DNA of 64,000 nucleotides, taken from the NCBI GenBank assembly GCA_016234445.1, contig JACRBT010000014.1:62001-126000 (forward strand), read 5' to 3'. Positions 1 to 64,000 of this stretch are shown here, one piece after another. The stretch is from Chloroflexota bacterium (GTDB lineage Bacteria; Chloroflexota; Dehalococcoidia; Tepidiformales; Tepidiformaceae). The notes under the pieces were generated by a model. It was not told the origin of the DNA and made no database searches. It saw only the letters and a program-made list of their open reading frames with translations. The translations under genes and the position numbers were made by a program. How positions within the stretch are numbered: the stretch's first letter is position 1; every line of letters starts with the position of its first letter.

Positions 1-79
1 GCACCTGCACTGGGAGATGGCCGTCGGGGGCATCCTCGTGGACGCCCTCCGGTTCACCGACGGCACGAACGGGTTCTGA
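1..79 (+). CDS. C-terminal fragment of an M23 family metallopeptidase
   Basis: The window opens inside a gene. Frame 2 is open from the first base to a TGA at 77-79 and gives 25 residues beginning HLHWE. The HxH motif followed by W/F-E is the last zinc-ligand motif of LytM/M23 peptidases, and the short tail after it (GGILVDALRF) resembles the usual terminal strand. Such enzymes cut peptidoglycan cross-bridges outside the membrane or are inactive divisome activators. Only the tail is visible, so activity and the rest of the architecture are unknown. The next gene is on the opposite strand and ends 10 bp away. Confidence 0.6.
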   Translation, partial: HLHWEMAVGGILVDALRFTDGTNGF

Positions 80-88
80 GGGCGGCGG

Positions 89-1150
89 TCACTCCGGGCC
101 GGCGGGTTCGGCGGGGCTGTCCCAGAGGGCGGGCTGGGCGAGGTCGCGGGTGGGCGGGATGAGGCCGAGGTGGCGATAGGCGCTGGCGGTGGCAACCCGG
201 CCACGCGGGGTCCGCTGGAGGAAGCCGCACTGGAGGAGGAAGGGTTCGTAGACGTCCATGATCGTGTCGGCCTCTTCGCTGATCGAGGCGGCGATCGTTT
301 CGAGGCCGACGGGGCCGCCGCCGAACTTCTCGATGATGGCGCGGAGGACGCTGCGGTCGGTTTCGTCGAGGCCGAGGTCGTCGATTTCGAGCAGCTTCAG
401 AGCGGCGCGCGTGTCTTCGAGGGTGATGACGCCCGTGCCGCGCACTTCCGAATAGTCGCGCACGCGGCGGAGGATGCGGTTGGCGATGCGTGGTGTGCCA
501 CGGGAGCGGCGGGCGATTTCGAAAGCGGCGTCATCCGGCAGGGCGAGGCCGAGGATGCTGGCCGACCTTCGGACGATGACAGCCAGGGTCGGCGGGTCGT
601 AGAAGTCCAGGCGGTAAACGGAGCCGAAGCGGTCGCGCATGGGGGCGCTGACCATGGCGTAGCGGGTGGTGGCGCCAACGAGGGTGAACTTCGGCATGGC
701 GAGGCGGACGGAGCGGGCGCCGGGGCCTTTGCCGATGACGAGGTCGAGGGCGTAGTCCTCCATCGCCGGGTAGAGGATCTCTTCGACGGCGCGGGAGAGG
801 CGGTGGATCTCGTCGATGAAGAGGATGTCGTGCTGCTTCAGGTTCGTGAGGATGGCGGCGAGGTCGCCCGGGCGCTCGATCGCGGGGCCGCTGGTGGTGC
901 GGATGGCGACGTCCATTTCGTGCGCGACGATGTTGGCGAGGGTGGTCTTGCCGAGGCCTGGGGGGCCGTAGAGAAGGATGTGATCGAGGGCGTCGCCGCG
1001 CTGGCGGGCGGCGGCGATGGCGATCGAGAGGTTCTCCTTCACCTTGTCCTGGCCGGGGAAGTCGGCGAGGAGGCGGGGGCGAAGGGAGCGTTCGACTTCG
1101 GCGTCGTCCACGCCGGCGGTGGGGGCCACGAGGCGGTCGTCGGGGTCCAT
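89..1150 (-). CDS. ruvB: Holliday junction branch migration ATPase RuvB
   Basis: Motor subunit of the RuvAB branch-migration complex acting on Holliday junctions. A 353-residue protein, normal for the family. Walker A GPPGLGKT is at about 62-69, Walker B FIDEIH at about 111-116, sensor 1 GATTR at about 159-163 and the Arg finger in MRDRF at about 171-175; the C-terminal winged helix ([14 protein letters not shown]) follows. The ATG at 1150 is preferred over an upstream start at 1222 because the extra 24 residues are outside the family fold. No ruvA or ruvC is adjacent and no SOS-type box was seen upstream, so the usual ruvCAB operon is broken here. Confidence 0.95.
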
Positions 1151-1312
1151 GCGCGTAGTAGGCACCAGCGGGCGGGGAAGGGCAACCGGGCACCGGCCGT
1201 GACTGCGTCGCCAGATTGTCACCGGGAATTTACGAAGCGGTAAACAACGCGCCGTATCTTCCGGGGGCCCCCGGACGCTTACTACTGTGAGACGCCCCCA
1301 AGAGGAGCACTT

Positions 1313-1876
1313 GTGACTGTTGCACCAGCCACCGGGAACGCCGGCGCCCTGGTCTTTCCCCGGCCCACCGAGATCCAGCAGCTACAGGCCCGGGAGGAAG
1401 GGGCCTGGGCGGCGCTGTTTGAACGCGAGTACCTGTTCGTCTTCCGGAACCTGCTTGCCCAGACGGGCAACCGGGCCGTGGCGGAGGACATCGCCCAGCA
1501 GGTATTCCTTGAGGCGCTGGCCGGGATCGGCCGCTACCGCGACCGGGGGAAACCGATTCGCGCCTGGCTGCTGCGGATCGGCCGGAACCGCGCGCACGAC
1601 TGGTATCGCCGTGGCGGGAGGGAAGAGCACCGCGAGGTCGACGTCCCGACGCCGGGGCCGGAAGAGGCGCTGACGCCGGCACTCGATGCCATGGCGGCGC
1701 TCACCCCGGACCAGCGGGAAGTGGTGCACCTCCGCTTTGTGGAGGGATACCAGCTGGAAGAAGTGGCCGGGCTGACGGGCCGAAGCGTGGGGGCGGTGAA
1801 GTCGCTCCAGCACCGCGCCCTTGACCGCCTTCGGGTGGAACTTGATGAAACAGCGACGAGGAGGGAGAACCGATGA
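1313..1876 (+). CDS. ECF-type RNA polymerase sigma factor
   Basis: A 187-residue extracytoplasmic-function sigma factor. Region 2 spans about 25-100, with the core-binding/-10 recognition segment around [20 protein letters not shown] and [18 protein letters not shown]. Region 4 spans about 124-178, with the helix-turn-helix [20 protein letters not shown]. Start is GTG at 1313 behind AGAGGAG at about 1301. The stop overlaps the next ATG in ATGA (1873-1876), so the following membrane protein is translationally coupled, the usual place for a cognate anti-sigma factor. The signal it answers to is unknown. Confidence 0.9.
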
Positions 1877-2886
1877 GAGGGACCATGATGGAAGAGCAGA
1901 CGGAACAAGACGTGCGCGATCTGCTGGCGCCGCTGCATACGGCGGCACCGGCCGCGGAGGCGGCGGTGCGCGCCCGAGCCGCTCTCGTCCGCGCTTCGAC
2001 GGTGCGGCCCGCGCCAACGCGCCGCGGGTTTTTCGCCCGGCGGCTGTTCGTCGGCGCGGGGGTCGGGTTGCCGCTCCTGGCGGTCTCGGCGGTGGGCGCC
2101 CTGACCGAGCCGGGGACGCTCGGCGCGCCGGTTGCGCTGCTGGCCTCGGCCGGGGGCGAAGTGGCGGCCAGTGTGCAGTCGATCGCGGCGGTGAAGACGG
2201 ATAGCGCCGGCGCGGCCGCGTCCCTTGAGGCGAAAGCGGCGGCAGAGGCGGCGGTGGCGGCCCATGCCGACGGCAACGGCTGTGACGACGTGAACCCCGC
2301 GGTGACCACCGGCACGCCGGTGCCGGGTGGCCCGGCGGACTGCAGCGTGGGCAGCAGCGGCGAGCATCGCAAGAACGGGGCCGCGGCGGGAGCCTCCGTC
2401 GGCGCCGGGGCAGAGGCCGCCGCGGAAGCGCACGCGAACGGCCACGGCTGCGACGATGTGAACCCCGCGGTGATCAGCGGCACGCCAACGCCTGGCGGTC
2501 CCGTGGATTGCGCGGTTGGGAACAGCGGTGACCACCGGAAGAACGGCGCTGGCGCCGCGGTGGACGCCGGGGCGACGGCTGAGGTGGACGCCGGGGCGGG
2601 CGTGGGGATTGGCGCTGGCGTGGGCCTTGGCGCCGGGGCCAGCGCCGAAGCCCACGCGAACGGCAAGGGCTGCGACGACGTGAACCCTGCGGTGATCAGC
2701 GGCACGCCGGCGCCGGGCGGCCCCGTGGATTGCACCGTTGGGAACAGCGGCGACCACCGGAAGAACGGGCAGGGTGGCACGGACGCAGGCACCCCTGACG
2801 ACGGGGCCACCGCGACTGCGGATGGCGCCGCCACCGTGGACGTCAGCGTGGGAGGTTCGGGGAAGGCCAAGGGCAAGAAGCCGTAG
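1873..2886 (+). CDS. Membrane protein with three Cys-pair repeats, candidate anti-sigma partner
   Basis: A 337-residue protein I do not recognise as a named family. Residues 1-50 are cytoplasmic-like, with a short acidic/helical stretch such as anti-sigma factors carry. One membrane segment lies at about 56-77. The outer part is Ala/Gly-rich and holds three 39-residue repeats at 131-169, 187-225 and 261-299, each reading C-DDVNPAV...TP.PGGP.DC.VG.SG.HRKNG, so each has two Cys about 20 residues apart. It ends in a Lys-rich tail. Its 4-bp overlap with the sigma gene suggests it controls that sigma factor; the anti-sigma role is inference, since no ZAS-type HxxxCxxC motif is present. It stops directly against the convergent kinase gene with no spacer. 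Confidence 0.75.
   Translation: MRGTMMEEQTEQDVRDLLAPLHTAAPAAEAAVRARAALVRASTVRPAPTRRGFFARRLFVGAGVGLPLLAVSAVGALTEPGTLGAPVALLASAGGEVAASVQSIAAVKTDSAGAAASLEAKAAAEAAVAAHADGNGCDDVNPAVTTGTPVPGGPADCSVGSSGEHRKNGAAAGASVGAGAEAAAEAHANGHGCDDVNPAVISGTPTPGGPVDCAVGNSGDHRKNGAGAAVDAGATAEVDAGAGVGIGAGVGLGAGASAEAHANGKGCDDVNPAVISGTPAPGGPVDCTVGNSGDHRKNGQGGTDAGTPDDGATATADGAATVDVSVGGSGKAKGKKP
2263..2769 (+). repeat. Three 117-bp in-frame coding repeats
   Basis: Three copies (2263-2379, 2431-2547, 2653-2769) encode near-identical 39-residue Cys-pair modules separated by variable Ala/Gly spacers. Copies 2 and 3 are closest (both carry VISGTP and VGNSGDHRKNG), which indicates recent internal duplication. Confidence 0.8.
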
Positions 2887-7923
<5,037 letters not shown>

Positions 7924-8040
7924 CCCGGCTCGCTGCCGCGACGGCCTGGCCACGTGCGATCGTACGGAAAACAGGTGAGGGGATTCCGTAGGCGAAAACC
8001 CTGATTTCTGGTTCGGCCAGTACGGTCGCCGGGAGCAGCG

Positions 8041-8973
8041 CTACCACCAGTGGCGGCGGCGGAAATAGACGGCCATGCCCCCGGCGAGCGCCGCCATCGT
8101 CGCCAGCATGACGGCGAACCCGAAGTTGCTGTGGAGGCCGGGGACGTTGTCGAAGTTCGTCCCGAAGATCCCGGCGATGACGACGGCCGGGAGGGCGACG
8201 GCGCTCACGACGGAAAGGACCTTCATGATCTCGTTCATGCGGTTGTTGACGGCGCTGAGGTAGGTGCTGAGGGCGACTTCGGTGTCTTCGCGGAGGCCTT
8301 CGAGGGCGAGGTCGACCCGGACGAGGTGGTCGTAGACGTCGCGGAAGTAGATACGGTTGGATTCGGCGACCTGGGGGAATTCGCCGCGGCTGAGGCGCTG
8401 GACGACGGTCAGCTGGGGAGTCAACAGCCGCCTGATGCGGCCGGCCGTGGCGCGAAGGGCGAGGATGGCGCGCTGGTCGGGGAAGGCGTCGGGGCTTGTG
8501 ATCACCCGGTCTTCGATGGCGTCGAGGCGTTCCGCGAGGGTGTTCACCTGGGGGAGGATCTCATCGACGGCGCGGTCGGCGACTTCGTAGCAGAGGCCGT
8601 CGGCGCCGGGGCGCATGCCGATGCCCTGGCGGATGGCGGCGGCGACGCTCTCGATGGCAGGGACGCGGTGGTCGGCGTAGGTGATGAGGAAGTCGTGGCC
8701 GAGGAAGATGTCGAGTTCTTCCGGGCTGGGACCGTCCTCACCGGGAACGAGGGCGTGGAGGACGATGAAGAGGTAGCTGCCGAAGTCGTCGATCTTGGGG
8801 GCGTGGACGAGGGTCGAAAGGCAGTCCTCCACGGCGAGGTGGTGGAGTTCAAGCCGCCGGGCGAGGGTTTCGAGTTCGCCGGTGCCGTTGCCCACGAGGT
8901 CGAACCAGCGCAGGGTGGCGCCGGGGAGGTCACCTGCCGCCCAATGGCCGTCGACGCACGACCAGGTTTCCAT
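8041..8973 (-). CDS. CorA-family divalent metal channel with GTN signature
   Basis: A 310-residue CorA/MIT-family protein: large N-terminal cytoplasmic alpha/beta domain, long helices, then two C-terminal membrane segments (VSAVALPAVVIAGIFG and AVMLATMAALAGGMAVYF) and a basic RRRHWW tail, as in CorA. The pore-mouth signature after TM1 is normally GMN; here it reads FGTNFDN, a one-base change (ACG for ATG). Mg2+ or Co2+ transport is the family role, but selectivity cannot be assumed with this substitution. ATG at 8973 is taken; a TTG at 8982 is in frame. Upstream lies a tract of 7-bp repeats instead of an obvious promoter. Confidence 0.88.
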   Translation of the reverse strand: METWSCVDGHWAAGDLPGATLRWFDLVGNGTGELETLARRLELHHLAVEDCLSTLVHAPKIDDFGSYLFIVLHALVPGEDGPSPEELDIFLGHDFLITYADHRVPAIESVAAAIRQGIGMRPGADGLCYEVADRAVDEILPQVNTLAERLDAIEDRVITSPDAFPDQRAILALRATAGRIRRLLTPQLTVVQRLSRGEFPQVAESNRIYFRDVYDHLVRVDLALEGLREDTEVALSTYLSAVNNRMNEIMKVLSVVSAVALPAVVIAGIFGTNFDNVPGLHSNFGFAVMLATMAALAGGMAVYFRRRHWW

Positions 8974-8988
8974 CGCAGCCAAGGATAC

Positions 8989-9107
8989 GAGTGCTGAGTG
9001 CTCAGTGCTCAGTGCGAAGTACCGAGTACCGAGTACCGAGTACCGAGGTCCGAGTCTTGAGGCCTAAGTCCCAAGTCCTGAGTCCTCAGCACTCAGCACT
9101 CAGCACT
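8989..9107. repeat. Heptanucleotide repeat tract, 17 units
   Basis: 119 bp, exactly 17 contiguous degenerate 7-mers without a phase break. Units drift from gagtgct through cagtgct, gagtacc, gaggtcc, aagtcct to cagcact; most fit [GAC]AG[TGC]NC[TC]. The left end (gagtgct) and right end (agcactc) are reverse complements, so the tract can fold into one long hairpin. It fills almost the whole gap between the stop of the HTH gene (9110) and the corA start. Confidence 0.85.
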
Positions 9108-9109
9108 CC

Positions 9110-9391
9110 CTAGTCGCGGGCGTGGCGGAGGACGCGGAAGATGGTGCGCCGGGAGAGGCCGAACATCTGGGCGAGGCCGTCGACGGTGACGCCGTCCTGG
9201 CGGGCGAGGCGAAGGATGCTGGCATCGCGGCCGGTGCGGAGCATCGCGGCGGCGCCGCCGGGGTCGTCGTAGCGGCAGCGGGGCAACTGGCAGCTGAGGC
9301 AGGAGGGGTAGAGGCTGCACCCTTTGTCGGCGTAGTCCACGTATTCGGGGAGCGCGTCGATGCGGGAGGGAAGTTCGAGCGGCGTGTCCAT
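9110..9391 (-). CDS. Small Cys-cluster helix-turn-helix protein under an SOS-type promoter
   Basis: A 93-residue protein not matched to a named family. The N-terminal half holds four Cys in CSLYPSCLSCQLPRC (CX5CX2CX4C), a plausible zinc or Fe-S site. The C-terminal third reads as a helix-turn-helix: DGVTVDGLAQMFGLSRRTIFRVLRHA. Start ATG 9391 has GGAGG 7 nt upstream. Its promoter (9444-9472) carries a perfect LexA-type dyad between -35 and -10, so DNA-damage induction is likely. A small metal- or redox-sensing transcription factor is the most economical reading; its targets are not visible. Confidence 0.8.
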   Translation of the reverse strand: MDTPLELPSRIDALPEYVDYADKGCSLYPSCLSCQLPRCRYDDPGGAAAMLRTGRDASILRLARQDGVTVDGLAQMFGLSRRTIFRVLRHARD

Positions 9392-9443
9392 GCGGTTGCC
9401 TCCATCCTCCCCGTGGCCGCGGGGAGCCCCGTCTTGGGAAGTC

Positions 9444-9472
9444 AGATTAGAACGGATGTTCTAAGGAATCAA
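9444..9472 (-). promoter_or_regulatory. SOS promoter with LexA-type box
   Basis: On the minus strand TTGATT (9467-9472), 17 nt, TAATCT (9444-9449). Between and overlapping them lies the dyad TTAGAAC-GGAT-GTTCTAA (9447-9464), which contains the GAAC-N4-GTTC core of Gram-positive-type LexA boxes. It drives the 9110-9391 gene, 53 nt downstream. Confidence 0.8.
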
Positions 9473-9622
9473 CCGGCAACTTGCGCCCGGATGGGCCAAA
9501 GCGACAGGGGGTGACGGGCCAGGCGGCCCCCACCCGGGATGTTCCCGGTTGGGAAGAGGACGCGGCCAAATAGGGGTGCTCCCCGATGGAGCGGGCCACG
9601 CGGTAGGCGCATATTCGGCACC

Positions 9623-10132
9623 ATGATCAGCGATGACTTCCCGATCCTCGCCGCCGTCGCCGCCAACCCGGCCCATTCCTACCAGCTGTTGGACCATCTC
9701 CAGGCGATGGGGGTGAAGGCGACCCGGAGCACGCTCTACCGGCGCGTCGAAACGCTGACGGCGATGGGGCTGCTGGAGGCGACCGAGGTGAAAGGGCCGC
9801 GCGGGCACCTCCGCCGGAGCCTGGTGGTGACTGCGGCCGGGCGGGATGCGCTCGCCGGGATGGTCGCCCGCGTGCTGCAAATCGAACCGCTGGAGTCGCC
9901 GCTCTTCGCCCTGGCCGTGGGGTGCGCCGGTGCCGTCGACGTAGAAGACGTGGCCGGGACGCTGCGGCGGCGAATGGGCACGGCCGCCCGCCGCCTGACG
10001 GAAGAGGAACGGGCGCTCGGCTTCACCGAGGGAGTGGAAGAGACGTGGCGGACGGCTGGCCGGGAACGGCGGATCGCGCACCTCCAGGCAGACATCGCGT
10101 GGTTGCAGTCGGTGATGGCGCGGGCGAGTTAG
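9623..10132 (+). CDS. PadR-like winged-helix transcriptional regulator
   Basis: A 169-residue protein. Residues 1-75 form a PadR-type winged helix: a short helix FPILAAVAAN, then YQLLDHLQAMG, the recognition region ATRSTLYRRVETLTAMGLL and a basic wing KGPRGHLRRSLVVT. The remaining helical part (about 80-169) matches the PadR dimerisation/effector half in length and ends in ERRIAHLQADIAWLQSV, a likely coiled coil. ATG 9623 is chosen; an upstream in-frame start at 9539 would add a Pro/Arg-rich, non-conserved tail. It diverges from the SOS-controlled HTH gene. Ligand and targets unknown. Confidence 0.75.
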   Translation: MISDDFPILAAVAANPAHSYQLLDHLQAMGVKATRSTLYRRVETLTAMGLLEATEVKGPRGHLRRSLVVTAAGRDALAGMVARVLQIEPLESPLFALAVGCAGAVDVEDVAGTLRRRMGTAARRLTEEERALGFTEGVEETWRTAGRERRIAHLQADIAWLQSVMARAS

Positions 10133-10137
10133 GGAGG

Positions 10138-10193
10138 CGAAGGCCCGAGGTCCGAGGTCCGAGGCCCGAGTCTAAGTCCCAAGTCCTTCGTCC
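10138..10193. repeat. Heptanucleotide repeat tract, 8 units
   Basis: Eight 7-mers (cgaaggc, ccgaggt, ccgaggt, ccgaggc, ccgagtc, taagtcc, caagtcc, ttcgtcc) fill the gap between two convergent genes and abut the TAA of the amidase at 10194. Confidence 0.75.
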
Positions 10194-11588
10194 TTACACC
10201 GCCAGGGGTGGGCGGCGGGACTGCCAGGTGGTCGCTCGCTGGTAGGCGGCGGCGGCGGCGATGAGGGGGGCTTCGCCGAGGTGGCGGCCGACGAGCTGGA
10301 GGCTGGCGGGCATGCCGTCGGCGGTGAAGCCGCAGGGGACCGAGATCGTCGGGCTGCCGGAGAAGTCGAACGGCGCCGTGAACCGCATGATAGCGTTCAC
10401 CCCGCCCGGCGGGTTCGCGCCCAGCATGTTGAGCGGCGGCGTCTGCACCCCCAGCGACGGGCAGAGGAGCATGTCCACGTCTTCGAACAGCCCGGCGAGG
10501 GCGCCGCTGAACTGGAGGCGGGCGTCGTGGGCTTTGGCGTAGGCGACGGCCGTGGCCGAGCGCCCGATGTCGAGGAAGGCGGCGAAAGCGGGACCGTATT
10601 CGGCTGCGCGCTCGGGGTAGAGGCCCTCGTGGGCGGCGGCGGCTTCGGCGGCGCAGACGAGCGTCCAGGAGTTCACGACGTCGTCGACTTTCGGCACCTT
10701 CACGGGGACGACGGTGGCGCCGGCGTCGCGAAGGACGGCAGCGCAGGCGAGGACGAGCCCGGCGACTTCGGGGTCCATGTATTCGGTGACGAACTGCTCG
10801 TCGAGGCCGACGCGGAGGCCGCGGGCGCCCTGGTGGACGGCGGCCGCGTAGTCGGGCACGGGGGCGCGGAGCGACGTCGGGTCCTTCGGGTCGTGCCCGG
10901 CGATGACGCCGAGCATCGCGGCCGCATCGGCGACGTCGCGGGTCATCGGGCCGACGTGGTCGAGGGAGGCGCCGAGGGCGAAGACGCCGTAGCGGGAGAC
11001 GCGGCCCCAGGTGGGCTTGATCCCGACGACACCACAGGCCGCGGAAGGGAAGCGGATCGAGCCGCCAGTGTCGCTGCCGAGGGAGCCGTAGCACATCGCC
11101 GCCGAGGTCGCGACGCCGGAGCCGCTGGATGAGACGCCGGTCCAGCGCTCAGCGTTCCAGGGATTGACGGGGGGTGTGACCGAGGGATGGTGGGTCGCGT
11201 AGGCGCCTTCGGTGAGGGCGAGCTTGCCGAGGATGACGGCGCCCGCCGCTTCGAGGCGTTCGACCACGGTGGCGGACTCGGTGGGGACGTGGTCGCCCAT
11301 GACGGCGGTGCCCCAGGTGGTGCGGACGCCCTTCGTCCAGTAGAGGTCCTTGACGGCGATGGGGACGCCGTGGAGGGGGCCGCGGTAGCGCCCGGCGGTG
11401 ATCTCGGCTTCCGCGCCGAGGGCATGGGCAAGGGCGCGCTCGGCGGTGACCGTGACGTAGGCGTGGAGTTTGGAGTCGAGCGCGGCGATGCGGTCGAGCT
11501 GGGCGCGCGTCGCTTCGAGGGGGCTGACTTCGCGGGCCTTGATCCGCCCGGCAAGTTCGGTGAGCGTGAGCCAGTGGAGAGCGTCCAT
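10194..11588 (-). CDS. Amidase signature family hydrolase
   Basis: A 464-residue amidase-signature enzyme of GatA/nylon-amidase type that hydrolyses amide bonds. The Ser-cisSer-Lys triad is visible: Lys80 in PIAVKD, the cis-Ser in GVSSSGSG (about 153-155) and the nucleophile Ser177 in GSDTGGSIRFPS. Length is typical. It is not obviously GatA: no gatB or gatC neighbours, and the C-terminus ends in a short PPLAV. It lies downstream of the dikinase-like gene on the same strand with a 66-bp gap, so the two may be co-transcribed. Substrate unknown. Confidence 0.9.
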   Translation of the reverse strand: MDALHWLTLTELAGRIKAREVSPLEATRAQLDRIAALDSKLHAYVTVTAERALAHALGAEAEITAGRYRGPLHGVPIAVKDLYWTKGVRTTWGTAVMGDHVPTESATVVERLEAAGAVILGKLALTEGAYATHHPSVTPPVNPWNAERWTGVSSSGSGVATSAAMCYGSLGSDTGGSIRFPSAACGVVGIKPTWGRVSRYGVFALGASLDHVGPMTRDVADAAAMLGVIAGHDPKDPTSLRAPVPDYAAAVHQGARGLRVGLDEQFVTEYMDPEVAGLVLACAAVLRDAGATVVPVKVPKVDDVVNSWTLVCAAEAAAAHEGLYPERAAEYGPAFAAFLDIGRSATAVAYAKAHDARLQFSGALAGLFEDVDMLLCPSLGVQTPPLNMLGANPPGGVNAIMRFTAPFDFSGSPTISVPCGFTADGMPASLQLVGRHLGEAPLIAAAAAYQRATTWQSRRPPLAV

Positions 11589-11654
11589 GGTGGTTACCTC
11601 GCCGCCGGATTGAACACCCGCGGGGGCCGGGTGGCAAGGAGGGGGGTGCCTGTG

Positions 11655-14129
11655 CTACCCCGCTTCCGGCGCGCGCTCCAGCACCGTCACCGTGCCTTTG
11701 CTGCCGTTCACGCTGACGAGGTCGCCGGTACGGATGGTGCGGGTGCCGGTGCGGACGTTGGCGACGGCGGGGAGGCCGTATTCGCGGGCGACGGTGCTGC
11801 CGTGGCTCAGGGTGCTGCCGATGTCGACGACGAGGGCGGAGGCGAGGGCGAAGAGCGGCGTCCAGCCGGCGTCTGTCACGGGCGCGACCAGCACTTCGCC
11901 GGGGAGGAGGGGTCCGTCGCGGCCGGGGTCGAAGATGACGCGCGCCCGGCCGGTGACCATCCCGGGGCTGACGGGCGTGCCCCGGAGGACGTCGCCGACG
12001 TGCCCCGCCTCGGCAGGCTCGATCGGCACGGGGTAGCCCTGGAAGCGCTCGGGCAGGACGACGTGGCGGTTGCGCTCGAACTCGCGGCGGCGGCGGGCGA
12101 TAGCGTCCTGCCGGGGAGTCCTGTCCGTCCCGAGCAGGGCCGCCGACAGCTCGGCTTCGGCGAGGAAGAAGATGTCGTCGGGGCGGTCGATGATGCCGCG
12201 CTCGACCAGGCGCCGCTGGATTTCGGGCACGTAGTGGTCGCCGAGGCGGACCGTGCGGACGACGGCGGACTTCGACTGCTCCCGGAGGGCCACCCAGCCC
12301 TGGGCCTTGCCGAGCATCCAGCGGAAGACGCGGCGCTTGACGGGGTTCATCCGGGCGGCGAGGTCGTCCGTGAGCTGCTGGCGCTCCTTCGCCTGGCGTT
12401 CGAGGGTCCTTGGCGGCGAATGGTCCTCGGCGATGTCGAGGTAGCTGGCGGCCATCGCGACGACGGGCGCGGGGTCCAGCCGCCACGAGGGCGCGGACGC
12501 TTCCATCTCGTTGAGGCCGCGGTGGCCGTGGCGGTCGATGAAGCGGGCGAAGGCGTCGCGCCAACTTGCGGGGAGGTCATTCGCGGCCGGATCGAACCCC
12601 GGGTGGCGGATCGCTTCGCCCAGCCCGGCGGCAAGCGCGGCGCGGGAGAGAGCCCACATGTCGAGGCCGATCTGGGCACTCTCGACCCCGCTCATGCCGG
12701 TGAAGAGGGCGGGCACCCGGCCTTCGGTTTCGTCCCCGAGAAGGGGCTGGACGGTCCGGGAGATGAGTTCGAAGCCGCTGGCGGCCACCCCGCTGATCGC
12801 CAGGTGTACGCCGACAATATCGGCCGCGGCGCCGAGGAGTTCGTCGCGTCGCTGCTGGATGGCGGCGTCTGTCATCGCCGCGGGGTCGTCGCCGTTGACG
12901 CGGCGTTGCCACTCGAAGGAGATGCGGGTGCATTCGTCGCCGCGCCTTTGGGCCGTGAAGAGAAATCGCGTGAGAGGGAGTGCAGAGCGCAGGCGGTGGC
13001 GGAGGAGCTTCCACGACCAGCGGATCTTCGGCTTTTCCTGGTATTCGCCGCCGAGGAAACGGTGCTCGACGGCGTCAGGGTCGCCCCCGAAGCTGCGTTC
13101 GGCGACGGCGCGGGTGGCGTTGACGTTGACGAAGGCGCGGTTCGAAAACATGCCGACGAAGCGCGGCCATTCGTCCTTGTCGAGGAGTTTGAAGCGCTGG
13201 TAGGTGGCGGTGTAGGCGCGGTGGGCGCTGGCGGCGAAGAGGGTCATCGAAAGCGGCGTGAGGAGGCCGGGAAGCACCTCCTGGATGTTGGCGCTGGTCC
13301 AGAGCTCGTCCGGGGTCGTCTCGGAGTCGAACTCGCTGGTGACGGTGGTTGAGGGCGCGCCGCTGGTCGTGATCGGCCGCGACTGGAGCATCCAGAAGGT
13401 GTTGCTTTCGAAGGCGAACTCGATGTCCTGGGGGGCCGCGAAGGCGTGTTCGGCGCGGATTGCGGCGGCGGCGGCCTCGCGGGCGGCGCCGTCGCCGAGC
13501 ACCGGGCCGGCCGGGTGGTGCGATTCGAGAAGGGCAAGCGAGGGCCGTTCGAACACCCAGCGGTCGGCCTCCGCGGTCCCGGCCACGAGGGCCTCGCCGG
13601 TGCCTGCGACCGCCTCAACGATGGCGCGGCCGGCGTCGCCGGTGACGGGGTCGGCACTGAAGGCGACGCCGGCCGCGGTCGCGGGGACCATGCGCTGGAC
13701 GACGACGGCGATGCGGGCTTCGTCGTGGGGTTGGCCGGCGCGGGCGCGATAGGCGACGGCGGCCTCGGAGTGGAGGGAGGCGGCGCAGGCTTCGATGGCG
13801 GCGAAGAGGGCGGGTTCGCCGGTGACGTTGAGGATGGTCTCGTGCTGGCCGGCGAAGGAAGCCCCGGCACTGTCTTCGGCGACCGCGGAGGAGCGCACGG
13901 CGACGGGTTCGCCGCCGGGGACGAGGGCTTGCCAGGCCGCCACGACTTCGTCGCGGAGATCGGGGGGGATGGCGCCGCTGGCGTCGCTTGCGGCCGTGGC
14001 GGTGGTGGTGAGGACGAACGCGGGCGGCACCGGGAAGCCGGCGCGCGCCAGGCGGGCGAGGCTGAGTCCCTTGCCGCCGGCCAGCGCGCGGTCGCCGTCG
14101 CCGACCTGTTCGAGCGAGAGGATGTGCAC
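11655..14129 (-). CDS. PEP-synthase/rifampin-phosphotransferase-like dikinase
   Basis: An 824-residue enzyme with an N-terminal PPDK/PEP-synthase ATP-grasp domain (GGKGLSLARL at the start; VAVRSSAVAEDSAGASFAGQ; QDIEFAFESNTFWMLQSRPI at its end), a central helical domain of about 430 residues, and a C-terminal swivelling phospho-His domain with GSTLSHGSTVAREYGLPAV (His776). It lacks the C-terminal PEP/pyruvate TIM barrel. This three-part layout and length match rifampin phosphotransferase (RPH), which moves the beta-phosphate of ATP to an acceptor through the histidine. The acceptor here is unknown. GTG 14129 is chosen because GGAGGG sits 6 nt upstream; a TTG at 14171 has no such site. Confidence 0.85.
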   Translation of the reverse strand: MHILSLEQVGDGDRALAGGKGLSLARLARAGFPVPPAFVLTTTATAASDASGAIPPDLRDEVVAAWQALVPGGEPVAVRSSAVAEDSAGASFAGQHETILNVTGEPALFAAIEACAASLHSEAAVAYRARAGQPHDEARIAVVVQRMVPATAAGVAFSADPVTGDAGRAIVEAVAGTGEALVAGTAEADRWVFERPSLALLESHHPAGPVLGDGAAREAAAAAIRAEHAFAAPQDIEFAFESNTFWMLQSRPITTSGAPSTTVTSEFDSETTPDELWTSANIQEVLPGLLTPLSMTLFAASAHRAYTATYQRFKLLDKDEWPRFVGMFSNRAFVNVNATRAVAERSFGGDPDAVEHRFLGGEYQEKPKIRWSWKLLRHRLRSALPLTRFLFTAQRRGDECTRISFEWQRRVNGDDPAAMTDAAIQQRRDELLGAAADIVGVHLAISGVAASGFELISRTVQPLLGDETEGRVPALFTGMSGVESAQIGLDMWALSRAALAAGLGEAIRHPGFDPAANDLPASWRDAFARFIDRHGHRGLNEMEASAPSWRLDPAPVVAMAASYLDIAEDHSPPRTLERQAKERQQLTDDLAARMNPVKRRVFRWMLGKAQGWVALREQSKSAVVRTVRLGDHYVPEIQRRLVERGIIDRPDDIFFLAEAELSAALLGTDRTPRQDAIARRRREFERNRHVVLPERFQGYPVPIEPAEAGHVGDVLRGTPVSPGMVTGRARVIFDPGRDGPLLPGEVLVAPVTDAGWTPLFALASALVVDIGSTLSHGSTVAREYGLPAVANVRTGTRTIRTGDLVSVNGSKGTVTVLERAPEAG

Positions 14130-14262
14130 CGGCCGCCCTCCGTCGGGTTCCTCATGGGAGTGTAGGGGCAATCACCGGTAGTGACCGCTGGCGGACGTGC
14201 CGATCATGAGATCGAGCAGGTGATCAATTGATCCCCGGCGACAGGAGGTGACGCGGCAGGTC

Positions 14263-14292
14263 TTGACGGAATTAGAACAGATGTTCTATATT
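14263..14292 (+). promoter_or_regulatory. SOS promoter with LexA-type box
   Basis: TTGACG (14263-14268), 18 nt, TATATT (14287-14292). The spacer contains the dyad TAGAAC-AGAT-GTTCTA (14273-14288), a GAAC-N4-GTTC LexA-type box. It has the same architecture as the 9444-9472 promoter and lies 27 nt upstream of the ImuB-like gene. Confidence 0.85.
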
Positions 14293-14319
14293 CGACATCC
14301 AACAGCCGGGAGGCGCCAG

Positions 14320-15261
14320 ATGCGAACCCTCTGCCTCTATCTTCCCCGTCTCGCCACCAGCCTCGCCGTGCGGCAGCGTCCCCAGGCCGAGGGGCTCCCG
14401 GTGGCCCTGCTCGCCGGGACCGGGGCCGACGCCCTGGTGAGCGCGGTTTCGAGCGAAGCCGCCGCCGCCGGGCTCATCCCCGGGATGGCCGCCGGCGAGG
14501 CCCGCCGCCGCTGCCCGAACGCCGCCTTTCTCCCGGACAACGCCGCCGCCAGCCTCGACGAAATCGAACGCCTTGCCGGTATTGTCGCAACCTACGCGAC
14601 ACCGCTTGTCGCAGCCGGCGGGCGCGACCACCTCTTCGTCTCCCTCGACGGTCTCGAAGCGCGCTTCGGCGACGAGTCGACAGCCGCGGCCCGCATCGCC
14701 ACCCGGGCCCGCGCCTGGGCCGGGAGCGACGTCCGCGCGGGGGTGGGGAGTTCCCGGGCGCTGGCCCTCCGTGCCGCCCGCTGCGCCCACCGTTACCCCC
14801 TGGTCGACGACCAGGCGGCAGACGCCGAACCGCCGCTGCCCGCGTTCCGGGCGGCGCCGGAATCGCTTACCGCGTCGACGAAACTGCCGGCGCCCCTGGC
14901 GGTTGAGCATCTCGACACCGCCCTCGGCGCCTTCGCGCGCCGGACCGACATCCTCCTCGGCGGGCGCAGCTTCCGCCGGGTCGAGGTCGAAGTCACCACC
15001 CCGGAGGGGACTTTCGCCCTCCGCGCGGCCCCGTTGCAGCCGCTGCACAGCGTCGCCGAGGCGCTCGCGCTGGTTGGCCCTCGGCTCTCGGCTGCTGCAG
15101 GCGTCACGGAGGCGAAGGCCGTGCGGCTGACGCTGGGAGCGCTTGCCCCCGATGTCCGCGTGCGCGGGGGAGCACCGATGGCCGCGGCAAGGATGTCGCG
15201 GGCTGCCGAGCCGCCGCCAGTGCGTCGGGCCCGGCAGATGTTGCTGCGCGCGGCGAGCTAG
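14320..15261 (+). CDS. ImuB-like Y-family DNA polymerase homologue
   Basis: A 313-residue Y-family protein beginning MRTLCLYLPRLATSLAVRQRP, the position where active polymerases have DMDAFFA. The first metal-binding Asp is missing, and the second motif, normally SIDE, reads VSLDGLEARFG. It therefore looks like the catalytically inactive ImuB branch, the beta-clamp-binding scaffold of the ImuA/ImuB/DnaE2 mutasome. It is shorter than typical ImuB, and the thumb/finger region before the little finger is compressed. ATG 14320 has GGGAGG upstream; an earlier in-frame start at 14248 would lie upstream of the promoter and is rejected. imuA and dnaE2 are not in the window. Confidence 0.8.
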   Translation: MRTLCLYLPRLATSLAVRQRPQAEGLPVALLAGTGADALVSAVSSEAAAAGLIPGMAAGEARRRCPNAAFLPDNAAASLDEIERLAGIVATYATPLVAAGGRDHLFVSLDGLEARFGDESTAAARIATRARAWAGSDVRAGVGSSRALALRAARCAHRYPLVDDQAADAEPPLPAFRAAPESLTASTKLPAPLAVEHLDTALGAFARRTDILLGGRSFRRVEVEVTTPEGTFALRAAPLQPLHSVAEALALVGPRLSAAAGVTEAKAVRLTLGALAPDVRVRGGAPMAAARMSRAAEPPPVRRARQMLLRAAS

Positions 15262-15364
15262 GGCCCTCACCCCGGCCCTCTCCCACTTCGTGGGAGAGGG
15301 AGACGGGGGGTACGAACCGGCAAGATGGGTAACAGGACAGACCGGGTACATGGGTAACAGGTGG
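15262..15364. repeat. Tandem repeat copy 1 with strong hairpin
   Basis: First of two copies (about 103 bp; second at 15394-15497). Each has a perfect 11-bp hairpin with a TTC loop (15276-15300 here), then GGGTACGAACCGG and two ATGGGTAACAG words separated by CAGACCGGG. It begins directly after the imuB stop, so the hairpin may also terminate that transcript. The ATGGGTAACAG/CAGACCGG words recall ends of IS481/IS21-type elements; no transposase is present. Confidence 0.7.
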
Positions 15365-15393
15365 TCTGAATGTGGTCCCAGCTTCGCGGCGGG

Positions 15394-15497
15394 GGCCCTC
15401 ACCCCGGCCCTCTCCCACTTCGTGGGAGAGGGAGACGAGGGGGTACGAACCGGAAACATGGGTAACGGAACAGACCGGGGACATGGGTAACAGGTGG
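15394..15497. repeat. Tandem repeat copy 2 with strong hairpin
   Basis: Second copy of the element at 15262-15364, with the same 11-bp stem (15408-15432), GGGTACGAACCGG and paired ATGGGTAAC words (ATGGGTAACGGAACAG, ATGGGTAACAG). It differs by a few substitutions and one or two indels. The copies are separated by 29 bp of unrelated sequence. Confidence 0.7.
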
Positions 15498-15755
15498 CCT
15501 GGAGATGAGGTGTGGAGGTGGATCGTTGCCGTTCACGCGGCGAACCAGTCCTTCACAGTCGTGGCACGGCGGACCGCGGGCCGTGCACGGTCGGCAGCGC
15601 GGCTGGGAGCGACGACGCCGCTCCCTGGCGCTCGCGGTACGGATGAGTCGCACTGCGGCCACGGTGGTGCGTCCGATCCGGGAAGCGACCTTTGGCCCTG
15701 ACTTACTGCCCGTTCGGACGGCGATCACAGTCGCGGGGGCTGCGATCGTAGGGGC
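15498..15755. other. Intergenic stretch with dispersed element, no supported gene
   Basis: Between the tandem repeats and the next lipoprotein I see no gene I can support. It holds one copy of a dispersed element (15605-15643) with core GACGACGCCGCTCCCTGG and CTCGCGGTACGGA, also seen near 26613, 26902 and 50682. A short minus-strand frame ends TTVKDWFAA-stop (stop 15533-15535) and could be the tail of a decayed gene, but too little remains to name it. Confidence 0.5.
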
Positions 15756-16232
15756 ATGTGGAGCGCGACGCGGCATCGGCGGGGATTCCTGGGAGTGGCG
15801 GTTGTCGCGGTTCTGCTTGTGGGGTCGGGCTGCGGTGGCAGTGGTGGCGGCGAGGATGGCGGGGGCAGCCCGGCTCCCTATCCCACGCCCTACAACCTGG
15901 GCTTCGGCGCGCCGATCTACCCCGGCGCGGAGTACGACCCCCCGCCGGCCGGGGAGATAACCGCGCACATCGTGGTCATCGGCGGCAGATCCTACGACCG
16001 TGAGTCGCACGATTTCTCCGTGGACGAACCATGGGCGACGGTCGCGGCGTGGTACCGGGACACCTTCGACGACCCCGGCATTGAGACGGAACAGGGGACC
16101 CTGCGCGGCCGCGACGCGACCTGGACCGTAGACGAAAGCGACACGGGCTGGACCGAGGTGAAGGTGTCCGAGGCCCGGCCCACGCGGACTGTGATAACCG
16201 TCTACAGGAACACCTACACCCCGCCGAAGTAG
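15756..16232 (+). CDS. Small lipoprotein, PGAE family
   Basis: A 158-residue exported lipoprotein: basic N-terminus, hydrophobic segment GFLGVAVVAVLLVG and lipobox GSGC, followed by a Gly/Ser/Pro linker. The mature part has PIYPGAEYD, then WATVAAWYRDTF, then a strand-rich end. The same order of PGAE, an aromatic helix and a beta-rich end recurs in the lipoprotein at 29338-29979, so the two are probably distant relatives. No enzyme motif. ATG 15756 has only a weak TAGGGG upstream. Function unknown. Confidence 0.75.
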   Translation: MWSATRHRRGFLGVAVVAVLLVGSGCGGSGGGEDGGGSPAPYPTPYNLGFGAPIYPGAEYDPPPAGEITAHIVVIGGRSYDRESHDFSVDEPWATVAAWYRDTFDDPGIETEQGTLRGRDATWTVDESDTGWTEVKVSEARPTRTVITVYRNTYTPPK

Positions 16233-16347
16233 CGCGAGGCGCGGAGATCGCGGCGAACGGGTATGCTCGCTTCGCCCGGCCGGCAGAGGCGGCGCGGTTG
16301 GCCGGGGCACCATCTTCATCGGGCCTGGAGAGCCCGGAGGGACACGC

Positions 16348-17349
16348 ATGCCACGACTGACGCCCGCCGACGAGTACTTCTACCACCAGATCCCGGAGCC
16401 GCTGCCCAACGTCGCGGTCCACCACGACTCCTGGCGCGAGAGCCTCTTCTTCGTCGCCCACAACCCGGAACGCCTGGACGACGTGGTGGTGCTCACGCTG
16501 GCGCACTTCCCGAAGCGCGAGGAGATGGACTCGCTCCAGCTGGGACGAATCGGCGGCGAGTTCGTCATGGCCCGGCATTCGCGCCCCTATGACGGCGACC
16601 CCCACACGATGAGGGTGGGGCCGGTGGCCATCGACATCGTCAAGCCCTTCGAGACCGTGCGGATGTCGGTCGACCCGGCCGCGTCGCCGGTGGGGCTCGA
16701 TCTGACGTTCACGGCCCGGACGCAGGCCCACGCCCTCCGCCGGGGGACGATGAAGGCGGGCCACGAGCTGATCTGGGACCAGAGCCACATGATCCAGTCC
16801 GGCCGCTTCAACGGCAGCTATACGTACAAGGGCGAGACCCACGAGATGCGCGACTGGTGGGGGCAGCGCGACCACTCCTGGGGCATCCGCGACCACCGCC
16901 GCTGCCCGATGTGGATGTGGCTGGCGATCCAGCTCCCGGATGGGATGTTCTCGGTCTGGCACTGGGAGTACGCGAACGGCGCGCGCGTTTACACCGACGG
17001 CTGCTGGGCGCCGGCCGATGGCAGCGAGCCGGTGCCGGTGATCGACTTCCGCCACGCCCTCGACTGGACGGACGCGAATGGCGCCCCGGCGAGCTACGGA
17101 CGCGATGGTGAGAACGTCCAGGGGATGAAGGGCGGTGTCGAAATCGTCCTGGAGGGCGGGAGGACGGTCGCGATCGAGGCCGAGGGACGGTTCCATTCGC
17201 GCTATGGGCCCATGGGCGGCGGCCAGCTTGAGATGCTGGTGCGCACGGACGACGGCCGCCGAGGGACCGCCGCTTACGAGATCACGGGCGCCCACCACCA
17301 CCGCTACTTCCCGGTCGCGCGCGCGGAGAACCTGCCGCCGGGGAAGTGA
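16348..17349 (+). CDS. CrtC/AttH-like lipocalin-fold protein
   Basis: A 333-residue soluble protein with no signal peptide. It is rich in beta-strands and Trp/His, with the hallmark segment WWGQRDHSWGIRDHRR at about 170-185 and GMFSVWHWEYANG after it. This pattern is typical of the hydroxyneurosporene-hydratase/AttH-like lipocalin superfamily (DUF7064-type proteins, by memory), which handle hydrophobic ligands. Whether it is an enzyme or a binding protein cannot be decided. It is convergent with the ABC permease genes, 28 bp from their end. Confidence 0.65.
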   Translation: MPRLTPADEYFYHQIPEPLPNVAVHHDSWRESLFFVAHNPERLDDVVVLTLAHFPKREEMDSLQLGRIGGEFVMARHSRPYDGDPHTMRVGPVAIDIVKPFETVRMSVDPAASPVGLDLTFTARTQAHALRRGTMKAGHELIWDQSHMIQSGRFNGSYTYKGETHEMRDWWGQRDHSWGIRDHRRCPMWMWLAIQLPDGMFSVWHWEYANGARVYTDGCWAPADGSEPVPVIDFRHALDWTDANGAPASYGRDGENVQGMKGGVEIVLEGGRTVAIEAEGRFHSRYGPMGGGQLEMLVRTDDGRRGTAAYEITGAHHHRYFPVARAENLPPGK

Positions 17350-17377
17350 CCGGACCGGGCGACGCGTGGAGGCGAGC

Positions 17378-18322
17378 CTACTGCTGACGGAGGCGCGGGT
17401 CGAGCAGGTCGCGGAGGGCGTCGCCGAGCATGTTGAAGCCAAAGACGGCGAGGCTGAGGGCGAGGCCGGGGAAGATGGCCAGCCAGGGCGCCTCCACCAT
17501 GAAGGAGCGGCCTTCGCTCTTGAGCATGCCGCCCCATGTGACCTGGTCGGGCGGGACGCTGAGGCCAAGGAAGCTGAGGCCGGACTCAGCGAGGATGACG
17601 CCGCCAAGGCTGAGCGTGGCGAGGGTGATCGTGGGGGCCATGACGTTGGGGAGGACGTGGACGAAGATCAGCCGGGTGTGGGTCGCGCCCGTGGAGCGGG
17701 CGGCTTCGACGTAGGTGGAACTCTTCACCGAAAGCGTGGCGCTGCGAATGATCCGCGAACTGCCCACGCCAAACAGTATCCCGAGGGAGATGATCAGGAC
17801 GACGACGCGCGTGCTGAAGAGGCCCTGGTCCGGGAGCCCCGGGATCTTGGCCTCGGTGAACATGCCTCCGACTGCGATGAGGAACACCAGCGCCGGGAAG
17901 GCCATGAAGGCGTCGACCAGCCGCTGGGAAAGGATGTCGAGGACGCCGCCGAAGTAGCCGCTGAGGATGCCGATGGTGAGGGCGACGAGGGTCGAGGTGA
18001 AAACCGCGAGGAAGCCGATGGTCATCGAGACCCTGGCCCCATAGACAACGCGGCTGAAGACGTCGCGGCCGAGGTTGTCTGTCCCGAAGATGTGGGAAGC
18101 GGATGGCGAGTCAAGCCTGGCGCCTGCGCCCAGTTCGGCGTGGCCGTAGGGAGCGATGAGCGGCGCCGCGATCGCCATGATCAAGAATCCCACGACAAAG
18201 ATGCCGCCGACGAAGCCGAGCGGCTTGTCCTTGATCAGTCGCACGAGAACGTCGACATAGAACGGGCGCCGCCGCTCGTTCTCGCCGACGGTTGGCAAAT
18301 TCAGCGTGGCAGACTCTGCCAT
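17378..18322 (-). CDS. ABC transporter permease, DppC/OppC type
   Basis: A 314-residue inner-membrane permease for peptide/nickel-type uptake. After a cytoplasmic N-terminus there is a first membrane helix (GFVGGIFVVGFLIMAIAAPL), an external loop with HIFGTDNLGRDVFSRVVYGAR, the DppC signature, then about five more helices and the EAA loop EAARSTGATHTRLIFVHVLPN that docks the ATPase. It follows the DppB-type gene by 32 bp in the same operon. Confidence 0.93.
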   Translation of the reverse strand: MAESATLNLPTVGENERRRPFYVDVLVRLIKDKPLGFVGGIFVVGFLIMAIAAPLIAPYGHAELGAGARLDSPSASHIFGTDNLGRDVFSRVVYGARVSMTIGFLAVFTSTLVALTIGILSGYFGGVLDILSQRLVDAFMAFPALVFLIAVGGMFTEAKIPGLPDQGLFSTRVVVLIISLGILFGVGSSRIIRSATLSVKSSTYVEAARSTGATHTRLIFVHVLPNVMAPTITLATLSLGGVILAESGLSFLGLSVPPDQVTWGGMLKSEGRSFMVEAPWLAIFPGLALSLAVFGFNMLGDALRDLLDPRLRQQ

Positions 18323-18354
18323 GGTCAGTAGCCCTCCATCATCGCTTCATCTCT

Positions 18355-19305
18355 TCAGGAGTACCGGATCCGCGGGTCCAGGTAGGCATAGGTAAGGTCG
18401 ACCAGGAGGTTCACGAACACGATGACGGTCGCGAGGACGAGGACGACGCCCTGCACAGAGGGGTAGTCCCGTTGGAGGATGGCGCCGACGAAGAACTTCC
18501 CGACGCCGGGCATGTTGAAGATGCTTTCGATGATGATCGAACCGCTGACCGCGACTCCAACCTGGAGGCCGACGAAGGTGACGACGGGGATGAGGGCGTT
18601 CTTCAGGACATGCCGGAAGATGACGGAGCGCTCGCGCAACCCCTTCGACCAGGCCGTTCGGATGTAGTCCTGCCGCAGTACTTCGAGCATCATCGTCCTG
18701 GTGAGGCGCATGACGCCCCCGGCAAGGCCGATGCCGAGGAGGAGCGCCGGGAAGAAGAAGTAGTAGACATGGCCCGCCGGCCCGTCGGTCCAGCCTTTGT
18801 AGATCAGCGGGGGGGACCAGCCGAACCATTTGAGGGGGAAGACGATCAGGAGGGTCGCGGTGAAGAACGAGGGCACGGACAGCGCGAAGATAGCGAAGCT
18901 CCGGGCCACGTAGTCCCGCATCGTGTCCTGCCTGACGGCGGAGAGGATGCCGATGGGTACGGCGATCACCAGCCCCAGGACAATGGCGAAGAGGCCGAGT
19001 TGGGCTGTGACGGGCAGCCGCTTACCGAGCTCGTCGGTCACGGCCGCCTGGGTCCAGGGTGACTGGCCGAGGTCGCCGCGGGCGACTTTTCCGAGGTAGA
19101 TGACGAATTGAACCGGAATTGGCTTGTCCACGCCGAGCTCCTTGCGGAGCTCCTCGCGGTCCTCCGGGGAGGCGTACGGCCGCTCGGCCATCATGATTGA
19201 GACGACGTCGCCGGGAACGAGGCGGACGATCAGGAACGTCGCGAAAATCACGAGGAAGATGGTTGGGAAGGCGAGGAGCAACCGCCTCACAAGGTACTGC
19301 GTCAT
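18355..19305 (-). CDS. ABC transporter permease, DppB/OppB type
   Basis: A 316-residue permease starting MTQYLVRRLLLAFPTIFLV, with six predicted helices and the EAA loop DYIRTAWSKGLRERSVIFRH. It pairs with the DppC-type permease downstream and the binding protein upstream. The conserved external GDLG segment (ARGDLGQSPW) typical of DppB is present. No ATP-binding subunit lies in the window, so the importer must borrow ATPases from elsewhere or its own are unlinked. Confidence 0.93.
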   Translation of the reverse strand: MTQYLVRRLLLAFPTIFLVIFATFLIVRLVPGDVVSIMMAERPYASPEDREELRKELGVDKPIPVQFVIYLGKVARGDLGQSPWTQAAVTDELGKRLPVTAQLGLFAIVLGLVIAVPIGILSAVRQDTMRDYVARSFAIFALSVPSFFTATLLIVFPLKWFGWSPPLIYKGWTDGPAGHVYYFFFPALLLGIGLAGGVMRLTRTMMLEVLRQDYIRTAWSKGLRERSVIFRHVLKNALIPVVTFVGLQVGVAVSGSIIIESIFNMPGVGKFFVGAILQRDYPSVQGVVLVLATVIVFVNLLVDLTYAYLDPRIRYS

Positions 19306-19367
19306 GCGAGTTGCTCCTCCTCCTTCCGGTTCGTCATCGATCGTGGCCCCGGGACTCCTGGCCGGGG

Positions 19368-21062
19368 TTAGACGTCGAGCCAGACCTTGTGGATGCGGCC
19401 GTTGTAGAGATCTGGCGAGTAGAACCAGCCCTTCACCTTCTTATCGGTGAAGTTGTGGTTGTTCGTCGTGTGCATGAAGGCCATCGGGAAATCGAGGGCG
19501 ATGGTCTTCTGGACCTCCTGGACGATCGCCTTGCGCTTCTCCGTGTCCAGTTCCGCTGCCTGCTGGTCGATCTTGTCCCAGACGGCTTCGTTGTAGTACT
19601 TGAAGAAGGTCGCGCTGCGGCCGAAGTAGGAAGCGAGGTTCTCGTCCGGATCCGGGTTGTTGAGCGGCGTGTGGTGGGAGAAGGTGTACTTGTAGGAGTA
19701 CGTCTGGTTGTAGTAGGCGGCCAGTTCCATCGGCTTGAGCTCGAGGTTGACCTTGATCTCCTTGAGCTGCTGCTTCAGGACCTCGGCGATCTGGTCCTGC
19801 TGGGGGCTGCCGGTGGCCCAGATCATCTCGCCGCTGAACCCGGCGGTCTGTGCCGCCTCGCCCATCAGGGCCTTGGCCTTGTTGAGGTCGAAGCCGACGG
19901 GTTCCTCCTTCAGTGCCCAGTTGGAGTACTGCGGGAGGATCGGGCCCTTGGCGATGGCGCCGTCGCCGTTGTAGACGAGGTCCAGCACCTGCTGCTTGTT
20001 GATCGCGCGGACGATGGCCTCGCGCACCCGCTTGTCGTTGAAGGGCGCCGGGTAGGGCTGGTCCTTCGTGGTCGGGGGCATGCGCATCTGCTTCCAGAAC
20101 TGGCTGGGCATCGGCTGGTAGTTCACGTCCTTGCGGGCATCCTGGATGCGCTTCAACTGCGCAACCCCGGAGACGATCGCGTCGACCTTCTTGTCGATGA
20201 ACATGGAGGCGGAGGTATCCGGGTCCGTCGCCAGGAGGATCGTGAACTGGTCGATGTTGGGGAGTTCCTTCTTGTAGTAGTTCGGGTTCTTGACGAGCTC
20301 GAACTTCACGTCCTTCTGCCATTCCTTGAAGATGAATGGCCCGGTGCCGATGGCGCGCTGGGTGAGGTCGCCGTCTTTCTCCACCACTTCGCGGCAGACC
20401 ATCAGCGTCCAGGGGCTGGCCATGTAGCTGATGAAGGGCGCGAACGGCTTGTTCAGGGTGAACTTCACCGTCGTGTTGTCGATGACTTCGATCTTCGTGA
20501 CCTTGTTCAGGAAGAAGTAAGCGTGCTGGAAGACGCCTGCCTTGTCCGTCATCTGCCGTTCGATGCTGTACTTGATGTCCTGGGCGGTAAACTCGCGCCC
20601 GTTGACCGGGTCAACGTCATGGAACTTGACGCCCGGCGGGATCTTGAAGACGTAGCTCAGGGGGTCGGGCTGCTCTGGTAGGGTGAGGGCGAGGTCGCCT
20701 TCGACCTTGCTGAGGTCCGGCGTGAACTGGAGGAGCCCGTTGTTGGTGTTGGTGGTGATGGCGGTGTTGTAGGGGAAGGTGTCGTAGTGGGGGTCGAGGG
20801 TGCGGGGGGAACCGCCCATGTGGACGGTGAAGTGGCCGCCCTTCTTCACCTGCTGACCAGCTCCGGGAGCGATCGAGGTAGCGGTGGCGGTGGCCTCGCC
20901 CCCGGGTCCGCCGGTGTCGTCGTCGTCGTCATCGCCGCCGCAGCCCACAAGGGCGGCGGCGCTCAATCCGGCGCCGGCAATGCCGAAGCCCTGGATGGTG
21001 CGGCGACGGCTGATTTTCCGTGCGTTCAGCCGCTGCCAGTAAGGACGCTCTTCGTTGGCCAT
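19368..21062 (-). CDS. Family 5 solute-binding lipoprotein, Tat-exported
   Basis: A 564-residue SBP_bac_5 protein, the extracellular receptor of the peptide-type ABC importer. The N-terminus has a twin-arginine signal SRRRTIQGF, a hydrophobic stretch and lipobox ALVGC, followed by an Asp run and a Thr/Ala linker. The mature domain has the family start GGSPRTLDPHYDTF and later FNDKRVREAIVRAINKQ. ATG 21062 is chosen: GGAGGG lies 6 nt upstream, and the longer frame from 21086 adds only eight residues. It is the first gene of a three-gene operon (binding protein, DppB, DppC). Substrate unknown. Confidence 0.92.
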   Translation of the reverse strand: MANEERPYWQRLNARKISRRRTIQGFGIAGAGLSAAALVGCGGDDDDDDTGGPGGEATATATSIAPGAGQQVKKGGHFTVHMGGSPRTLDPHYDTFPYNTAITTNTNNGLLQFTPDLSKVEGDLALTLPEQPDPLSYVFKIPPGVKFHDVDPVNGREFTAQDIKYSIERQMTDKAGVFQHAYFFLNKVTKIEVIDNTTVKFTLNKPFAPFISYMASPWTLMVCREVVEKDGDLTQRAIGTGPFIFKEWQKDVKFELVKNPNYYKKELPNIDQFTILLATDPDTSASMFIDKKVDAIVSGVAQLKRIQDARKDVNYQPMPSQFWKQMRMPPTTKDQPYPAPFNDKRVREAIVRAINKQQVLDLVYNGDGAIAKGPILPQYSNWALKEEPVGFDLNKAKALMGEAAQTAGFSGEMIWATGSPQQDQIAEVLKQQLKEIKVNLELKPMELAAYYNQTYSYKYTFSHHTPLNNPDPDENLASYFGRSATFFKYYNEAVWDKIDQQAAELDTEKRKAIVQEVQKTIALDFPMAFMHTTNNHNFTDKKVKGWFYSPDLYNGRIHKVWLDV

Positions 21063-21277
21063 GTTCTTCCCTCCATCCGAGCCCACGCTCGCTAAGGGTG
21101 TATGTGAACGTGGGGACGAGATGGCCGCACGTTACCGCTGGCCCGGGACGCTGTCAAACGCTTCGCAGAAGCTATGGCTGGAAGCGAGCGGAGCGATGGG
21201 CGAGCGGTGTGCGGGGGGGTTGGGGCCCCGTGTCGTCCCCTTTTCGCCGCGTTGCTGTAGCTACCTGCCGTGCCCGT

Positions 21278-21283
21278 TACACT
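21278..21283 (+). promoter_or_regulatory. Possible -10 element upstream of valS
   Basis: TACACT, 58 nt before the valS ATG. The same hexamer lies 35 nt before 48491 and 30 nt before 63210. No clear -35 element, and no T-box specifier or antiterminator was recognised in the leader. Confidence 0.3.
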
Positions 21284-21341
21284 GGATGCCACGGCGGGCG
21301 AACCGCCGATTTCTGTCCACTCCCGGACCCGAGGATTCGCC

Positions 21342-24047
21342 ATGACCAGCGCGCCGGCTCGCAAGGAACTGCCCCCTGCCTACGAGCCGGCGAGCGTTGA
21401 AGGCCGCATCTACCAGATGTGGGAGGAGGCTGGCTACTTCCAGCCGCGCATCGCCCCGGGGACGGCGCCTTACACCATCGTCATGCCGCCGCCGAACGTG
21501 ACCGGCGAACTGCACCTCGGTCACGGGCTCGAAGACGCGATCACCGACGCGCTCGTCCGCTGGCACCGGATGCAGGGCGACCCGACGCTCTGGCTCCCGG
21601 GCGAAGACCACGCGGGCATCGCCACCCAGAACGTCATCGAACGCGAGATCGCGAAGGAAGGGCTCAGCCGCCACGACATGGGGCGCGAGGCCTTCGTCGA
21701 ACGCACCTGGATGTGGGTGCGAAAGTACCGCAGCCGCATCTCCGACCAGCACCGCAAGCTCGGGGCGAGCGCCGACTGGTCGCGCAGCGTCTTCACGCTC
21801 GATCCCCGCGTGGTCAAGGCGGTCCGCACGACCTTCGTGAACCTGCATAAGGACGGGCTCATCTACCGCGGCCTGCGGATGATCAACTGGTGCCCCCGCT
21901 GCGAAACGGCCCTGAGCGACCTCGAAGTCGACTTCGTGGAGGTGCCTTCGAAGCTCTGGTACATCCGCTACCCCATCGTCGGCGAAGGGGGCATGCCGCT
22001 GCCGGACTACGTGGTCGTCGCCACCACCCGGCCGGAAACGATGGTCGCCGACACCGGCGTCGCCGTGAACCCGGAGGACCCCCGCTACGAGGAGCGCATC
22101 GGCCGGATGCTGATGCTGCCGATCATGGGCCGCGAGATCCCCGTGGTGGCCGACGAGGCGGTGAAGCCCGAGTTCGGCACCGGCGCCGTCAAGGTCACTC
22201 CCGGCCACGACCCGAACGACTGGGACATCGGCCAGCGCCACGACCTCGACGTGATTGTGGCGATGGACCGCCAGGCGGTGATGAACGACGAGGCAGGCCC
22301 GTACGCGGGGATGCCCGCGCTCGAAGCCCGGGCAGCCATCCTTCGCGACCTCGAAGACGAGGGCTTCCTCGACCACACCGAAGACTACGTCCACAGCGTG
22401 GGCCATTGCAGCCGCTGCAAGACCGAACTCCAGCCGATCCCGAGCGAACAGTGGTGGCTGGACGTCCACAAGGAGTACGAGGCGGGCCGTTCTATCGCCA
22501 GCGCGGCCGCGGCGGTGGTGCGCGATGGCCGCATCCGGATGGTCCCCGAGCGCTTCACGAAGGTGTACCTGAACTGGATGGATAACATCCGCGACTGGTG
22601 CATCAGCCGCCAGCTGTGGTGGGGCCACCAGATCCCCGTGTGGTACTGCCCGGACGGCCACATGACGGTCGCTGTCGACGACCCCACGGCCTGCCGCGAG
22701 TGCGGGAGCGGTTCGCTCCGCCAGGACGAGGACGTGCTCGACACCTGGTTCTCGTCCGGGCTCGCCACCCACGCCGACCTCGGCTGGCCGGACGAGACGG
22801 ACGACCTCGCCTACTTCTACCCGACGTCCGACATGCAGATGGGCTACGACATCATGTTCTTCTGGTGCGCCCGGATGATCATGTTCGCCCTCTACAACAT
22901 GCGCGAGCGTGGGCCCGAAGGAGAGCTTCCCTTCCGGACGGTGCTGTTCCACGGGCTCATCCGCGACGCCAACAACGAGAAGATGACGAAGTCGCGGGGG
23001 AACGTGGTCGACCCGCTGGTCTCGGTGGGGCAGTACGGGGCCGACGCCTTCCGCTTTGGGATCCTCGCCGGTGCGGCCATGGGTTCGGACCAGCGCTACA
23101 GCGACGAACGCCTGACGGCCGCGCGCAATTTCGCAAACAAGCTCTGGAACAGCGCCCGCTACGTGTTGATGAAGGTGGGCGAACGCCAGGTGAAGCGCCC
23201 CCACCCGCTGGACCGCGGGTCGTTCGCGCTGGAGGACCGCTGGATCCTCTCGCGGCTCGAACAGACCGAGGCCGACACGGGCCAGCTGCTGCGCGACTAC
23301 CAGCTGGGCGAGGCGGCGAAGGGCCTCGAAGAGTTCCTCCGCAACGACTTCTGCGACTGGTACATCGAGATGTCGAAGGTGCGCCTGAACGCGGGGGACG
23401 AGCGGCCGCTGGGAGTGCTCGCGCACGTGCTCGACCACGGCCTCCGCTTGCTGCACCCCTTCATGCCGTTCGTGACGGAGGAACTGTGGCAGGCGCTGCG
23501 GGGCCGGATCGAAGGCGACATGGCTGCGGCGCTGATCGTCGCCTGGTACCCGCAGCCGGGCGGGACCTGGAAGGACGCGGCGGCGGAGGCAGCGATGGGC
23601 CACGTCATCGAGGTGAACCGCGCGATCCGAAACATCAAGGCGGAGAAGAAGCTGCCCGCGGGCGAACGCCAGGCGGTCTACCTTCGCGCCGGCGACTACG
23701 CGGCGGCGCTGCGGGAAACGGCCGCGGCGACGGCGTTCACCTCGCGCGTCGAACCCAACGTCGTGGCGGCGGACGCACCGCTGCCCGCCGGCGAACACGC
23801 CTTCGCCCGGGTCGTCGACACGGAGGTGGCCGTGGCGCTGCCCCAGGTCGACGCCGACGCCGAACGTGCCCGGCTGGAGAAGGAGGCGTCCGAGGCGGAG
23901 GCCCACGCCAGCCGCCTCGAAAAGCAGCTTGGCAACGAGCAGTTCCGGGCGAAGGCGCCCGCGGCCGTCATCGCGGGGATGGAGACGACGCTGGCGGAGA
24001 CGCGGACGAAGGTGGAGGGCCTGCGCGAGCGGCTGGCGAAGCTGTAA
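21342..24047 (+). CDS. valS: Valyl-tRNA synthetase
   Basis: A 901-residue class I synthetase charging tRNA-Val. HIGH-type motif PPPNVTGELHLGHG is near residue 50; the editing domain follows with TTRPETMVADTGVAV and GTGAVKVTPGHDPNDWDIG. KMSKS-type motif is NEKMTKSRGN. The anticodon-binding helical domain and a C-terminal coiled-coil arm (from about 830) complete the protein. ATG 21342 is chosen, with GAGG upstream and the N-terminus close to the family start; 24 extra residues from 21270 are not needed. It diverges from the ABC operon. Confidence 0.96.
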   Translation: MTSAPARKELPPAYEPASVEGRIYQMWEEAGYFQPRIAPGTAPYTIVMPPPNVTGELHLGHGLEDAITDALVRWHRMQGDPTLWLPGEDHAGIATQNVIEREIAKEGLSRHDMGREAFVERTWMWVRKYRSRISDQHRKLGASADWSRSVFTLDPRVVKAVRTTFVNLHKDGLIYRGLRMINWCPRCETALSDLEVDFVEVPSKLWYIRYPIVGEGGMPLPDYVVVATTRPETMVADTGVAVNPEDPRYEERIGRMLMLPIMGREIPVVADEAVKPEFGTGAVKVTPGHDPNDWDIGQRHDLDVIVAMDRQAVMNDEAGPYAGMPALEARAAILRDLEDEGFLDHTEDYVHSVGHCSRCKTELQPIPSEQWWLDVHKEYEAGRSIASAAAAVVRDGRIRMVPERFTKVYLNWMDNIRDWCISRQLWWGHQIPVWYCPDGHMTVAVDDPTACRECGSGSLRQDEDVLDTWFSSGLATHADLGWPDETDDLAYFYPTSDMQMGYDIMFFWCARMIMFALYNMRERGPEGELPFRTVLFHGLIRDANNEKMTKSRGNVVDPLVSVGQYGADAFRFGILAGAAMGSDQRYSDERLTAARNFANKLWNSARYVLMKVGERQVKRPHPLDRGSFALEDRWILSRLEQTEADTGQLLRDYQLGEAAKGLEEFLRNDFCDWYIEMSKVRLNAGDERPLGVLAHVLDHGLRLLHPFMPFVTEELWQALRGRIEGDMAAALIVAWYPQPGGTWKDAAAEAAMGHVIEVNRAIRNIKAEKKLPAGERQAVYLRAGDYAAALRETAAATAFTSRVEPNVVAADAPLPAGEHAFARVVDTEVAVALPQVDADAERARLEKEASEAEAHASRLEKQLGNEQFRAKAPAAVIAGMETTLAETRTKVEGLRERLAKL

Positions 24048-24078
24048 GCCGGCGGCGAACCGAACCCCGGCGACCCGG

Positions 24079-24084
24079 TAGAAT
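24079..24084 (+). promoter_or_regulatory. Possible -10 element of the MFS gene
   Basis: TAGAAT, 36 nt before the GTG at 24121 and followed by GCC. The same hexamer followed by G is found at 30126. No convincing -35. Confidence 0.35.
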
Positions 24085-24120
24085 GCCCCCAAGATCGAGG
24101 CTGCGGGGGCGGAGACGAGC

Positions 24121-25416
24121 GTGACCGATACCGGGTTGGCAAGGCCGGCGCGCGGGGTGTTTCGCCGCGATGGCGCAAGCCCGGTCTTCTACGGCTGGTG
24201 GATTGTCGCCGCCGGGGTCGGATTGCAGGCGCTCCAGGCAGGGCTCCTCTCGCAGGCCTACGGCGCCTACGTCGTCCTCCTCCGCGACCAGTTCGGCTGG
24301 AGTAAGACGCTGCTTTCCGGCGCCTATTCCATGGCCCAGGCCGAAAGCGGGATCACCGGGCCGGTCCAGGGCTGGCTGACCGACCGTTTCGGCCCGCGGG
24401 CGGTGCTGCGGACGGGGGTGGTCATCTTTGCCGCCGGGTTCATGCTCTTCAGCCAGGTGAACTCGGTGCTCACCTTCTACCTCTTCTTCTTCGTGATGGC
24501 CGTGGGGATGAGCCTCGGCGGCTACATGTCGATCACGGTCGCGATCGTGAACTGGTTCCAGCGGCGACGGGCGACGGCGCTCGGGATGACCGCGGTCGGC
24601 GTGGCGATCGGCGGTCTGATGGTCCCCGGCGTGACCCTCGCGCTCGAAGCCTGGGGCTGGCGGACGACGGCGTTCTTCTCGGGCGTGATCATCCTTGTGC
24701 TGGGGCTGCCGCTGGCGCAGGTGATGCGCGCCCGCCCGGAGGACCACGGCCTCACGGTGGACGGCGCACCGCCCGTGGACGCGTCCGCCCGGGGCTCGCA
24801 GGCGACGACGATCACGGCCGACTACACCCTGGCGGAAGCGATCCGGACGCGCCAGTTCTGGCTGATCGCTGGTGGGCACGGGGCCGCGCTCCTGGTGGTT
24901 GGCGCCGTGACGGTCCACCTCGTCTCGCACCTCCACGACAACCTCGGCTACTCGCTTGGGGCGGCCTCGCTGGTGGTGACGGTGCTGACGTTCGCGCAGG
25001 TGGGCGGTGGTATCGCCGGCGGCTGGCTCGGCGATCGTTTCAGCAAGCGCGCGATCACCGCGTCCTGCATGTTCGTCCACGCGGGGGCGCTCCTGATGGT
25101 CGCGAACGCCACGGCGACGTGGATGGTGCTCGTGTTCGCGGTCGCCCACGGGATGGCATGGGGCATCCGGGGGCCCCTGATGGCCGCGATCCGGGCCGAC
25201 TACTTCGGGCGCTCCGACTTCGGGAAGATCCTCGGGGCGTCGCAGCCGGTCATCATGATCGGGCTCACGGGGGGGCCTATCCTCGCCGGCATCCTTGCCG
25301 ACCGCACGGGGAGCTACGAGGCCGGGTTCACGGTGCTGGCGGTGCTGGCGGCGCTCGGGAGCACTTTCTTCATCTTCTCGACGCCCCCGCGGCGCAAGCT
25401 GGCGCGGGCGTCCTAG
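24121..25416 (+). CDS. MFS transporter, oxalate/formate or monocarboxylate type
   Basis: A 431-residue major facilitator with about 12 membrane helices. The N-terminus GWWIVAAGVGLQALQAGLLSQ and the loop 2-3 motif GWLTDRFGPRAVL are typical of the oxalate:formate antiporter/monocarboxylate branch. A charged central loop (RARPEDHGLTVDG) separates two six-helix halves; the second half repeats the motif as GWLGDRFSKRAI. GTG 24121 is the start. Its stop shares CTAG (25413-25416) with the convergent DUF1786 gene. Substrate unproven. Confidence 0.85.
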   Translation: MTDTGLARPARGVFRRDGASPVFYGWWIVAAGVGLQALQAGLLSQAYGAYVVLLRDQFGWSKTLLSGAYSMAQAESGITGPVQGWLTDRFGPRAVLRTGVVIFAAGFMLFSQVNSVLTFYLFFFVMAVGMSLGGYMSITVAIVNWFQRRRATALGMTAVGVAIGGLMVPGVTLALEAWGWRTTAFFSGVIILVLGLPLAQVMRARPEDHGLTVDGAPPVDASARGSQATTITADYTLAEAIRTRQFWLIAGGHGAALLVVGAVTVHLVSHLHDNLGYSLGAASLVVTVLTFAQVGGGIAGGWLGDRFSKRAITASCMFVHAGALLMVANATATWMVLVFAVAHGMAWGIRGPLMAAIRADYFGRSDFGKILGASQPVIMIGLTGGPILAGILADRTGSYEAGFTVLAVLAALGSTFFIFSTPPRRKLARAS

Positions 25417-26516
25417 GGCAGCGGCCCGAGGCGCGATTCGACCGCGTCCCGCGCGCCCGGGTAGACCTCGGCGTAGCCCCGGAGGAGCCCGAAACAGCCG
25501 CTGATCATCATGTCGCCGAAGGGCGCGGCGAAGCAGGGACGGAGCTCGGTGGCGGCGATCTTCGCGCGCTGGGGACCCGTGACCGCGACCATCGCCGGCA
25601 GCCGGGGCGAGACGAGGCCGCGGTCGGCGTGGTAGGCGCCGTGGCCCTTCGAGGAGAAGACGTCCTCGTTCGTCAGTTCGCCCGCGGCCATGCCTTCGGT
25701 GAAGGCGACGATGCGTTCGGGGGCGAGTTCGCCGGTGTGGTGTTCGAAGAGGCTGGCGACCTTCCGCCCGCGGAGGTGGAACCCGAGGAGGTGCATGTTC
25801 CCGAGGTTGAGGACGACGCGTTCGTCGCCGCCGGCCGCCACGCGCTCGTCGTGGAGGGCGCCGAGCGCCGCCGCGGGACCGGTGTCCATGAACGCGACCG
25901 GCGCCGCTTCGCCGGCCGAGGCGACCATCGCCCGGGCGCGGGTGAGGTAGATCGGCAGGTCAGCGGGCCGGTAGGCGAAGGCGAGGAGGTCGTTGCGGTG
26001 CTGGACGATCGCGCGGAGGTGGTCGAAGCGGAAGACGCGGTCGGAGACGCCGGGCGGGGCGGCGCCGTGGTCGAGGCAACCGAGGGCGAGGCCGTCGAAG
26101 TCTCCGGGCTCTTCGAAGGCGGCGAGGGCGGCGCGGATGGCGTCGAGGTCGAGGTCGCGCATAACGACGTGCTCGCCGGGGATGAGGCCCGCTTCGTCAT
26201 CGGAGACGACTTCGACGCCCATGGCGCGGACCTCGTCGAGGTCGTCGTTGAAGGTTTGGGCGGCTTCGGGGGTGGCGAAGGCGCGGGCGCCGGACTTGAG
26301 GTGGTCTTCGAGGGCCCAGCCGCAGGGGCCTCCTCCGGCAACGACGCCGGTGAGCACGAGCGGCTGGCGGTCGCGCGTGGCCCGGCGGATGCGGCGGGCG
26401 GCGACCTCGGTGGCGGAGGGGAGCACCATCTTCACGCAGTTCTCGACGTGGCGGCTGGAGTCGAAGAGGAGGATGTCCTGGGTGCCGGTGCCCATGTCGA
26501 TGGCGAGGATGCGCAT
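25413..26516 (-). CDS. DUF1786 family protein, ASKHA-like
   Basis: A 367-residue protein starting MRILAIDMGTGTQDILLFD, the phosphate-1 loop of the actin/Hsp70/sugar-kinase fold, with later glycine loops LTGVVAGGGPCGW and AFMDTGPAAALGAL. The combination matches DUF1786, a family sometimes annotated as pyruvate formate-lyase-activating without proof. A TATACT -10 lies 6 nt before the ATG and no Shine-Dalgarno is present, so a leaderless mRNA is likely. Biochemical role unknown. Confidence 0.8.
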   Translation of the reverse strand: MRILAIDMGTGTQDILLFDSSRHVENCVKMVLPSATEVAARRIRRATRDRQPLVLTGVVAGGGPCGWALEDHLKSGARAFATPEAAQTFNDDLDEVRAMGVEVVSDDEAGLIPGEHVVMRDLDLDAIRAALAAFEEPGDFDGLALGCLDHGAAPPGVSDRVFRFDHLRAIVQHRNDLLAFAYRPADLPIYLTRARAMVASAGEAAPVAFMDTGPAAALGALHDERVAAGGDERVVLNLGNMHLLGFHLRGRKVASLFEHHTGELAPERIVAFTEGMAAGELTNEDVFSSKGHGAYHADRGLVSPRLPAMVAVTGPQRAKIAATELRPCFAAPFGDMMISGCFGLLRGYAEVYPGARDAVESRLGPLP

Positions 26517-26522
26517 GCGATC

Positions 26523-26528
26523 AGTATA
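26523..26528 (-). promoter_or_regulatory. -10 element placed for a leaderless transcript
   Basis: TATACT on the minus strand, 6 nt from the ATG at 26516. That spacing puts the transcription start on or next to the start codon, and no Shine-Dalgarno is present. Confidence 0.45.
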
Positions 26529-26962
26529 GGAGAGGCGGGCGGCGCGGCGTTCCTACTCCGGCGAGCGGGACAGGGCCGGGTGGCGGAAGGTCGCCGCGAG
26601 CGTGGAGAGGGCCGTAGGGAGCACCGACGCCGCTCCGTGCCCGTCGCGGTGCGGGTGGGGGTGTGTTGGGGGTGGGGCATCGGCGGGCAGGGTCGGCCGC
26701 GGCTACGGGGGGCGCGGTACTGATGGGTGTGAGGCTGGCGCGGATCGGGGCGGGCAGGCGATGCGGCCACGGGGGGCCGCGGCTACCGGGGGCGGTAGCG
26801 ATGGGTGGGGGCTGGCGCGGATCCGGACGGCAGGCGGTGCGGCCAGGGTCGGCCGCGGCTACGGGGGTACGGAGGTGGAGGTTGGCCGAGAGCCGAACGC
26901 CGTAGGGAGTAGCGACGCCGCTCCCTCGCGGTCGCGGTACGGATGGATGGGCTGCCTATCGC
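26529..26962. repeat. Intergenic repeat region: 76-80-bp tandem repeat and two dispersed elements
   Basis: No supported gene. Three starts of a 76-80-bp unit lie at 26691, 26771 and 26847; each opens with GGCCGCGGCTAC followed by a G-run, and units 1 and 2 also share CTGGCGCGGATC, GGCAGGC and TGCGGCCA. They are flanked by copies of the dispersed element with core GACGCCGCTCC (26613-26654 and 26902-26943). The second copy has an AGGGAG/CTCCCT stem and continues GCGGTCGCGGTACGGA. Confidence 0.65.
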
Positions 26963-28222
26963 CTACGGTTCGTAGCGGGTGAGGACGAGGCAGCTGTTCT
27001 GGCCGCCGAAGCCGAAGCTGTTCTTGATCGCGACGCGCACCGGCAGCTGGCGGGCGACGTTGGGGACGTAGTCGAGGTCGCAGGCGGGGTCGGGCTCTTC
27101 CTGGTTGAGGGTCGGGTGCACCCAGCCGGTCTCGATCGTCTTCACGGCGGCGATCGTCTCCATGCCGCCGCTGGCGCCGAGGCCGTGGCCGATGACGCTC
27201 TTGGTCGCGCTGATCGCGAGCTGGTAGGCCCGCTCGCCGAAGACCTTCTTGAGGGCGTTCGTCTCGGCGATGTCGCCGATGGGGGTGCTGGTGGCGTGGG
27301 CGTTCACGTGGTCGACCAACGATGGGTCGATCGCGGCGTCGCGGAGGGCGGCGGCCATGGCCCGGGCGGCGCCATCGCCGTCTTCCGGCGGGGCGACGAC
27401 GTGGAAGGCGTCGCTGGTGCAGCCGAAGCCGGCCAGTTCGGCGTAGATCCGGGCGCCGCGGGCGTTGGCGTGGGCTTCGCTTTCGAGGATGAGGGCGCCG
27501 GAGCCTTCGCAGGGGACGAAGCCGTCGCGCTTGTTGTCGAAGGGGCGGCTGGCTTTCGCGGGGTCGCCTTCGTAGGCGGTGAGGGCGCGCATGACGCTGA
27601 ACCCGGCGAGTCCGAGTTCGCTGATCCCCGCTTCGCAGCCCCCGGTGAGGACGATCTCGGCGCGGCCGGTGCGGATGAGGAAGCCAGCCTCGCCGATGGC
27701 CTGGGTGCCGGCCGCGCAGGCGGTGACGATGGTGCCGTTGTATCCGCGAAGCCCGTACTGGAGGGCCACCTGGGCGCCGGCCATGTTCCCGAGGCTCTTT
27801 GCAAGGTAGAGGGGGTCGACCTTCATCCCGCCGCGACTGTGGAGGATTTCGACCGCCTCCTGGATGTCGGGGTAGCCGCCGCCGCCGTTGCCGACGAGCA
27901 CGCCGACGCGGTCGCGGTCTTCGTTGTCGAAGTCGAGGCCGGCGTCTTCGATGGCCTGGCCGGCGGCGGCGACCATGAACTGGGCGAAGCGGGCCATCCG
28001 GCGGGCGGCCTTGCGTTCGATGTAGTTCCCGGGCTCCCAGTCCTTCACTTCGCCGGCGACTTTGCAGGCGAAGCCGGAGGTGTCGGCGAGGGTCATGGGT
28101 GCGATGCCGGAGCGGCCGGCGACGAGGTTGTCCCAGAACTCGGCGACGCTCTGCCCCGCCGGGGTGATGGCCCCAAGGCCGGTGACGACGACGCGGGTGC
28201 GCGAGCGAAGTGTGTCGTTCAT
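26963..28222 (-). CDS. fabF: Beta-ketoacyl-ACP synthase II
   Basis: A 419-residue thiolase-fold condensing enzyme extending fatty acids by Claisen condensation of acyl-ACP with malonyl-ACP. The Cys-His-His triad is visible: Cys169 in VTACAAGTQ, His309 in NAHATSTPIGD and His346 in SVIGHGLGASGG, with Lys341 just before it. Length and N-terminus (RVVVTGLGAITPAG) are typical of FabF. ATG 28222 is chosen; the open frame continues far upstream but only as antisense to thyX. No acpP or fab neighbours are present, and no good Shine-Dalgarno is seen. Confidence 0.95.
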   Translation of the reverse strand: MNDTLRSRTRVVVTGLGAITPAGQSVAEFWDNLVAGRSGIAPMTLADTSGFACKVAGEVKDWEPGNYIERKAARRMARFAQFMVAAAGQAIEDAGLDFDNEDRDRVGVLVGNGGGGYPDIQEAVEILHSRGGMKVDPLYLAKSLGNMAGAQVALQYGLRGYNGTIVTACAAGTQAIGEAGFLIRTGRAEIVLTGGCEAGISELGLAGFSVMRALTAYEGDPAKASRPFDNKRDGFVPCEGSGALILESEAHANARGARIYAELAGFGCTSDAFHVVAPPEDGDGAARAMAAALRDAAIDPSLVDHVNAHATSTPIGDIAETNALKKVFGERAYQLAISATKSVIGHGLGASGGMETIAAVKTIETGWVHPTLNQEEPDPACDLDYVPNVARQLPVRVAIKNSFGFGGQNSCLVLTRYEP

Positions 28223-28268
28223 GGTCGTAAGGGTAGAGAGGCGGCGGGGGAGAGGGAAGGGGGCGGTA

Positions 28269-28345
28269 CGGCTGTCGGCTTTCGGCTGTCGGCACTCGGC
28301 TGCCGGGACTCGGGACCCGGGACCCGGGACCCGGTACTCGGGACT
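28269..28345. repeat. Heptanucleotide repeat tract, 11 units
   Basis: Eleven contiguous 7-mers of form cggNNNN (cggctgt, cggcttt, cggcact, then cgggact, three cgggacc, cggtact, cgggact) in the fabF-thyX gap. Confidence 0.8.
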
Positions 28346-28386
28346 CCCGGCGTGCGACAATGGCGGGAACCGCCACCGAGGCCACG

Positions 28387-28421
28387 CGGACTCGGGACTC
28401 GGAACTCGGAACTCGGAACTT
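28387..28421. repeat. Heptanucleotide repeat tract abutting the thyX start
   Basis: Five 7-mers (cggactc, gggactc, ggaactc, ggaactc, ggaactt) ending 5 nt before the thyX ATG at 28427. The tract occupies the place where a Shine-Dalgarno would be. Confidence 0.8.
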
Positions 28422-28426
28422 CGCCA

Positions 28427-29260
28427 ATGTCCATCCAGGTCACCCTCATCTCCCACAGCGAAGACCCCATGCGGTCGCTCTACATGGCCTATCGCACCTG
28501 CTACAGCCAGCTGACACCGCAACAGGTGCTCAAGCGCATCGGCGACGACCGGATCACGGACGCCGAGATGAAGCACTTCATCGAAGAGCGCCTGAAGACG
28601 GGCCACGCGAGCCCGCTGGAGCAGGTCTCCTTCGAATTCGCGATCAGCGGCGTCTCGCGCGCCTTCAGCCACCAGTTCGTCCGCCACCGCGTCGGGATCT
28701 CCTTCGAACAACAGAGCCAGCGCTACGTCACCTATAAGGACGGCGAGTTCCCCTACACGGTCCCGGAGACGGTGCGGAAGGCGGGGCTGGCGGACGAGAT
28801 GGCCGGGCACTTCCGCGAAGTGGGCGAGCTTTACGAAAAGATGGTCGCCGCCGGGGTGCCCGCCGAGGACGCGCGCTTCCTTTTGCCGAACGCAACGAAC
28901 ACGAACTTCAAGATCACGGTGAACTTCCAGGCGCTCCTTCACATCTGCGACCTGCGGCTCTGCACGCGTGCCCAGTGGGAGTTCCGGAAGGTGGCGGCGC
29001 TGATGCGATCGGAGGTGATGAAGGCCGTGCCGGAGCTGGGCAAGTACCTCCAGCCGAAGTGCGGCGAACTCCGGATGGGGTATTGCGACGAATCCGAAAA
29101 GGACTGGGAAGCCTGCCCGATCGGCCGGGTCCGCCCCCACAAGGACGCCCTCTTCCGCCTCTACGACTCCTACCGTAAGGGCGAACTCGCCCCTCTCCGG
29201 GCCGAGGACTGGGACACGATCGAGGAGAAGGAGAGCGCGGAGGCGGCGGAACCGTATTGA
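28427..29260 (+). CDS. thyX: Flavin-dependent thymidylate synthase ThyX
   Basis: A 277-residue FAD enzyme making dTMP from dUMP with methylene-tetrahydrofolate as one-carbon donor. The ThyX signature RHR-x7-S is present (Arg86-His87-Arg88 ... Ser97, in RHRVGISFEQQSQRY). FLLPNATNTNFKITVNFQAL and the C-terminal HICDLRLCTRAQWEFR match FAD/dUMP-binding parts. ATG 28427 begins MSIQVTLISH; no Shine-Dalgarno precedes it, only heptad repeats. A long upstream open frame is antisense to fabF and is not coding. Confidence 0.95.
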   Translation: MSIQVTLISHSEDPMRSLYMAYRTCYSQLTPQQVLKRIGDDRITDAEMKHFIEERLKTGHASPLEQVSFEFAISGVSRAFSHQFVRHRVGISFEQQSQRYVTYKDGEFPYTVPETVRKAGLADEMAGHFREVGELYEKMVAAGVPAEDARFLLPNATNTNFKITVNFQALLHICDLRLCTRAQWEFRKVAALMRSEVMKAVPELGKYLQPKCGELRMGYCDESEKDWEACPIGRVRPHKDALFRLYDSYRKGELAPLRAEDWDTIEEKESAEAAEPY

Positions 29261-29265
29261 GGTGC

Positions 29266-29335
29266 GAGTGCTGAGTGCTCAGGACTGAGTCGGGTGCGGG
29301 CACTCAGAACTCAGAACTCAGAACCCAGCACTCGG
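29266..29335. repeat. Heptanucleotide repeat tract, 10 units
   Basis: Ten 7-mers (gagtgct, gagtgct, caggact, gagtcgg, gtgcggg, cactcag, aactcag, aactcag, aacccag, cactcgg) fill the gap between the convergent thyX and lipoprotein stops. It opens gagtgct and later carries actcag words, so it has the same inverted sense as the 8989-9107 tract. Confidence 0.8.
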
Positions 29336-29337
29336 TC

Positions 29338-29979
29338 CTACCTTGGCGTGATGACCCAGAACCAGGTGTAGCCGGGCTCGGGTTCGGCGAAGCGGACGGC
29401 TTTGCCCTGGAAGCCGGGTGGGGGTGTCATGAGGTCTCGGGGCTCCCGGTCGACGAACTGGGTCGTCACCTGGATGTAGCGCTTCCCGCCCGCGGGGTTG
29501 TCACGGTCGGCCCAGAGCCTCCAACCACAGCTGACTCCTGCAACGCCGACCACGGCGCTGCCGCGCATCCAGTCGCCGGCGATGAGGATGCGGTCGAAGT
29601 AGATGAAGACATCCGCGATGGGCGCGGTCGTCCGGTAGAGCTGGACGGTCCGGTCGCGGTCATCCAGCCGGTCCGGCAGCTCTTTGGGGACGAAGCTGTC
29701 GAGCAGTTCCGCGCCCGGGAAGACGGGGAGGTCCTTCTCCTTCGGCTTCACGGAGGCGCCGGCCGGGGTCGGGAACGGCATCGGGGAGGGAGTGGGGAAG
29801 AAGAGGTAGGTGGCGGGCGTCTCGTAGGGGCCCCACCGCTCGCACCCCGGCTCCGCGGCCACGCGCTGCCGGTAGCTCTCGTGGGCGAGATCCGCAATGC
29901 CGGAGTCGGACTGCGGGACGCATCCCGCGGAGACCACGAGAACCGCAAGGGCGTAAAGCCACGCATGTGACCATTTCAT
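29338..29979 (-). CDS. Lipoprotein, PGAE family
   Basis: A 213-residue exported lipoprotein: MKWSHAWLYALAVLVVSAGC gives a short signal with lipobox VSAGC. After a linker rich in Pro and Thr comes LPVFPGAELLDSF, a Thr/aromatic segment and ADVFIYFDRIL, the same PGAE-plus-aromatic-helix order as the 15756-16232 lipoprotein. Two Cys in the mature part (about 46 and 150) might pair. No catalytic motif. Function unknown. Confidence 0.75.
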   Translation of the reverse strand: MKWSHAWLYALAVLVVSAGCVPQSDSGIADLAHESYRQRVAAEPGCERWGPYETPATYLFFPTPSPMPFPTPAGASVKPKEKDLPVFPGAELLDSFVPKELPDRLDDRDRTVQLYRTTAPIADVFIYFDRILIAGDWMRGSAVVGVAGVSCGWRLWADRDNPAGGKRYIQVTTQFVDREPRDLMTPPPGFQGKAVRFAEPEPGYTWFWVITPR

Positions 29980-30006
29980 GACGGGACAACCGTACCACTG
30001 GCGTCA

Positions 30007-30170
30007 AGGACGGAGGACGGAGGACGGAGGATGGAGGACTGAGGACTGAGGGCGGAGGACTGAGTCGGCTGGCGGCTTTCGGCGGTCGGGACTCTGGACT
30101 CGGTACTCGGTACTGCGCGGTCGGGTAGAATGCGGCGTACTCGGGCCTCGGAACTCGGGCCTCGGAACTC
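30007..30170. repeat. Heptanucleotide repeat tract, 17 units plus continuation
   Basis: Seventeen 7-mers fill 30007-30125 (aggacgg three times, aggatgg, aggactg, later actcggt and ggtcggg), ending exactly where the TAGAAT -10 begins. More units (ctcgggc, ctcggaa, twice each) follow from 30140 to about 30170, before the DinB-fold gene. Confidence 0.8.
30126..30131 (+). promoter_or_regulatory. Possible -10 element embedded in heptad repeats
   Basis: TAGAAT, 57 nt before the ATG at 30189, sandwiched between two blocks of heptad repeats. The same hexamer is at 24079. Confidence 0.35.
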
Positions 30171-30188
30171 ACCACCCCAGGAGTCGCC

Positions 30189-30743
30189 ATGGAAACCACC
30201 ACCTACATCGCCGCCCAGATCGAGAACGCGGCCAACCTGCTCAAAGGGCTGCTTTCGGACGTGACCGAGGCCGAGTGGCGGTCGCGGGCGGCGCCGGGAC
30301 AGAACCTCTTCGGGTTCGTCGCCTGGCACATGGTGGCCACCCAGGACTGGGTGGTGCGGGTCGCGCTCCAGGGTCTGCCGATGGTCGCTTCGGGGCCGGA
30401 GTGGGTGGCGCGGGGGGTGGGCATCTGCCACGTGCCCTTCGGGATGCCCGCCGCCGAGGCCGACGCGCTGGCGCTGGCGACGACCCCCGCGGACGTCGTG
30501 GCCTACTCGGAGGCGGTGCTGAAGCATTCGATCGCGTGGCTTACGGTGGCGGGGCCGGGGGCGCTGGACGCGGTGCCGCCGGGGTCGAACCGGACCGGCT
30601 ACAGCGAGATCGCGGCCTACCGGCAGCAGTGCTCGCACATGGAGGGCTGGCCGGCCTGGGATCTGTTCGCGCGGCCCGCGATCGGCCACGTCCGCGGCCA
30701 CCTGGGGGAACTGGACCTGGTGAAGACGCTGCTGCGGGGGTAG
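30189..30743 (+). CDS. DinB-fold (DinB/YfiT) four-helix metal protein
   Basis: A 184-residue protein with the DinB-like four-helix bundle: helix 1 ENAANLLKGLLSDVTEAEW, then a His in GFVAWHMVATQDW (about 43-55) and two more in the C-terminal helix IGHVRGHLGELDLVK, the usual three-His metal site. Family members include thiol transferases and many uncharacterised stress proteins; the DinB name does not imply a polymerase. No SOS box was seen upstream. ATG 30189 is preceded by CAGGAGTCGCC, a good Shine-Dalgarno. Confidence 0.8.
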   Translation: METTTYIAAQIENAANLLKGLLSDVTEAEWRSRAAPGQNLFGFVAWHMVATQDWVVRVALQGLPMVASGPEWVARGVGICHVPFGMPAAEADALALATTPADVVAYSEAVLKHSIAWLTVAGPGALDAVPPGSNRTGYSEIAAYRQQCSHMEGWPAWDLFARPAIGHVRGHLGELDLVKTLLRG

Positions 30744-30770
30744 GGGCGGGGTGGCGGTGAGCAGCGCAGC

Positions 30771-30790
30771 AATTCCCCCTATGGGGAATT
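30771..30790. promoter_or_regulatory. Perfect palindrome, candidate operator
   Basis: AATTCCCC-CTAT-GGGGAATT, an 8-bp inverted repeat with a 4-bp spacer, 89 nt before the next ATG. It has no T-run after it, so an operator is more likely than a terminator. A+T content is unusually high for this window. Confidence 0.45.
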
Positions 30791-30878
30791 CCTCGCGGGC
30801 GCTGAGAAGCAGTGGCGAGGCGCCGGTTATGATTAAGGTGCCTCGCACTCGAGTGTAAGAGCACCGGAGGGGCTTCCC

Positions 30879-31886
30879 ATGCGAAAAGCGATCGTTGGTG
30901 GCAGCGGTGCGGGGATCGGGTTCCTCGTCGGGATAGGATTCGAAGTGAGCCCGCTGCAGAGTTGGTGGTTCTCCATTCCAATTTGGGCCATCGCCGCGGT
31001 CTGGGGGACTGCGTGGATGATCGCAGCGATGAACGAAAAGGAGATGGCTTGGCGGTCGCCGATTCGATGGCCGATCACAAAGCGCCAAGCGAGGCCGGAG
31101 CTTTCCAAGCACCCCTCCGGGGTCGGGGGGGAAGAAGTTAAGGAAGTAGTTCAGCTGAGCACGGGAGACCCAGTCCTAGACCGCTTCAACGCAGAATGGA
31201 GGAACAGACGGACGAGGGATGGCGCGAGACAAACAGCCACTCAGTATGTGAATACTCATCCGGACATGTTCAGCGACTTCGGCGGCAAGGACATTCCAGA
31301 GTTGGTCGCCCTCGTCGAGGAACACCGGCGTACCGCGCAAGACGCCGAACGTGCACGCACGCGAGTGGACTTATGGTTGTTGGCGATGCATCCACCACAA
31401 CGCATCACCGGACAAGTCGACATGGCGGTCAGGCCGCCTTCTTCTCAGGATGGGCCGATCCTTTCGGGTGAGGTCATTGCCGGCGCGGGCACACAAGGTG
31501 GCGATGAGAGCCAACCGCTCGCGCCGCGCCCCGAGCCTCCTGACCGTTCGCACACGGAAGTTGCCATCCGCACCTACCCGCCGCGTGCCTGGAACACCCC
31601 CGCCACGCGTGTGGACGGCCAGACTGTCCGGTTCGTGACGGAAGGGGGTGAGACTGGCATCCCCCTCCCCGGAAAGCTCCGCTCGATGCGTTTTCTGACG
31701 CCCCATGAGCAGATAGTCCGAGCAGCAGACCTGCCGGCGACGGTCCCGTTGGGGGACGGGCGGCATCTGACGGTCGTCGCCTTCAAATGGGGAGAGGTCA
31801 CGGACACGGCACTTGGCTACGCAATCATCGACGAAGCAGATGCCGTGGGTGTCGAAGTCATGTTTCAGGCCTTCTACGAAACATAG
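30879..31886 (+). CDS. Hypothetical protein with two N-terminal membrane helices
   Basis: A 335-residue protein with no family I recognise. Two membrane helices lie at about 4-22 and 29-50 (IWAIAAVWGTAWMIAA), followed by a soluble part with a helical stretch DIPELVALVEEHRRTAQDAERAR, a Pro-rich linker and a strand-rich C-terminal domain. ATG 30879 has GGAGGGG upstream. Base composition is clearly less G+C-rich than its neighbours and codon choice is more relaxed, which suggests recent transfer. No partner gene is evident. Confidence 0.6.
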   Translation: MRKAIVGGSGAGIGFLVGIGFEVSPLQSWWFSIPIWAIAAVWGTAWMIAAMNEKEMAWRSPIRWPITKRQARPELSKHPSGVGGEEVKEVVQLSTGDPVLDRFNAEWRNRRTRDGARQTATQYVNTHPDMFSDFGGKDIPELVALVEEHRRTAQDAERARTRVDLWLLAMHPPQRITGQVDMAVRPPSSQDGPILSGEVIAGAGTQGGDESQPLAPRPEPPDRSHTEVAIRTYPPRAWNTPATRVDGQTVRFVTEGGETGIPLPGKLRSMRFLTPHEQIVRAADLPATVPLGDGRHLTVVAFKWGEVTDTALGYAIIDEADAVGVEVMFQAFYET

Positions 31887-31944
31887 GCGGCAGTTCGGTG
31901 GCCTTCGGCCCCGCGTCACCCCCACGTCCCTGCCCCGGCGGGTG

Positions 31945-31950
31945 TAGACT
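31945..31950 (+). promoter_or_regulatory. Possible -10 element
   Basis: TAGACT, 29 nt before the GTG at 31980, related to the TAGAAT words at 24079 and 30126. Confidence 0.3.
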
Positions 31951-31979
31951 GGCGGCACTTTCGTGCCTGGAGGTCTGCC

Positions 31980-32867
31980 GTGACCCGTGTCTCCGAAACT
32001 GAACTCAGCCTCGTTGAGGGGGTCCTCTCGACGCCCTACCGCAACGTCATCAACCCCAACGCCGCGGCCGGTGCCGGCAGCATCCATGATCAGGCGACGG
32101 CGACGAAGCTCGGCTTCCGCGGCGGCACCGTCGCCGGCTCGAACCACATGGACCTCTTCCCGCCGCTCGCCCTCGCCGCCTTCGGGCAGCGCTGGTTCGA
32201 ACGCGGCTCGCTCTCGCTCTTCTTCCGCAACGCCACCATCGACCGCGAACCCGTGCGCGCCTCCATCCGCCAGCCCGCCGCGGGCGCGACCGACGTCCAG
32301 GTCGACGCCTGGATCGACCGTGAGGACGGGATGCGGGTCGCGGAAGGGAGCCTGGCGGTGGGTGACCCGGGCGAGCCGCCGGCCCTCCAGCGCATCCCCC
32401 TCGAAGACATCGACCCCAACGGCTGCCGCATCCTCCGGGAGATGAAGGTGGGCGACGAGATCCCGGCGGGGGGCGTCATCTTCTCCGAAAAGCAGCACGC
32501 GGACCGGATGGCGATCATCACGGAGAAGCTGTCGTGGTACGGGCCGGAGTCGCCGTGGGGCGGCACGGTCCTGAGCCCGGCGGAGATGGTCGGGCTGCTC
32601 TACGCGCAGCCGGTCGCGACGCTGCGCAAGCAGATCAAGAACGCGGTCGGGCTCTTCGGGGCGATCGAACTGCGGAACATCAACGGCCCGGCGCTGCTGG
32701 AGACGCCCTACCAGGTGAGCGGCCGGGTGATCGCGGTCGGCCAGAGCCCGAAGACGGAATTCTTCTGGTTCGAAACGTTCGCCGACGACCAGGACGGCAA
32801 GCGGATCTGCGAGATGCGAATGCTGTTGCGGTTCATGAAGGCGTCGTCGCCGCTCTGGGCGGAGTGA
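31980..32867 (+). CDS. MaoC/hotdog-like protein
   Basis: A 295-residue soluble protein. SIHDQATATKLGFRGGTVAGSNHMDLF resembles the MaoC-type hydratase region where His and Asp act on an enoyl thioester, and the later WIDREDGMRVAEGSLAVGD would fit a hotdog beta-sheet. The second half reads as a further alpha/beta unit. Enoyl-CoA hydratase activity is possible but unproven. GTG 31980 follows GGAGG at about 31970. It stands alone between the orphan gene and the toxin-antitoxin pair. Confidence 0.55.
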   Translation: MTRVSETELSLVEGVLSTPYRNVINPNAAAGAGSIHDQATATKLGFRGGTVAGSNHMDLFPPLALAAFGQRWFERGSLSLFFRNATIDREPVRASIRQPAAGATDVQVDAWIDREDGMRVAEGSLAVGDPGEPPALQRIPLEDIDPNGCRILREMKVGDEIPAGGVIFSEKQHADRMAIITEKLSWYGPESPWGGTVLSPAEMVGLLYAQPVATLRKQIKNAVGLFGAIELRNINGPALLETPYQVSGRVIAVGQSPKTEFFWFETFADDQDGKRICEMRMLLRFMKASSPLWAE

Positions 32868-32876
32868 GGACACGGC

Positions 32877-32918
32877 GCATCGAAGTTGATGCGTGATATG
32901 ATGCCTGCGTGAGCATCA
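32877..32918. promoter_or_regulatory. Candidate toxin-antitoxin operator, paired inverted repeats
   Basis: Two inverted repeats of the same half-site: GCATC-N6-GATGC (32877-32892) and TGATGC-N8-GCATCA (32899-32918), with TATGAT between them as a possible -10. Antitoxins with ribbon-helix-helix domains commonly repress their own operon at such sites. Confidence 0.5.
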
Positions 32919-32956
32919 GAGCCGCCGTCGGCGGCGCTGGTCTGGGGAGGCTGAGC

Positions 32957-33250
32957 ATGGGCACACACAACCCAACAGTCCGGACGACGGTCGGCATAGA
33001 CGCGAGCCTTCTCGCGGCGGCAGACCGGATCGTCAGGACGGGACGCTTCCGGAGCCGGGGCGAACTCCTGGAGGCCGCCCTTCGCCGGGAGATCCTGCGG
33101 CTGGAGGACGAGGAGATCGACCGCCAGATCCGCGCGATGGCGGACGACCCTGAGGCGCTGGCGGAGGAGACCCGGGTGGCAGGCGAGTTCGAGCGGTCCG
33201 ACTGGGAGGCGTTCCAGCTCGCGGAGGGGCGGGAGCCGGCGCGCCGGTGA
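32957..33250 (+). CDS. Ribbon-helix-helix antitoxin
   Basis: A 97-residue ParD/CopG-like protein. Residues about 8-45 form the ribbon-helix-helix (VRTTVGIDASLLAAADRIVRTGRFRSRGELLEAAL); the acidic tail (EDEEIDRQIRAMADDPEALAEETRVAGEFERSDWE) would bind and neutralise the toxin. ATG 32957 has GGGGAGG 6 nt upstream. Its TGA overlaps the toxin GTG in GTGA (33247-33250), so the pair is translationally coupled, antitoxin first. Confidence 0.88.
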   Translation: MGTHNPTVRTTVGIDASLLAAADRIVRTGRFRSRGELLEAALRREILRLEDEEIDRQIRAMADDPEALAEETRVAGEFERSDWEAFQLAEGREPARR

Positions 33251-33603
33251 AGCGAGGCGACGTCTACCTCGCCCGACTCGACCCCAGCGAAGGGTCCGAG
33301 CAGGCCGGAGTGCGGCCCGTGGTCATCGTCAGCCGCGACTCCCTGAACGAGACCATCTCGACGCTCATCGTGGTCCCTTGCACGACTCTGCGGGAGGGAA
33401 AGAGTGTCTATCCGCAGCAGGTCGTCGCTCGTGCCCCGGAGGGCGGCCTCCCGCAGGACTCGATTGTGCTTTGCGAACAGGTCCGTACCATCGGCAAGCA
33501 CCGGCTGCTCCGGCTCCTCGGCTCGCTCTCCCCGGGAACGATGAGCCGCGTCGAACGCGGGCTGACTGTGGCGCTCCAGCTCAACCGTCCTCCGCTGGCC
33601 TGA
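33247..33603 (+). CDS. MazF/PemK-type endoribonuclease toxin
   Basis: A 118-residue toxin of the MazF/PemK fold: MKRGDVYLARLDPSEGSEQAG, then VRPVVIVSRD, LIVVPCTT and DSIVLCEQVRTIGKHRL, the conserved strands of mRNA interferases. The Arg in VRP and the Thr/Ser in CTT lie at the usual active-site positions. It pairs with the upstream antitoxin. The next gene is convergent, 27 bp away. Confidence 0.9.
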   Translation: MKRGDVYLARLDPSEGSEQAGVRPVVIVSRDSLNETISTLIVVPCTTLREGKSVYPQQVVARAPEGGLPQDSIVLCEQVRTIGKHRLLRLLGSLSPGTMSRVERGLTVALQLNRPPLA

Positions 33604-33630
33604 CGTTGCTCCGGGCCCCGGGTGCTGCCG

Positions 33631-35190
33631 TCAGTCCTCCGCGGGCGGCCAGGCGATGTTGATGACGGTGCCGAGGCCGGGGATGCGCAGGAGCCCGGGA
33701 GCGTCGACCACGGCCTTGACGGCCTCCTTCGCGGTGCAGCCGGTCCGGTCCATCTCCCTGAGGAGCGCGGCGACGACGACCGGGGCGGCGAAGGATGTGC
33801 CGCTCCAGCGAGCCCAGCCCTCGAAGTCGTCCGGGTCGTCCTCGGTGCGTGTGCTCAGGCCCGGGGCGAAACCGTCCCACTCCCTGAAGAAGGTGCTGAT
33901 GACTTCGGTGCCGGGGGCGCAGGCCCGTACCCACGGACCGAAGTTGGTGAACGGGGCCGGCCCGAGCGGTCCAAGTGCGCCAACGCTGACAACGTCGGGG
34001 AGGCAGGCCGGGTAGGCACGGCGCCAGGTCCCGTCGTTGCCGGCTGAGGCGACAACCACCGCGCCGAGGTCCTGCAACCTGGTGATGATGCCCTTGAGGC
34101 TGTCTATCTCGGCTTGTGCATAGCCGCTGAACGAGAGGTTGAAGATGGTGTACTTCAGGAGATCCGGGGCCTTGGCCTTCACCGCCTCCATCTCCAGGGC
34201 AGCCCCCAGGGCTCCGATGTCGACGTCGCCTTCGGGGAAGAAAACCTTGACTTCGTTCAGCTGGTGGTGCGGAGCCAGCAACTCGACGATGCCGGCAATG
34301 AACGTGCCGTGGCCAGCAACAGGGTCGAGGGCTTTGTCGCCGTCCTCGTCGAGAGCATCGACCCCCCCGTTTTCGGTCCAGGTGTTGGGCCCGGTGAGCT
34401 GGTAGCCTTTGGAGCTCAGCTTGGAAGCCGTGAACTTCTCCTTCAGGAGCAACGGGCGCGGATCCTTGTTGGCCCCGGCCACGGTCTTCTTGTAGCTGTC
34501 GGGCGGGAAACCGCTGTCGAAGATGAACACCTCCCCTCTGTTCAGCTTGGCCGCGGCCGCGCGCTTCGCTGCCGCGGCGTTCGGCGCCGCCTTTGGCGTC
34601 CTGGTGGAGTGGGCGCTGTTCAAGTGGTGCCCGGTCTTTTTCATGGGATAACCGAACGGGTTGCCGTAAAGCGGGTTCCCGTACAGGGGATTCCCATAGA
34701 GCGGGTTGCCGTAGAGGGGGTTGCCATACAGCGGGTTCCCGTAAAGTGGGTTGCCGTAGAGCGGATTCCCGTACAGGGGGTTGCCGTAGAGGGGGTTCCC
34801 GTAGAGCGGGTTGCCATACAGCGGGTTGCCGTAAAGGGGATTCCCGTAGAGCGGGTTGCCGGCCATGTCGGAGGCGAACAGTACGTAGTTGGGCTCCGCC
34901 TGGAAACCATCCCGCTTCAGCGCGGCGACAACGCTCAGCACGTTCTCAGGGCCGGTAAGCAGGTAGACGTGGTTCCCGTCGAAGTCGTAGAGGTGCTCAT
35001 AAAGCGGCCTGTCGTTCTCGTCCCTGGTAATGTGGCGCTCGTCGTCAAGCCATTCCTTCACAGGAAATCTTCCGCCCAGGCCGTCGCGGGCAATAATCTG
35101 CCTCGGCCGGTAGAAGAAGCCTCCTTCCGGGTCGTTGGCGTATTCGACGCGGCCTTCCCAGCCTCGGTTGGATCCATCAGGGGCGCTCAT
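33631..35190 (-). CDS. Signal-less subtilisin-like S8 protease with YGNPL repeat linker
   Basis: A 519-residue S8 peptidase. Asp225 (VFIFDSG), His294 (AGHGTFIAGI) and Ser466 (WSGTSFAAP), with oxyanion Asn385 (ASAGNDG), form an intact catalytic set. Residues about 75-105 (YLLTGPENVLSVVAALKRDG) resemble an I9-type inhibitory propeptide. Between propeptide and catalytic domain lie 13 YGNPL units plus one GNPF (111-179), then an Ala/Lys-rich linker. There is no signal peptide, so it probably acts in the cytosol. ATG 35190 is chosen, with GGAGAG 7 nt upstream. It is the last of three same-strand genes, after two STAND/cyclase genes, and may be their effector. Confidence 0.85.
   Translation of the reverse strand: MSAPDGSNRGWEGRVEYANDPEGGFFYRPRQIIARDGLGGRFPVKEWLDDERHITRDENDRPLYEHLYDFDGNHVYLLTGPENVLSVVAALKRDGFQAEPNYVLFASDMAGNPLYGNPLYGNPLYGNPLYGNPLYGNPLYGNPLYGNPLYGNPLYGNPLYGNPLYGNPLYGNPLYGNPFGYPMKKTGHHLNSAHSTRTPKAAPNAAAAKRAAAAKLNRGEVFIFDSGFPPDSYKKTVAGANKDPRPLLLKEKFTASKLSSKGYQLTGPNTWTENGGVDALDEDGDKALDPVAGHGTFIAGIVELLAPHHQLNEVKVFFPEGDVDIGALGAALEMEAVKAKAPDLLKYTIFNLSFSGYAQAEIDSLKGIITRLQDLGAVVVASAGNDGTWRRAYPACLPDVVSVGALGPLGPAPFTNFGPWVRACAPGTEVISTFFREWDGFAPGLSTRTEDDPDDFEGWARWSGTSFAAPVVVAALLREMDRTGCTAKEAVKAVVDAPGLLRIPGLGTVINIAWPPAED
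34654..34860 (-). repeat. 15-bp coding tandem repeat, 14 units
   Basis: Fourteen consecutive 15-bp units encode (G-N-P-L-Y)13 then GNPF. Third positions vary between units (e.g. ggg/gga for Pro, gta/ata for Tyr on the plus strand), so the amino-acid repeat is held by selection instead of being a fresh slippage product. Confidence 0.9.
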
Positions 35191-35261
35191 GGGGGTTCTC
35201 TCCATCCTGACATTTGTGGCAAGACGATAGTACGCATGTCGTCAAGCGGGGTGCCGGATAG

Positions 35262-37880
35262 TCAGTCGTGGGCGCTTCGGGTGGCTACGAGCACTTCGTC
35301 GGCGAGGGAGGCCGCGGCCGGCGCCTCCATCGCGGTGCCGGCCGCCACCGCTTGCTCGAAGTTCGCGTCGCCGAGTTGGGCGCGGGCATCGGCGCGGAGC
35401 TGGAGGCTCGCCCGGAGGTCGTCGTCGTAGAGGCTCCAGCCGGTCGCCTCGAGCATGGCAAGGGCCCTGGCGTGGAGGCGGGTGGCGGTCGCCCACTCCC
35501 CGGCCGCGGCGGCGAGGCCTGACGCCACGATGAGCGAGTTGGCGATCATCACGGGCTGGCCCAGTTCGATGGCCAGCTGGAGGCAGGCGTGCTGGTGGCG
35601 GGCTGCCGACGCGAAGTCGCCGAGCCTGAGCGAGATCTCGGCGAGGTTGCCCTCGGCGCCGGCGAGGGATGCCTCGTGCCCGACGGCGATGTGCTCGGCG
35701 CGTTCTTCGCCGAAGGCCTCGATTGCCCCGGGGAGGTCCCCGGCGGAAGACCTCGCGAGGCCGATCAGGTTCCACATGCGGGCGCGCCCGCGCGGGGAAA
35801 GGCTGCGGCCGAGGGCTTCCCGGGCGATCGCCGCCGCCGCCTCGAACTCCCCGTTGCGCATGGCGATCTCGCCGGCGGTCCGCTCCACGCCCGCGTCGTC
35901 CCAGGGGGCGGGACCAACACGGGCGCGGAGCTCACTGGCCTCGGTCAGCACTCGCTTCGCGGCATCGACGTCGTTGACGCGCATGTGGAGAAACCCGAGG
36001 GTGGTGAGGAGCGACACCCGGCTCGGCGATTCGAAGGGGAGCTGGGCGGCGAGGCGGCTGAGTTCCTCAATCCCGGGGTGGATCGACTGCACCGAATCGC
36101 GGAAACGCCCAATCGAGCAGGCAAGCTGCTGGGCCGCCTCGGCGTCTACCGGCGCCACGAGGGGGATGAGAGCCCGGAGGTTTTCGAGTTCGAGCGAGGC
36201 GTCGCTGATCCAGGCACGGTCGGTCGAATGCCACGGCCCCAGCCGGTCGAGGAACCAGGCCGCGAGCCTCCCGGCGACCGCGTCTGTCTCGGAGGCTTCG
36301 TCGAGGGCGCGGCGCCCGTACTGGCGGACAGTCTCGAGGAAGCGGTAGCGGGTGCCGTTGGCGGCAAGGTCGGCGGCGAGGAGCGACTGGTCGACGAGTG
36401 ACCAGACGAGCTCGGCGACCTCGTCGCCGGCGAGCCCGTCGTCGGCGACGGCGGCACGGGCGCCTTCGAGCGAGAAGCCGTCCCCGAAGGCGGAAAGCCG
36501 CCGGAAGGCTGCCTGTTCGTCGGCGCTGAGGAGCCGGTAGCTCCAGTCGAGGAGCGCCCGGAGGGTCCGCTGCCGTTCGGGGAGGGAGCGGTCGGAGGTG
36601 CGGAGGAGGCGGTACATGTCGTCGAGGCCGGCGAGGATGGCGGCCGGGTCGAGGACGGCGCACCGTGCAGCGGCGATCTCGATCGCGAGGGGGAGGCCGT
36701 CGAGCCGGCGGCAGATGCCAACGATGGGGGCGACGGTCGCGGGTTCGAGTGCGAGCCCGGGGCGGGCGGCGTGTGCCCTGTCGAGGAAGAGGCTGACGGC
36801 TGCCGATTTCTCTGCCTGGGCGGCGGTGGCGGCCGCATCCGGTACGGGCAGGGGGGCGAGCCGGACGATCTCCTCGCCATCGACGCGGAGCCGTTCCCGG
36901 CTGGTGACGAGGACGCCGACGCGGTGGCAACGCCGCAGCAGTTCCGGCACCATCCTGGCGCACTGCTCGACGTACTGTTCGGCGTTGTCGAGGAGGAGCA
37001 GGGCCGAGCGCGGGCGGAGGTGTTCGAGGACGTCGATCCAGCGGTTGGCGCCGCTGGCGGGCGCGCCGACGGCCGCCGCCACCGCATCGGCGGCGAGCGA
37101 GGGGTCTTCGATGGCGGCCAGGTCGACCGCCCAGAGCCCGTCCGTCCAATCGCTCGCGACCTGGATGCCGACCTCCGTCGCCAGCCGTGTCTTGCCCACG
37201 CCGCCGGGGCCGACGATGGTGACGACGGCACCGGGCTTCAGGAGCGACGCAACCCGGGCGACGTCGTTGTCGCGGCCGATGAAGGCGTTTGCGGGCCGGA
37301 CGAGGTTGTGGCCGTCGGCGGGCAAGGCGCGGACCCCGGGGAAGTGGGGGTCGAGGCCGGGGCCGGTGAGCTGGAAGAGGCGGACGGTGTCGTCGAAATC
37401 GCGGAGGCGGAAGCAGCCAACGTCGACGAGCCCGAGGCCGTCGGCGAGGCTGGCGCGCCCGGCCGCGTCCTGGGAGACGATGACCTGGCCGCCGTGGGCA
37501 GCGTTGATGACGCGCGCCGCCTGGTTCACCGCGAGGGCGAGGTAGTCACCGTTGTGGGGGGCGGCGAGACCGCTGTGGACGCCCATCCGTACGCGGACGA
37601 CGCCGTCGGGGGGCCACGGCTCGGCGGCGAGCAGCCGCTGGCCCTCGGCGCAGGCGCGCAGGGCCGCGCCCGTGTCCGTGAAGGCGACGAAGAAGCTGTC
37701 GCCTTCCGTGCCGACTTCCTCACCGCCGTGCATTGTCCATGCCGACCGCAGGAGGGCGCGGTGACGGTCGAGGATGCCGGGGTAGCGGTCGCCGAGCCGG
37801 CGGATGAGGCGCGTGGAACCCTCGATGTCGGAGAACACGAAGGTGACGATGCCTGCCGGGAGCCGGGAAGATCCGTCCAT
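35262..37880 (-). CDS. Class III cyclase fused to STAND ATPase and helical repeats
   Basis: An 872-residue protein. Residues 10-170 are a class III nucleotide cyclase domain with both metal Asp (Asp18 in VFSDIEGST, Asp61 in TEGDSFF) and the N-x3-R pair in LAVNQAARV; the Lys that usually reads ATP is not at its place (VGTEGD). A STAND/NB-ARC-type ATPase follows: Walker A GPGGVGKT (224-231), LLLLDNAEQYV, LVTSRERL and DGLPLAIEIAA. The C-terminal 350 residues are TPR-like helices. This layout is common in Chloroflexota and Actinobacteria as LuxR/AfsR-like regulators, here with no DNA-binding domain. Likely co-transcribed with the kinase fusion upstream (54 bp) and the protease downstream (71 bp). 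Confidence 0.87.
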   Translation of the reverse strand: MDGSSRLPAGIVTFVFSDIEGSTRLIRRLGDRYPGILDRHRALLRSAWTMHGGEEVGTEGDSFFVAFTDTGAALRACAEGQRLLAAEPWPPDGVVRVRMGVHSGLAAPHNGDYLALAVNQAARVINAAHGGQVIVSQDAAGRASLADGLGLVDVGCFRLRDFDDTVRLFQLTGPGLDPHFPGVRALPADGHNLVRPANAFIGRDNDVARVASLLKPGAVVTIVGPGGVGKTRLATEVGIQVASDWTDGLWAVDLAAIEDPSLAADAVAAAVGAPASGANRWIDVLEHLRPRSALLLLDNAEQYVEQCARMVPELLRRCHRVGVLVTSRERLRVDGEEIVRLAPLPVPDAAATAAQAEKSAAVSLFLDRAHAARPGLALEPATVAPIVGICRRLDGLPLAIEIAAARCAVLDPAAILAGLDDMYRLLRTSDRSLPERQRTLRALLDWSYRLLSADEQAAFRRLSAFGDGFSLEGARAAVADDGLAGDEVAELVWSLVDQSLLAADLAANGTRYRFLETVRQYGRRALDEASETDAVAGRLAAWFLDRLGPWHSTDRAWISDASLELENLRALIPLVAPVDAEAAQQLACSIGRFRDSVQSIHPGIEELSRLAAQLPFESPSRVSLLTTLGFLHMRVNDVDAAKRVLTEASELRARVGPAPWDDAGVERTAGEIAMRNGEFEAAAAIAREALGRSLSPRGRARMWNLIGLARSSAGDLPGAIEAFGEERAEHIAVGHEASLAGAEGNLAEISLRLGDFASAARHQHACLQLAIELGQPVMIANSLIVASGLAAAAGEWATATRLHARALAMLEATGWSLYDDDLRASLQLRADARAQLGDANFEQAVAAGTAMEAPAAASLADEVLVATRSAHD

Positions 37881-37934
37881 GTGCCCGCCGATGATGACAG
37901 ACCTGACTGCGCGCTACCACCGGCTAACCGGCGT

Positions 37935-40900
37935 CTAGTCCCGGGGGGGAACCGGGTAGAGCCGGTGTTGTCCTGAGAGGCCCTTGAGCCCGGCTTCGAC
38001 GGGCTCGCCGAATCGCCCTGGGTGGGTTGGGGCGAGGAGGCCGTGGACGCGCTCCGAAACGAGGACCTGGCCGCCGCGGGCACTGTCGGCGACGCGGGCG
38101 GCGAGGTTGACGTCGGTGCCGAAGAAGTCGTCGCCTTCGCGGGCCGGGTTGCCGGTGTGGATGCCGATGCGGACGCGGATGACCTCGTGGCCGGCGAGGG
38201 CCTGCTGGATGGCGAGGGCGCAGTCGAGGCCGCGCGCGGGGTTCGCGAAGGTGAGCATGTAGCCGTCTCCCCGATTCTTCACGACCCGGCCGCCGTGCCC
38301 CCGCACCTCGCGTTCGACGACGGCATTGTGGTAGCGAAGGAGTTCGAGCCACTTCGCGTCGCCGTGCTGCTCGGTCAGGGCGGTGGAGTTCTCAATGTCG
38401 GTGAACATGAGCGTGACCGTGCCGTCGGGGGAGGCATGGAGGCTGAGGTCGGGGCGTTCAGCATGGACCGACCGGTAGACAGTATCGATGGAGGCGCCGG
38501 CGTTCCCGCTCGCGACGCCCTGGAGTTCAAGCCTCCGGGCGATCGCGCGTTCGAGGAACAGCGCTGCCCCATACTCCTGGAACACCGGCGCCGCCTTGCC
38601 CAGGTACTCGAGTGCGCGGCTTCCATCGCCGTTCAGGGCGGCGACTTCGGCCAGTCCCAGGTAGCAGCGGGCAGCATCGAGGTGGCAGCGCTCGCGCTCA
38701 CACACCTGTGCTCCCGCCGTAAACCAGGCTGCCGCTTTCGCAGTCTCGCCGAGGAACAGGGCGAGGTCGCCGCGGACGCGGTCGAAGCTGAACACCGGCA
38801 CGTGGGAAAACAGGGGCCACGTCGCATGCAGGTGGTAGAGCTCCCGAGCCTCCGTACGACGGTGAAGGAGAATCGCGGCCTCAACCAGCGCCGGGATTGC
38901 TGAAACCTCCGCCGCGAGCCGGTCACCCGCCGGCGGCAGGAGAGTCCAGGCGTTGTCAAACTCCAGGTTGGCCTGGGCCGTTTCCCCAAGCAGCGCGAGG
39001 GCACAGGCGCGCTCGGCCCAGTAGTGACCCCAGTAAACGGGGATGATGCTGGGGTCCGGTGCGGGTACGGTTGCGAGGGCATCGGCGGGGCGGTGTTCGG
39101 CGCGGGCGCGGGCCGCGGTCACCAGCCTATCCCATTCAACGCCGCTCGCAGCCTCGATATGCCGCTCTGACTCTTCGTGTTCGCCCCATGCGTAGTAAAC
39201 GGCCGCCTGGACGGTGTGCGACTGGAGGGCCGGCGGGCGAAGCCGGCCGCGCTCCGCGATTGCCAGGCTCTGGCGTGCACATTCGAGCGTGCCCGCGAGG
39301 TTGCCCTGAAAACTGCGCAGCGCGCTAATGCCCCGGAGAGCGCCCGCCGCGGCATGGAGCCCGCCGTGGGCCACGGCGACATCGTGGGCGCGCCGGTATT
39401 GAGCCTCCGCGTCATCCAGTTTTCCCCGTTTCGCGGAGTCGTTGCCCCGGACGAATGCCAGGGTGACCGCGACCTCCGGCCAATCGTTGCCCTGGAGGAG
39501 GGTCTCGGCCTCTTCGAGCATGCGTGCCCCGGCCCCGCCGGGGAGCCCGGCGCCGACCGCCAGCAGTCCGCAGCGGAGGTGAGGGTCATTGTCCCCGACA
39601 TCGATGAGGCCCTGTTCGATGAGGCGCAGTGCTCTTTCCGGGAGCATGTAGAGGCCCACCGCCTGGAGAGCCACCTGAGCCGCCTTTACCGGGAGGCCCG
39701 ACTGGCGTGCGACGGTGATGCCGCGCATGTAGGTCCGGAAGCCGTCGCGCAGCCGGTTCTCGGACACCTCGCAGCGGCCAAGGGCGATGTAGGTGTCAAC
39801 CTCCTCCGCGGTCCCGGCGAACGAGGAGTTGGAAGCGATGGTGAGCGCCGCCGTGTGCCATCGGGCGGCCTCGGCCCACGCGTACCGTGCCTCGGACTGC
39901 TCGGCCGCGACCCGGGCGTAACGGAAGGCCTTGTCGGCATGCGCCGGGGCCAGGGTGCTTGATTCAACGAAGTGGGTTGCCAGCCGGCTCGCGTAGTCGA
40001 ACGCGCGGTCACCCCAGCGGCGCTCGAGCGCTTCGCCCACCTGGCCGTGCAGCCGCACACGGCGGGTCGTTGAGAGCTCGCTCAGCAATGTCTCCTGCAT
40101 GAGGGCGTGGGTGAACCGGTACGAGCCTGCGCGCTCCATTTCCTCGATGACCCGGGCGCCGAGGCCCTCTTCGACCAGCCGCAGCAGGGTGTCTTCGCCT
40201 TGATCGCCGAGATGCCGAAGCGTGTCGTAGTTGAATTCACGGCCGACGACGGCGGCGACCTGGAGGAGCGCGTTCGCCTCGCTGCTGAGGCGATCCAGGC
40301 GCCTCCCGAGCGCCTCCTTGACCCCGTCTGGGATTCGGATGTCGGAGACGGAGTGGTGGCCGAGGGTGCCCTCCTCGGTGAGCAGGTTCACGACCTCCGC
40401 CAGGAAGAAGGGGTTGCCCTCAGTCTCTTCGAAGATGCGGTCGAGGAGCGCCGGCGACGGTTCGAGGTTCGCGACGCTGGCGATATATGCGCGCACCTCC
40501 GCCTTGTTCAACCCGCGGAGCACGATGCGTTCGAATCCGGGGTCGCGGTTGAGTCCGGCCAGCGCGTCGCTTAAGGGATGTGTGCGGCTCAGATCGGTGT
40601 CGCGGTAGGTGCAGACGACCAGGACGCGCGCGCCGGACAGGCTGCGGGCGAAATGCTGGAGCAATAGCAGTGTCGGCTTGTCGGTCCAGTGCACGTCGTC
40701 GAGCAGGATGACGACGGGGTGCGCTTCGCTGATGGTGCTGATGAAGGCGGCATAGGCATCGAAGAGCAGGAACTGGGCGTACGCCGGGTCGGGCGTCGCT
40801 GGCGGTTCGACGAACCCGGGCTGTTGCCGTGCTTCGGGAAAGAGCCGGACGAGTTCCCAACTCCCCGCGGCCATCGCCCGTGCGAGGAGCGGCTGGTCGC

Positions 40901-42254
40901 CGTTGGCGCCCCACTGGCGGCCTGCCTGCACCCACGGCCAGTAGGGTGGGGCGCCGGAGGCCTCATGGGCGCGGCCCCAGAGCACCTGGGCGCCGCGCAT
41001 CTTCGCGTAGGTTTCGAGCTCCTGGGCTGCGCGGGTCTTGCCGATGCCCGGTTCGCCCACGAGCATCACCAGCCCCCCCCGGCCGGCGAAGGCCTCGTCG
41101 AACGCCTTGCGCAGCTTCTCCAGTTCCCGATCGCGCCCGACGAAGACGCCGCGGGCCAGCCGGTCGAGGACGTTCGAGTCGCTATGGCTCGCGGACTTCT
41201 GCGCCGGGTCCACCTTCTCCAGCGCGGCCAGCACCGCGTCCGCAGACTTCAGCCGGTCGACCGGTGCCTTCGCGAGCAGTTGGAGGATGACGTCTTCCAG
41301 CTGCGGGGGGCAGTGGTCCGTCAGCCAGCTCGGCGCCACGGGCGGGGTGTTGATGTGCTGCGAAATCACCGCCGTCGGGTCATCGCCGATGAATGGGGGC
41401 CGCCCCGTGACCATCTCATAGAGCATTGCCCCGAGGGAATAGAGGTCAGCCTGGGGGGTGGACTCGCCGCCGAGGGCCTGTTCCGGGGGCATGTAACTGA
41501 CGGTGCCAAGCATCAGGCCGTACTGGGTGATTCGGGAGCGGTCGAGGGCGACGGCCAGGCCGAAGTCCCCGATCCGCGCCGCGCCGCCGGTGGAGAGGAA
41601 GATGTTCGCGGGTTTCAAATCGCGGTGCACCATCCCGCCGGCGTGGATGAAGCTGAGGCCCCGGCAGACGTCCTTCGCCACCGCGAGGATCCGCTCGACC
41701 GGTAGCCGGCGGTCGTCGGCCGCACTGATCAGGCCGGCGACGTCGCCGCCGGCCATGTACTCCTGGACGATGTAGGGATTGCCGTCGTCTTCGCCGATGT
41801 CGTGCACCGTGACCAGGTTGGGGTGCTGGCCGAGGCGGGCGACTGACTGCGCTTCGCGGAGGACGCGCTGGTGGCCGGTCGCGTCGAGCCCCTCCGCACG
41901 GATAAGGCAGAAGGCGACGTCCCGGTCGAGGCGATTGTCGTGGGCGAGGAAGACTCGCTTGCGGCCGCCTTCGCCGAGGAATCGCCGCACGGCGTAGCGC
42001 CCGCCCGCGAAGGACGTGGGTAAGGGCGGCTGCGCGGGCTGGGGCACAGTTCCCGCTCCTGTCGCCCCGGCCGTGGGAACGTCGAGGCCCTTGATCGCGG
42101 CGTCGCCAAACACCAGCGCGTCGGCGTTCTCGGGGTCGAGCTTCAGCACGTCATCGGCGAGGTCCCGCAAGCGCGCCCAGTCGCGCTGCGCGAAGGCCTC
42201 TTCCGCTTCGTCGAGAAGGGCATCGATGCGGCGCTGGATCCGTTCGCTGACCAT
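37935..42254 (-). CDS. Ser/Thr kinase-like, STAND ATPase, TPR and class III cyclase fusion
   Basis: A 1,439-residue four-part protein. A short TPR-like helix pair (1-50) precedes a protein kinase domain (about 87-355) with Gly loop LGEGGRKRVFLA, HRDLKPAN (210-217) and DFG (230-232). The beta-3 Lys position, usually VAIK, reads VAFC, with Arg119 the nearest basic residue, so activity is uncertain. A STAND/AAA domain begins near 370 (GEPGIGKTRAAQ), followed by ILLDDVHWTD. About 600 residues of TPR-like helices lead to a C-terminal cyclase (about 1255-1430) with Asp in FTDIENST and NRGDGYM, Lys in VVKNRGD and N-x3-R in VNLAAR, all intact. It heads the putative three-gene operon. TATCAT 7-8 nt before the ATG suggests a leaderless mRNA. 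Confidence 0.88.
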   Translation of the reverse strand: MVSERIQRRIDALLDEAEEAFAQRDWARLRDLADDVLKLDPENADALVFGDAAIKGLDVPTAGATGAGTVPQPAQPPLPTSFAGGRYAVRRFLGEGGRKRVFLAHDNRLDRDVAFCLIRAEGLDATGHQRVLREAQSVARLGQHPNLVTVHDIGEDDGNPYIVQEYMAGGDVAGLISAADDRRLPVERILAVAKDVCRGLSFIHAGGMVHRDLKPANIFLSTGGAARIGDFGLAVALDRSRITQYGLMLGTVSYMPPEQALGGESTPQADLYSLGAMLYEMVTGRPPFIGDDPTAVISQHINTPPVAPSWLTDHCPPQLEDVILQLLAKAPVDRLKSADAVLAALEKVDPAQKSASHSDSNVLDRLARGVFVGRDRELEKLRKAFDEAFAGRGGLVMLVGEPGIGKTRAAQELETYAKMRGAQVLWGRAHEASGAPPYWPWVQAGRQWGANGDQPLLARAMAAGSWELVRLFPEARQQPGFVEPPATPDPAYAQFLLFDAYAAFISTISEAHPVVILLDDVHWTDKPTLLLLQHFARSLSGARVLVVCTYRDTDLSRTHPLSDALAGLNRDPGFERIVLRGLNKAEVRAYIASVANLEPSPALLDRIFEETEGNPFFLAEVVNLLTEEGTLGHHSVSDIRIPDGVKEALGRRLDRLSSEANALLQVAAVVGREFNYDTLRHLGDQGEDTLLRLVEEGLGARVIEEMERAGSYRFTHALMQETLLSELSTTRRVRLHGQVGEALERRWGDRAFDYASRLATHFVESSTLAPAHADKAFRYARVAAEQSEARYAWAEAARWHTAALTIASNSSFAGTAEEVDTYIALGRCEVSENRLRDGFRTYMRGITVARQSGLPVKAAQVALQAVGLYMLPERALRLIEQGLIDVGDNDPHLRCGLLAVGAGLPGGAGARMLEEAETLLQGNDWPEVAVTLAFVRGNDSAKRGKLDDAEAQYRRAHDVAVAHGGLHAAAGALRGISALRSFQGNLAGTLECARQSLAIAERGRLRPPALQSHTVQAAVYYAWGEHEESERHIEAASGVEWDRLVTAARARAEHRPADALATVPAPDPSIIPVYWGHYWAERACALALLGETAQANLEFDNAWTLLPPAGDRLAAEVSAIPALVEAAILLHRRTEARELYHLHATWPLFSHVPVFSFDRVRGDLALFLGETAKAAAWFTAGAQVCERERCHLDAARCYLGLAEVAALNGDGSRALEYLGKAAPVFQEYGAALFLERAIARRLELQGVASGNAGASIDTVYRSVHAERPDLSLHASPDGTVTLMFTDIENSTALTEQHGDAKWLELLRYHNAVVEREVRGHGGRVVKNRGDGYMLTFANPARGLDCALAIQQALAGHEVIRVRIGIHTGNPAREGDDFFGTDVNLAARVADSARGGQVLVSERVHGLLAPTHPGRFGEPVEAGLKGLSGQHRLYPVPPRD

Positions 42255-42421
42255 GGCGCGGCATGATACTCCGTCGAACTGGCGGCATGCTCCCCATCGC
42301 GCGGGGGATGTGTGGGGGAGTTCACACTGGCGGCCGGGCCTGCCCTTCCCGCTGAGTGCCGCCGATAGTTACCCTGTCACCGGTCCGGGCGTGCGTTCGC
42401 CGCCCATGCGGAGGGGTCTTC

Positions 42422-43996
42422 ATGTCCACGCTTCCCCGGCGCCAGTATGGCGTCATCGTCACGATCGCCATCGCCGTCATCGGCGCGGCTGTTGCGGGCG
42501 CCGTGCTCTTCACCTCTGGCAAGGCGAGCGACGTCGACCTCACGACGGCGAAGCTCACCCCGGGCGACGCGGGCGTCTACTTCGCCCTCAACACGGACCT
42601 TTCCTCCAGCCAGTGGGTGGCGATGTTCGACCTCATCGAGCGGCTCGGCGAGGAAGACCCGCGCGACGAACTGGAGCGCAGCGTCGAGGACGAGGGAGGG
42701 TTCGACTGGGAGGACGACGTCGTGCCCTTCCTTGGGGGCAACGCCGCGGTCTTCCTGAAGGCGGCCGACGTCAACACGTTCGACTTCCAGGGCGGCGTCA
42801 TCGTCCGCTGCAAGGACGCGAAGAAGGCCCTCGAGATCTTCATGGACCAGTCGGGGGACGACTTCGACAAGGACGACTATCACGGCCAGCAGTACTACAT
42901 CGGCAGCGGCTCGGATCTGTACGCGGCGAACGTCGACGGCCACCTTGTCGTCACGAGCGACGAGCAGTCGATGTTCGACGTCCTCGACGCCGCCCAGGGC
43001 CGGACGAAGTCACTCGCGGATAGCCAGGACTTCAAGTCCCTCCGCGACGAATTGACGAAGAACTTCATCGGCTTCCTCTACTTTAATTCGGAGCAGTTCG
43101 CCGGCGACTTCTTCGGCGACGACGAAACCTTTCGAACGGCGATCAACCAGGCCGGCGCCGGCGACCTCGCCTTCAAGCCGATGGCGGTCGTTTTCGGGGC
43201 GAAGGACGCGGGCTTCGAAGTGCACGAAGCGTCGCTCGGCAAGCCGGGCGTGCTTTCACCGATGCTGGCGCCGCGCGAATCTCGGTTCGCGAAGATCGTC
43301 CCCGGGGACACGGCGGTGTTCATCTCGACGGCGGGCCTCGCGCAGACCTTCGACGAGGTCGTGAAGGCCGCCCGCGAGGAGATCGACGACGCCCTCGCCG
43401 CGGGCAGCCCCTATTCGAGCCTCGAGGATGCGTTGCGTGACGCGGGACGGCCGCTCGGGCTGGGCAGCGCCAGGGATGTCATCGAGCTGTTCTCGGGCGA
43501 GACGGCCATCGCCGTTTGGTTCCCCACGGGCGACAGCAACGCCCCCGCGGGACTCCTCCTGGCCCAGGTGAAGGACGAGAACCAGGCCCGGGACGTGGTC
43601 GAGGCGCTGGTCCGGGAAGGCAAGGCGAAGACCCGCACCGAGCAGGTGAACGGCGTCGACATGGTCACCGTCGACGACCGGGACGGCAGCCCGGCCGCCT
43701 ATGCGATCACGGACGGCTCGCTGCTCATCGGGACGGTCGAAGGTGTGCGGACGACACTCGAACGGAAGGGGCCGATGCTGGCGGAGATGAAGGGCTACCG
43801 CGCCTCCGTGGCCCAGATTGAGACGTCGCTGGGGACGTACGCGTACTTCAACCTGAATGCGCTCCTCCGGCTGCGGGACAACGGCGTGCCGGAGCAACTC
43901 GACGAAGCCACGCGCGTCCTCGACGGGCTTATCATCAACCTGGTGAGCGAACGGGACGTCGTCCGGCTCTCGGGCGCGGTCTCGATCGGGAAGTGA
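42422..43996 (+). CDS. DUF3352 membrane-anchored protein
   Basis: A 524-residue protein with one N-terminal membrane anchor (IVTIAIAVIGAAVAGAVLF) and a large external domain. The domain matches DUF3352 by its recurring segments (PGDAGVYFALNTD, WEDDVVPFLGGNAAVFL, YHGQQYYIGSGSDLYAANVDGH, with similar blocks repeated in the second half: SPYSSLEDAL, LFSGETAIAVW). Function unknown; many such proteins are found in Chloroflexota. ATG 42422 has GGAGGGG 5 nt upstream. The next gene starts one base after its stop. Confidence 0.8.
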   Translation: MSTLPRRQYGVIVTIAIAVIGAAVAGAVLFTSGKASDVDLTTAKLTPGDAGVYFALNTDLSSSQWVAMFDLIERLGEEDPRDELERSVEDEGGFDWEDDVVPFLGGNAAVFLKAADVNTFDFQGGVIVRCKDAKKALEIFMDQSGDDFDKDDYHGQQYYIGSGSDLYAANVDGHLVVTSDEQSMFDVLDAAQGRTKSLADSQDFKSLRDELTKNFIGFLYFNSEQFAGDFFGDDETFRTAINQAGAGDLAFKPMAVVFGAKDAGFEVHEASLGKPGVLSPMLAPRESRFAKIVPGDTAVFISTAGLAQTFDEVVKAAREEIDDALAAGSPYSSLEDALRDAGRPLGLGSARDVIELFSGETAIAVWFPTGDSNAPAGLLLAQVKDENQARDVVEALVREGKAKTRTEQVNGVDMVTVDDRDGSPAAYAITDGSLLIGTVEGVRTTLERKGPMLAEMKGYRASVAQIETSLGTYAYFNLNALLRLRDNGVPEQLDEATRVLDGLIINLVSERDVVRLSGAVSIGK

Positions 43997-43997
43997 C

Positions 43998-44495
43998 ATG
44001 AGCGGCAACGGCGAGCGGCGGGCCTTCACGATCGCGCGGATCTGCGCGGGGCCGCTGGCGCTCGCGGGGTTCTTCCTGCCGTGGGCGCAGGGCCCGGGAC
44101 CGCTGGCGGCGACGTCGTTCTCGGGGTTCGGGCTCGTGGGATTCGCAGGGCGGCTCCAGGCGCTGGACCTCGCCCCGGCCCAAAGCGGCGCCCTCCTCGC
44201 GGCGAGGCTGCTGGTGCTGGGGGTGGCGGTGGCGGCGGCCTGGCAATGCGCGCTCGCACCGGCCCATCGCTGGCACCCGGTCTACGCGATCAGCGGCTGG
44301 TACGTCGCCGGTTTCGCGGCGCTTGCGATTGCCCTGGGTGCGTCGCGGTCGGGGCTGACGGTGCCGCCTGTGGGGTTGGCGCTGCTCGTCGCGGGCGGGG
44401 CGCTCTTCGCTGCCGCGGAGCTTGGGCGGTGGGTGTCAGGGCTTCGCGAAGCGCGCCTTGAGGTCGTCCAGCCCCTCCGTCGGGAGGCGAAGTAG
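43998..44495 (+). CDS. Small four-helix integral membrane protein
   Basis: A 165-residue membrane protein of unknown family with four predicted helices: about 14-30 (ICAGPLALAGFFLPWAQG), 63-82 (GALLAARLLVLGVAVAAAWQ), 94-112 (AISGWYVAGFAALAIALG) and 120-142 (PPVGLALLVAGGALFAAAELG). It starts one base after the DUF3352 stop, so the two are co-translated. Its last 60 bp overlap the tail of the convergent DUF1028 gene. Confidence 0.65.
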   Translation: MSGNGERRAFTIARICAGPLALAGFFLPWAQGPGPLAATSFSGFGLVGFAGRLQALDLAPAQSGALLAARLLVLGVAVAAAWQCALAPAHRWHPVYAISGWYVAGFAALAIALGASRSGLTVPPVGLALLVAGGALFAAAELGRWVSGLREARLEVVQPLRREAK

Positions 44496-45320
44496 GAGTT
44501 CGCGCCAGCGTGGCGCCCGGGCGAAGAGCGGAGCGAGCACCTCGGCGGCCTTCTCCACGTTCTTCAGTTGCCCGGCGAGGCCGGTGACCGCGAACCAGAA
44601 CGCCTGCTCGTCGCCGGGGGCGAGCGCCTGCGCGCGTTCGAAACGGGCGAAGGCGTCGGCGAGGAGGGCGTCCCTGTCGTTGGGGTCGACCGCCCCCGGT
44701 GTGAGCAGCTCAAGCATCGCCAGGCGGACCTCGACCATCCGCCGCAGGGGGACAAGCGCGTCCGGGTGGTTGTCGATGCGGAGGTCCCAGGCAATGCTCT
44801 CCATGATCGTCCCCGGGCGCTTCACCTGGAGCACCGCCGAGAGGCTGCCGCGGATGTCGCCGCCCTTCGCCTCCGCCGCTTCGAGGGCCGCGAGGATGCG
44901 GACCGGGAGCAGCCCCTTCGCTGATTCGAAGGCCGCCGCCATCGCTTCGGGGACGCCTTCGTTGAGCATCATGTTCGACTGGACGGTGTAGTCCGTGCCG
45001 GTGAGGTGGCTGGCATAGGGGATGCAGCGGGCGCCGGTGTGGACGGCCGAGCCGCCTTTCGCGTCCATCACCGAGACCTGGCGCACGGCGGACTCCGCGT
45101 CGCTGGCGAGGAGCGCATCGAGGGTGTGCCGGGCGTCGAGGCCGTTTTCCATGAGGGCGAGGCCCTGTGGCCCGAAGCCGATGTTGGTGGACGCCTGGGT
45201 GGCGACGGCGCCGACGCCTGCCTTCACCCAGACGACGGGGAAGCAGGTTGGCTGGTGGGTCTGGACGCCGATGCCGATGTCGCCGGTGGCGGGGTCGCGG
45301 GCAACGATGGAGTAGGTCAT
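44436..45320 (-). CDS. DUF1028 family protein
   Basis: A 294-residue protein starting MTYSIVARDPATGDIGIGVQT, the hallmark of DUF1028, a family of the N-terminal-nucleophile hydrolase fold in which residue 2 (here Thr) is the candidate nucleophile. KAGVGAVATQASTNIGFGPQGL is also typical. ATG 45320 is taken, since 19 further residues upstream do not fit the family. The C-terminal 80 residues add a helical extension. Substrate unknown. Confidence 0.85.
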   Translation of the reverse strand: MTYSIVARDPATGDIGIGVQTHQPTCFPVVWVKAGVGAVATQASTNIGFGPQGLALMENGLDARHTLDALLASDAESAVRQVSVMDAKGGSAVHTGARCIPYASHLTGTDYTVQSNMMLNEGVPEAMAAAFESAKGLLPVRILAALEAAEAKGGDIRGSLSAVLQVKRPGTIMESIAWDLRIDNHPDALVPLRRMVEVRLAMLELLTPGAVDPNDRDALLADAFARFERAQALAPGDEQAFWFAVTGLAGQLKNVEKAAEVLAPLFARAPRWRELLLRLPTEGLDDLKARFAKP

Positions 45321-45529
45321 GGGCGGAAGGGTAGCACGGGCGGGGCGATGACCGGGGGCGCCTGGCGAGATCGGCACTCAGAGCGGTCGGCGGCGAGCTG
45401 TGGATGGAATGCCCGGGCAGTCGACGGTCGATAGGCCCTTGCGATAGGTCCCATTGGGCCCTTGCATTTGGCCCACCCAGCTTCCATGGTGCCCCAGCAG
45501 CCGTCGCTGGCTGCCGGAAGGAGTGCATC

Positions 45530-46387
45530 GTGCGTTTCATCGTTTCCATCATTCCGACTCACTACTCGATACAGCCTGCTCACCTCGCGAGGGCGCTCGA
45601 GGACCGCGGCTTCGAGGCGATGTTCGTCACCGAACATACCCACATCCCCGTCTGCCGCGAGACCCCGTTCTACCTCCCCGGGGAACTGCCAAAGGACTAC
45701 CTCCACGCCTACGACCCGTTCGTCGCCCTGACGCTCGCGGCGACCGCCACGACAAGACTCAAGCTCGGCACCGGTGTCTGCCTCGTGTCCGAGCACAGCC
45801 CCATTACGCTCGCCAAGCAAGTTGCGTCCCTCGACTTTGTGTCCGGAGGACGCTTCGTTTTCGGGATCGGGGCCGGCTGGAACGCCGAAGAGATGGCCGA
45901 CCACGGGGTCGCGTTCAACGACCGCTGGGCGGTGACGCGCGAGCGGGTACTGGCGATGCGGAACATATGGACGCAGGACGAGCCAGAGTTCCACGGCGAT
46001 CACGTGGACTTCGGTCCGCTCTGGTCGTGGCCGAAGCCGGTGCAACCCGGCGGGCCGAAGGTCCTCCTGGGAGCGAACTCCCGGTGGACCTTCGACCGCA
46101 TAGCCGACTATTGCGATGGATGGCTGGCGATCGACGCCTCCTTCATCCCCGAGTTCATCACGCCCGAGCAAGGCAAGGAGTTGCTGAGGGAGAGCGCCGA
46201 GCGGGCTGACCGGCCGTTCAGCGACTTCACGATCGCGGTTGGAGCCCCGGTTCCTGAACCGGCACGGATCGAGCAACTCGTCCGGCTGGGAGTTGACAGC
46301 ATCGCGTTCGTGGCCCCCTCGGAACCGGCGGACACGGTGATGCCGGCCCTCGACGAGTGGGCGCGGTTTGTCGAAGCGTATCCCTGA
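45530..46387 (+). CDS. LLM-class flavin/F420-dependent oxidoreductase
   Basis: A 285-residue bacterial luciferase-like monooxygenase-fold enzyme. Motifs: RGFEAMFVTEHTHIP (N-terminal strand and ligand loop), TTRLKLGTGVCLVSEHSPI, SGGRFVFGIGAGWNAEEM and PKPVQPGGPKVLLGANS. This is the usual order for TIGR03619-type F420-dependent oxidoreductases. GTG 45530 is the start, with GGAAGGAG upstream; the frame is open further back but only through non-conserved sequence. Substrate unknown. Confidence 0.88.
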   Translation: MRFIVSIIPTHYSIQPAHLARALEDRGFEAMFVTEHTHIPVCRETPFYLPGELPKDYLHAYDPFVALTLAATATTRLKLGTGVCLVSEHSPITLAKQVASLDFVSGGRFVFGIGAGWNAEEMADHGVAFNDRWAVTRERVLAMRNIWTQDEPEFHGDHVDFGPLWSWPKPVQPGGPKVLLGANSRWTFDRIADYCDGWLAIDASFIPEFITPEQGKELLRESAERADRPFSDFTIAVGAPVPEPARIEQLVRLGVDSIAFVAPSEPADTVMPALDEWARFVEAYP

Positions 46388-46426
46388 ACGTTGCGGCAGC
46401 CCGGTACGATGGAGGCCCGTCTCCCC

Positions 46427-47623
46427 CTACCGCGCGAAGGCGGGGAAGAGGTGGGCGGCGATGCGGTCGCCGACGAGGCTGGGATGGACGCCGAGGTGGA
46501 GAGCGCCTGAGCGGATGTCGCGGAAGTGGCGCTCGAAGGGGAGAGCCTTCTGCGTCCCGGTCGCGCCGAGCGCCATCGAGATGTGGTCCACGGCGCGGAG
46601 GGCGGCCCGGGCGCCGTGCATCCCGGTGGCCCAGGCGGCCATTTCGTCCGCGGGAGCCCAGGTGGCGCTGGTGGCCACACGGGCATCGCTGGCGGCGGCG
46701 ATCCCATGGAAGGCCGCGAGCGCGGTCGTGATCTCCACCCAGGCCTCGGTCATGGCGTAGCGGACGCCGGGAAAGCGCGCGGCGGGCTGGCCGCTGAACT
46801 TCGCCGCCGTGCCGGAGGTGTACTCCCGGGCCAGCCGGAAGGCTTCGCCGGCGCACCCGAGGAGGCTGAGGCCAACCCGCGCGTTCGCGTGTGTCCAGCC
46901 GGGTTCGCGGTAATACGGCGACGGCACCGGGTAGGCCGGGTCCTGGCGCTGCATGTCGGTGATGAACGGGGCCGAGTAGGAGCGCGGCAGGCGGAGGCTT
47001 TTCACCTCGATCGTGTCGGTCTGGGTGGCGCGGAGGCCGGTGGCGTCCCACGTCTCCTCGGGCTGCACCTCCGGCCGGCCCATGGGGATCATGACGACGC
47101 GGGCGTGGAACTTGGGGGGCTCGGCGGGCGCGGGAAGCTCCGGCGAGGGGCCGGGCACGAGGACCATCCCCCGGAGCCACCGCGCCATCTTCCAACCGGT
47201 CGTGAACTGGAAGCGCCCGTTGACGACGATCTCCTCTCCTTCGAGGAAGCTGCCGGGGAGCGGCGCCGCGGTGCCCGAGCAGGCCTGGCCTTCGCGGAGC
47301 ACCGTCTCCGCCTCCGGGAAGCCGTCGGCGAGCAGGCGGCAGCTGAGGTCCCACGTCTGGCTGTCGTAATTGGCGAAGATCCAGATGGTCGCGAGGTCGG
47401 CCGCGCCAAGGGCTTCGATTGCGCCCATGCGTTCGACGGCCCCGAGCTCCTGGCCGCCCAGCCGCTTCGCCAGGGACCACTCGAAGGCGCCGGCCTTGCG
47501 CAGGGCCTCCATGTTCTCCGGGGGGAAGATGCCGGTGCGGTCGGCCTCGGCGGTGTTGGCGCGGAGCAGCTCCAGCGCTGGCGCCAGGCGGGCGAGGGTC
47601 GGCGAAGTGGTGGTTTCGGTCAT
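46427..47623 (-). CDS. Acyl-CoA dehydrogenase-fold flavoenzyme
   Basis: A 398-residue protein with the three-part acyl-CoA dehydrogenase fold: N-terminal helices (ALELLRANTAEADRTGIFP), a beta domain (GRFQFTTGWKMARW), and a C-terminal four-helix bundle (VGLSLLGCAGEAFRLAREY; ALRAVDHISMALGATG). No catalytic Glu is obvious, and the sequence recalls the flavin-dependent monooxygenase side of the superfamily (HsaA/DszC-like). It may act with a flavin reductase not seen here. Substrate unknown. Confidence 0.7.
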   Translation of the reverse strand: MTETTTSPTLARLAPALELLRANTAEADRTGIFPPENMEALRKAGAFEWSLAKRLGGQELGAVERMGAIEALGAADLATIWIFANYDSQTWDLSCRLLADGFPEAETVLREGQACSGTAAPLPGSFLEGEEIVVNGRFQFTTGWKMARWLRGMVLVPGPSPELPAPAEPPKFHARVVMIPMGRPEVQPEETWDATGLRATQTDTIEVKSLRLPRSYSAPFITDMQRQDPAYPVPSPYYREPGWTHANARVGLSLLGCAGEAFRLAREYTSGTAAKFSGQPAARFPGVRYAMTEAWVEITTALAAFHGIAAASDARVATSATWAPADEMAAWATGMHGARAALRAVDHISMALGATGTQKALPFERHFRDIRSGALHLGVHPSLVGDRIAAHLFPAFAR

Positions 47624-47671
47624 TGGTGCCTCCCGGTTGGGCGCGAACTATAGCGCAGCGGGCGGGAGGCG

Positions 47672-48439
47672 CTACTCCGCGGCGGCGCGGCTGCGGCGTT
47701 CGGCCGTGCGAGCGGCGGCGCGGTGGGCGGCGGTCTCGGCGGCGTCGTCGAGGGGCGGCAGTTCGACGTCATCGCCGTAGCGGCGGCGAAGGGCGGCGAG
47801 GATGAGCGCGTCGGCGATGGCCGGGTTCTTGGGGAGGAGGCTGCCGTGGAGGTAGGTGCCGATGGCGTTCTTCGTGCGCGCCCCCTCGGCGCCATCCTCC
47901 GCGTTGTTGCCGAAGCCCCTGCGGACGCGCCCGAACGGCTCCTGCCCTTCGGCGAGGTAGGTACGCCCGCCGTGGTTTTCGAAGCCCACCACTTCGCCGT
48001 ATTCGGTCGCGAGGACGACGTCGCCGATGCAGCGGTCGGCGCGCGGCCCCGGGTGGCGGGTTTCGAGGTCGAAGACGCCGATCCCGGGGATGACGCCGCC
48101 CTCGTGGTCCACATAACGATGACCGAAGAGCTGGAAGCCGCCGCAGACCGCCAGCGCGGGGAGGCCGCCGTCGATCGCTTCCCGGAGGGCCGGGCCCTTC
48201 GCCACGAGATCTTCGGCGATGCGCCGCTGTTCGCGGTCCTGGCCGCCGCCCATGAGGACGAGGTCGTAGTTCGCGGGGTCGAAGGCGTCGCCGGCGTTGA
48301 CTTCGGCGACTTCGAGGGCGATCCCGCGCGCCTCGCAGCGAAAGCGCAGGGCGATGACGTTCCCGCGGTCGCCGTAGATGTTCATGACGTCCGGGTAGAG
48401 ATGGGCGAGGCGGAGGGCGGGATTCGCGGGGAGCGGCAT
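47672..48439 (-). CDS. gatD: Lipid II isoglutaminyl synthase, glutaminase subunit GatD
   Basis: A 255-residue class I glutamine amidotransferase of the CobB/GatD type. Nucleophile Cys99 lies in LAVCGGFQLFGHRY, and catalytic His198 in IGTYLHGSLL. The N-terminus LAHLYPDVMNIYGDRGN is characteristic of GatD. With MurT it amidates the D-Glu of the peptidoglycan stem using ammonia from glutamine. Unusually, murT lies 720 bp away, separated by a lipoprotein gene on the opposite strand. The C-terminus has an Ala/Arg-rich tail beyond the family end. Confidence 0.9.
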   Translation of the reverse strand: MPLPANPALRLAHLYPDVMNIYGDRGNVIALRFRCEARGIALEVAEVNAGDAFDPANYDLVLMGGGQDREQRRIAEDLVAKGPALREAIDGGLPALAVCGGFQLFGHRYVDHEGGVIPGIGVFDLETRHPGPRADRCIGDVVLATEYGEVVGFENHGGRTYLAEGQEPFGRVRRGFGNNAEDGAEGARTKNAIGTYLHGSLLPKNPAIADALILAALRRRYGDDVELPPLDDAAETAAHRAAARTAERRSRAAAE

Positions 48440-48449
48440 GGCTTTCGTC

Positions 48450-48455
48450 TACACT
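48450..48455 (+). promoter_or_regulatory. Possible -10 element between divergent genes
   Basis: TACACT, 35 nt before the ATG at 48491, inside the short dyad CTAC-ACT-GTAG. The region also lies upstream of gatD on the other strand. The same hexamer lies before 21342 and 63210. Confidence 0.35.
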
Positions 48456-48490
48456 GTAGCCGCCCGGCTGGCCGGGAAACAGGAGGGGCG

Positions 48491-49150
48491 ATGAGCATGC
48501 GCGCCGTGGCCGGGTGGGTGACGCCGCTGTTGCTGGCGCTGGCCGCGCTCCAGACCTCCTGTGGCGGGGACGACGCTCCCGCGCCCACGCCGAGGCCGAC
48601 GGCGACCCCCTCGGTCATCAAGGTGCTCCCGAAGGACCTCCCGGCGATGCTCCCCGACATCCCGAAGGCGAGCGAGGCGCTGGGCTTCCCGATCGAGGGC
48701 TACCAGGGCAGCTTCCGGGACCTCGGGCAGGAATTCGAAGGCATCGACATGTCCACGCGGCTGGTCGGGGGCACCTACTTCGCCCTCTTCCGGGCGGGGG
48801 CATCGGGCGCGCCGGAGGACACCACCGCGGGTGGGTACATGACGGTCGTCCTCTTCGCGAAGCCGGCGGACGCGCACGCGGTCTTCCTCGCGGTGGCGGC
48901 CGGGCTCACCTCCGGCGGCGGGGGCTCGTCGCGCTTCGAGGCGAAGGACATCGGCGACGAGTTTCACGGCATCGTCTTCGGCGACGACACCGAGCACACC
49001 ATGGTCACGGCCGCCGTCTTCCGCGTCCAGAACGTGGTGGCAACGATCGTCATCTTCCGCGACGACGGGATCGAACTGAGCCTCCAGGTGCGGGCGCTGG
49101 CGCGAGTCATCGTCGCGGGGATCCGGGCGGAGGGCGCGAAGAACCAGTAA
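48491..49150 (+). CDS. Lipoprotein of unknown function between gatD and murT
   Basis: A 219-residue exported lipoprotein: signal MSMRAVAGWVTPLLLALAALQ, lipobox QTSC, then a Pro/Thr linker. The mature domain is strand-rich (GGTYFALFRAG; GYMTVVLFAKPADAHAVFLA; VVATIVIFRDDGIELSL), and its general order resembles the 63210-63965 lipoprotein. ATG 48491 has AGGAGGGG upstream. It sits on the opposite strand between the two halves of a normally joined operon and stops 9 bp from the murT stop. A cell-envelope role is possible from context only. Confidence 0.72.
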   Translation: MSMRAVAGWVTPLLLALAALQTSCGGDDAPAPTPRPTATPSVIKVLPKDLPAMLPDIPKASEALGFPIEGYQGSFRDLGQEFEGIDMSTRLVGGTYFALFRAGASGAPEDTTAGGYMTVVLFAKPADAHAVFLAVAAGLTSGGGGSSRFEAKDIGDEFHGIVFGDDTEHTMVTAAVFRVQNVVATIVIFRDDGIELSLQVRALARVIVAGIRAEGAKNQ

Positions 49151-49159
49151 CCGCGGGGG

Positions 49160-50557
49160 CTATTCGTCCTCGCCGAAACGGGTGGCAGCGCCGCGGCGGG
49201 TGAGCTCGGCGCGAAGGTCGATCATCGCCGTGTAGGTGGGGACGATCGCCACTTCGTCCCCGGGAGTGGTGGCGGCGAGGACGGCGTCGAGCAGCCGCAC
49301 CGGGTCCGGTTCGACGGCGGTGGGCGCGGGCCAGCCGGCGTACTTCAGGCGGAGGGCCATGTCCTCGGCGCGGGTGCCTCCCGCCCAGCACTTCGCCACC
49401 AGCGGGGCGAGGAGTTCGTAGTCGACGTCCCAGGTCCAGCTGACGTCCTGGCCGTCGGCGAAGCGGTCGCTGAGGAGGGTCGCGGCGTTGAGGGACGTCC
49501 CCGCGGTCGTCGCCTGGAGCAGGCGAATGACCTGGTTCGCCCCCGCGGGGTTCTTGCAGAGGAAGATTCGCAGCCGCCGGCCCTCGAATTCGACCGACTC
49601 CTGGCGCCCGAAGGCCGCCTTCACCCCGGCGACGCCACGGGCGATGGCGCCCGCGTCGACCCCGAGGACCCGGGCAAGGGCGACGGCGGCGAGCGCGTTC
49701 GAGACGTTGTAGACGCCGGTGAGGGGCATCTCCAGTTCGCCCAGGCCGGGCACAGTGAAGCGCGCCGATTCCGGCCAGAGGGAGACGCTTTCGGCCGCCG
49801 TGTCAGGCGCCGGCCGGGCGCGCTCGCAGCCAGTGCAGCGCCAGTAGCCGATGTGGGCGAAGTAGCGGCGGTCGTAGGCGAAGGTCCCCCCACAGGCGCG
49901 GCACCAGCGGGCGTCGACGGCGCCGGGATCGGTGGTCGCGAAGGCGGGGTCGTCGAGGCCGAACCAGTGGACAGGGCCGGGCCAGCCCGTCGCGAGTTCG
50001 GCGACGGAGGGGTCGTCGGCGTTGAGGACGAGGGTGGCGGCGGGGGGCGGGGCGGCGAGCGCCTCGCGCCAGAGGGCGGCGACGGTGTCGACTTCGCCGT
50101 AGCGGTCGAGCTGGTCGCGGAAGAGGTTGGTGAAGGCGATCGCTTTCGGGGCGAGGTCACGGGCGGCGGCGGGGAGGCTCGCCTCGTCGGTTTCGAAGAG
50201 GCCGAGGGCGTGGTCCGCGCCGCCCCGGACCTTGAGGCGCCCGGTGGGGCCGGCGGCGGCGAGGAGGGTGCTCGCCATGCCGCGGGCGAGGTTCGAACCT
50301 TCACGGTTGTGGACGACGGGCACCCCGGCCTCGGCGAGGATGGAGGCGAGGATGCGGGAGGTGGTGGTCTTGCCGTTCGTCCCGGTGACGAGGACGCGTC
50401 CCCGGCCAAGCTGGCGGCCGAGCTTGCGGAGGGCGCCGGGGTCGGCCCGCAAGGCCACGAGGCCGGGAAGAGCGGTGCCACCACCGCGCCCGAGGAGGCG
50501 GGTGGCCATGCCCGCGGCTTTCCCGGCGTTCACGGCGGCGGCGAGGCGAAGGTCCAT
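49160..50557 (-). CDS. murT: Lipid II isoglutaminyl synthase, Mur-ligase subunit MurT
   Basis: A 465-residue Mur-ligase-like protein. ATP-binding loop TGTNGKTTT at 58-66, central motif with LGLFETDEASLP and TNLFRDQLDRYGE, and a zinc ribbon inserted in the central domain (Cys219, Cys222, Cys241, Cys244) that is diagnostic of MurT. The C-terminal DUF1727 domain carries LKYAGWP and VPTYTAMIDLRAEL. With GatD it amidates D-Glu of lipid II. ATG 50557 begins MDLRLAAAVNAGKAAG. Confidence 0.93.
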   Translation of the reverse strand: MDLRLAAAVNAGKAAGMATRLLGRGGGTALPGLVALRADPGALRKLGRQLGRGRVLVTGTNGKTTTSRILASILAEAGVPVVHNREGSNLARGMASTLLAAAGPTGRLKVRGGADHALGLFETDEASLPAAARDLAPKAIAFTNLFRDQLDRYGEVDTVAALWREALAAPPPAATLVLNADDPSVAELATGWPGPVHWFGLDDPAFATTDPGAVDARWCRACGGTFAYDRRYFAHIGYWRCTGCERARPAPDTAAESVSLWPESARFTVPGLGELEMPLTGVYNVSNALAAVALARVLGVDAGAIARGVAGVKAAFGRQESVEFEGRRLRIFLCKNPAGANQVIRLLQATTAGTSLNAATLLSDRFADGQDVSWTWDVDYELLAPLVAKCWAGGTRAEDMALRLKYAGWPAPTAVEPDPVRLLDAVLAATTPGDEVAIVPTYTAMIDLRAELTRRGAATRFGEDE

Positions 50558-50569
50558 GGGGGACAGTCT

Positions 50570-50618
50570 AGCTCTTAGCTGTTAGCTGTTAGCTGTTAGC
50601 TGCGGGCTGTCGGCTGTC
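50570..50618. repeat. Heptanucleotide repeat tract, 7 units
   Basis: Seven 7-mers (agctctt, agctgtt three times, agctgcg, ggctgtc twice) just upstream of the murT start. Confidence 0.75.
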
Positions 50619-50681
50619 GGCGGACAAACGCTGGGGCGCGACGTGGGCGGCCGAAGCCGGACCAGGTTGGGGGTTCGAATC

Positions 50682-50745
50682 AACCGCTCCCTGACGGTCG
50701 CGGCACGGCGATGGCCGATGGCCGAGAGCCGAAAGCCGGGAGCCG
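50682..50745. repeat. Dispersed element plus five heptads
   Basis: 50682-50708 is a copy of the dispersed element (AACCGCTCCCTGACGGTCGC then GGCACGG). 50711-50745 holds five 7-mers (atggccg twice, agagccg, aaagccg, ggagccg) that stop 4 nt before the stop codon of the site-2 protease gene. Confidence 0.7.
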
Positions 50746-50749
50746 GCGG

Positions 50750-51895
50750 CTACCGCGGGGCGGGGAGGAGGCCGGCCTGGCGGAGGAGGGTGATGATCCG
50801 GTCGCGGCCGATGACGCCGACGACGCGGCCGTCGGTCACGACCGGCATGTGGAGGAGGTTTTCGCTCTCCATCTCGATGAGCACTTCGTGGACTGGGCGG
50901 TCGGCGGGGGTGGCGCGGAGGCGGCTGCTGGGGATCATCGCCTCGCCGGCGGTGGTTCGCTCCCAGAGCCCCTCGGGGACGGCCCGCATCTGGTAGGCGC
51001 TGACGATGCCGGCGAGCTTGCCGTGGTCTTCGACGAAATAGCAGACGCGGGGGTTGAGTTCGAGGACGCCGCGGGCGAGGGAGGCAACGCTCATTGCGGG
51101 TTCGACCACGGGCGGGTCGGCGATCATCAGGTCCCCGGCGCTGTACTGGCGCAGGGCGTGGACGAGGCGGTTCTGGAGGAGCCCCTGGCGGGCGGCGTTT
51201 TCGAGGAAGAGGCCGACGAGGATGAGCCAGAGCCCGCCGAAGGTGCCTTCGGCGATGTAGAGGTTGAAGCCGCCCGCGGCGAGGGCGCCGGTGGCCATCA
51301 TGCTCCAGGCGATGCCACGCCCGGCCCAGCTGGCGACGTTCGTGGCGCGGTAATAGTTGCCGGTGAACATCCAGATGAGGGAACGGAAGACGCGGCCGCC
51401 ATCCATCGGGAAGGCCGGGAGGAGGTTGAAGAGGGCGAGGATGCCATTCATCCACGCGAGCCAGAAGAGGACGACGTCGAGCGGCCCTCCGTTAGTGGCG
51501 CCGAGGGCGAACCACGTCACCGCAAAGAGGACGCCGAGGACGAGGCTGGTGGCCGGGCCGGCGATGGCCATGAGGAATTCGCCCATCGGCTTCGACGCTT
51601 CACGGGTGATCTGGGCGACGCCGCCGAAGAGGAAGAGGGTGATGCTCTTGACCGGGATGCGGTAGGCCTTCGCGACGGCGGAATGGGCGAGTTCGTGGAG
51701 GATGATGCTGGCGAAGAAGAGGAGGACGCTGCTGCCGGCCATGAGAAAGTGGGTCGTGGTGCTCGAATGACGCAGGGCGGCCGGGTAGAGCTGCGTGGCG
51801 AGCACCCAGCTGAGGCCGCCGAACAGGAACAGCCAGCTGGGGCTGACCAGGATGGGAATGCCGAGGAGGGCACCGATCTTGAACGGTCGCATCAT
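50750..51895 (-). CDS. Site-2 protease (M50) with CBS domain pair
   Basis: A 381-residue intramembrane metalloprotease. Zinc ligands His67/Glu68/His71 in ILHELAHS and Asp165 in NLLPAFPMDGGRVF lie in membrane helices; five to six helices occupy 1-235. The C-terminal 130 residues form two CBS domains, which bind adenine nucleotides and may gate the protease. Similar proteins cut membrane-bound regulators; the substrate here is unknown. TACACT lies 4 nt before ATG 51895 and 7 nt before the second Met (51892), with no Shine-Dalgarno, suggesting a leaderless mRNA starting at the second Met. Confidence 0.9.
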   Translation of the reverse strand: MMRPFKIGALLGIPILVSPSWLFLFGGLSWVLATQLYPAALRHSSTTTHFLMAGSSVLLFFASIILHELAHSAVAKAYRIPVKSITLFLFGGVAQITREASKPMGEFLMAIAGPATSLVLGVLFAVTWFALGATNGGPLDVVLFWLAWMNGILALFNLLPAFPMDGGRVFRSLIWMFTGNYYRATNVASWAGRGIAWSMMATGALAAGGFNLYIAEGTFGGLWLILVGLFLENAARQGLLQNRLVHALRQYSAGDLMIADPPVVEPAMSVASLARGVLELNPRVCYFVEDHGKLAGIVSAYQMRAVPEGLWERTTAGEAMIPSSRLRATPADRPVHEVLIEMESENLLHMPVVTDGRVVGVIGRDRIITLLRQAGLLPAPR

Positions 51896-51899
51896 CCCC

Positions 51900-51905
51900 A
51901 GTGTA
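51900..51905 (-). promoter_or_regulatory. -10 element placed for a leaderless transcript
   Basis: TACACT (within TATACACT) on the minus strand, 7 nt from the ATG at 51892. No Shine-Dalgarno precedes either candidate start. Confidence 0.4.
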
Positions 51906-51949
51906 TACGGCCCGGGGGAGAGGAACGGTGAAGGGCCCCCGGGGGAGGC

Positions 51950-52156
51950 TTAGCGGCCCTTGCTGTGCCCGCGGGGGGGCGTGTCGTTGTCGCGGACCAC
52001 GGCCTCCCAGGTGAGGTAGAAGAAGAAGAGCCCCATGAGGATGGGGGCGAGGAAGGCAGGCTGGCGGTCTTCGATGAGGCCATAGAGGCCGCCGCCCACC
52101 ATCAGGGTGAGGGTCGCAAGGTACACGGCGAAAGCGCCCCAGCTGAATCCAAGCAT
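51950..52156 (-). CDS. Small two-helix membrane protein
   Basis: A 68-residue protein with two membrane helices, about 5-26 (WGAFAVYLATLTLMVGGGLYGL) and 33-52 (AFLAPILMGLFFFYLTWEAV), and a short basic tail. GGAGG lies 9 nt before ATG 52156. It precedes the site-2 protease on the same strand by 54 bp and might be its partner or substrate, but there is no direct evidence. Confidence 0.6.
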   Translation of the reverse strand: MLGFSWGAFAVYLATLTLMVGGGLYGLIEDRQPAFLAPILMGLFFFYLTWEAVVRDNDTPPRGHSKGR

Positions 52157-52331
52157 TGTTCTCTGCCTCCACTTCGCATCCTACCAGCGGTTGCGGCGAA
52201 GGGATCAGGGAGATCCCCTAGAAACCCGTTAGAAACCGGGAGGAAGTTTGGGTGGAGAGCTGGTGGACGCCCTCTTCGGCGCCAGGGGCAGCCCGATGGC
52301 CGGGACAGGGGCGCCCGCGTATCCTCCAGAG

Positions 52332-53390
52332 ATGCACCTGCTCACCGTCGTGGGCGCCCGCCCGCAGTTCATCAAGCTTGCACCCTTCTCCGCCGAAGCC
52401 CGCCGCCGGGGCCACCGCGAGACCATCCTCCACACCGGCCAGCACTACGACGAAGGCATGTCCGCCCGCTTCTTCGACGAACTCGGCATCCCCGAGCCCG
52501 ACGTGAACCTCCAGGTGGGGTCCGGGTCGCACGGGGCGATGACGGCCCGCGCCCTCGAGGGCATCGAAGCGGAGATCGCCCGCCGGAAGCCGGACGTGGT
52601 GGTGGTGTTCGGGGACACGAACTCGACCCTCGCGGGGGCGCTGGCCGCGGCGAAGCTCGGCGTCCGCTCGGCGCACGTCGAGGCCGGCCTTCGCAGCTTC
52701 GACCGGTCGATGCCGGAGGAGATCAACCGGATCGTCGCCGACCACTGTTGCGACCTGCTCCTCGCGCCCAACGAAGCGGCCCGGCGCAACCTCGAGGGGG
52801 AAGGGCTGGGGGCGAAGGCGGTCGTGACCGGCGACATCATGGTCGATGCGCTCTTCGCCGCCCGCGACCGGGCCCGGCCCGCCGGGGAAGTGCTAGCTGG
52901 CCTGGGCGTGGCCCCGGGGCCGTTCTGCCTCCTCACCGTGCACCGGGCGGCGAACACGGACGACCCGTCCCGGCTGGCGGGGATCCTCGCCGGGCTCAGC
53001 GGGGCGGGGACCGCGGTCTTCCCCGTGCACCCGCGGACGCGTGCGGCGATGGCGGCGACTGGGGTTTCCCTGCCCGCCAACGTTCAGGCGGTGGAGCCGC
53101 TGGGGTACCTCGACACGGTTTCGCTCGCCCGGGAGGCCACGGCGGTCGTCACCGACTCCGGCGGGCTCCAGAAAGAGGCCTACTTGCTGGAGACACCGTG
53201 CGTCACCCTTCGCGACAACACGGAGTGGACGGAGACCCTGGAGCTGGGCTGGAACGTGCTTGTGGGCGCCTCGACGGGGGCGATCCGGGCGGCGATCGCC
53301 CGGCCGCCACGGGGGGAGACGCATCCGCCGGTCTACGGGGACGGCCACGCCGCCGAACGCATCCTCGCGGCGATCGAAGGGCTGGCGTAG
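52332..53390 (+). CDS. wecB: UDP-N-acetylglucosamine 2-epimerase (non-hydrolysing)
   Basis: A 353-residue epimerase interconverting UDP-GlcNAc and UDP-ManNAc, an early step for surface polysaccharides. Motifs: VVGARPQFIKLAP at the N-terminus, VFGDTNSTLAGALAAAKL, AHVEAGLRSFDRSMPEEINR (catalytic acids), LTVHRAANTD and TDSGGLQKEAYLL for nucleotide binding. ATG 52332 begins MHLLTVVGARPQ; earlier starts only add unrelated residues. It opens the surface-polysaccharide cluster and converges with the next gene. Confidence 0.93.
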   Translation: MHLLTVVGARPQFIKLAPFSAEARRRGHRETILHTGQHYDEGMSARFFDELGIPEPDVNLQVGSGSHGAMTARALEGIEAEIARRKPDVVVVFGDTNSTLAGALAAAKLGVRSAHVEAGLRSFDRSMPEEINRIVADHCCDLLLAPNEAARRNLEGEGLGAKAVVTGDIMVDALFAARDRARPAGEVLAGLGVAPGPFCLLTVHRAANTDDPSRLAGILAGLSGAGTAVFPVHPRTRAAMAATGVSLPANVQAVEPLGYLDTVSLAREATAVVTDSGGLQKEAYLLETPCVTLRDNTEWTETLELGWNVLVGASTGAIRAAIARPPRGETHPPVYGDGHAAERILAAIEGLA

Positions 53391-53400
53391 GGGCGGGGCC

Positions 53401-54465
53401 TTATCTCGGGCGGCGTGCCCAGAGGGTCCGGACCGCACCGACGATCGTCCCCAGGCCGTAGCTTGCGTGGAGGACGGGGAAGACGAGGGCCACGCGCGGC
53501 GCCAGGGCGGGGTCGTCGCGGCGGGAAGCGGCGCTGTTCGCCGAGTAGGCGGCGAGGCCGGCGTAGGCAAGCCCGCCGATTGCCAGGAGCCAGCGGGCGG
53601 GCTGGGAGACGAGCGAGGCCGCCAGCAACAGCGCGCCCCCCGCGACCGTCGCCCCCGGCACGAGGTGGCGCGGGAGGATGGACGAGGGCACTTCCACCGA
53701 CGCCCGGCCTTTCGCCTTGCCGTAACCGAAATACTGGCGGGCGAGGGGGCGCAGGCCGGAGCGGGAGTAGTAGACACTCTTCACGGCGGGCGTGAGGTAG
53801 AGCTTCCCGCCGGCGGCGCGCACCTGGTAGTTGAAGAAGTCGTCCTCGGCAAGGTCGCGGTCGGTGGCGAACCCGCCGAGGATGTCGAAACACTCGCGGC
53901 GGTAGGCGGCGAAGGCGATGGTGTCGACGTAGCCGGGCTCGGTGGCGAAGCGGAAGCGGGCGTCGCCGACGCCGAACGGGTGCGAAACCGCGGCGGCGAT
54001 GGCGGCCGCGATCGGGCTCTCGCCGCGGGCTTCAATTGGCCCGCCGGCGACGGCCGCGCCGGTCTCCCGGAGGGCGCGCACGCTCTCTTCGACGAAGCGG
54101 GAGTCCAGGGTCGTGTGGGCGACGAGCGTGAGGATGACCTCTCCCCGGGAGACCGCGAAACCGGCGTTGCGGCCCTCTGGCGTCCTCCGCGCGGGGTTCT
54201 CGACGAGGACCAGGGGCGTCTGTTCCCAGCGGGCCGCGGCCGCCGCGACGATCTGGCGGGTGGCGTCGGTGCTGCCGCCGTCGGCGACGATGACCTCCAT
54301 GGCTTCGGCGGGGTAGGTCTGGCCCTGGAGCGAGTCGAGGAGCGCGCCGATGTAGCGCTCTTCGTTCAAGGTGGGGATGACCACGGAGACGAAGGGCAGG
54401 GGTGGCAGTGGGGGAAGTGAGGCGAGCGCACCCGGGTGGGTGCGCTCGCTTGGGGACTGTGCCAT
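53401..54465 (-). CDS. Glycosyltransferase family 2, ExoA-like
   Basis: A 354-residue membrane-associated GT2. A GT-A domain occupies about 25-240: VSVVIPTLNEERYIGALLDS, VIVADGGSTDATRQI, RNAGFAVSRGEVILT and acceptor-site ED in LAEDDFFNYQVR. C-terminal hydrophobic helices (VPGATVAGGALLLAASLV and ALVFPVLHASYGLGTIVG) resemble succinoglycan-type transferases that add sugars to a lipid carrier. The usual DxD is replaced by TLVAHTTLD (VAHTTLD), as in ExoA-like enzymes. Confidence 0.87.
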   Translation of the reverse strand: MAQSPSERTHPGALASLPPLPPLPFVSVVIPTLNEERYIGALLDSLQGQTYPAEAMEVIVADGGSTDATRQIVAAAAARWEQTPLVLVENPARRTPEGRNAGFAVSRGEVILTLVAHTTLDSRFVEESVRALRETGAAVAGGPIEARGESPIAAAIAAAVSHPFGVGDARFRFATEPGYVDTIAFAAYRRECFDILGGFATDRDLAEDDFFNYQVRAAGGKLYLTPAVKSVYYSRSGLRPLARQYFGYGKAKGRASVEVPSSILPRHLVPGATVAGGALLLAASLVSQPARWLLAIGGLAYAGLAAYSANSAASRRDDPALAPRVALVFPVLHASYGLGTIVGAVRTLWARRPR

Positions 54466-54475
54466 TGGGCCTCGG

Positions 54476-56068
54476 CTACGGCGTCTTGAACGCGTTGAAC
54501 ATGGCGTCGTTGTCGCCGGGGGTCTTGTCGCTGGTCAGGTTGCTGAGGACGATGATCGGTTTCGTGGCCGTGATTGTCGCGCCCCCGAAGAAGCAGGAGG
54601 GCGCGTTCCCGGGCGGGAACCCGTTCGGGCCAACGGCGCTTTCGAGGTTCATGTAGAAGTTCTGGCTGCCGGTGACGCTGAAGGTGTGCTCGTAGGGGCC
54701 GTTGGGGCAGCCGTTGGCCGGGTCGCCCACCATCTTGATGGTGACGCTGGCGGTTGAGCCATCGGCGACCATGACCTGGATTTCGCTGTTGTAGCCGATG
54801 TAGGGAGGTTCGGGGGCGAAGCGGCGGAGGACCATCGGCACGCTCCACTTGGTGCCCGCCCCATCGGCCGGCACGCCACCGGCGGCGGCGTAGATGTCTT
54901 CGTCCACTCCGCTGTAGTAGGTGGTCTGCTTGCCCCGGAGGAGGAGCCCGGCGACCGTCGCAGTGGAGGTGATCCGGGCATAGCCGATGAAGCCCACCGG
55001 GATGTCGAGAGAGGAGTAAATGCTGTGCGAGGCGACGTTGGCGACGTTGGGCAGGACGACGGTCTTGTTCACCGCAGTGCTCGTGCCCTCAATGACCCCA
55101 ACGTACTGGATGGTGACGTCGGCGGGGCCCCCGGCCACGACCATCGCACCGATCTCGGTGTAGTGGCCGCTGGCGCTCTTGATCGTGAAGGGGATGAGGA
55201 CGTCGGTGCCCACGTCGTCGGTAGCGGGCGAGGCGGCGTCGATGACGTTGGCGCTGTAGGAGCCGAGGAGGCGGTTCCCGTCGCTCCGATAGATGTCGAC
55301 GTTGGCGACGATCTTGTTGTCGCCGGGGTTCAGCACTTCGATGAGGATGGCCATCTGGTTGTTGTCGGTGCTGGCGGGGAAGCGGGTGAAACCGGCGCCG
55401 GCGCGGCCGAACGTCACCTGGCCCCCGGCGGGGACCGCATAGCCGCCGCCGGGGCAGCCGGGCTGGCCGGTTGGGCTATCGACGATCGTCTGGACGGAGC
55501 CGACGGTGGCGCCGCCAACGTTCGGCTGGAGGTAGTAGGTGTTCTTGATGCAGGCGGTGGTGCTGCCGGCGTTGACCACGGCGATGCGGCTGTTCCACTG
55601 GTTCGTGAGGAGTTCGTTGAGGGCGAGCGGGATGGCGAGCTTGTGGCCGCCGGCCGCGGAAGCGTTGGCGATCGAGTAGCTCTTCTTGCCGGCGCTGCTG
55701 AGGATGTCGCGCTCTTCGAGGGCGACGATCGGCTGGTCGGAGGAAGCGACGCCGACGCCGCGGAAGCCTGCGGGAAGGCAGGGTTCGGTGGCCTGGTAGA
55801 AGCTCCGGATGGCGCCGGCGGGCACGCCGTCGAAGGCCTTGCTGCAAACCAGCGTGCCGTCAGGGTTGTAGTAGTCGACGGCGATGGTCGCGCTGGCGGT
55901 GCCAACGTTCTGGACGTTGATGACGGTGTTTTCGGCCCCGGTCGGGAGTGAGACCGCGCCGGGACTGGCGGCAAGGACGACGAGCGGGAGCGTGGCGGCG
56001 ACAGCCAGGAGGCTCACCGCCCCGGTGGCGAAAATGCGTGCTTTCGTGGACAGGCGTTTCACAGGCAC
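54476..56068 (-). CDS. Large secreted protein of unknown function
   Basis: A 530-residue exported protein: positively charged start, hydrophobic segment IFATGAVSLLAVAATLPLVVL, AAS cleavage-like site. The mature part is Val/Ser/Thr-rich and strand-rich, with several Ig-like-looking segments (NVQNVGTASATIAVDYYNPDG; VVNAGSTTACIKNTYYLQPN; NPGDNKIVANVDIYRSDGNRLLG) and six or more Cys, suggesting disulphide-stabilised surface domains. No lipobox or anchor is visible. Start is GTG 56068 after AGGAGG. Its place between glycosyltransferases suggests it decorates or binds the surface polysaccharide. Confidence 0.7.
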   Translation of the reverse strand: MPVKRLSTKARIFATGAVSLLAVAATLPLVVLAASPGAVSLPTGAENTVINVQNVGTASATIAVDYYNPDGTLVCSKAFDGVPAGAIRSFYQATEPCLPAGFRGVGVASSDQPIVALEERDILSSAGKKSYSIANASAAGGHKLAIPLALNELLTNQWNSRIAVVNAGSTTACIKNTYYLQPNVGGATVGSVQTIVDSPTGQPGCPGGGYAVPAGGQVTFGRAGAGFTRFPASTDNNQMAILIEVLNPGDNKIVANVDIYRSDGNRLLGSYSANVIDAASPATDDVGTDVLIPFTIKSASGHYTEIGAMVVAGGPADVTIQYVGVIEGTSTAVNKTVVLPNVANVASHSIYSSLDIPVGFIGYARITSTATVAGLLLRGKQTTYYSGVDEDIYAAAGGVPADGAGTKWSVPMVLRRFAPEPPYIGYNSEIQVMVADGSTASVTIKMVGDPANGCPNGPYEHTFSVTGSQNFYMNLESAVGPNGFPPGNAPSCFFGGATITATKPIIVLSNLTSDKTPGDNDAMFNAFKTP

Positions 56069-56134
56069 AGGCCTCCTGCCCCATCAGGGGCTATCGCATG
56101 GTAGGAATGGTTGAGATGTTCCGTCAACGCGGCG

Positions 56135-57283
56135 TCACCACGAGCGCGCGAGATCCGTGTAAAGCGTCTGTAATCTCTGCGCTTCCGACTCCCAAGTGTA
56201 CCTCCTCGTCGCAGCGGCCCGCCCGGCCGCTCCGATCGCCTTCGCCCGCGCCGGGTCGTCGAGCAGGCTGATAATGGCGGCGGCGTGAGCGGGCGCCGAC
56301 ATCGGCTCCACCGCGAAGCCACAGCCTTCGTCGTCGATCACCTTCCCCGGGATGGGCAGGCGCGAGGCGACGATCGGGAGGGCGGCCATCATGTACTCCG
56401 CCAGCTTCACCGGCCAGGCGCGGACGTAGTTTTCGTTCGCGGGATCGAGCGGGAGCCAGCCAACCGTGGCGGAAGCGAGATAGCCGGGAATCTCGGCGTG
56501 GGGCACCACGCCGAGGAAGCGGATGCCGCGCGCTTCCCATTCGGCTTTGGTCCGGCGGGCGGCTTCCGGGGGCATCCCGTGCCATTCCACCGGGCCGAGG
56601 ATGAGGAAGGCGGCGCCGGCGTGGGACTCGCGCACGAGCCGCGCTGTGTCTTCGAGGATGCGGAGGCCCCGGCCGGCGTCCATGAACCCGGCGTAGATGA
56701 CGGTTGGCTGGCGCTCCCCCGCGGGGGGCTGTTCCGTGGGCGCGGGCGGGAAGTTCCTGACGAGAACCGTCCGGCGCTGCACCTTCGAAAACCGCTCGGC
56801 CATGTCCGGGGTGACGGTGACGACGGCGCTCAGGCCCGCGGCGATCCGGCGTTCGACGAAGGCTGCCACCGTGGAGAGCGGCCGCCGCAGCGGGCCTGGG
56901 ATCCAGTGCTTCTGGCGGATGTCTTCCGGCAGGTATTCGTGAGCGTCGTAGATGACGGGCTTCCGTGTGACCCAGTGGAGGAGCAGCCCCCAGGGTAGGA
57001 GCTCCGGGTCATGGAAATGGTAGACGTCTGCCTTGGCTCGGAGCGCTTTGAGAAAGAGTATGGGCCAGCGCAGGGGCCGGCCCGCGCGCCCTCCCCAGGT
57101 GGGCAGGCTCGCGAAGCGGACGCCGTCAATCGGTTTCGCGGGCGCGCCGGGGGCGATCAGGAGCACGTCGAAGCCGGCGGCGGCCATCGACTTCGCCTGG
57201 CGGTGGAAGACGCGCGTGTCGAACGGCGGGTGGACCGACGTCAGCACGCAGAGGCGGGTGCGGCGCGCTTCAGGATGCGTCAC
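56135..57283 (-). CDS. Glycosyltransferase family 4 (GT-B)
   Basis: A 382-residue GT-B glycosyltransferase. The N-terminal half has LCVLTSVHPPFDTRVFHRQ and YDAHEYLPED; the C-terminal half has TVIYAGFMDAGRGLRIL, FLGVVPHAEIPGYLASATVG and ENYVRAWPVKLAEYMMAALPIVAS, with the nucleotide-sugar contacts of GT4. GTG 57283 is preferred over ATG 57304 because GAGG lies 6 nt before it; either way it overlaps the end of the polymerase gene. Sugar specificity unknown. Confidence 0.9.
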   Translation of the reverse strand: MTHPEARRTRLCVLTSVHPPFDTRVFHRQAKSMAAAGFDVLLIAPGAPAKPIDGVRFASLPTWGGRAGRPLRWPILFLKALRAKADVYHFHDPELLPWGLLLHWVTRKPVIYDAHEYLPEDIRQKHWIPGPLRRPLSTVAAFVERRIAAGLSAVVTVTPDMAERFSKVQRRTVLVRNFPPAPTEQPPAGERQPTVIYAGFMDAGRGLRILEDTARLVRESHAGAAFLILGPVEWHGMPPEAARRTKAEWEARGIRFLGVVPHAEIPGYLASATVGWLPLDPANENYVRAWPVKLAEYMMAALPIVASRLPIPGKVIDDEGCGFAVEPMSAPAHAAAIISLLDDPARAKAIGAAGRAAATRRYTWESEAQRLQTLYTDLARSW

Positions 57284-59510
57284 TGGTTGCCTCGTAGGCG
57301 GCATCCCGGGGGCGGCCGCGGGCGAGGAGGCCCGCGAGCAGCCAGTAGATCGCCATGATCTGGAAGTGATAGTAGCTGCCGGCGGCGATGTTGAAGCTCG
57401 CCAGGGCGAAAGTGGAGACCATCATCGCGAGGCTGAGGACGACCACGATGGGCGCGCCGCTCTTGCGGGCCTGGAAGGCGACAATGAAGGCGGAGGTGAA
57501 AAGGGCGAGGTAGGCAAGCGTCCCCACCGCCCCATAGCGGTCGAGGAAGAGCGCGTACTCGTTGTCGAATGCCCCCGTCTGGAGGTCCTTGCGCGGGCCG
57601 ACGCCCAGCAATGGCGAATCGACGAAGCCCGGCAGGTCGATGGGCTTCAGCCGCGCGGGGTCGACGTCGATGGCCCACGGGTAGGAGAGCGTGAACGGGC
57701 CCGGGCTCAGTGCGGCACCATCGAGCGCGACCTTGATCTCCGGATCGCTCCTGGGGGCGATGATCGCGAATTCGAGGATGAACATGCGGTTCGGGGCGGG
57801 CGTTTGGAAGGTCAGGGAAAGGGGCACCCAGTCCCCGTTCGCGGGCAGGGTCGCGGTCTTCTCCACCATCGGGTCGTAGTTGGTGCCGTCGGCGATGCGG
57901 GCGATGAGGTAGAGGTCGACGATCTCGTCTTCGCCTGACGCTGACCGCGCCCAGACGGAGGCCGTCCACTGTTCGTCGAGCGGGAATTCGTAGACCACCA
58001 GGTGGTAGAAGAGGCCGGTGGGCTTGACCCCGGCAACCGCCGCCCGCCGCCCGAAGAGCCCGTCCGCGGTCGAGACGACGACCGCCGCCTCGTCCACCTC
58101 GTCGAAGGTGGCCCACTGACTGGGCGATGACTTCCCGGTTTCGAAGCTGGAGTTTCCGACGATGTTCGGGACGGTGCCGAGGGCGAACACAGGCCCGGTC
58201 GTGTCGGCCGGATTCTCCAGTTGTGCCCCCACGGCAAACCCGTCGCGGCGGATGTACGACGCGTAGTCCTTGCCGGTGGCCGGGTCCTTGGGGACGGCGT
58301 CCATGAACGTGGGGACGAGGGCCTCGGCCAGGGATGCTTCCCGGTAGGGCCAGCGGCTGTTCTCGCAGTAGTAGTCGAGGATTCCGCGCGTGATCGACCT
58401 GACGTCCCCCTTGCGTGTCGTGTCGCGGGCGAGGACGTCGGCCGGCACGGTTGCGCCGCTTGCCGCGCCAACAGGCTCGTGGCCTTTGGTGATCTTGTCG
58501 TCGAGGTTTTCGCCGTTGCAGTACGCAGGCTCGTCACCAAAGAACCCGGCGAAGAGCGAGCGGAGCTTCGAGATCCGGATGGTCACGGAGGAGTCGTTGT
58601 TGAGGGCGGTCAGGTTGAAGCGGTCGGCGAAGCTGCCGTGCTCGGGCGGGTTCGCCTGGACGAAGGTGACGGAGAGGACGATCGCCGCAAGCAAGGCGCC
58701 GATTGTGCCGAGGTAGTTGGGGCGGGTCCGCCAGGTCATCGCGATCCAGCTCAGCCCGAGGAACATTGCCCCGAGGGCCGAAAACGCCGCCGTGCGCGAC
58801 TGCGAGGTCACGACACCGAGTGTGGCCAGGAGCACGCTGGCGAGCACGAGCCAGCGGAGGTTCCGGCTGAGCGGGTGGCGCAAGAGGATGAGCGCGAGGG
58901 CGAAGGCGAGGAGCATCCCCGAGAAGATGCCCATGTAGTTCGCGTTGCCGACGAAGCCGACGGCCCGGCCCTGTTTGATCACCCCGTCGAGGTTGTGGCC
59001 CTCGGCCCAGACGTCGGTGACGACGCTGTTGAAGGAGCCGATATTCAGATACTGGATCGCGGAGAACGCCCCGGTCCCGACGCCCGCCCAGAGGAGCACT
59101 TTCCCGCCGCCTTCACCCGTCGCCTCGATCGGCGGGGCAATGTAGGCGATCCGGAACATCAGCCAGTATTCGACCACCCGGGCGACTTCGAAGGGGTCAC
59201 GCGGCGAGTAGCTCGCCTGGGAGACGATGATCGGGGCGGCGATGATCGACAGCGTCATGGCCGCCCCGAGGGCGACGAACGCATAGTCGACCGCCATCGG
59301 GCGGCGGAGCGCCGGGTGGCGCCGGTAATAGAGGAAGAGCGACGGCAGGAGGAGTCCGAGGAGGACCTGTTCGAGCCGCAGCGCCGGCGCCGGCGAGGGC
59401 ATCGGGATGTCGGGCGAAAGGAACGCGACCGCCAGCAGCGCGACGAATGCGTGCCGCCGGGCTTCGCTGTGTTCGAAGTCGAAAAGGTGCCTTCGGAGGA
59501 GGGTGATCAC
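57270..59510 (-). CDS. O-antigen ligase/polymerase-like protein with 350-residue external insertion
   Basis: A 746-residue polytopic protein. Helices at 20-285 include the Wzy_C-type segment SQSRTAAFSALGAMF (Arg239). The family's second motif (GVGPRKDLQTGAFDNEYALFLDRYG, 636-660 region) follows only after residues about 288-632, whereas the usual external loop is about 100 residues. This insertion holds a pseudopilin-like piece (GILDYYCENSRWPYREASL, 377-395; AVPKDPATGKDYASYIRRDG, 405-424) and a jelly-roll, CBM-like unit (NSSFETGKSSPSQWATFD from 453 to about 605). C-terminal helices end at about 735. It probably polymerises or transfers undecaprenol-linked glycan outside the membrane. Confidence 0.8.
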   Translation of the reverse strand: MITLLRRHLFDFEHSEARRHAFVALLAVAFLSPDIPMPSPAPALRLEQVLLGLLLPSLFLYYRRHPALRRPMAVDYAFVALGAAMTLSIIAAPIIVSQASYSPRDPFEVARVVEYWLMFRIAYIAPPIEATGEGGGKVLLWAGVGTGAFSAIQYLNIGSFNSVVTDVWAEGHNLDGVIKQGRAVGFVGNANYMGIFSGMLLAFALALILLRHPLSRNLRWLVLASVLLATLGVVTSQSRTAAFSALGAMFLGLSWIAMTWRTRPNYLGTIGALLAAIVLSVTFVQANPPEHGSFADRFNLTALNNDSSVTIRISKLRSLFAGFFGDEPAYCNGENLDDKITKGHEPVGAASGATVPADVLARDTTRKGDVRSITRGILDYYCENSRWPYREASLAEALVPTFMDAVPKDPATGKDYASYIRRDGFAVGAQLENPADTTGPVFALGTVPNIVGNSSFETGKSSPSQWATFDEVDEAAVVVSTADGLFGRRAAVAGVKPTGLFYHLVVYEFPLDEQWTASVWARSASGEDEIVDLYLIARIADGTNYDPMVEKTATLPANGDWVPLSLTFQTPAPNRMFILEFAIIAPRSDPEIKVALDGAALSPGPFTLSYPWAIDVDPARLKPIDLPGFVDSPLLGVGPRKDLQTGAFDNEYALFLDRYGAVGTLAYLALFTSAFIVAFQARKSGAPIVVVLSLAMMVSTFALASFNIAAGSYYHFQIMAIYWLLAGLLARGRPRDAAYEATSDAS

Positions 59511-60412
59511 GAAAGGAGCCGGTCGATCCCCGTGCGGATTTCACTCAGGAGCGTACCCCAGCGGTATCGTTGGGTCACTTCCCGGGCGCCTTCTTCGTTC
59601 AGCCCAAGTGAGCCCGCGGCGAACCTCGCATGGAGGTCGCGAAGGGCCTCGACGGCCTCGTTGGCGTCTGCCACGCGGGTGACACCGGGGTAGGCGTAGT
59701 TCCAGAGCACGTGCCGGCCGAAGCTCATCGCTTCGATGACCGAGTGCGACATGCCGTCGTGCTTCACCAGCCGGACGAAGACGGTGGTCTCGCGGTAAAG
59801 CGAGGGCATGTCCGTGACGAAGCCGCGGGCGTCCAGGTTCGCAATGGGCTCCGGCGGCCTGTAGCCGCCAACGACGACGAAGGGGATCTCGGGGAGCGCC
59901 CTGACCACGGCAAGCGTGCCATCCACGTCGTAGGCGGCATGGGGAGAGGCCGAGAGATAGAGGAGGACGCGGAAGGTGTCAGGGAAGGGGACGGGGGAGC
60001 CGAGGACGGTCGGGATCGGCAGGGGGTGGTGTTCAGCGCGGATCCCGATTGGGGCGAGTTCCTCCGCGCACCATGGTGCATCCGCCCAGTGGGCGGCGCC
60101 GTCGACCAGCCGCCGGCTCGCTCGCCCGGCCCGGTGTTCTTCCAGGGCGGCGAGGACGTCCGTGCCCACCCAGTGGAGCAGCACCGGCTTGCCCCGCCGG
60201 GCGGCGAGGTCAACGGGTGAGTTCACCCGGATGCTGCTGCCGATGGCGTAAACCAGGTCGGCCCGTAGGAGCCCGGTGACAAGCCGCGCCCAGGCCCGGG
60301 GGGAGCGGCCCGGTCGTGGAAGGTGGAAGGCGCGGTAGCCGGCGTCCCGGAGCGACTCCGCCACCCGTTCGGCGAAGAAAGGGAGGCCGACGACGGCGAT
60401 CCTGGGGCTCAC
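59507..60412 (-). CDS. Glycosyltransferase, GT-B fold
   Basis: A 301-residue protein with a GT-B-like pattern: RIAVVGLPFFAERVAESLRDAG at the N-terminus, then FRVLLYLSASPHAAYDVDG, FVVVGGYRPP, DMPSLYRETTVFVRLVKHDG and MSHSVIEAMSFGRHVLW, matching the nucleotide-sugar half of GT4-like enzymes. Start GTG 60412 overlaps the flippase stop in GTGA, and its own TGA overlaps the ligase ATG (59507-59510), so translation is coupled on both sides. Specificity unknown. Confidence 0.78.
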   Translation of the reverse strand: MSPRIAVVGLPFFAERVAESLRDAGYRAFHLPRPGRSPRAWARLVTGLLRADLVYAIGSSIRVNSPVDLAARRGKPVLLHWVGTDVLAALEEHRAGRASRRLVDGAAHWADAPWCAEELAPIGIRAEHHPLPIPTVLGSPVPFPDTFRVLLYLSASPHAAYDVDGTLAVVRALPEIPFVVVGGYRPPEPIANLDARGFVTDMPSLYRETTVFVRLVKHDGMSHSVIEAMSFGRHVLWNYAYPGVTRVADANEAVEALRDLHARFAAGSLGLNEEGAREVTQRYRWGTLLSEIRTGIDRLLS

Positions 60413-61743
60413 GGCGCCGATCCGGGGCCGGTGGCCTGCCGCCGGAGGGGATTTTGCGACCAGAGCCGCCCGGCCAGCCGCCCGTAGGTGGCGATGTCGT
60501 CGCGCCGGATTCGCCAGAGGTCGCTGAAGCGCGCGTCGGAGGTCCGGAGGAAGATGACCACGGCCATGGCGGCGACGGCGACGTAGCTGATGGTGGTGGC
60601 CCAGGCGCCGCCGACGTAGCCGACCCGGGGGATGAGGATCATGCTGACGCCGATGTTGATCAGGCAGGAGACGGCCGCGATCGAAAGCGAGATCCACGGC
60701 CGCCCCATCTGCACGGTGAAGTAGTTCGCAAGGAGCGTCTGGGGCGCGAAGAGGGCCGTGCCCACGCAGAGGATGCGGAGCGATGTCGCCGCCGCTTCGT
60801 AGCGGGGCCCGAACATCAGGGAGAGCAGGAACGGCGCGAGGAGGAAGAGGACGACCGCCCCGCTGCTCACGATGAAGAGCGTGTGACGGACGCTCCGGCT
60901 GGTGAGGGCCGCGGCTTCCTGGCGAGTCAGGGAACCGATGCTGGAATAGGACGCAACGGCGATCGAGGTGGAGAAGAGCCAGAGGGCCTCTGCCGCCGCG
61001 ACCGCCCGGGAATAGATGCCGGCCCCCGTGCTGCCATCGAGACCGGCGACAAGGAGCTGGTCGACGCGGTAGTTGAAGAAGCTGACGAACCCCGCGAGGC
61101 CGGTCACAGCGCCGAAGCTGACGAAGCCGCCGATCAGCCGCCAGTCGGGCTGGTGGTGAGCGAACCACGCCCACCAGCTTCGCCCCATGAGGAGGAGCAC
61201 GGCGAAGGAGACGTACTGCCCGCCGATCCAGGCGGCGAGGGCGCCCTCGGTGGTGCGATGGTCGAGGGCGACCACCCAAACAAGGAGAAGGACGACCGCC
61301 GCATAGGCCGGACCGTGGATGCTGAAGTTGTACTGCCAGAGGCGGTTGGTCCCGAGGAAGACTCCACCGAGCGCGTGGCGGCCAACGATGGGGAGGAGCG
61401 CAAGCCCCGAGAGCAGGAGAAGCGAGCGGTATTCGCCCTGGTAGACGACCCAGCCCATGAGACCGAGGACGAAGACCCCGCCGCCCATGAGGAGGGCGAG
61501 GAGGAGGGCGTTCGAGGCCACTTCCCCGGGTGGGCGATGGCGGCGGGTCACGAAATACCCGGAGGCCGAGGCGAAGCTCGCGACGACGGCCCCGACCGAC
61601 TGGATAACGACGACCGTCGAGACGTAGACGCCGAGGTCGCTCAGGGAAAGCGCACGGGCGGTGATGATGCCCAGCGCCACCCAGAAGGCCATGCCCGTTG
61701 CGCGGTAGACGAGAGCCAGGAGGCTTCCGCGCGCCAGGTCCAC
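60409..61743 (-). CDS. Oligosaccharide flippase, Wzx/MATE-like
   Basis: A 444-residue polytopic protein with about 12-14 helices of the polysaccharide transport (Wzx/MurJ-like) family. N-terminus ARGSLLALVYRATGMAFWVALGIITARALS and central YNFSIHGPAYAAVVLLLVW, RVDQLLVAGLDGSTGAGIYSR are typical. It would flip the lipid-linked glycan to the outside before polymerisation. GTG 61743 shares one base with the upstream stop. Confidence 0.88.
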   Translation of the reverse strand: MDLARGSLLALVYRATGMAFWVALGIITARALSLSDLGVYVSTVVVIQSVGAVVASFASASGYFVTRRHRPPGEVASNALLLALLMGGGVFVLGLMGWVVYQGEYRSLLLLSGLALLPIVGRHALGGVFLGTNRLWQYNFSIHGPAYAAVVLLLVWVVALDHRTTEGALAAWIGGQYVSFAVLLLMGRSWWAWFAHHQPDWRLIGGFVSFGAVTGLAGFVSFFNYRVDQLLVAGLDGSTGAGIYSRAVAAAEALWLFSTSIAVASYSSIGSLTRQEAAALTSRSVRHTLFIVSSGAVVLFLLAPFLLSLMFGPRYEAAATSLRILCVGTALFAPQTLLANYFTVQMGRPWISLSIAAVSCLINIGVSMILIPRVGYVGGAWATTISYVAVAAMAVVIFLRTSDARFSDLWRIRRDDIATYGRLAGRLWSQNPLRRQATGPGSAP

Positions 61744-63014
61744 TAGGCGTCCTGCCGGGGGCGGATGGGGGGATGGCTGCGGCCTTCACGGTTGACGATG
61801 GCCCCGGGTGGCACGTCCTTCGTGACGACGGCCCCGGCCGCCACCACTGCCCGAGCGCCGATCGTCACCCCGTGGAGGATGATGCTGCCGGTACCGATGA
61901 ACGCGCCCGCCCCGACCGTCACCGGGCCGACGAGGCGGGGCCGTTCGGCTGCGAGGGGGCCGCGGCCCACGTCGAGGTGGCTGATGAACACCGCCCGCAT
62001 CGAGATCGTGGCGCCTTCTTCGATGGTGACGCGCTCGGCGAGGTCGATGAAAACCTCGCTGCCGATGTGCGTCCTGTCGCCGATGGTGAGGTTGGAGAAG
62101 TCCCGGCTGGCGTTGACGATGCTGATCGGTCCGACGATGCGGGCGTCGCTGGAAACGCAGGCACCAAACTGGCGGAGCGCCGCGGCGTGCCCAGAGCGCA
62201 TCCGCCGAAGCTCGGCCTGGACACCGTCGATGTCTTCGCGGAGATAGATCCAGCGAAGCCGGAGGCGGGTGCCGTTGAAGAAGAAGCGGTTGAGGGGGCG
62301 TCCCACCGGCCGGAGCAGGGGCCGGATGTTTGCCAGCCCGTTCGTGCCCCTCTGGGTGGACGGCGCGGCGACAGCCGCCGCGGCGTGCGGGCCGGGGGTG
62401 AACACCAGGTAGGTCTGGCGGGTCGCCGGCACGATCCCGCGTTCCGCCAGCAGCCAGCCCCGGGCGCTAAAGAGGGGAATATAGTCGTGTTCGAAGATGT
62501 AGCGGGCGCCCTTGAGGTTGGCGTGGTCGCTCTCGCTGATCTCGTTGATGTAGATCGCCTTGCGGGCGATCTGGGTCATCCGCTCGACGACGGTCGGGAG
62601 CGTTTCTTCGGGCAGGTGCTGGAGGACGCGATGGACGACGACAAGGTCGAACCGGCGGCCGGGGTCAAGGTCCTCGGCTTTGCTCCGGAGGGTCGGGATG
62701 CCGGGGTGGAGCCTGTTGGCGAGGGCGAGGGCGCGGCCGGCGATGTCGACGCCGAGGACTTCCTTCAGGCCCGCTTCTTCGTAGACGGGGAAGAGCCGGC
62801 CGGAACCGCAGCCAAGGTCCAGGAGGCTTTGGACTTCCCGATCCTTGATGATCTGGCGGAGGACCGCGAAGTCCGAGCGATCTTCGTTCCACTGGCGGTG
62901 GAGGTCGGGGGTGCGAAGCTCCCAGTACCAGCGGCGGGCGCGGCGGTAATTGAGCAGCAGGAGCCTGTAGGTTGCGGCCCGGCGGTAACGGTCAAAGGTG
63001 GCGGCGGCTTGCAT
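61743..63014 (-). CDS. SAM methyltransferase fused to hexapeptide-repeat acyltransferase
   Basis: A 423-residue bifunctional protein. Residues about 55-225 are a class I SAM methyltransferase (LLDLGCGSGRLFPVYEEAG for SAM; DLVVVHRVLQHLPEE; AIYINEIS). Residues about 290-410 are a left-handed beta-helix acetyl/acyltransferase (ISIVNASRDFSNLTIGDRTHIG; VTVGAGAFIGTGSIILHGVTIGARAVVAAGAVVTKDVPPG). They probably methylate and acylate the same sugar. ATG 63014 is chosen over an upstream frame whose extra 40 residues are Arg-rich and non-conserved; TATACT lies 45 nt upstream. First gene of the tight flippase-glycosyltransferase-polymerase run. Confidence 0.85.
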   Translation of the reverse strand: MQAAATFDRYRRAATYRLLLLNYRRARRWYWELRTPDLHRQWNEDRSDFAVLRQIIKDREVQSLLDLGCGSGRLFPVYEEAGLKEVLGVDIAGRALALANRLHPGIPTLRSKAEDLDPGRRFDLVVVHRVLQHLPEETLPTVVERMTQIARKAIYINEISESDHANLKGARYIFEHDYIPLFSARGWLLAERGIVPATRQTYLVFTPGPHAAAAVAAPSTQRGTNGLANIRPLLRPVGRPLNRFFFNGTRLRLRWIYLREDIDGVQAELRRMRSGHAAALRQFGACVSSDARIVGPISIVNASRDFSNLTIGDRTHIGSEVFIDLAERVTIEEGATISMRAVFISHLDVGRGPLAAERPRLVGPVTVGAGAFIGTGSIILHGVTIGARAVVAAGAVVTKDVPPGAIVNREGRSHPPIRPRQDA

Positions 63015-63173
63015 GCGGCGATTCCCGGACGGGGCCCTGCACTCGCGGCCCGCATGCCGAGTATAGGGTCGGCGCCGGCTTAGCAGCCATCGTCCGCCGT
63101 CGTGGAACCTGCCCGCCGGCCGCTCCTTCCCCATCCCTTTCCCGTCTTTCTTCCGTCAAGACATGGCCGCCCG

Positions 63174-63179
63174 TACACT
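63174..63179 (+). promoter_or_regulatory. Possible -10 element of the lipoprotein gene
   Basis: TACACT, 30 nt before the ATG at 63210; same hexamer as at 21278 and 48450. Confidence 0.35.
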
Positions 63180-63209
63180 CACGAGGAAGTCGCCCGGCCC
63201 GGAGTTCCC

Positions 63210-63965
63210 ATGTCACGCAGGCTTTGGCTGGCCCTCGGTTCCAGCCTGCTTCCCGCTTTGCTCCTTGTTGCCTGCGGTGGCGGTGGCGGCGCCGCGAGCA
63301 CCCCGCCGGCCGGCACATCGGCCACCCCGCAGGCCACGGCCACCGCCGTCCTGCCGCGCGATACGAAGGCCGAGCCCGCCCTCGACGGCCCCGCGAGCAA
63401 GTACGGCATCCTCCAGGACGACCTCGGGGCCAACTTCCTCATCGACTTCAAGGGCACCTTCGTGCTCGACGCCAAGAGCTACGGCGCCACCAAGACCTTC
63501 CCGGCCGGGACCAACGGCGAGGCACTGCTCACCGAGTGGGGCTATGCCGGCGGCTTCGAAGCGTCATTCGAACCTGAGGGACGCCAGACGGCGATGCTCA
63601 ACGGCGGCTTCTACCTCGCAGTCGAGAGCCACCTCTTCAAGACCGCCGACGGCGCGTCGAAGGCGTTCAAGTACTTCAACGGGCGCCTTGCCACGGTCAA
63701 GTCGAACCAGGCGGTCACGACGGTCTCGGTCGGGAACGAGTACGCGGCCTGGCTTACCGTCGGGGACAAGATCGCCGGTTCGCAGGTGACCGCCGTCTAC
63801 CATCGCTTCATTTTCCGGCGGGGGAACCTGGTCACCGTCGTCCTCACCTCCGGGGCCGAGCCGTTCATGCGGGTGGACATCGCCCGGGCGGTGGCGGTGC
63901 TGATTGACGAGAAGGCGACCGGCGAGAAGCCCGCACTCGCGCCCACGCCAACGGCGAAACAGTGA
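63210..63965 (+). CDS. Lipoprotein of unknown function
   Basis: A 251-residue exported lipoprotein with signal LWLALGSSLLPALLLVAC (lipobox LVAC), a Gly run and a Thr/Ala/Pro linker. The mature domain is alpha/beta with GFYLAVESHLFKTADGASKAFKYF and AVYHRFIFRRGNLVTVVLTSG; the order of strands resembles the lipoprotein at 48491-49150. ATG 63210 has GGAG 5 nt upstream. The next gene starts inside its stop codon (GTGA), so the two are made together. Confidence 0.72.
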   Translation: MSRRLWLALGSSLLPALLLVACGGGGGAASTPPAGTSATPQATATAVLPRDTKAEPALDGPASKYGILQDDLGANFLIDFKGTFVLDAKSYGATKTFPAGTNGEALLTEWGYAGGFEASFEPEGRQTAMLNGGFYLAVESHLFKTADGASKAFKYFNGRLATVKSNQAVTTVSVGNEYAAWLTVGDKIAGSQVTAVYHRFIFRRGNLVTVVLTSGAEPFMRVDIARAVAVLIDEKATGEKPALAPTPTAKQ

Positions 63966-64000
63966 CGCGGCGGCTCGGACTGGCGGCGGCTGTGGTCGCG
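63962..64000 (+). CDS. Start of an exported protein, truncated by window end
   Basis: GTG at 63962 overlaps the preceding TGA by 4 bp. The 13 visible residues (MTRRLGLAAAVVA) look like the start of a signal peptide, with two Arg followed by a hydrophobic run. The product is unknown; it is coupled to the lipoprotein upstream. Confidence 0.55.
   Translation, partial: MTRRLGLAAAVVA

Follow-up and report, generated by a model that had tools for sequence, protein, structure and literature searches.

A Cys-cluster HTH gene lies behind a LexA-like box

The window, by which we mean the whole 64-kb stretch of DNA analysed here, carries on its minus strand a gene for a 93-residue protein (P0001) in which four cysteines, spaced C25-X5-C31-X2-C34-X4-C39, precede a C-terminal HTH; we refer to it as the Cys-HTH protein (Table 1). 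A first-pass annotation of the sequence had described this protein and its promoter, and both are present as described: the promoter TTGATT-N17-TAATCT is found on the minus strand, and a perfect 18-bp dyad, TTAGAAC-ATCC-GTTCTAA, lies between its -35 and -10 elements and overlaps them, the spacer GGAT of that annotation being the plus-strand reading of ATCC. Between the gene and corA, which follows it downstream, positions 8989–9108 are occupied by short degenerate repeats (gagtgctcagtgct / gtaccgagtaccga).

Profile searches, which the annotation had proposed as a check, recovered the HTH, with HTH_23 above its Pfam cut-off, and yielded nothing further for the cysteine domain: no family matched the N-terminal part of the protein, and across Pfam, NCBIfam, PHROGs, PADLOC and the PDB the cysteine domain drew generic HTH matches at most. 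All four cysteines are nevertheless invariant in our alignment (A7), and the cluster they form may bind Zn or Fe-S. AlphaFold predicted helices at residues 47–66, 70–77 and 81–92, with pLDDT of about 87–95 over residues 51–90; the three-helix HTH is thus confident while the cysteine region is poorly resolved (mean pLDDT 72.4). Fold matches of the HTH domain in the PDB were weak (DeoR, sigma region 4 and resolvase HTHs), as was a PHROG match to a late transcriptional activator family (E 0.0012) that covers the HTH and leaves the cysteine cluster unmatched. Among 50,697 records of known phages, the Cys-HTH protein found no match.

Table 1 Features of the Cys-HTH locus and of the comparison locus in the window.
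Feature	Position	Strand	Basis
Cys-cluster HTH protein gene (P0001), 93 aa	9110..9391	-	ORF and translation
CX5CX2CX4C, codons 25-39, four invariant Cys	9275..9319	-	Alignment A7
Three-helix HTH domain, codons 47-92	9116..9253	-	AlphaFold
Ribosome binding site GGAGG	9399..9403	-	Sequence
-10 element TAATCT	9444..9449	-	Sequence
LexA box TTAGAACATCCGTTCTAA	9447..9464	.	Sequence and conservation in orthologues
-35 element TTGATT	9467..9472	-	Sequence
GTGMCA box, weak copy GCGCAA (4/6), 8 bp before -35	9481..9486	-	Clearer in other lineages
imuB-like promoter, second LexA box core (comparison)	14275..14286	.	Core search
imuB-like Y-family polymerase gene (comparison, SOS regulon)	14320..15261	+	PF00817, E 2.6e-18

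The box is conserved across the family and shared with SOS genes

The GAAC-N4-GTTC core occurs twice in the 64-kb window against 0.83 expected, so its count alone is no proof of SOS control; the second copy sits, as had been claimed, at the imuB-like promoter. Conservation of the box across family members settles this doubt. Searching at the protein level, we recovered family members from 62 of 99 genomes. In all 30 usable orthologues from the window's own family (loci L001–L028, L064 and L065), a box that agrees with the core at 7 or more of its 8 bases stands a short way upstream of the gene, and many distant orthologues keep a box as well; orthologues lacking the box were what the annotation had said would count against it. 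Of 138 distinct family members, 39 have as their best upstream box a site that agrees at 12 or more of the 14 specified bases, a score reached in none of 2,760 shuffles.

In the window's genome, imuB-like, dnaE2-like, dinB-like, uvrA and radical-SAM genes, named from their translations and in the case of imuB by Pfam, are each preceded by a site that departs from TAGAACNNNNGTTCTA at no more than one position. Box-like sites lie just upstream of lexA (8/8 core bases) and upstream of recA (7/8). The SOS control first suggested by the dyad is strongly supported, the box persisting among orthologues and recurring at other SOS genes, and from the sequences we regard control of the Cys-HTH gene by LexA, which would bind the box at 9447–9464, as near certain. 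LexA-like boxes are also carried by two further genes of this genome, judged from their translations to be DUF5131/Gp37-Gp68-like (L189, G000:C1:187817) and TcmP-like (L195, G000:C1:189551).

Relatives of the regulator sit among phage head genes

Strong whole-protein matches to the Cys-HTH family were confined to the class Dehalococcoidia. In most families beyond the window's own, neighbourhood clustering places the gene between TerL-like and SPP1-type portal genes; the portal at these loci matches SPP1_portal (E 3.7e-28), and the terminase matches PHROG terminase families more weakly. Many loci of this type have no LexA box, while others have one before the HTH-portal unit, in Dehalococcoides-like and Dehalogenimonas-like genomes among others. 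As for the regulator being itself the TerS of the cluster, a distinct TerS candidate directly precedes TerL in about 30 loci, though this candidate itself matches PHROGs weakly (E 0.014).

Across the 99 genomes, most of which are MAGs, gene and particle-gene module were both present in 55 and both absent in 24, with 7 and 13 holding one only (odds ratio 14.5, Fisher p 5e-8, uncorrected for kinship). The module occurs with no detectable Cys-HTH gene in G008 (96% completeness), G040, G055 and G077, where the absence may reflect assembly gaps or be real; conversely, G013, G051 and G086 have the gene and no module.

Several loci have arrangements of their own. In genus g12 (L018–L024), ruvB adjoins the Cys-HTH gene downstream, apparently in one operon. 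One Dehalogenimonas-like genome has a transposase-like gene inside its particle gene cluster (L204:8341-9612), and a Dehalococcoides-like locus (L203:6676-11203) combines the regulator and terminase genes with a portal that is truncated and joined to a tail-like part; lacking a capsid gene, the module of these Dehalococcoides-like genomes is decayed.

Particle genes of the window's family are dispersed and probably domesticated

The window's genome (G000) holds one portal (C1:164369), one capsid (C9:56860), one terminase (C14:38340) and one adaptor gene (C1:202410), all far from each other and from the regulator; genes near the portal resemble ordinary host genes when their translations are read by eye. 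Nearly one copy of each particle gene per genome is the pattern across most of the window's family, Tepidiformaceae, and in some of its genera several of them lie within a few kilobases. Portal, major capsid and SU10_adaptor-type adaptor all score above Pfam cut-offs; the capsid also hits major head proteins in PHROGs (E 3.8e-71) as well as Phage_capsid and shares about 40% identity with siphophage capsids, and the terminase falls below its Pfam cut-off with a best PHROG match of E 3e-9. Tail parts amount to one tail-like gene and a 70-aa gene in some genomes; neither a tape measure nor a full tail set was seen.

Pairwise distances of the particle genes track those of RecA (Mantel r 0.63–0.89, p 0.001), and dN/dS of the four genes is about 0.01–0.35 in most pairs, with TerL reaching 0.58. 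The portal frame is interrupted or split in G017, G019, G026, G032, G015 and G005, which may reflect decay or sequencing error. We considered a defective recent prophage and set it aside: decayed copies exist, yet domestication better explains why the copies are single and scattered, with distances like those of RecA and dN/dS that is mostly low. That the particle genes of this family are domesticated, vertically inherited and mostly under purifying selection is well supported by these sequence comparisons. Their dispersal as single genes makes self-transfer of the full gene set implausible.

A promoter motif is shared by the dispersed genes

The upstream regions of terminase, portal, capsid and adaptor genes, four classes unrelated to one another, have in common a motif, GTGMCA-N8-TTSGAG, recognised by eye and then by expectation-maximisation, that lies about -50 from the start codon of terminase and adaptor and about -72 from that of portal and capsid. 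Training on either half of the data returned the same motif position and consensus. When each class was left out in turn and scored against a threshold from 1,096 control upstreams, 15/15 portal, 17/17 adaptor, 20/21 capsid and 11/22 TerL upstreams lay above the 99th percentile, TerL upstreams carrying the motif less well than the other classes; capsid and terminase of genus g12 are not independent here, because the two genes are divergent and have one site in common. Three of the four particle genes in G000 outscored every control, and the terminase was within the top 2%. At 16 bits or more, 48 matches fell at module genes against 3 elsewhere in 862 kb, and two of those three were also module genes. 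The only match of this strength outside module genes, at 18.9 bits, belongs to a leaderless 63-aa ORF (L211:10778-10969). A search of four whole genomes for a wider regulon by consensus pattern proved too unspecific (G000 gave 97 matches, and the reversed control 38) and was abandoned.

The left half of the motif also reaches the regulator. Among 47 LexA-box promoters of the Cys-HTH gene, 21 contain GTGMCA-N7..9-TTG with at least 5/6 matches, against 1.2% of shuffles; the half-site is weak at G000's own Cys-HTH promoter, and the imuB upstream also has a GTGACG-like match. In G000 no LexA site was found near any of the four particle genes. At L121, L125, L139, L146 and L208, a GTGMCA box and a LexA-like box together precede the TerS-side promoter, and at L208 the terminase operon so equipped, with a GTGCCA box and a LexA box, is headed by a 97-aa membrane-protein-like ORF (L208:17788-17495). 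G008, with no detectable Cys-HTH gene, retains the motif at portal and adaptor and, more weakly, at capsid.

A damage-induced activator of particle genes is proposed

The first-pass annotation had suggested that the protein could relay DNA damage to a second tier of genes. The dispersed phage head genes with their common promoter motif, at which, we infer, the regulator binds, lend indirect support to such a tier, and in a more specific form than had been suggested. On balance, we think it probable that the Cys-HTH protein is a LexA-repressed, damage-induced transcription factor whose targets are domesticated, GTA-like particle genes. DNA damage would remove LexA and allow the Cys-HTH protein to be made; the protein would then bind GTGMCA, the half-site that precedes the -35 by about 8 bp, and recruit RNA polymerase at promoters whose -35 (TTSGAG) is weak, so activating the particle genes of its own genome, and would act likewise on its own promoter. 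Particles would be made and host DNA packaged. LexA boxes on the promoters of some clustered modules make damage induction look ancestral, and in the simplest history direct LexA control of a cluster would have been replaced, in the window's family, by control through the regulator. A broader version of this proposal, in which the system is an ancient, class-wide GTA of the Dehalococcoidia, damage-induced through LexA and a Cys-cluster activator, with dispersed genes under one shared promoter, is plausible from the genomes compared, if somewhat less likely than not.

The most durable alternative, which we nonetheless consider unlikely, is that the protein is an SOS-induced packaging or assembly factor resembling a small terminase, and that the motif belongs to another regulator or to an alternative sigma factor. 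Small terminases also contain HTHs, the Cys-HTH gene stands between TerL and portal genes, and genomes of the G008 type have module and motif with no detectable Cys-HTH gene. This reading must, however, accommodate the separate, weakly matched TerS candidate directly before TerL, the GTGMCA box that precedes the Cys-HTH gene itself, and the fact that, among these genes in the window's genome, Cys-HTH alone has a LexA box.

Repression of the module by the Cys-HTH protein, such that SOS induction keeps particle genes quiet during repair, seems improbable: the motif site adjoins and partly covers the -35, a position that repressors use too, but the poor -35 of the module promoters suggests that an activator is needed, and promoters of this type carry a LexA box in some genomes whose genes are clustered. 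We give similarly little weight to an SOS regulator of host repair genes such as ruvB that has no working link to phage genes. The g12 arrangement with ruvB and the retention of gene and box in G013, which has no module, speak for it; elsewhere, however, the neighbours are phage head genes, gene and module co-occur strongly, and the shared box ties the regulator to module promoters. It is highly improbable that the dyad arose as a palindrome by chance, with the gene outside SOS control: although two cores in 64 kb are not significantly above expectation, the box recurs in every usable family orthologue and in distant lineages, and no shuffle reached the conserved-box score.

Comparison with known systems

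If true, LexA control of an activator of particle genes would make a single dedicated protein the direct link from DNA damage to particle production. Some Dehalococcoidia are employed to clean up chlorinated pollutants, a setting in which gene exchange matters in practice, and prophage activation in a Dehalococcoides culture was reportedly described by Waller et al. in 2012. To our knowledge, a GTA-like system in Chloroflexota would be the first; the open-access literature that we searched, in which subscription journals are largely missing, describes none.

Among small regulators, the WhiB-type Fe-S proteins are also Cys4 proteins that act near the -35 with sigma region 4. The Cys-HTH protein differs from them in its CX5CX2CX4C spacing and in having a true HTH, and the Whib profile gave no match to it in Pfam scans. 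Phage late activators of the RinA/ArpU type are small HTH proteins encoded near terminase genes; the resemblance to these is confined to the HTH, as in the weak late-activator PHROG match above.

Closer in role are the activators of known GTAs. In Caulobacter crescentus, the host-encoded GafY and GafZ switch on a set of domesticated phage genes in two tiers, and GafY contacts RpoD; one main cluster is among the targets, and the GafY element is located far upstream, with IHF in between (PMC11150451). The regulator proposed here would likewise be host-encoded and act on domesticated phage genes in two tiers, a likeness of role only: unlike GafY/GafZ, it is a 93-aa Cys4-HTH protein almost certainly under LexA control, and its putative targets are single genes, each with a box beside the -35 of its promoter. 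GafA, the dedicated activator of Rhodobacter capsulatus RcGTA, is modular, autoregulates and contacts RNA polymerase omega (PMC9638019); a dedicated, autoregulating activator is also what we propose, again a likeness of role. GTAs have been recognised as viriforms, with Caudoviricete-derived genes inherited vertically with the host (PMC9662315). The phage-derived genes of the putative particle described here are similarly inherited with their host, and differ from those viriforms in belonging to the class Dehalococcoidia, in being dispersed as single units in the window's family, and in combining a siphophage-type capsid (phrog_212) with an SPP1-type portal and an SU10-type adaptor.
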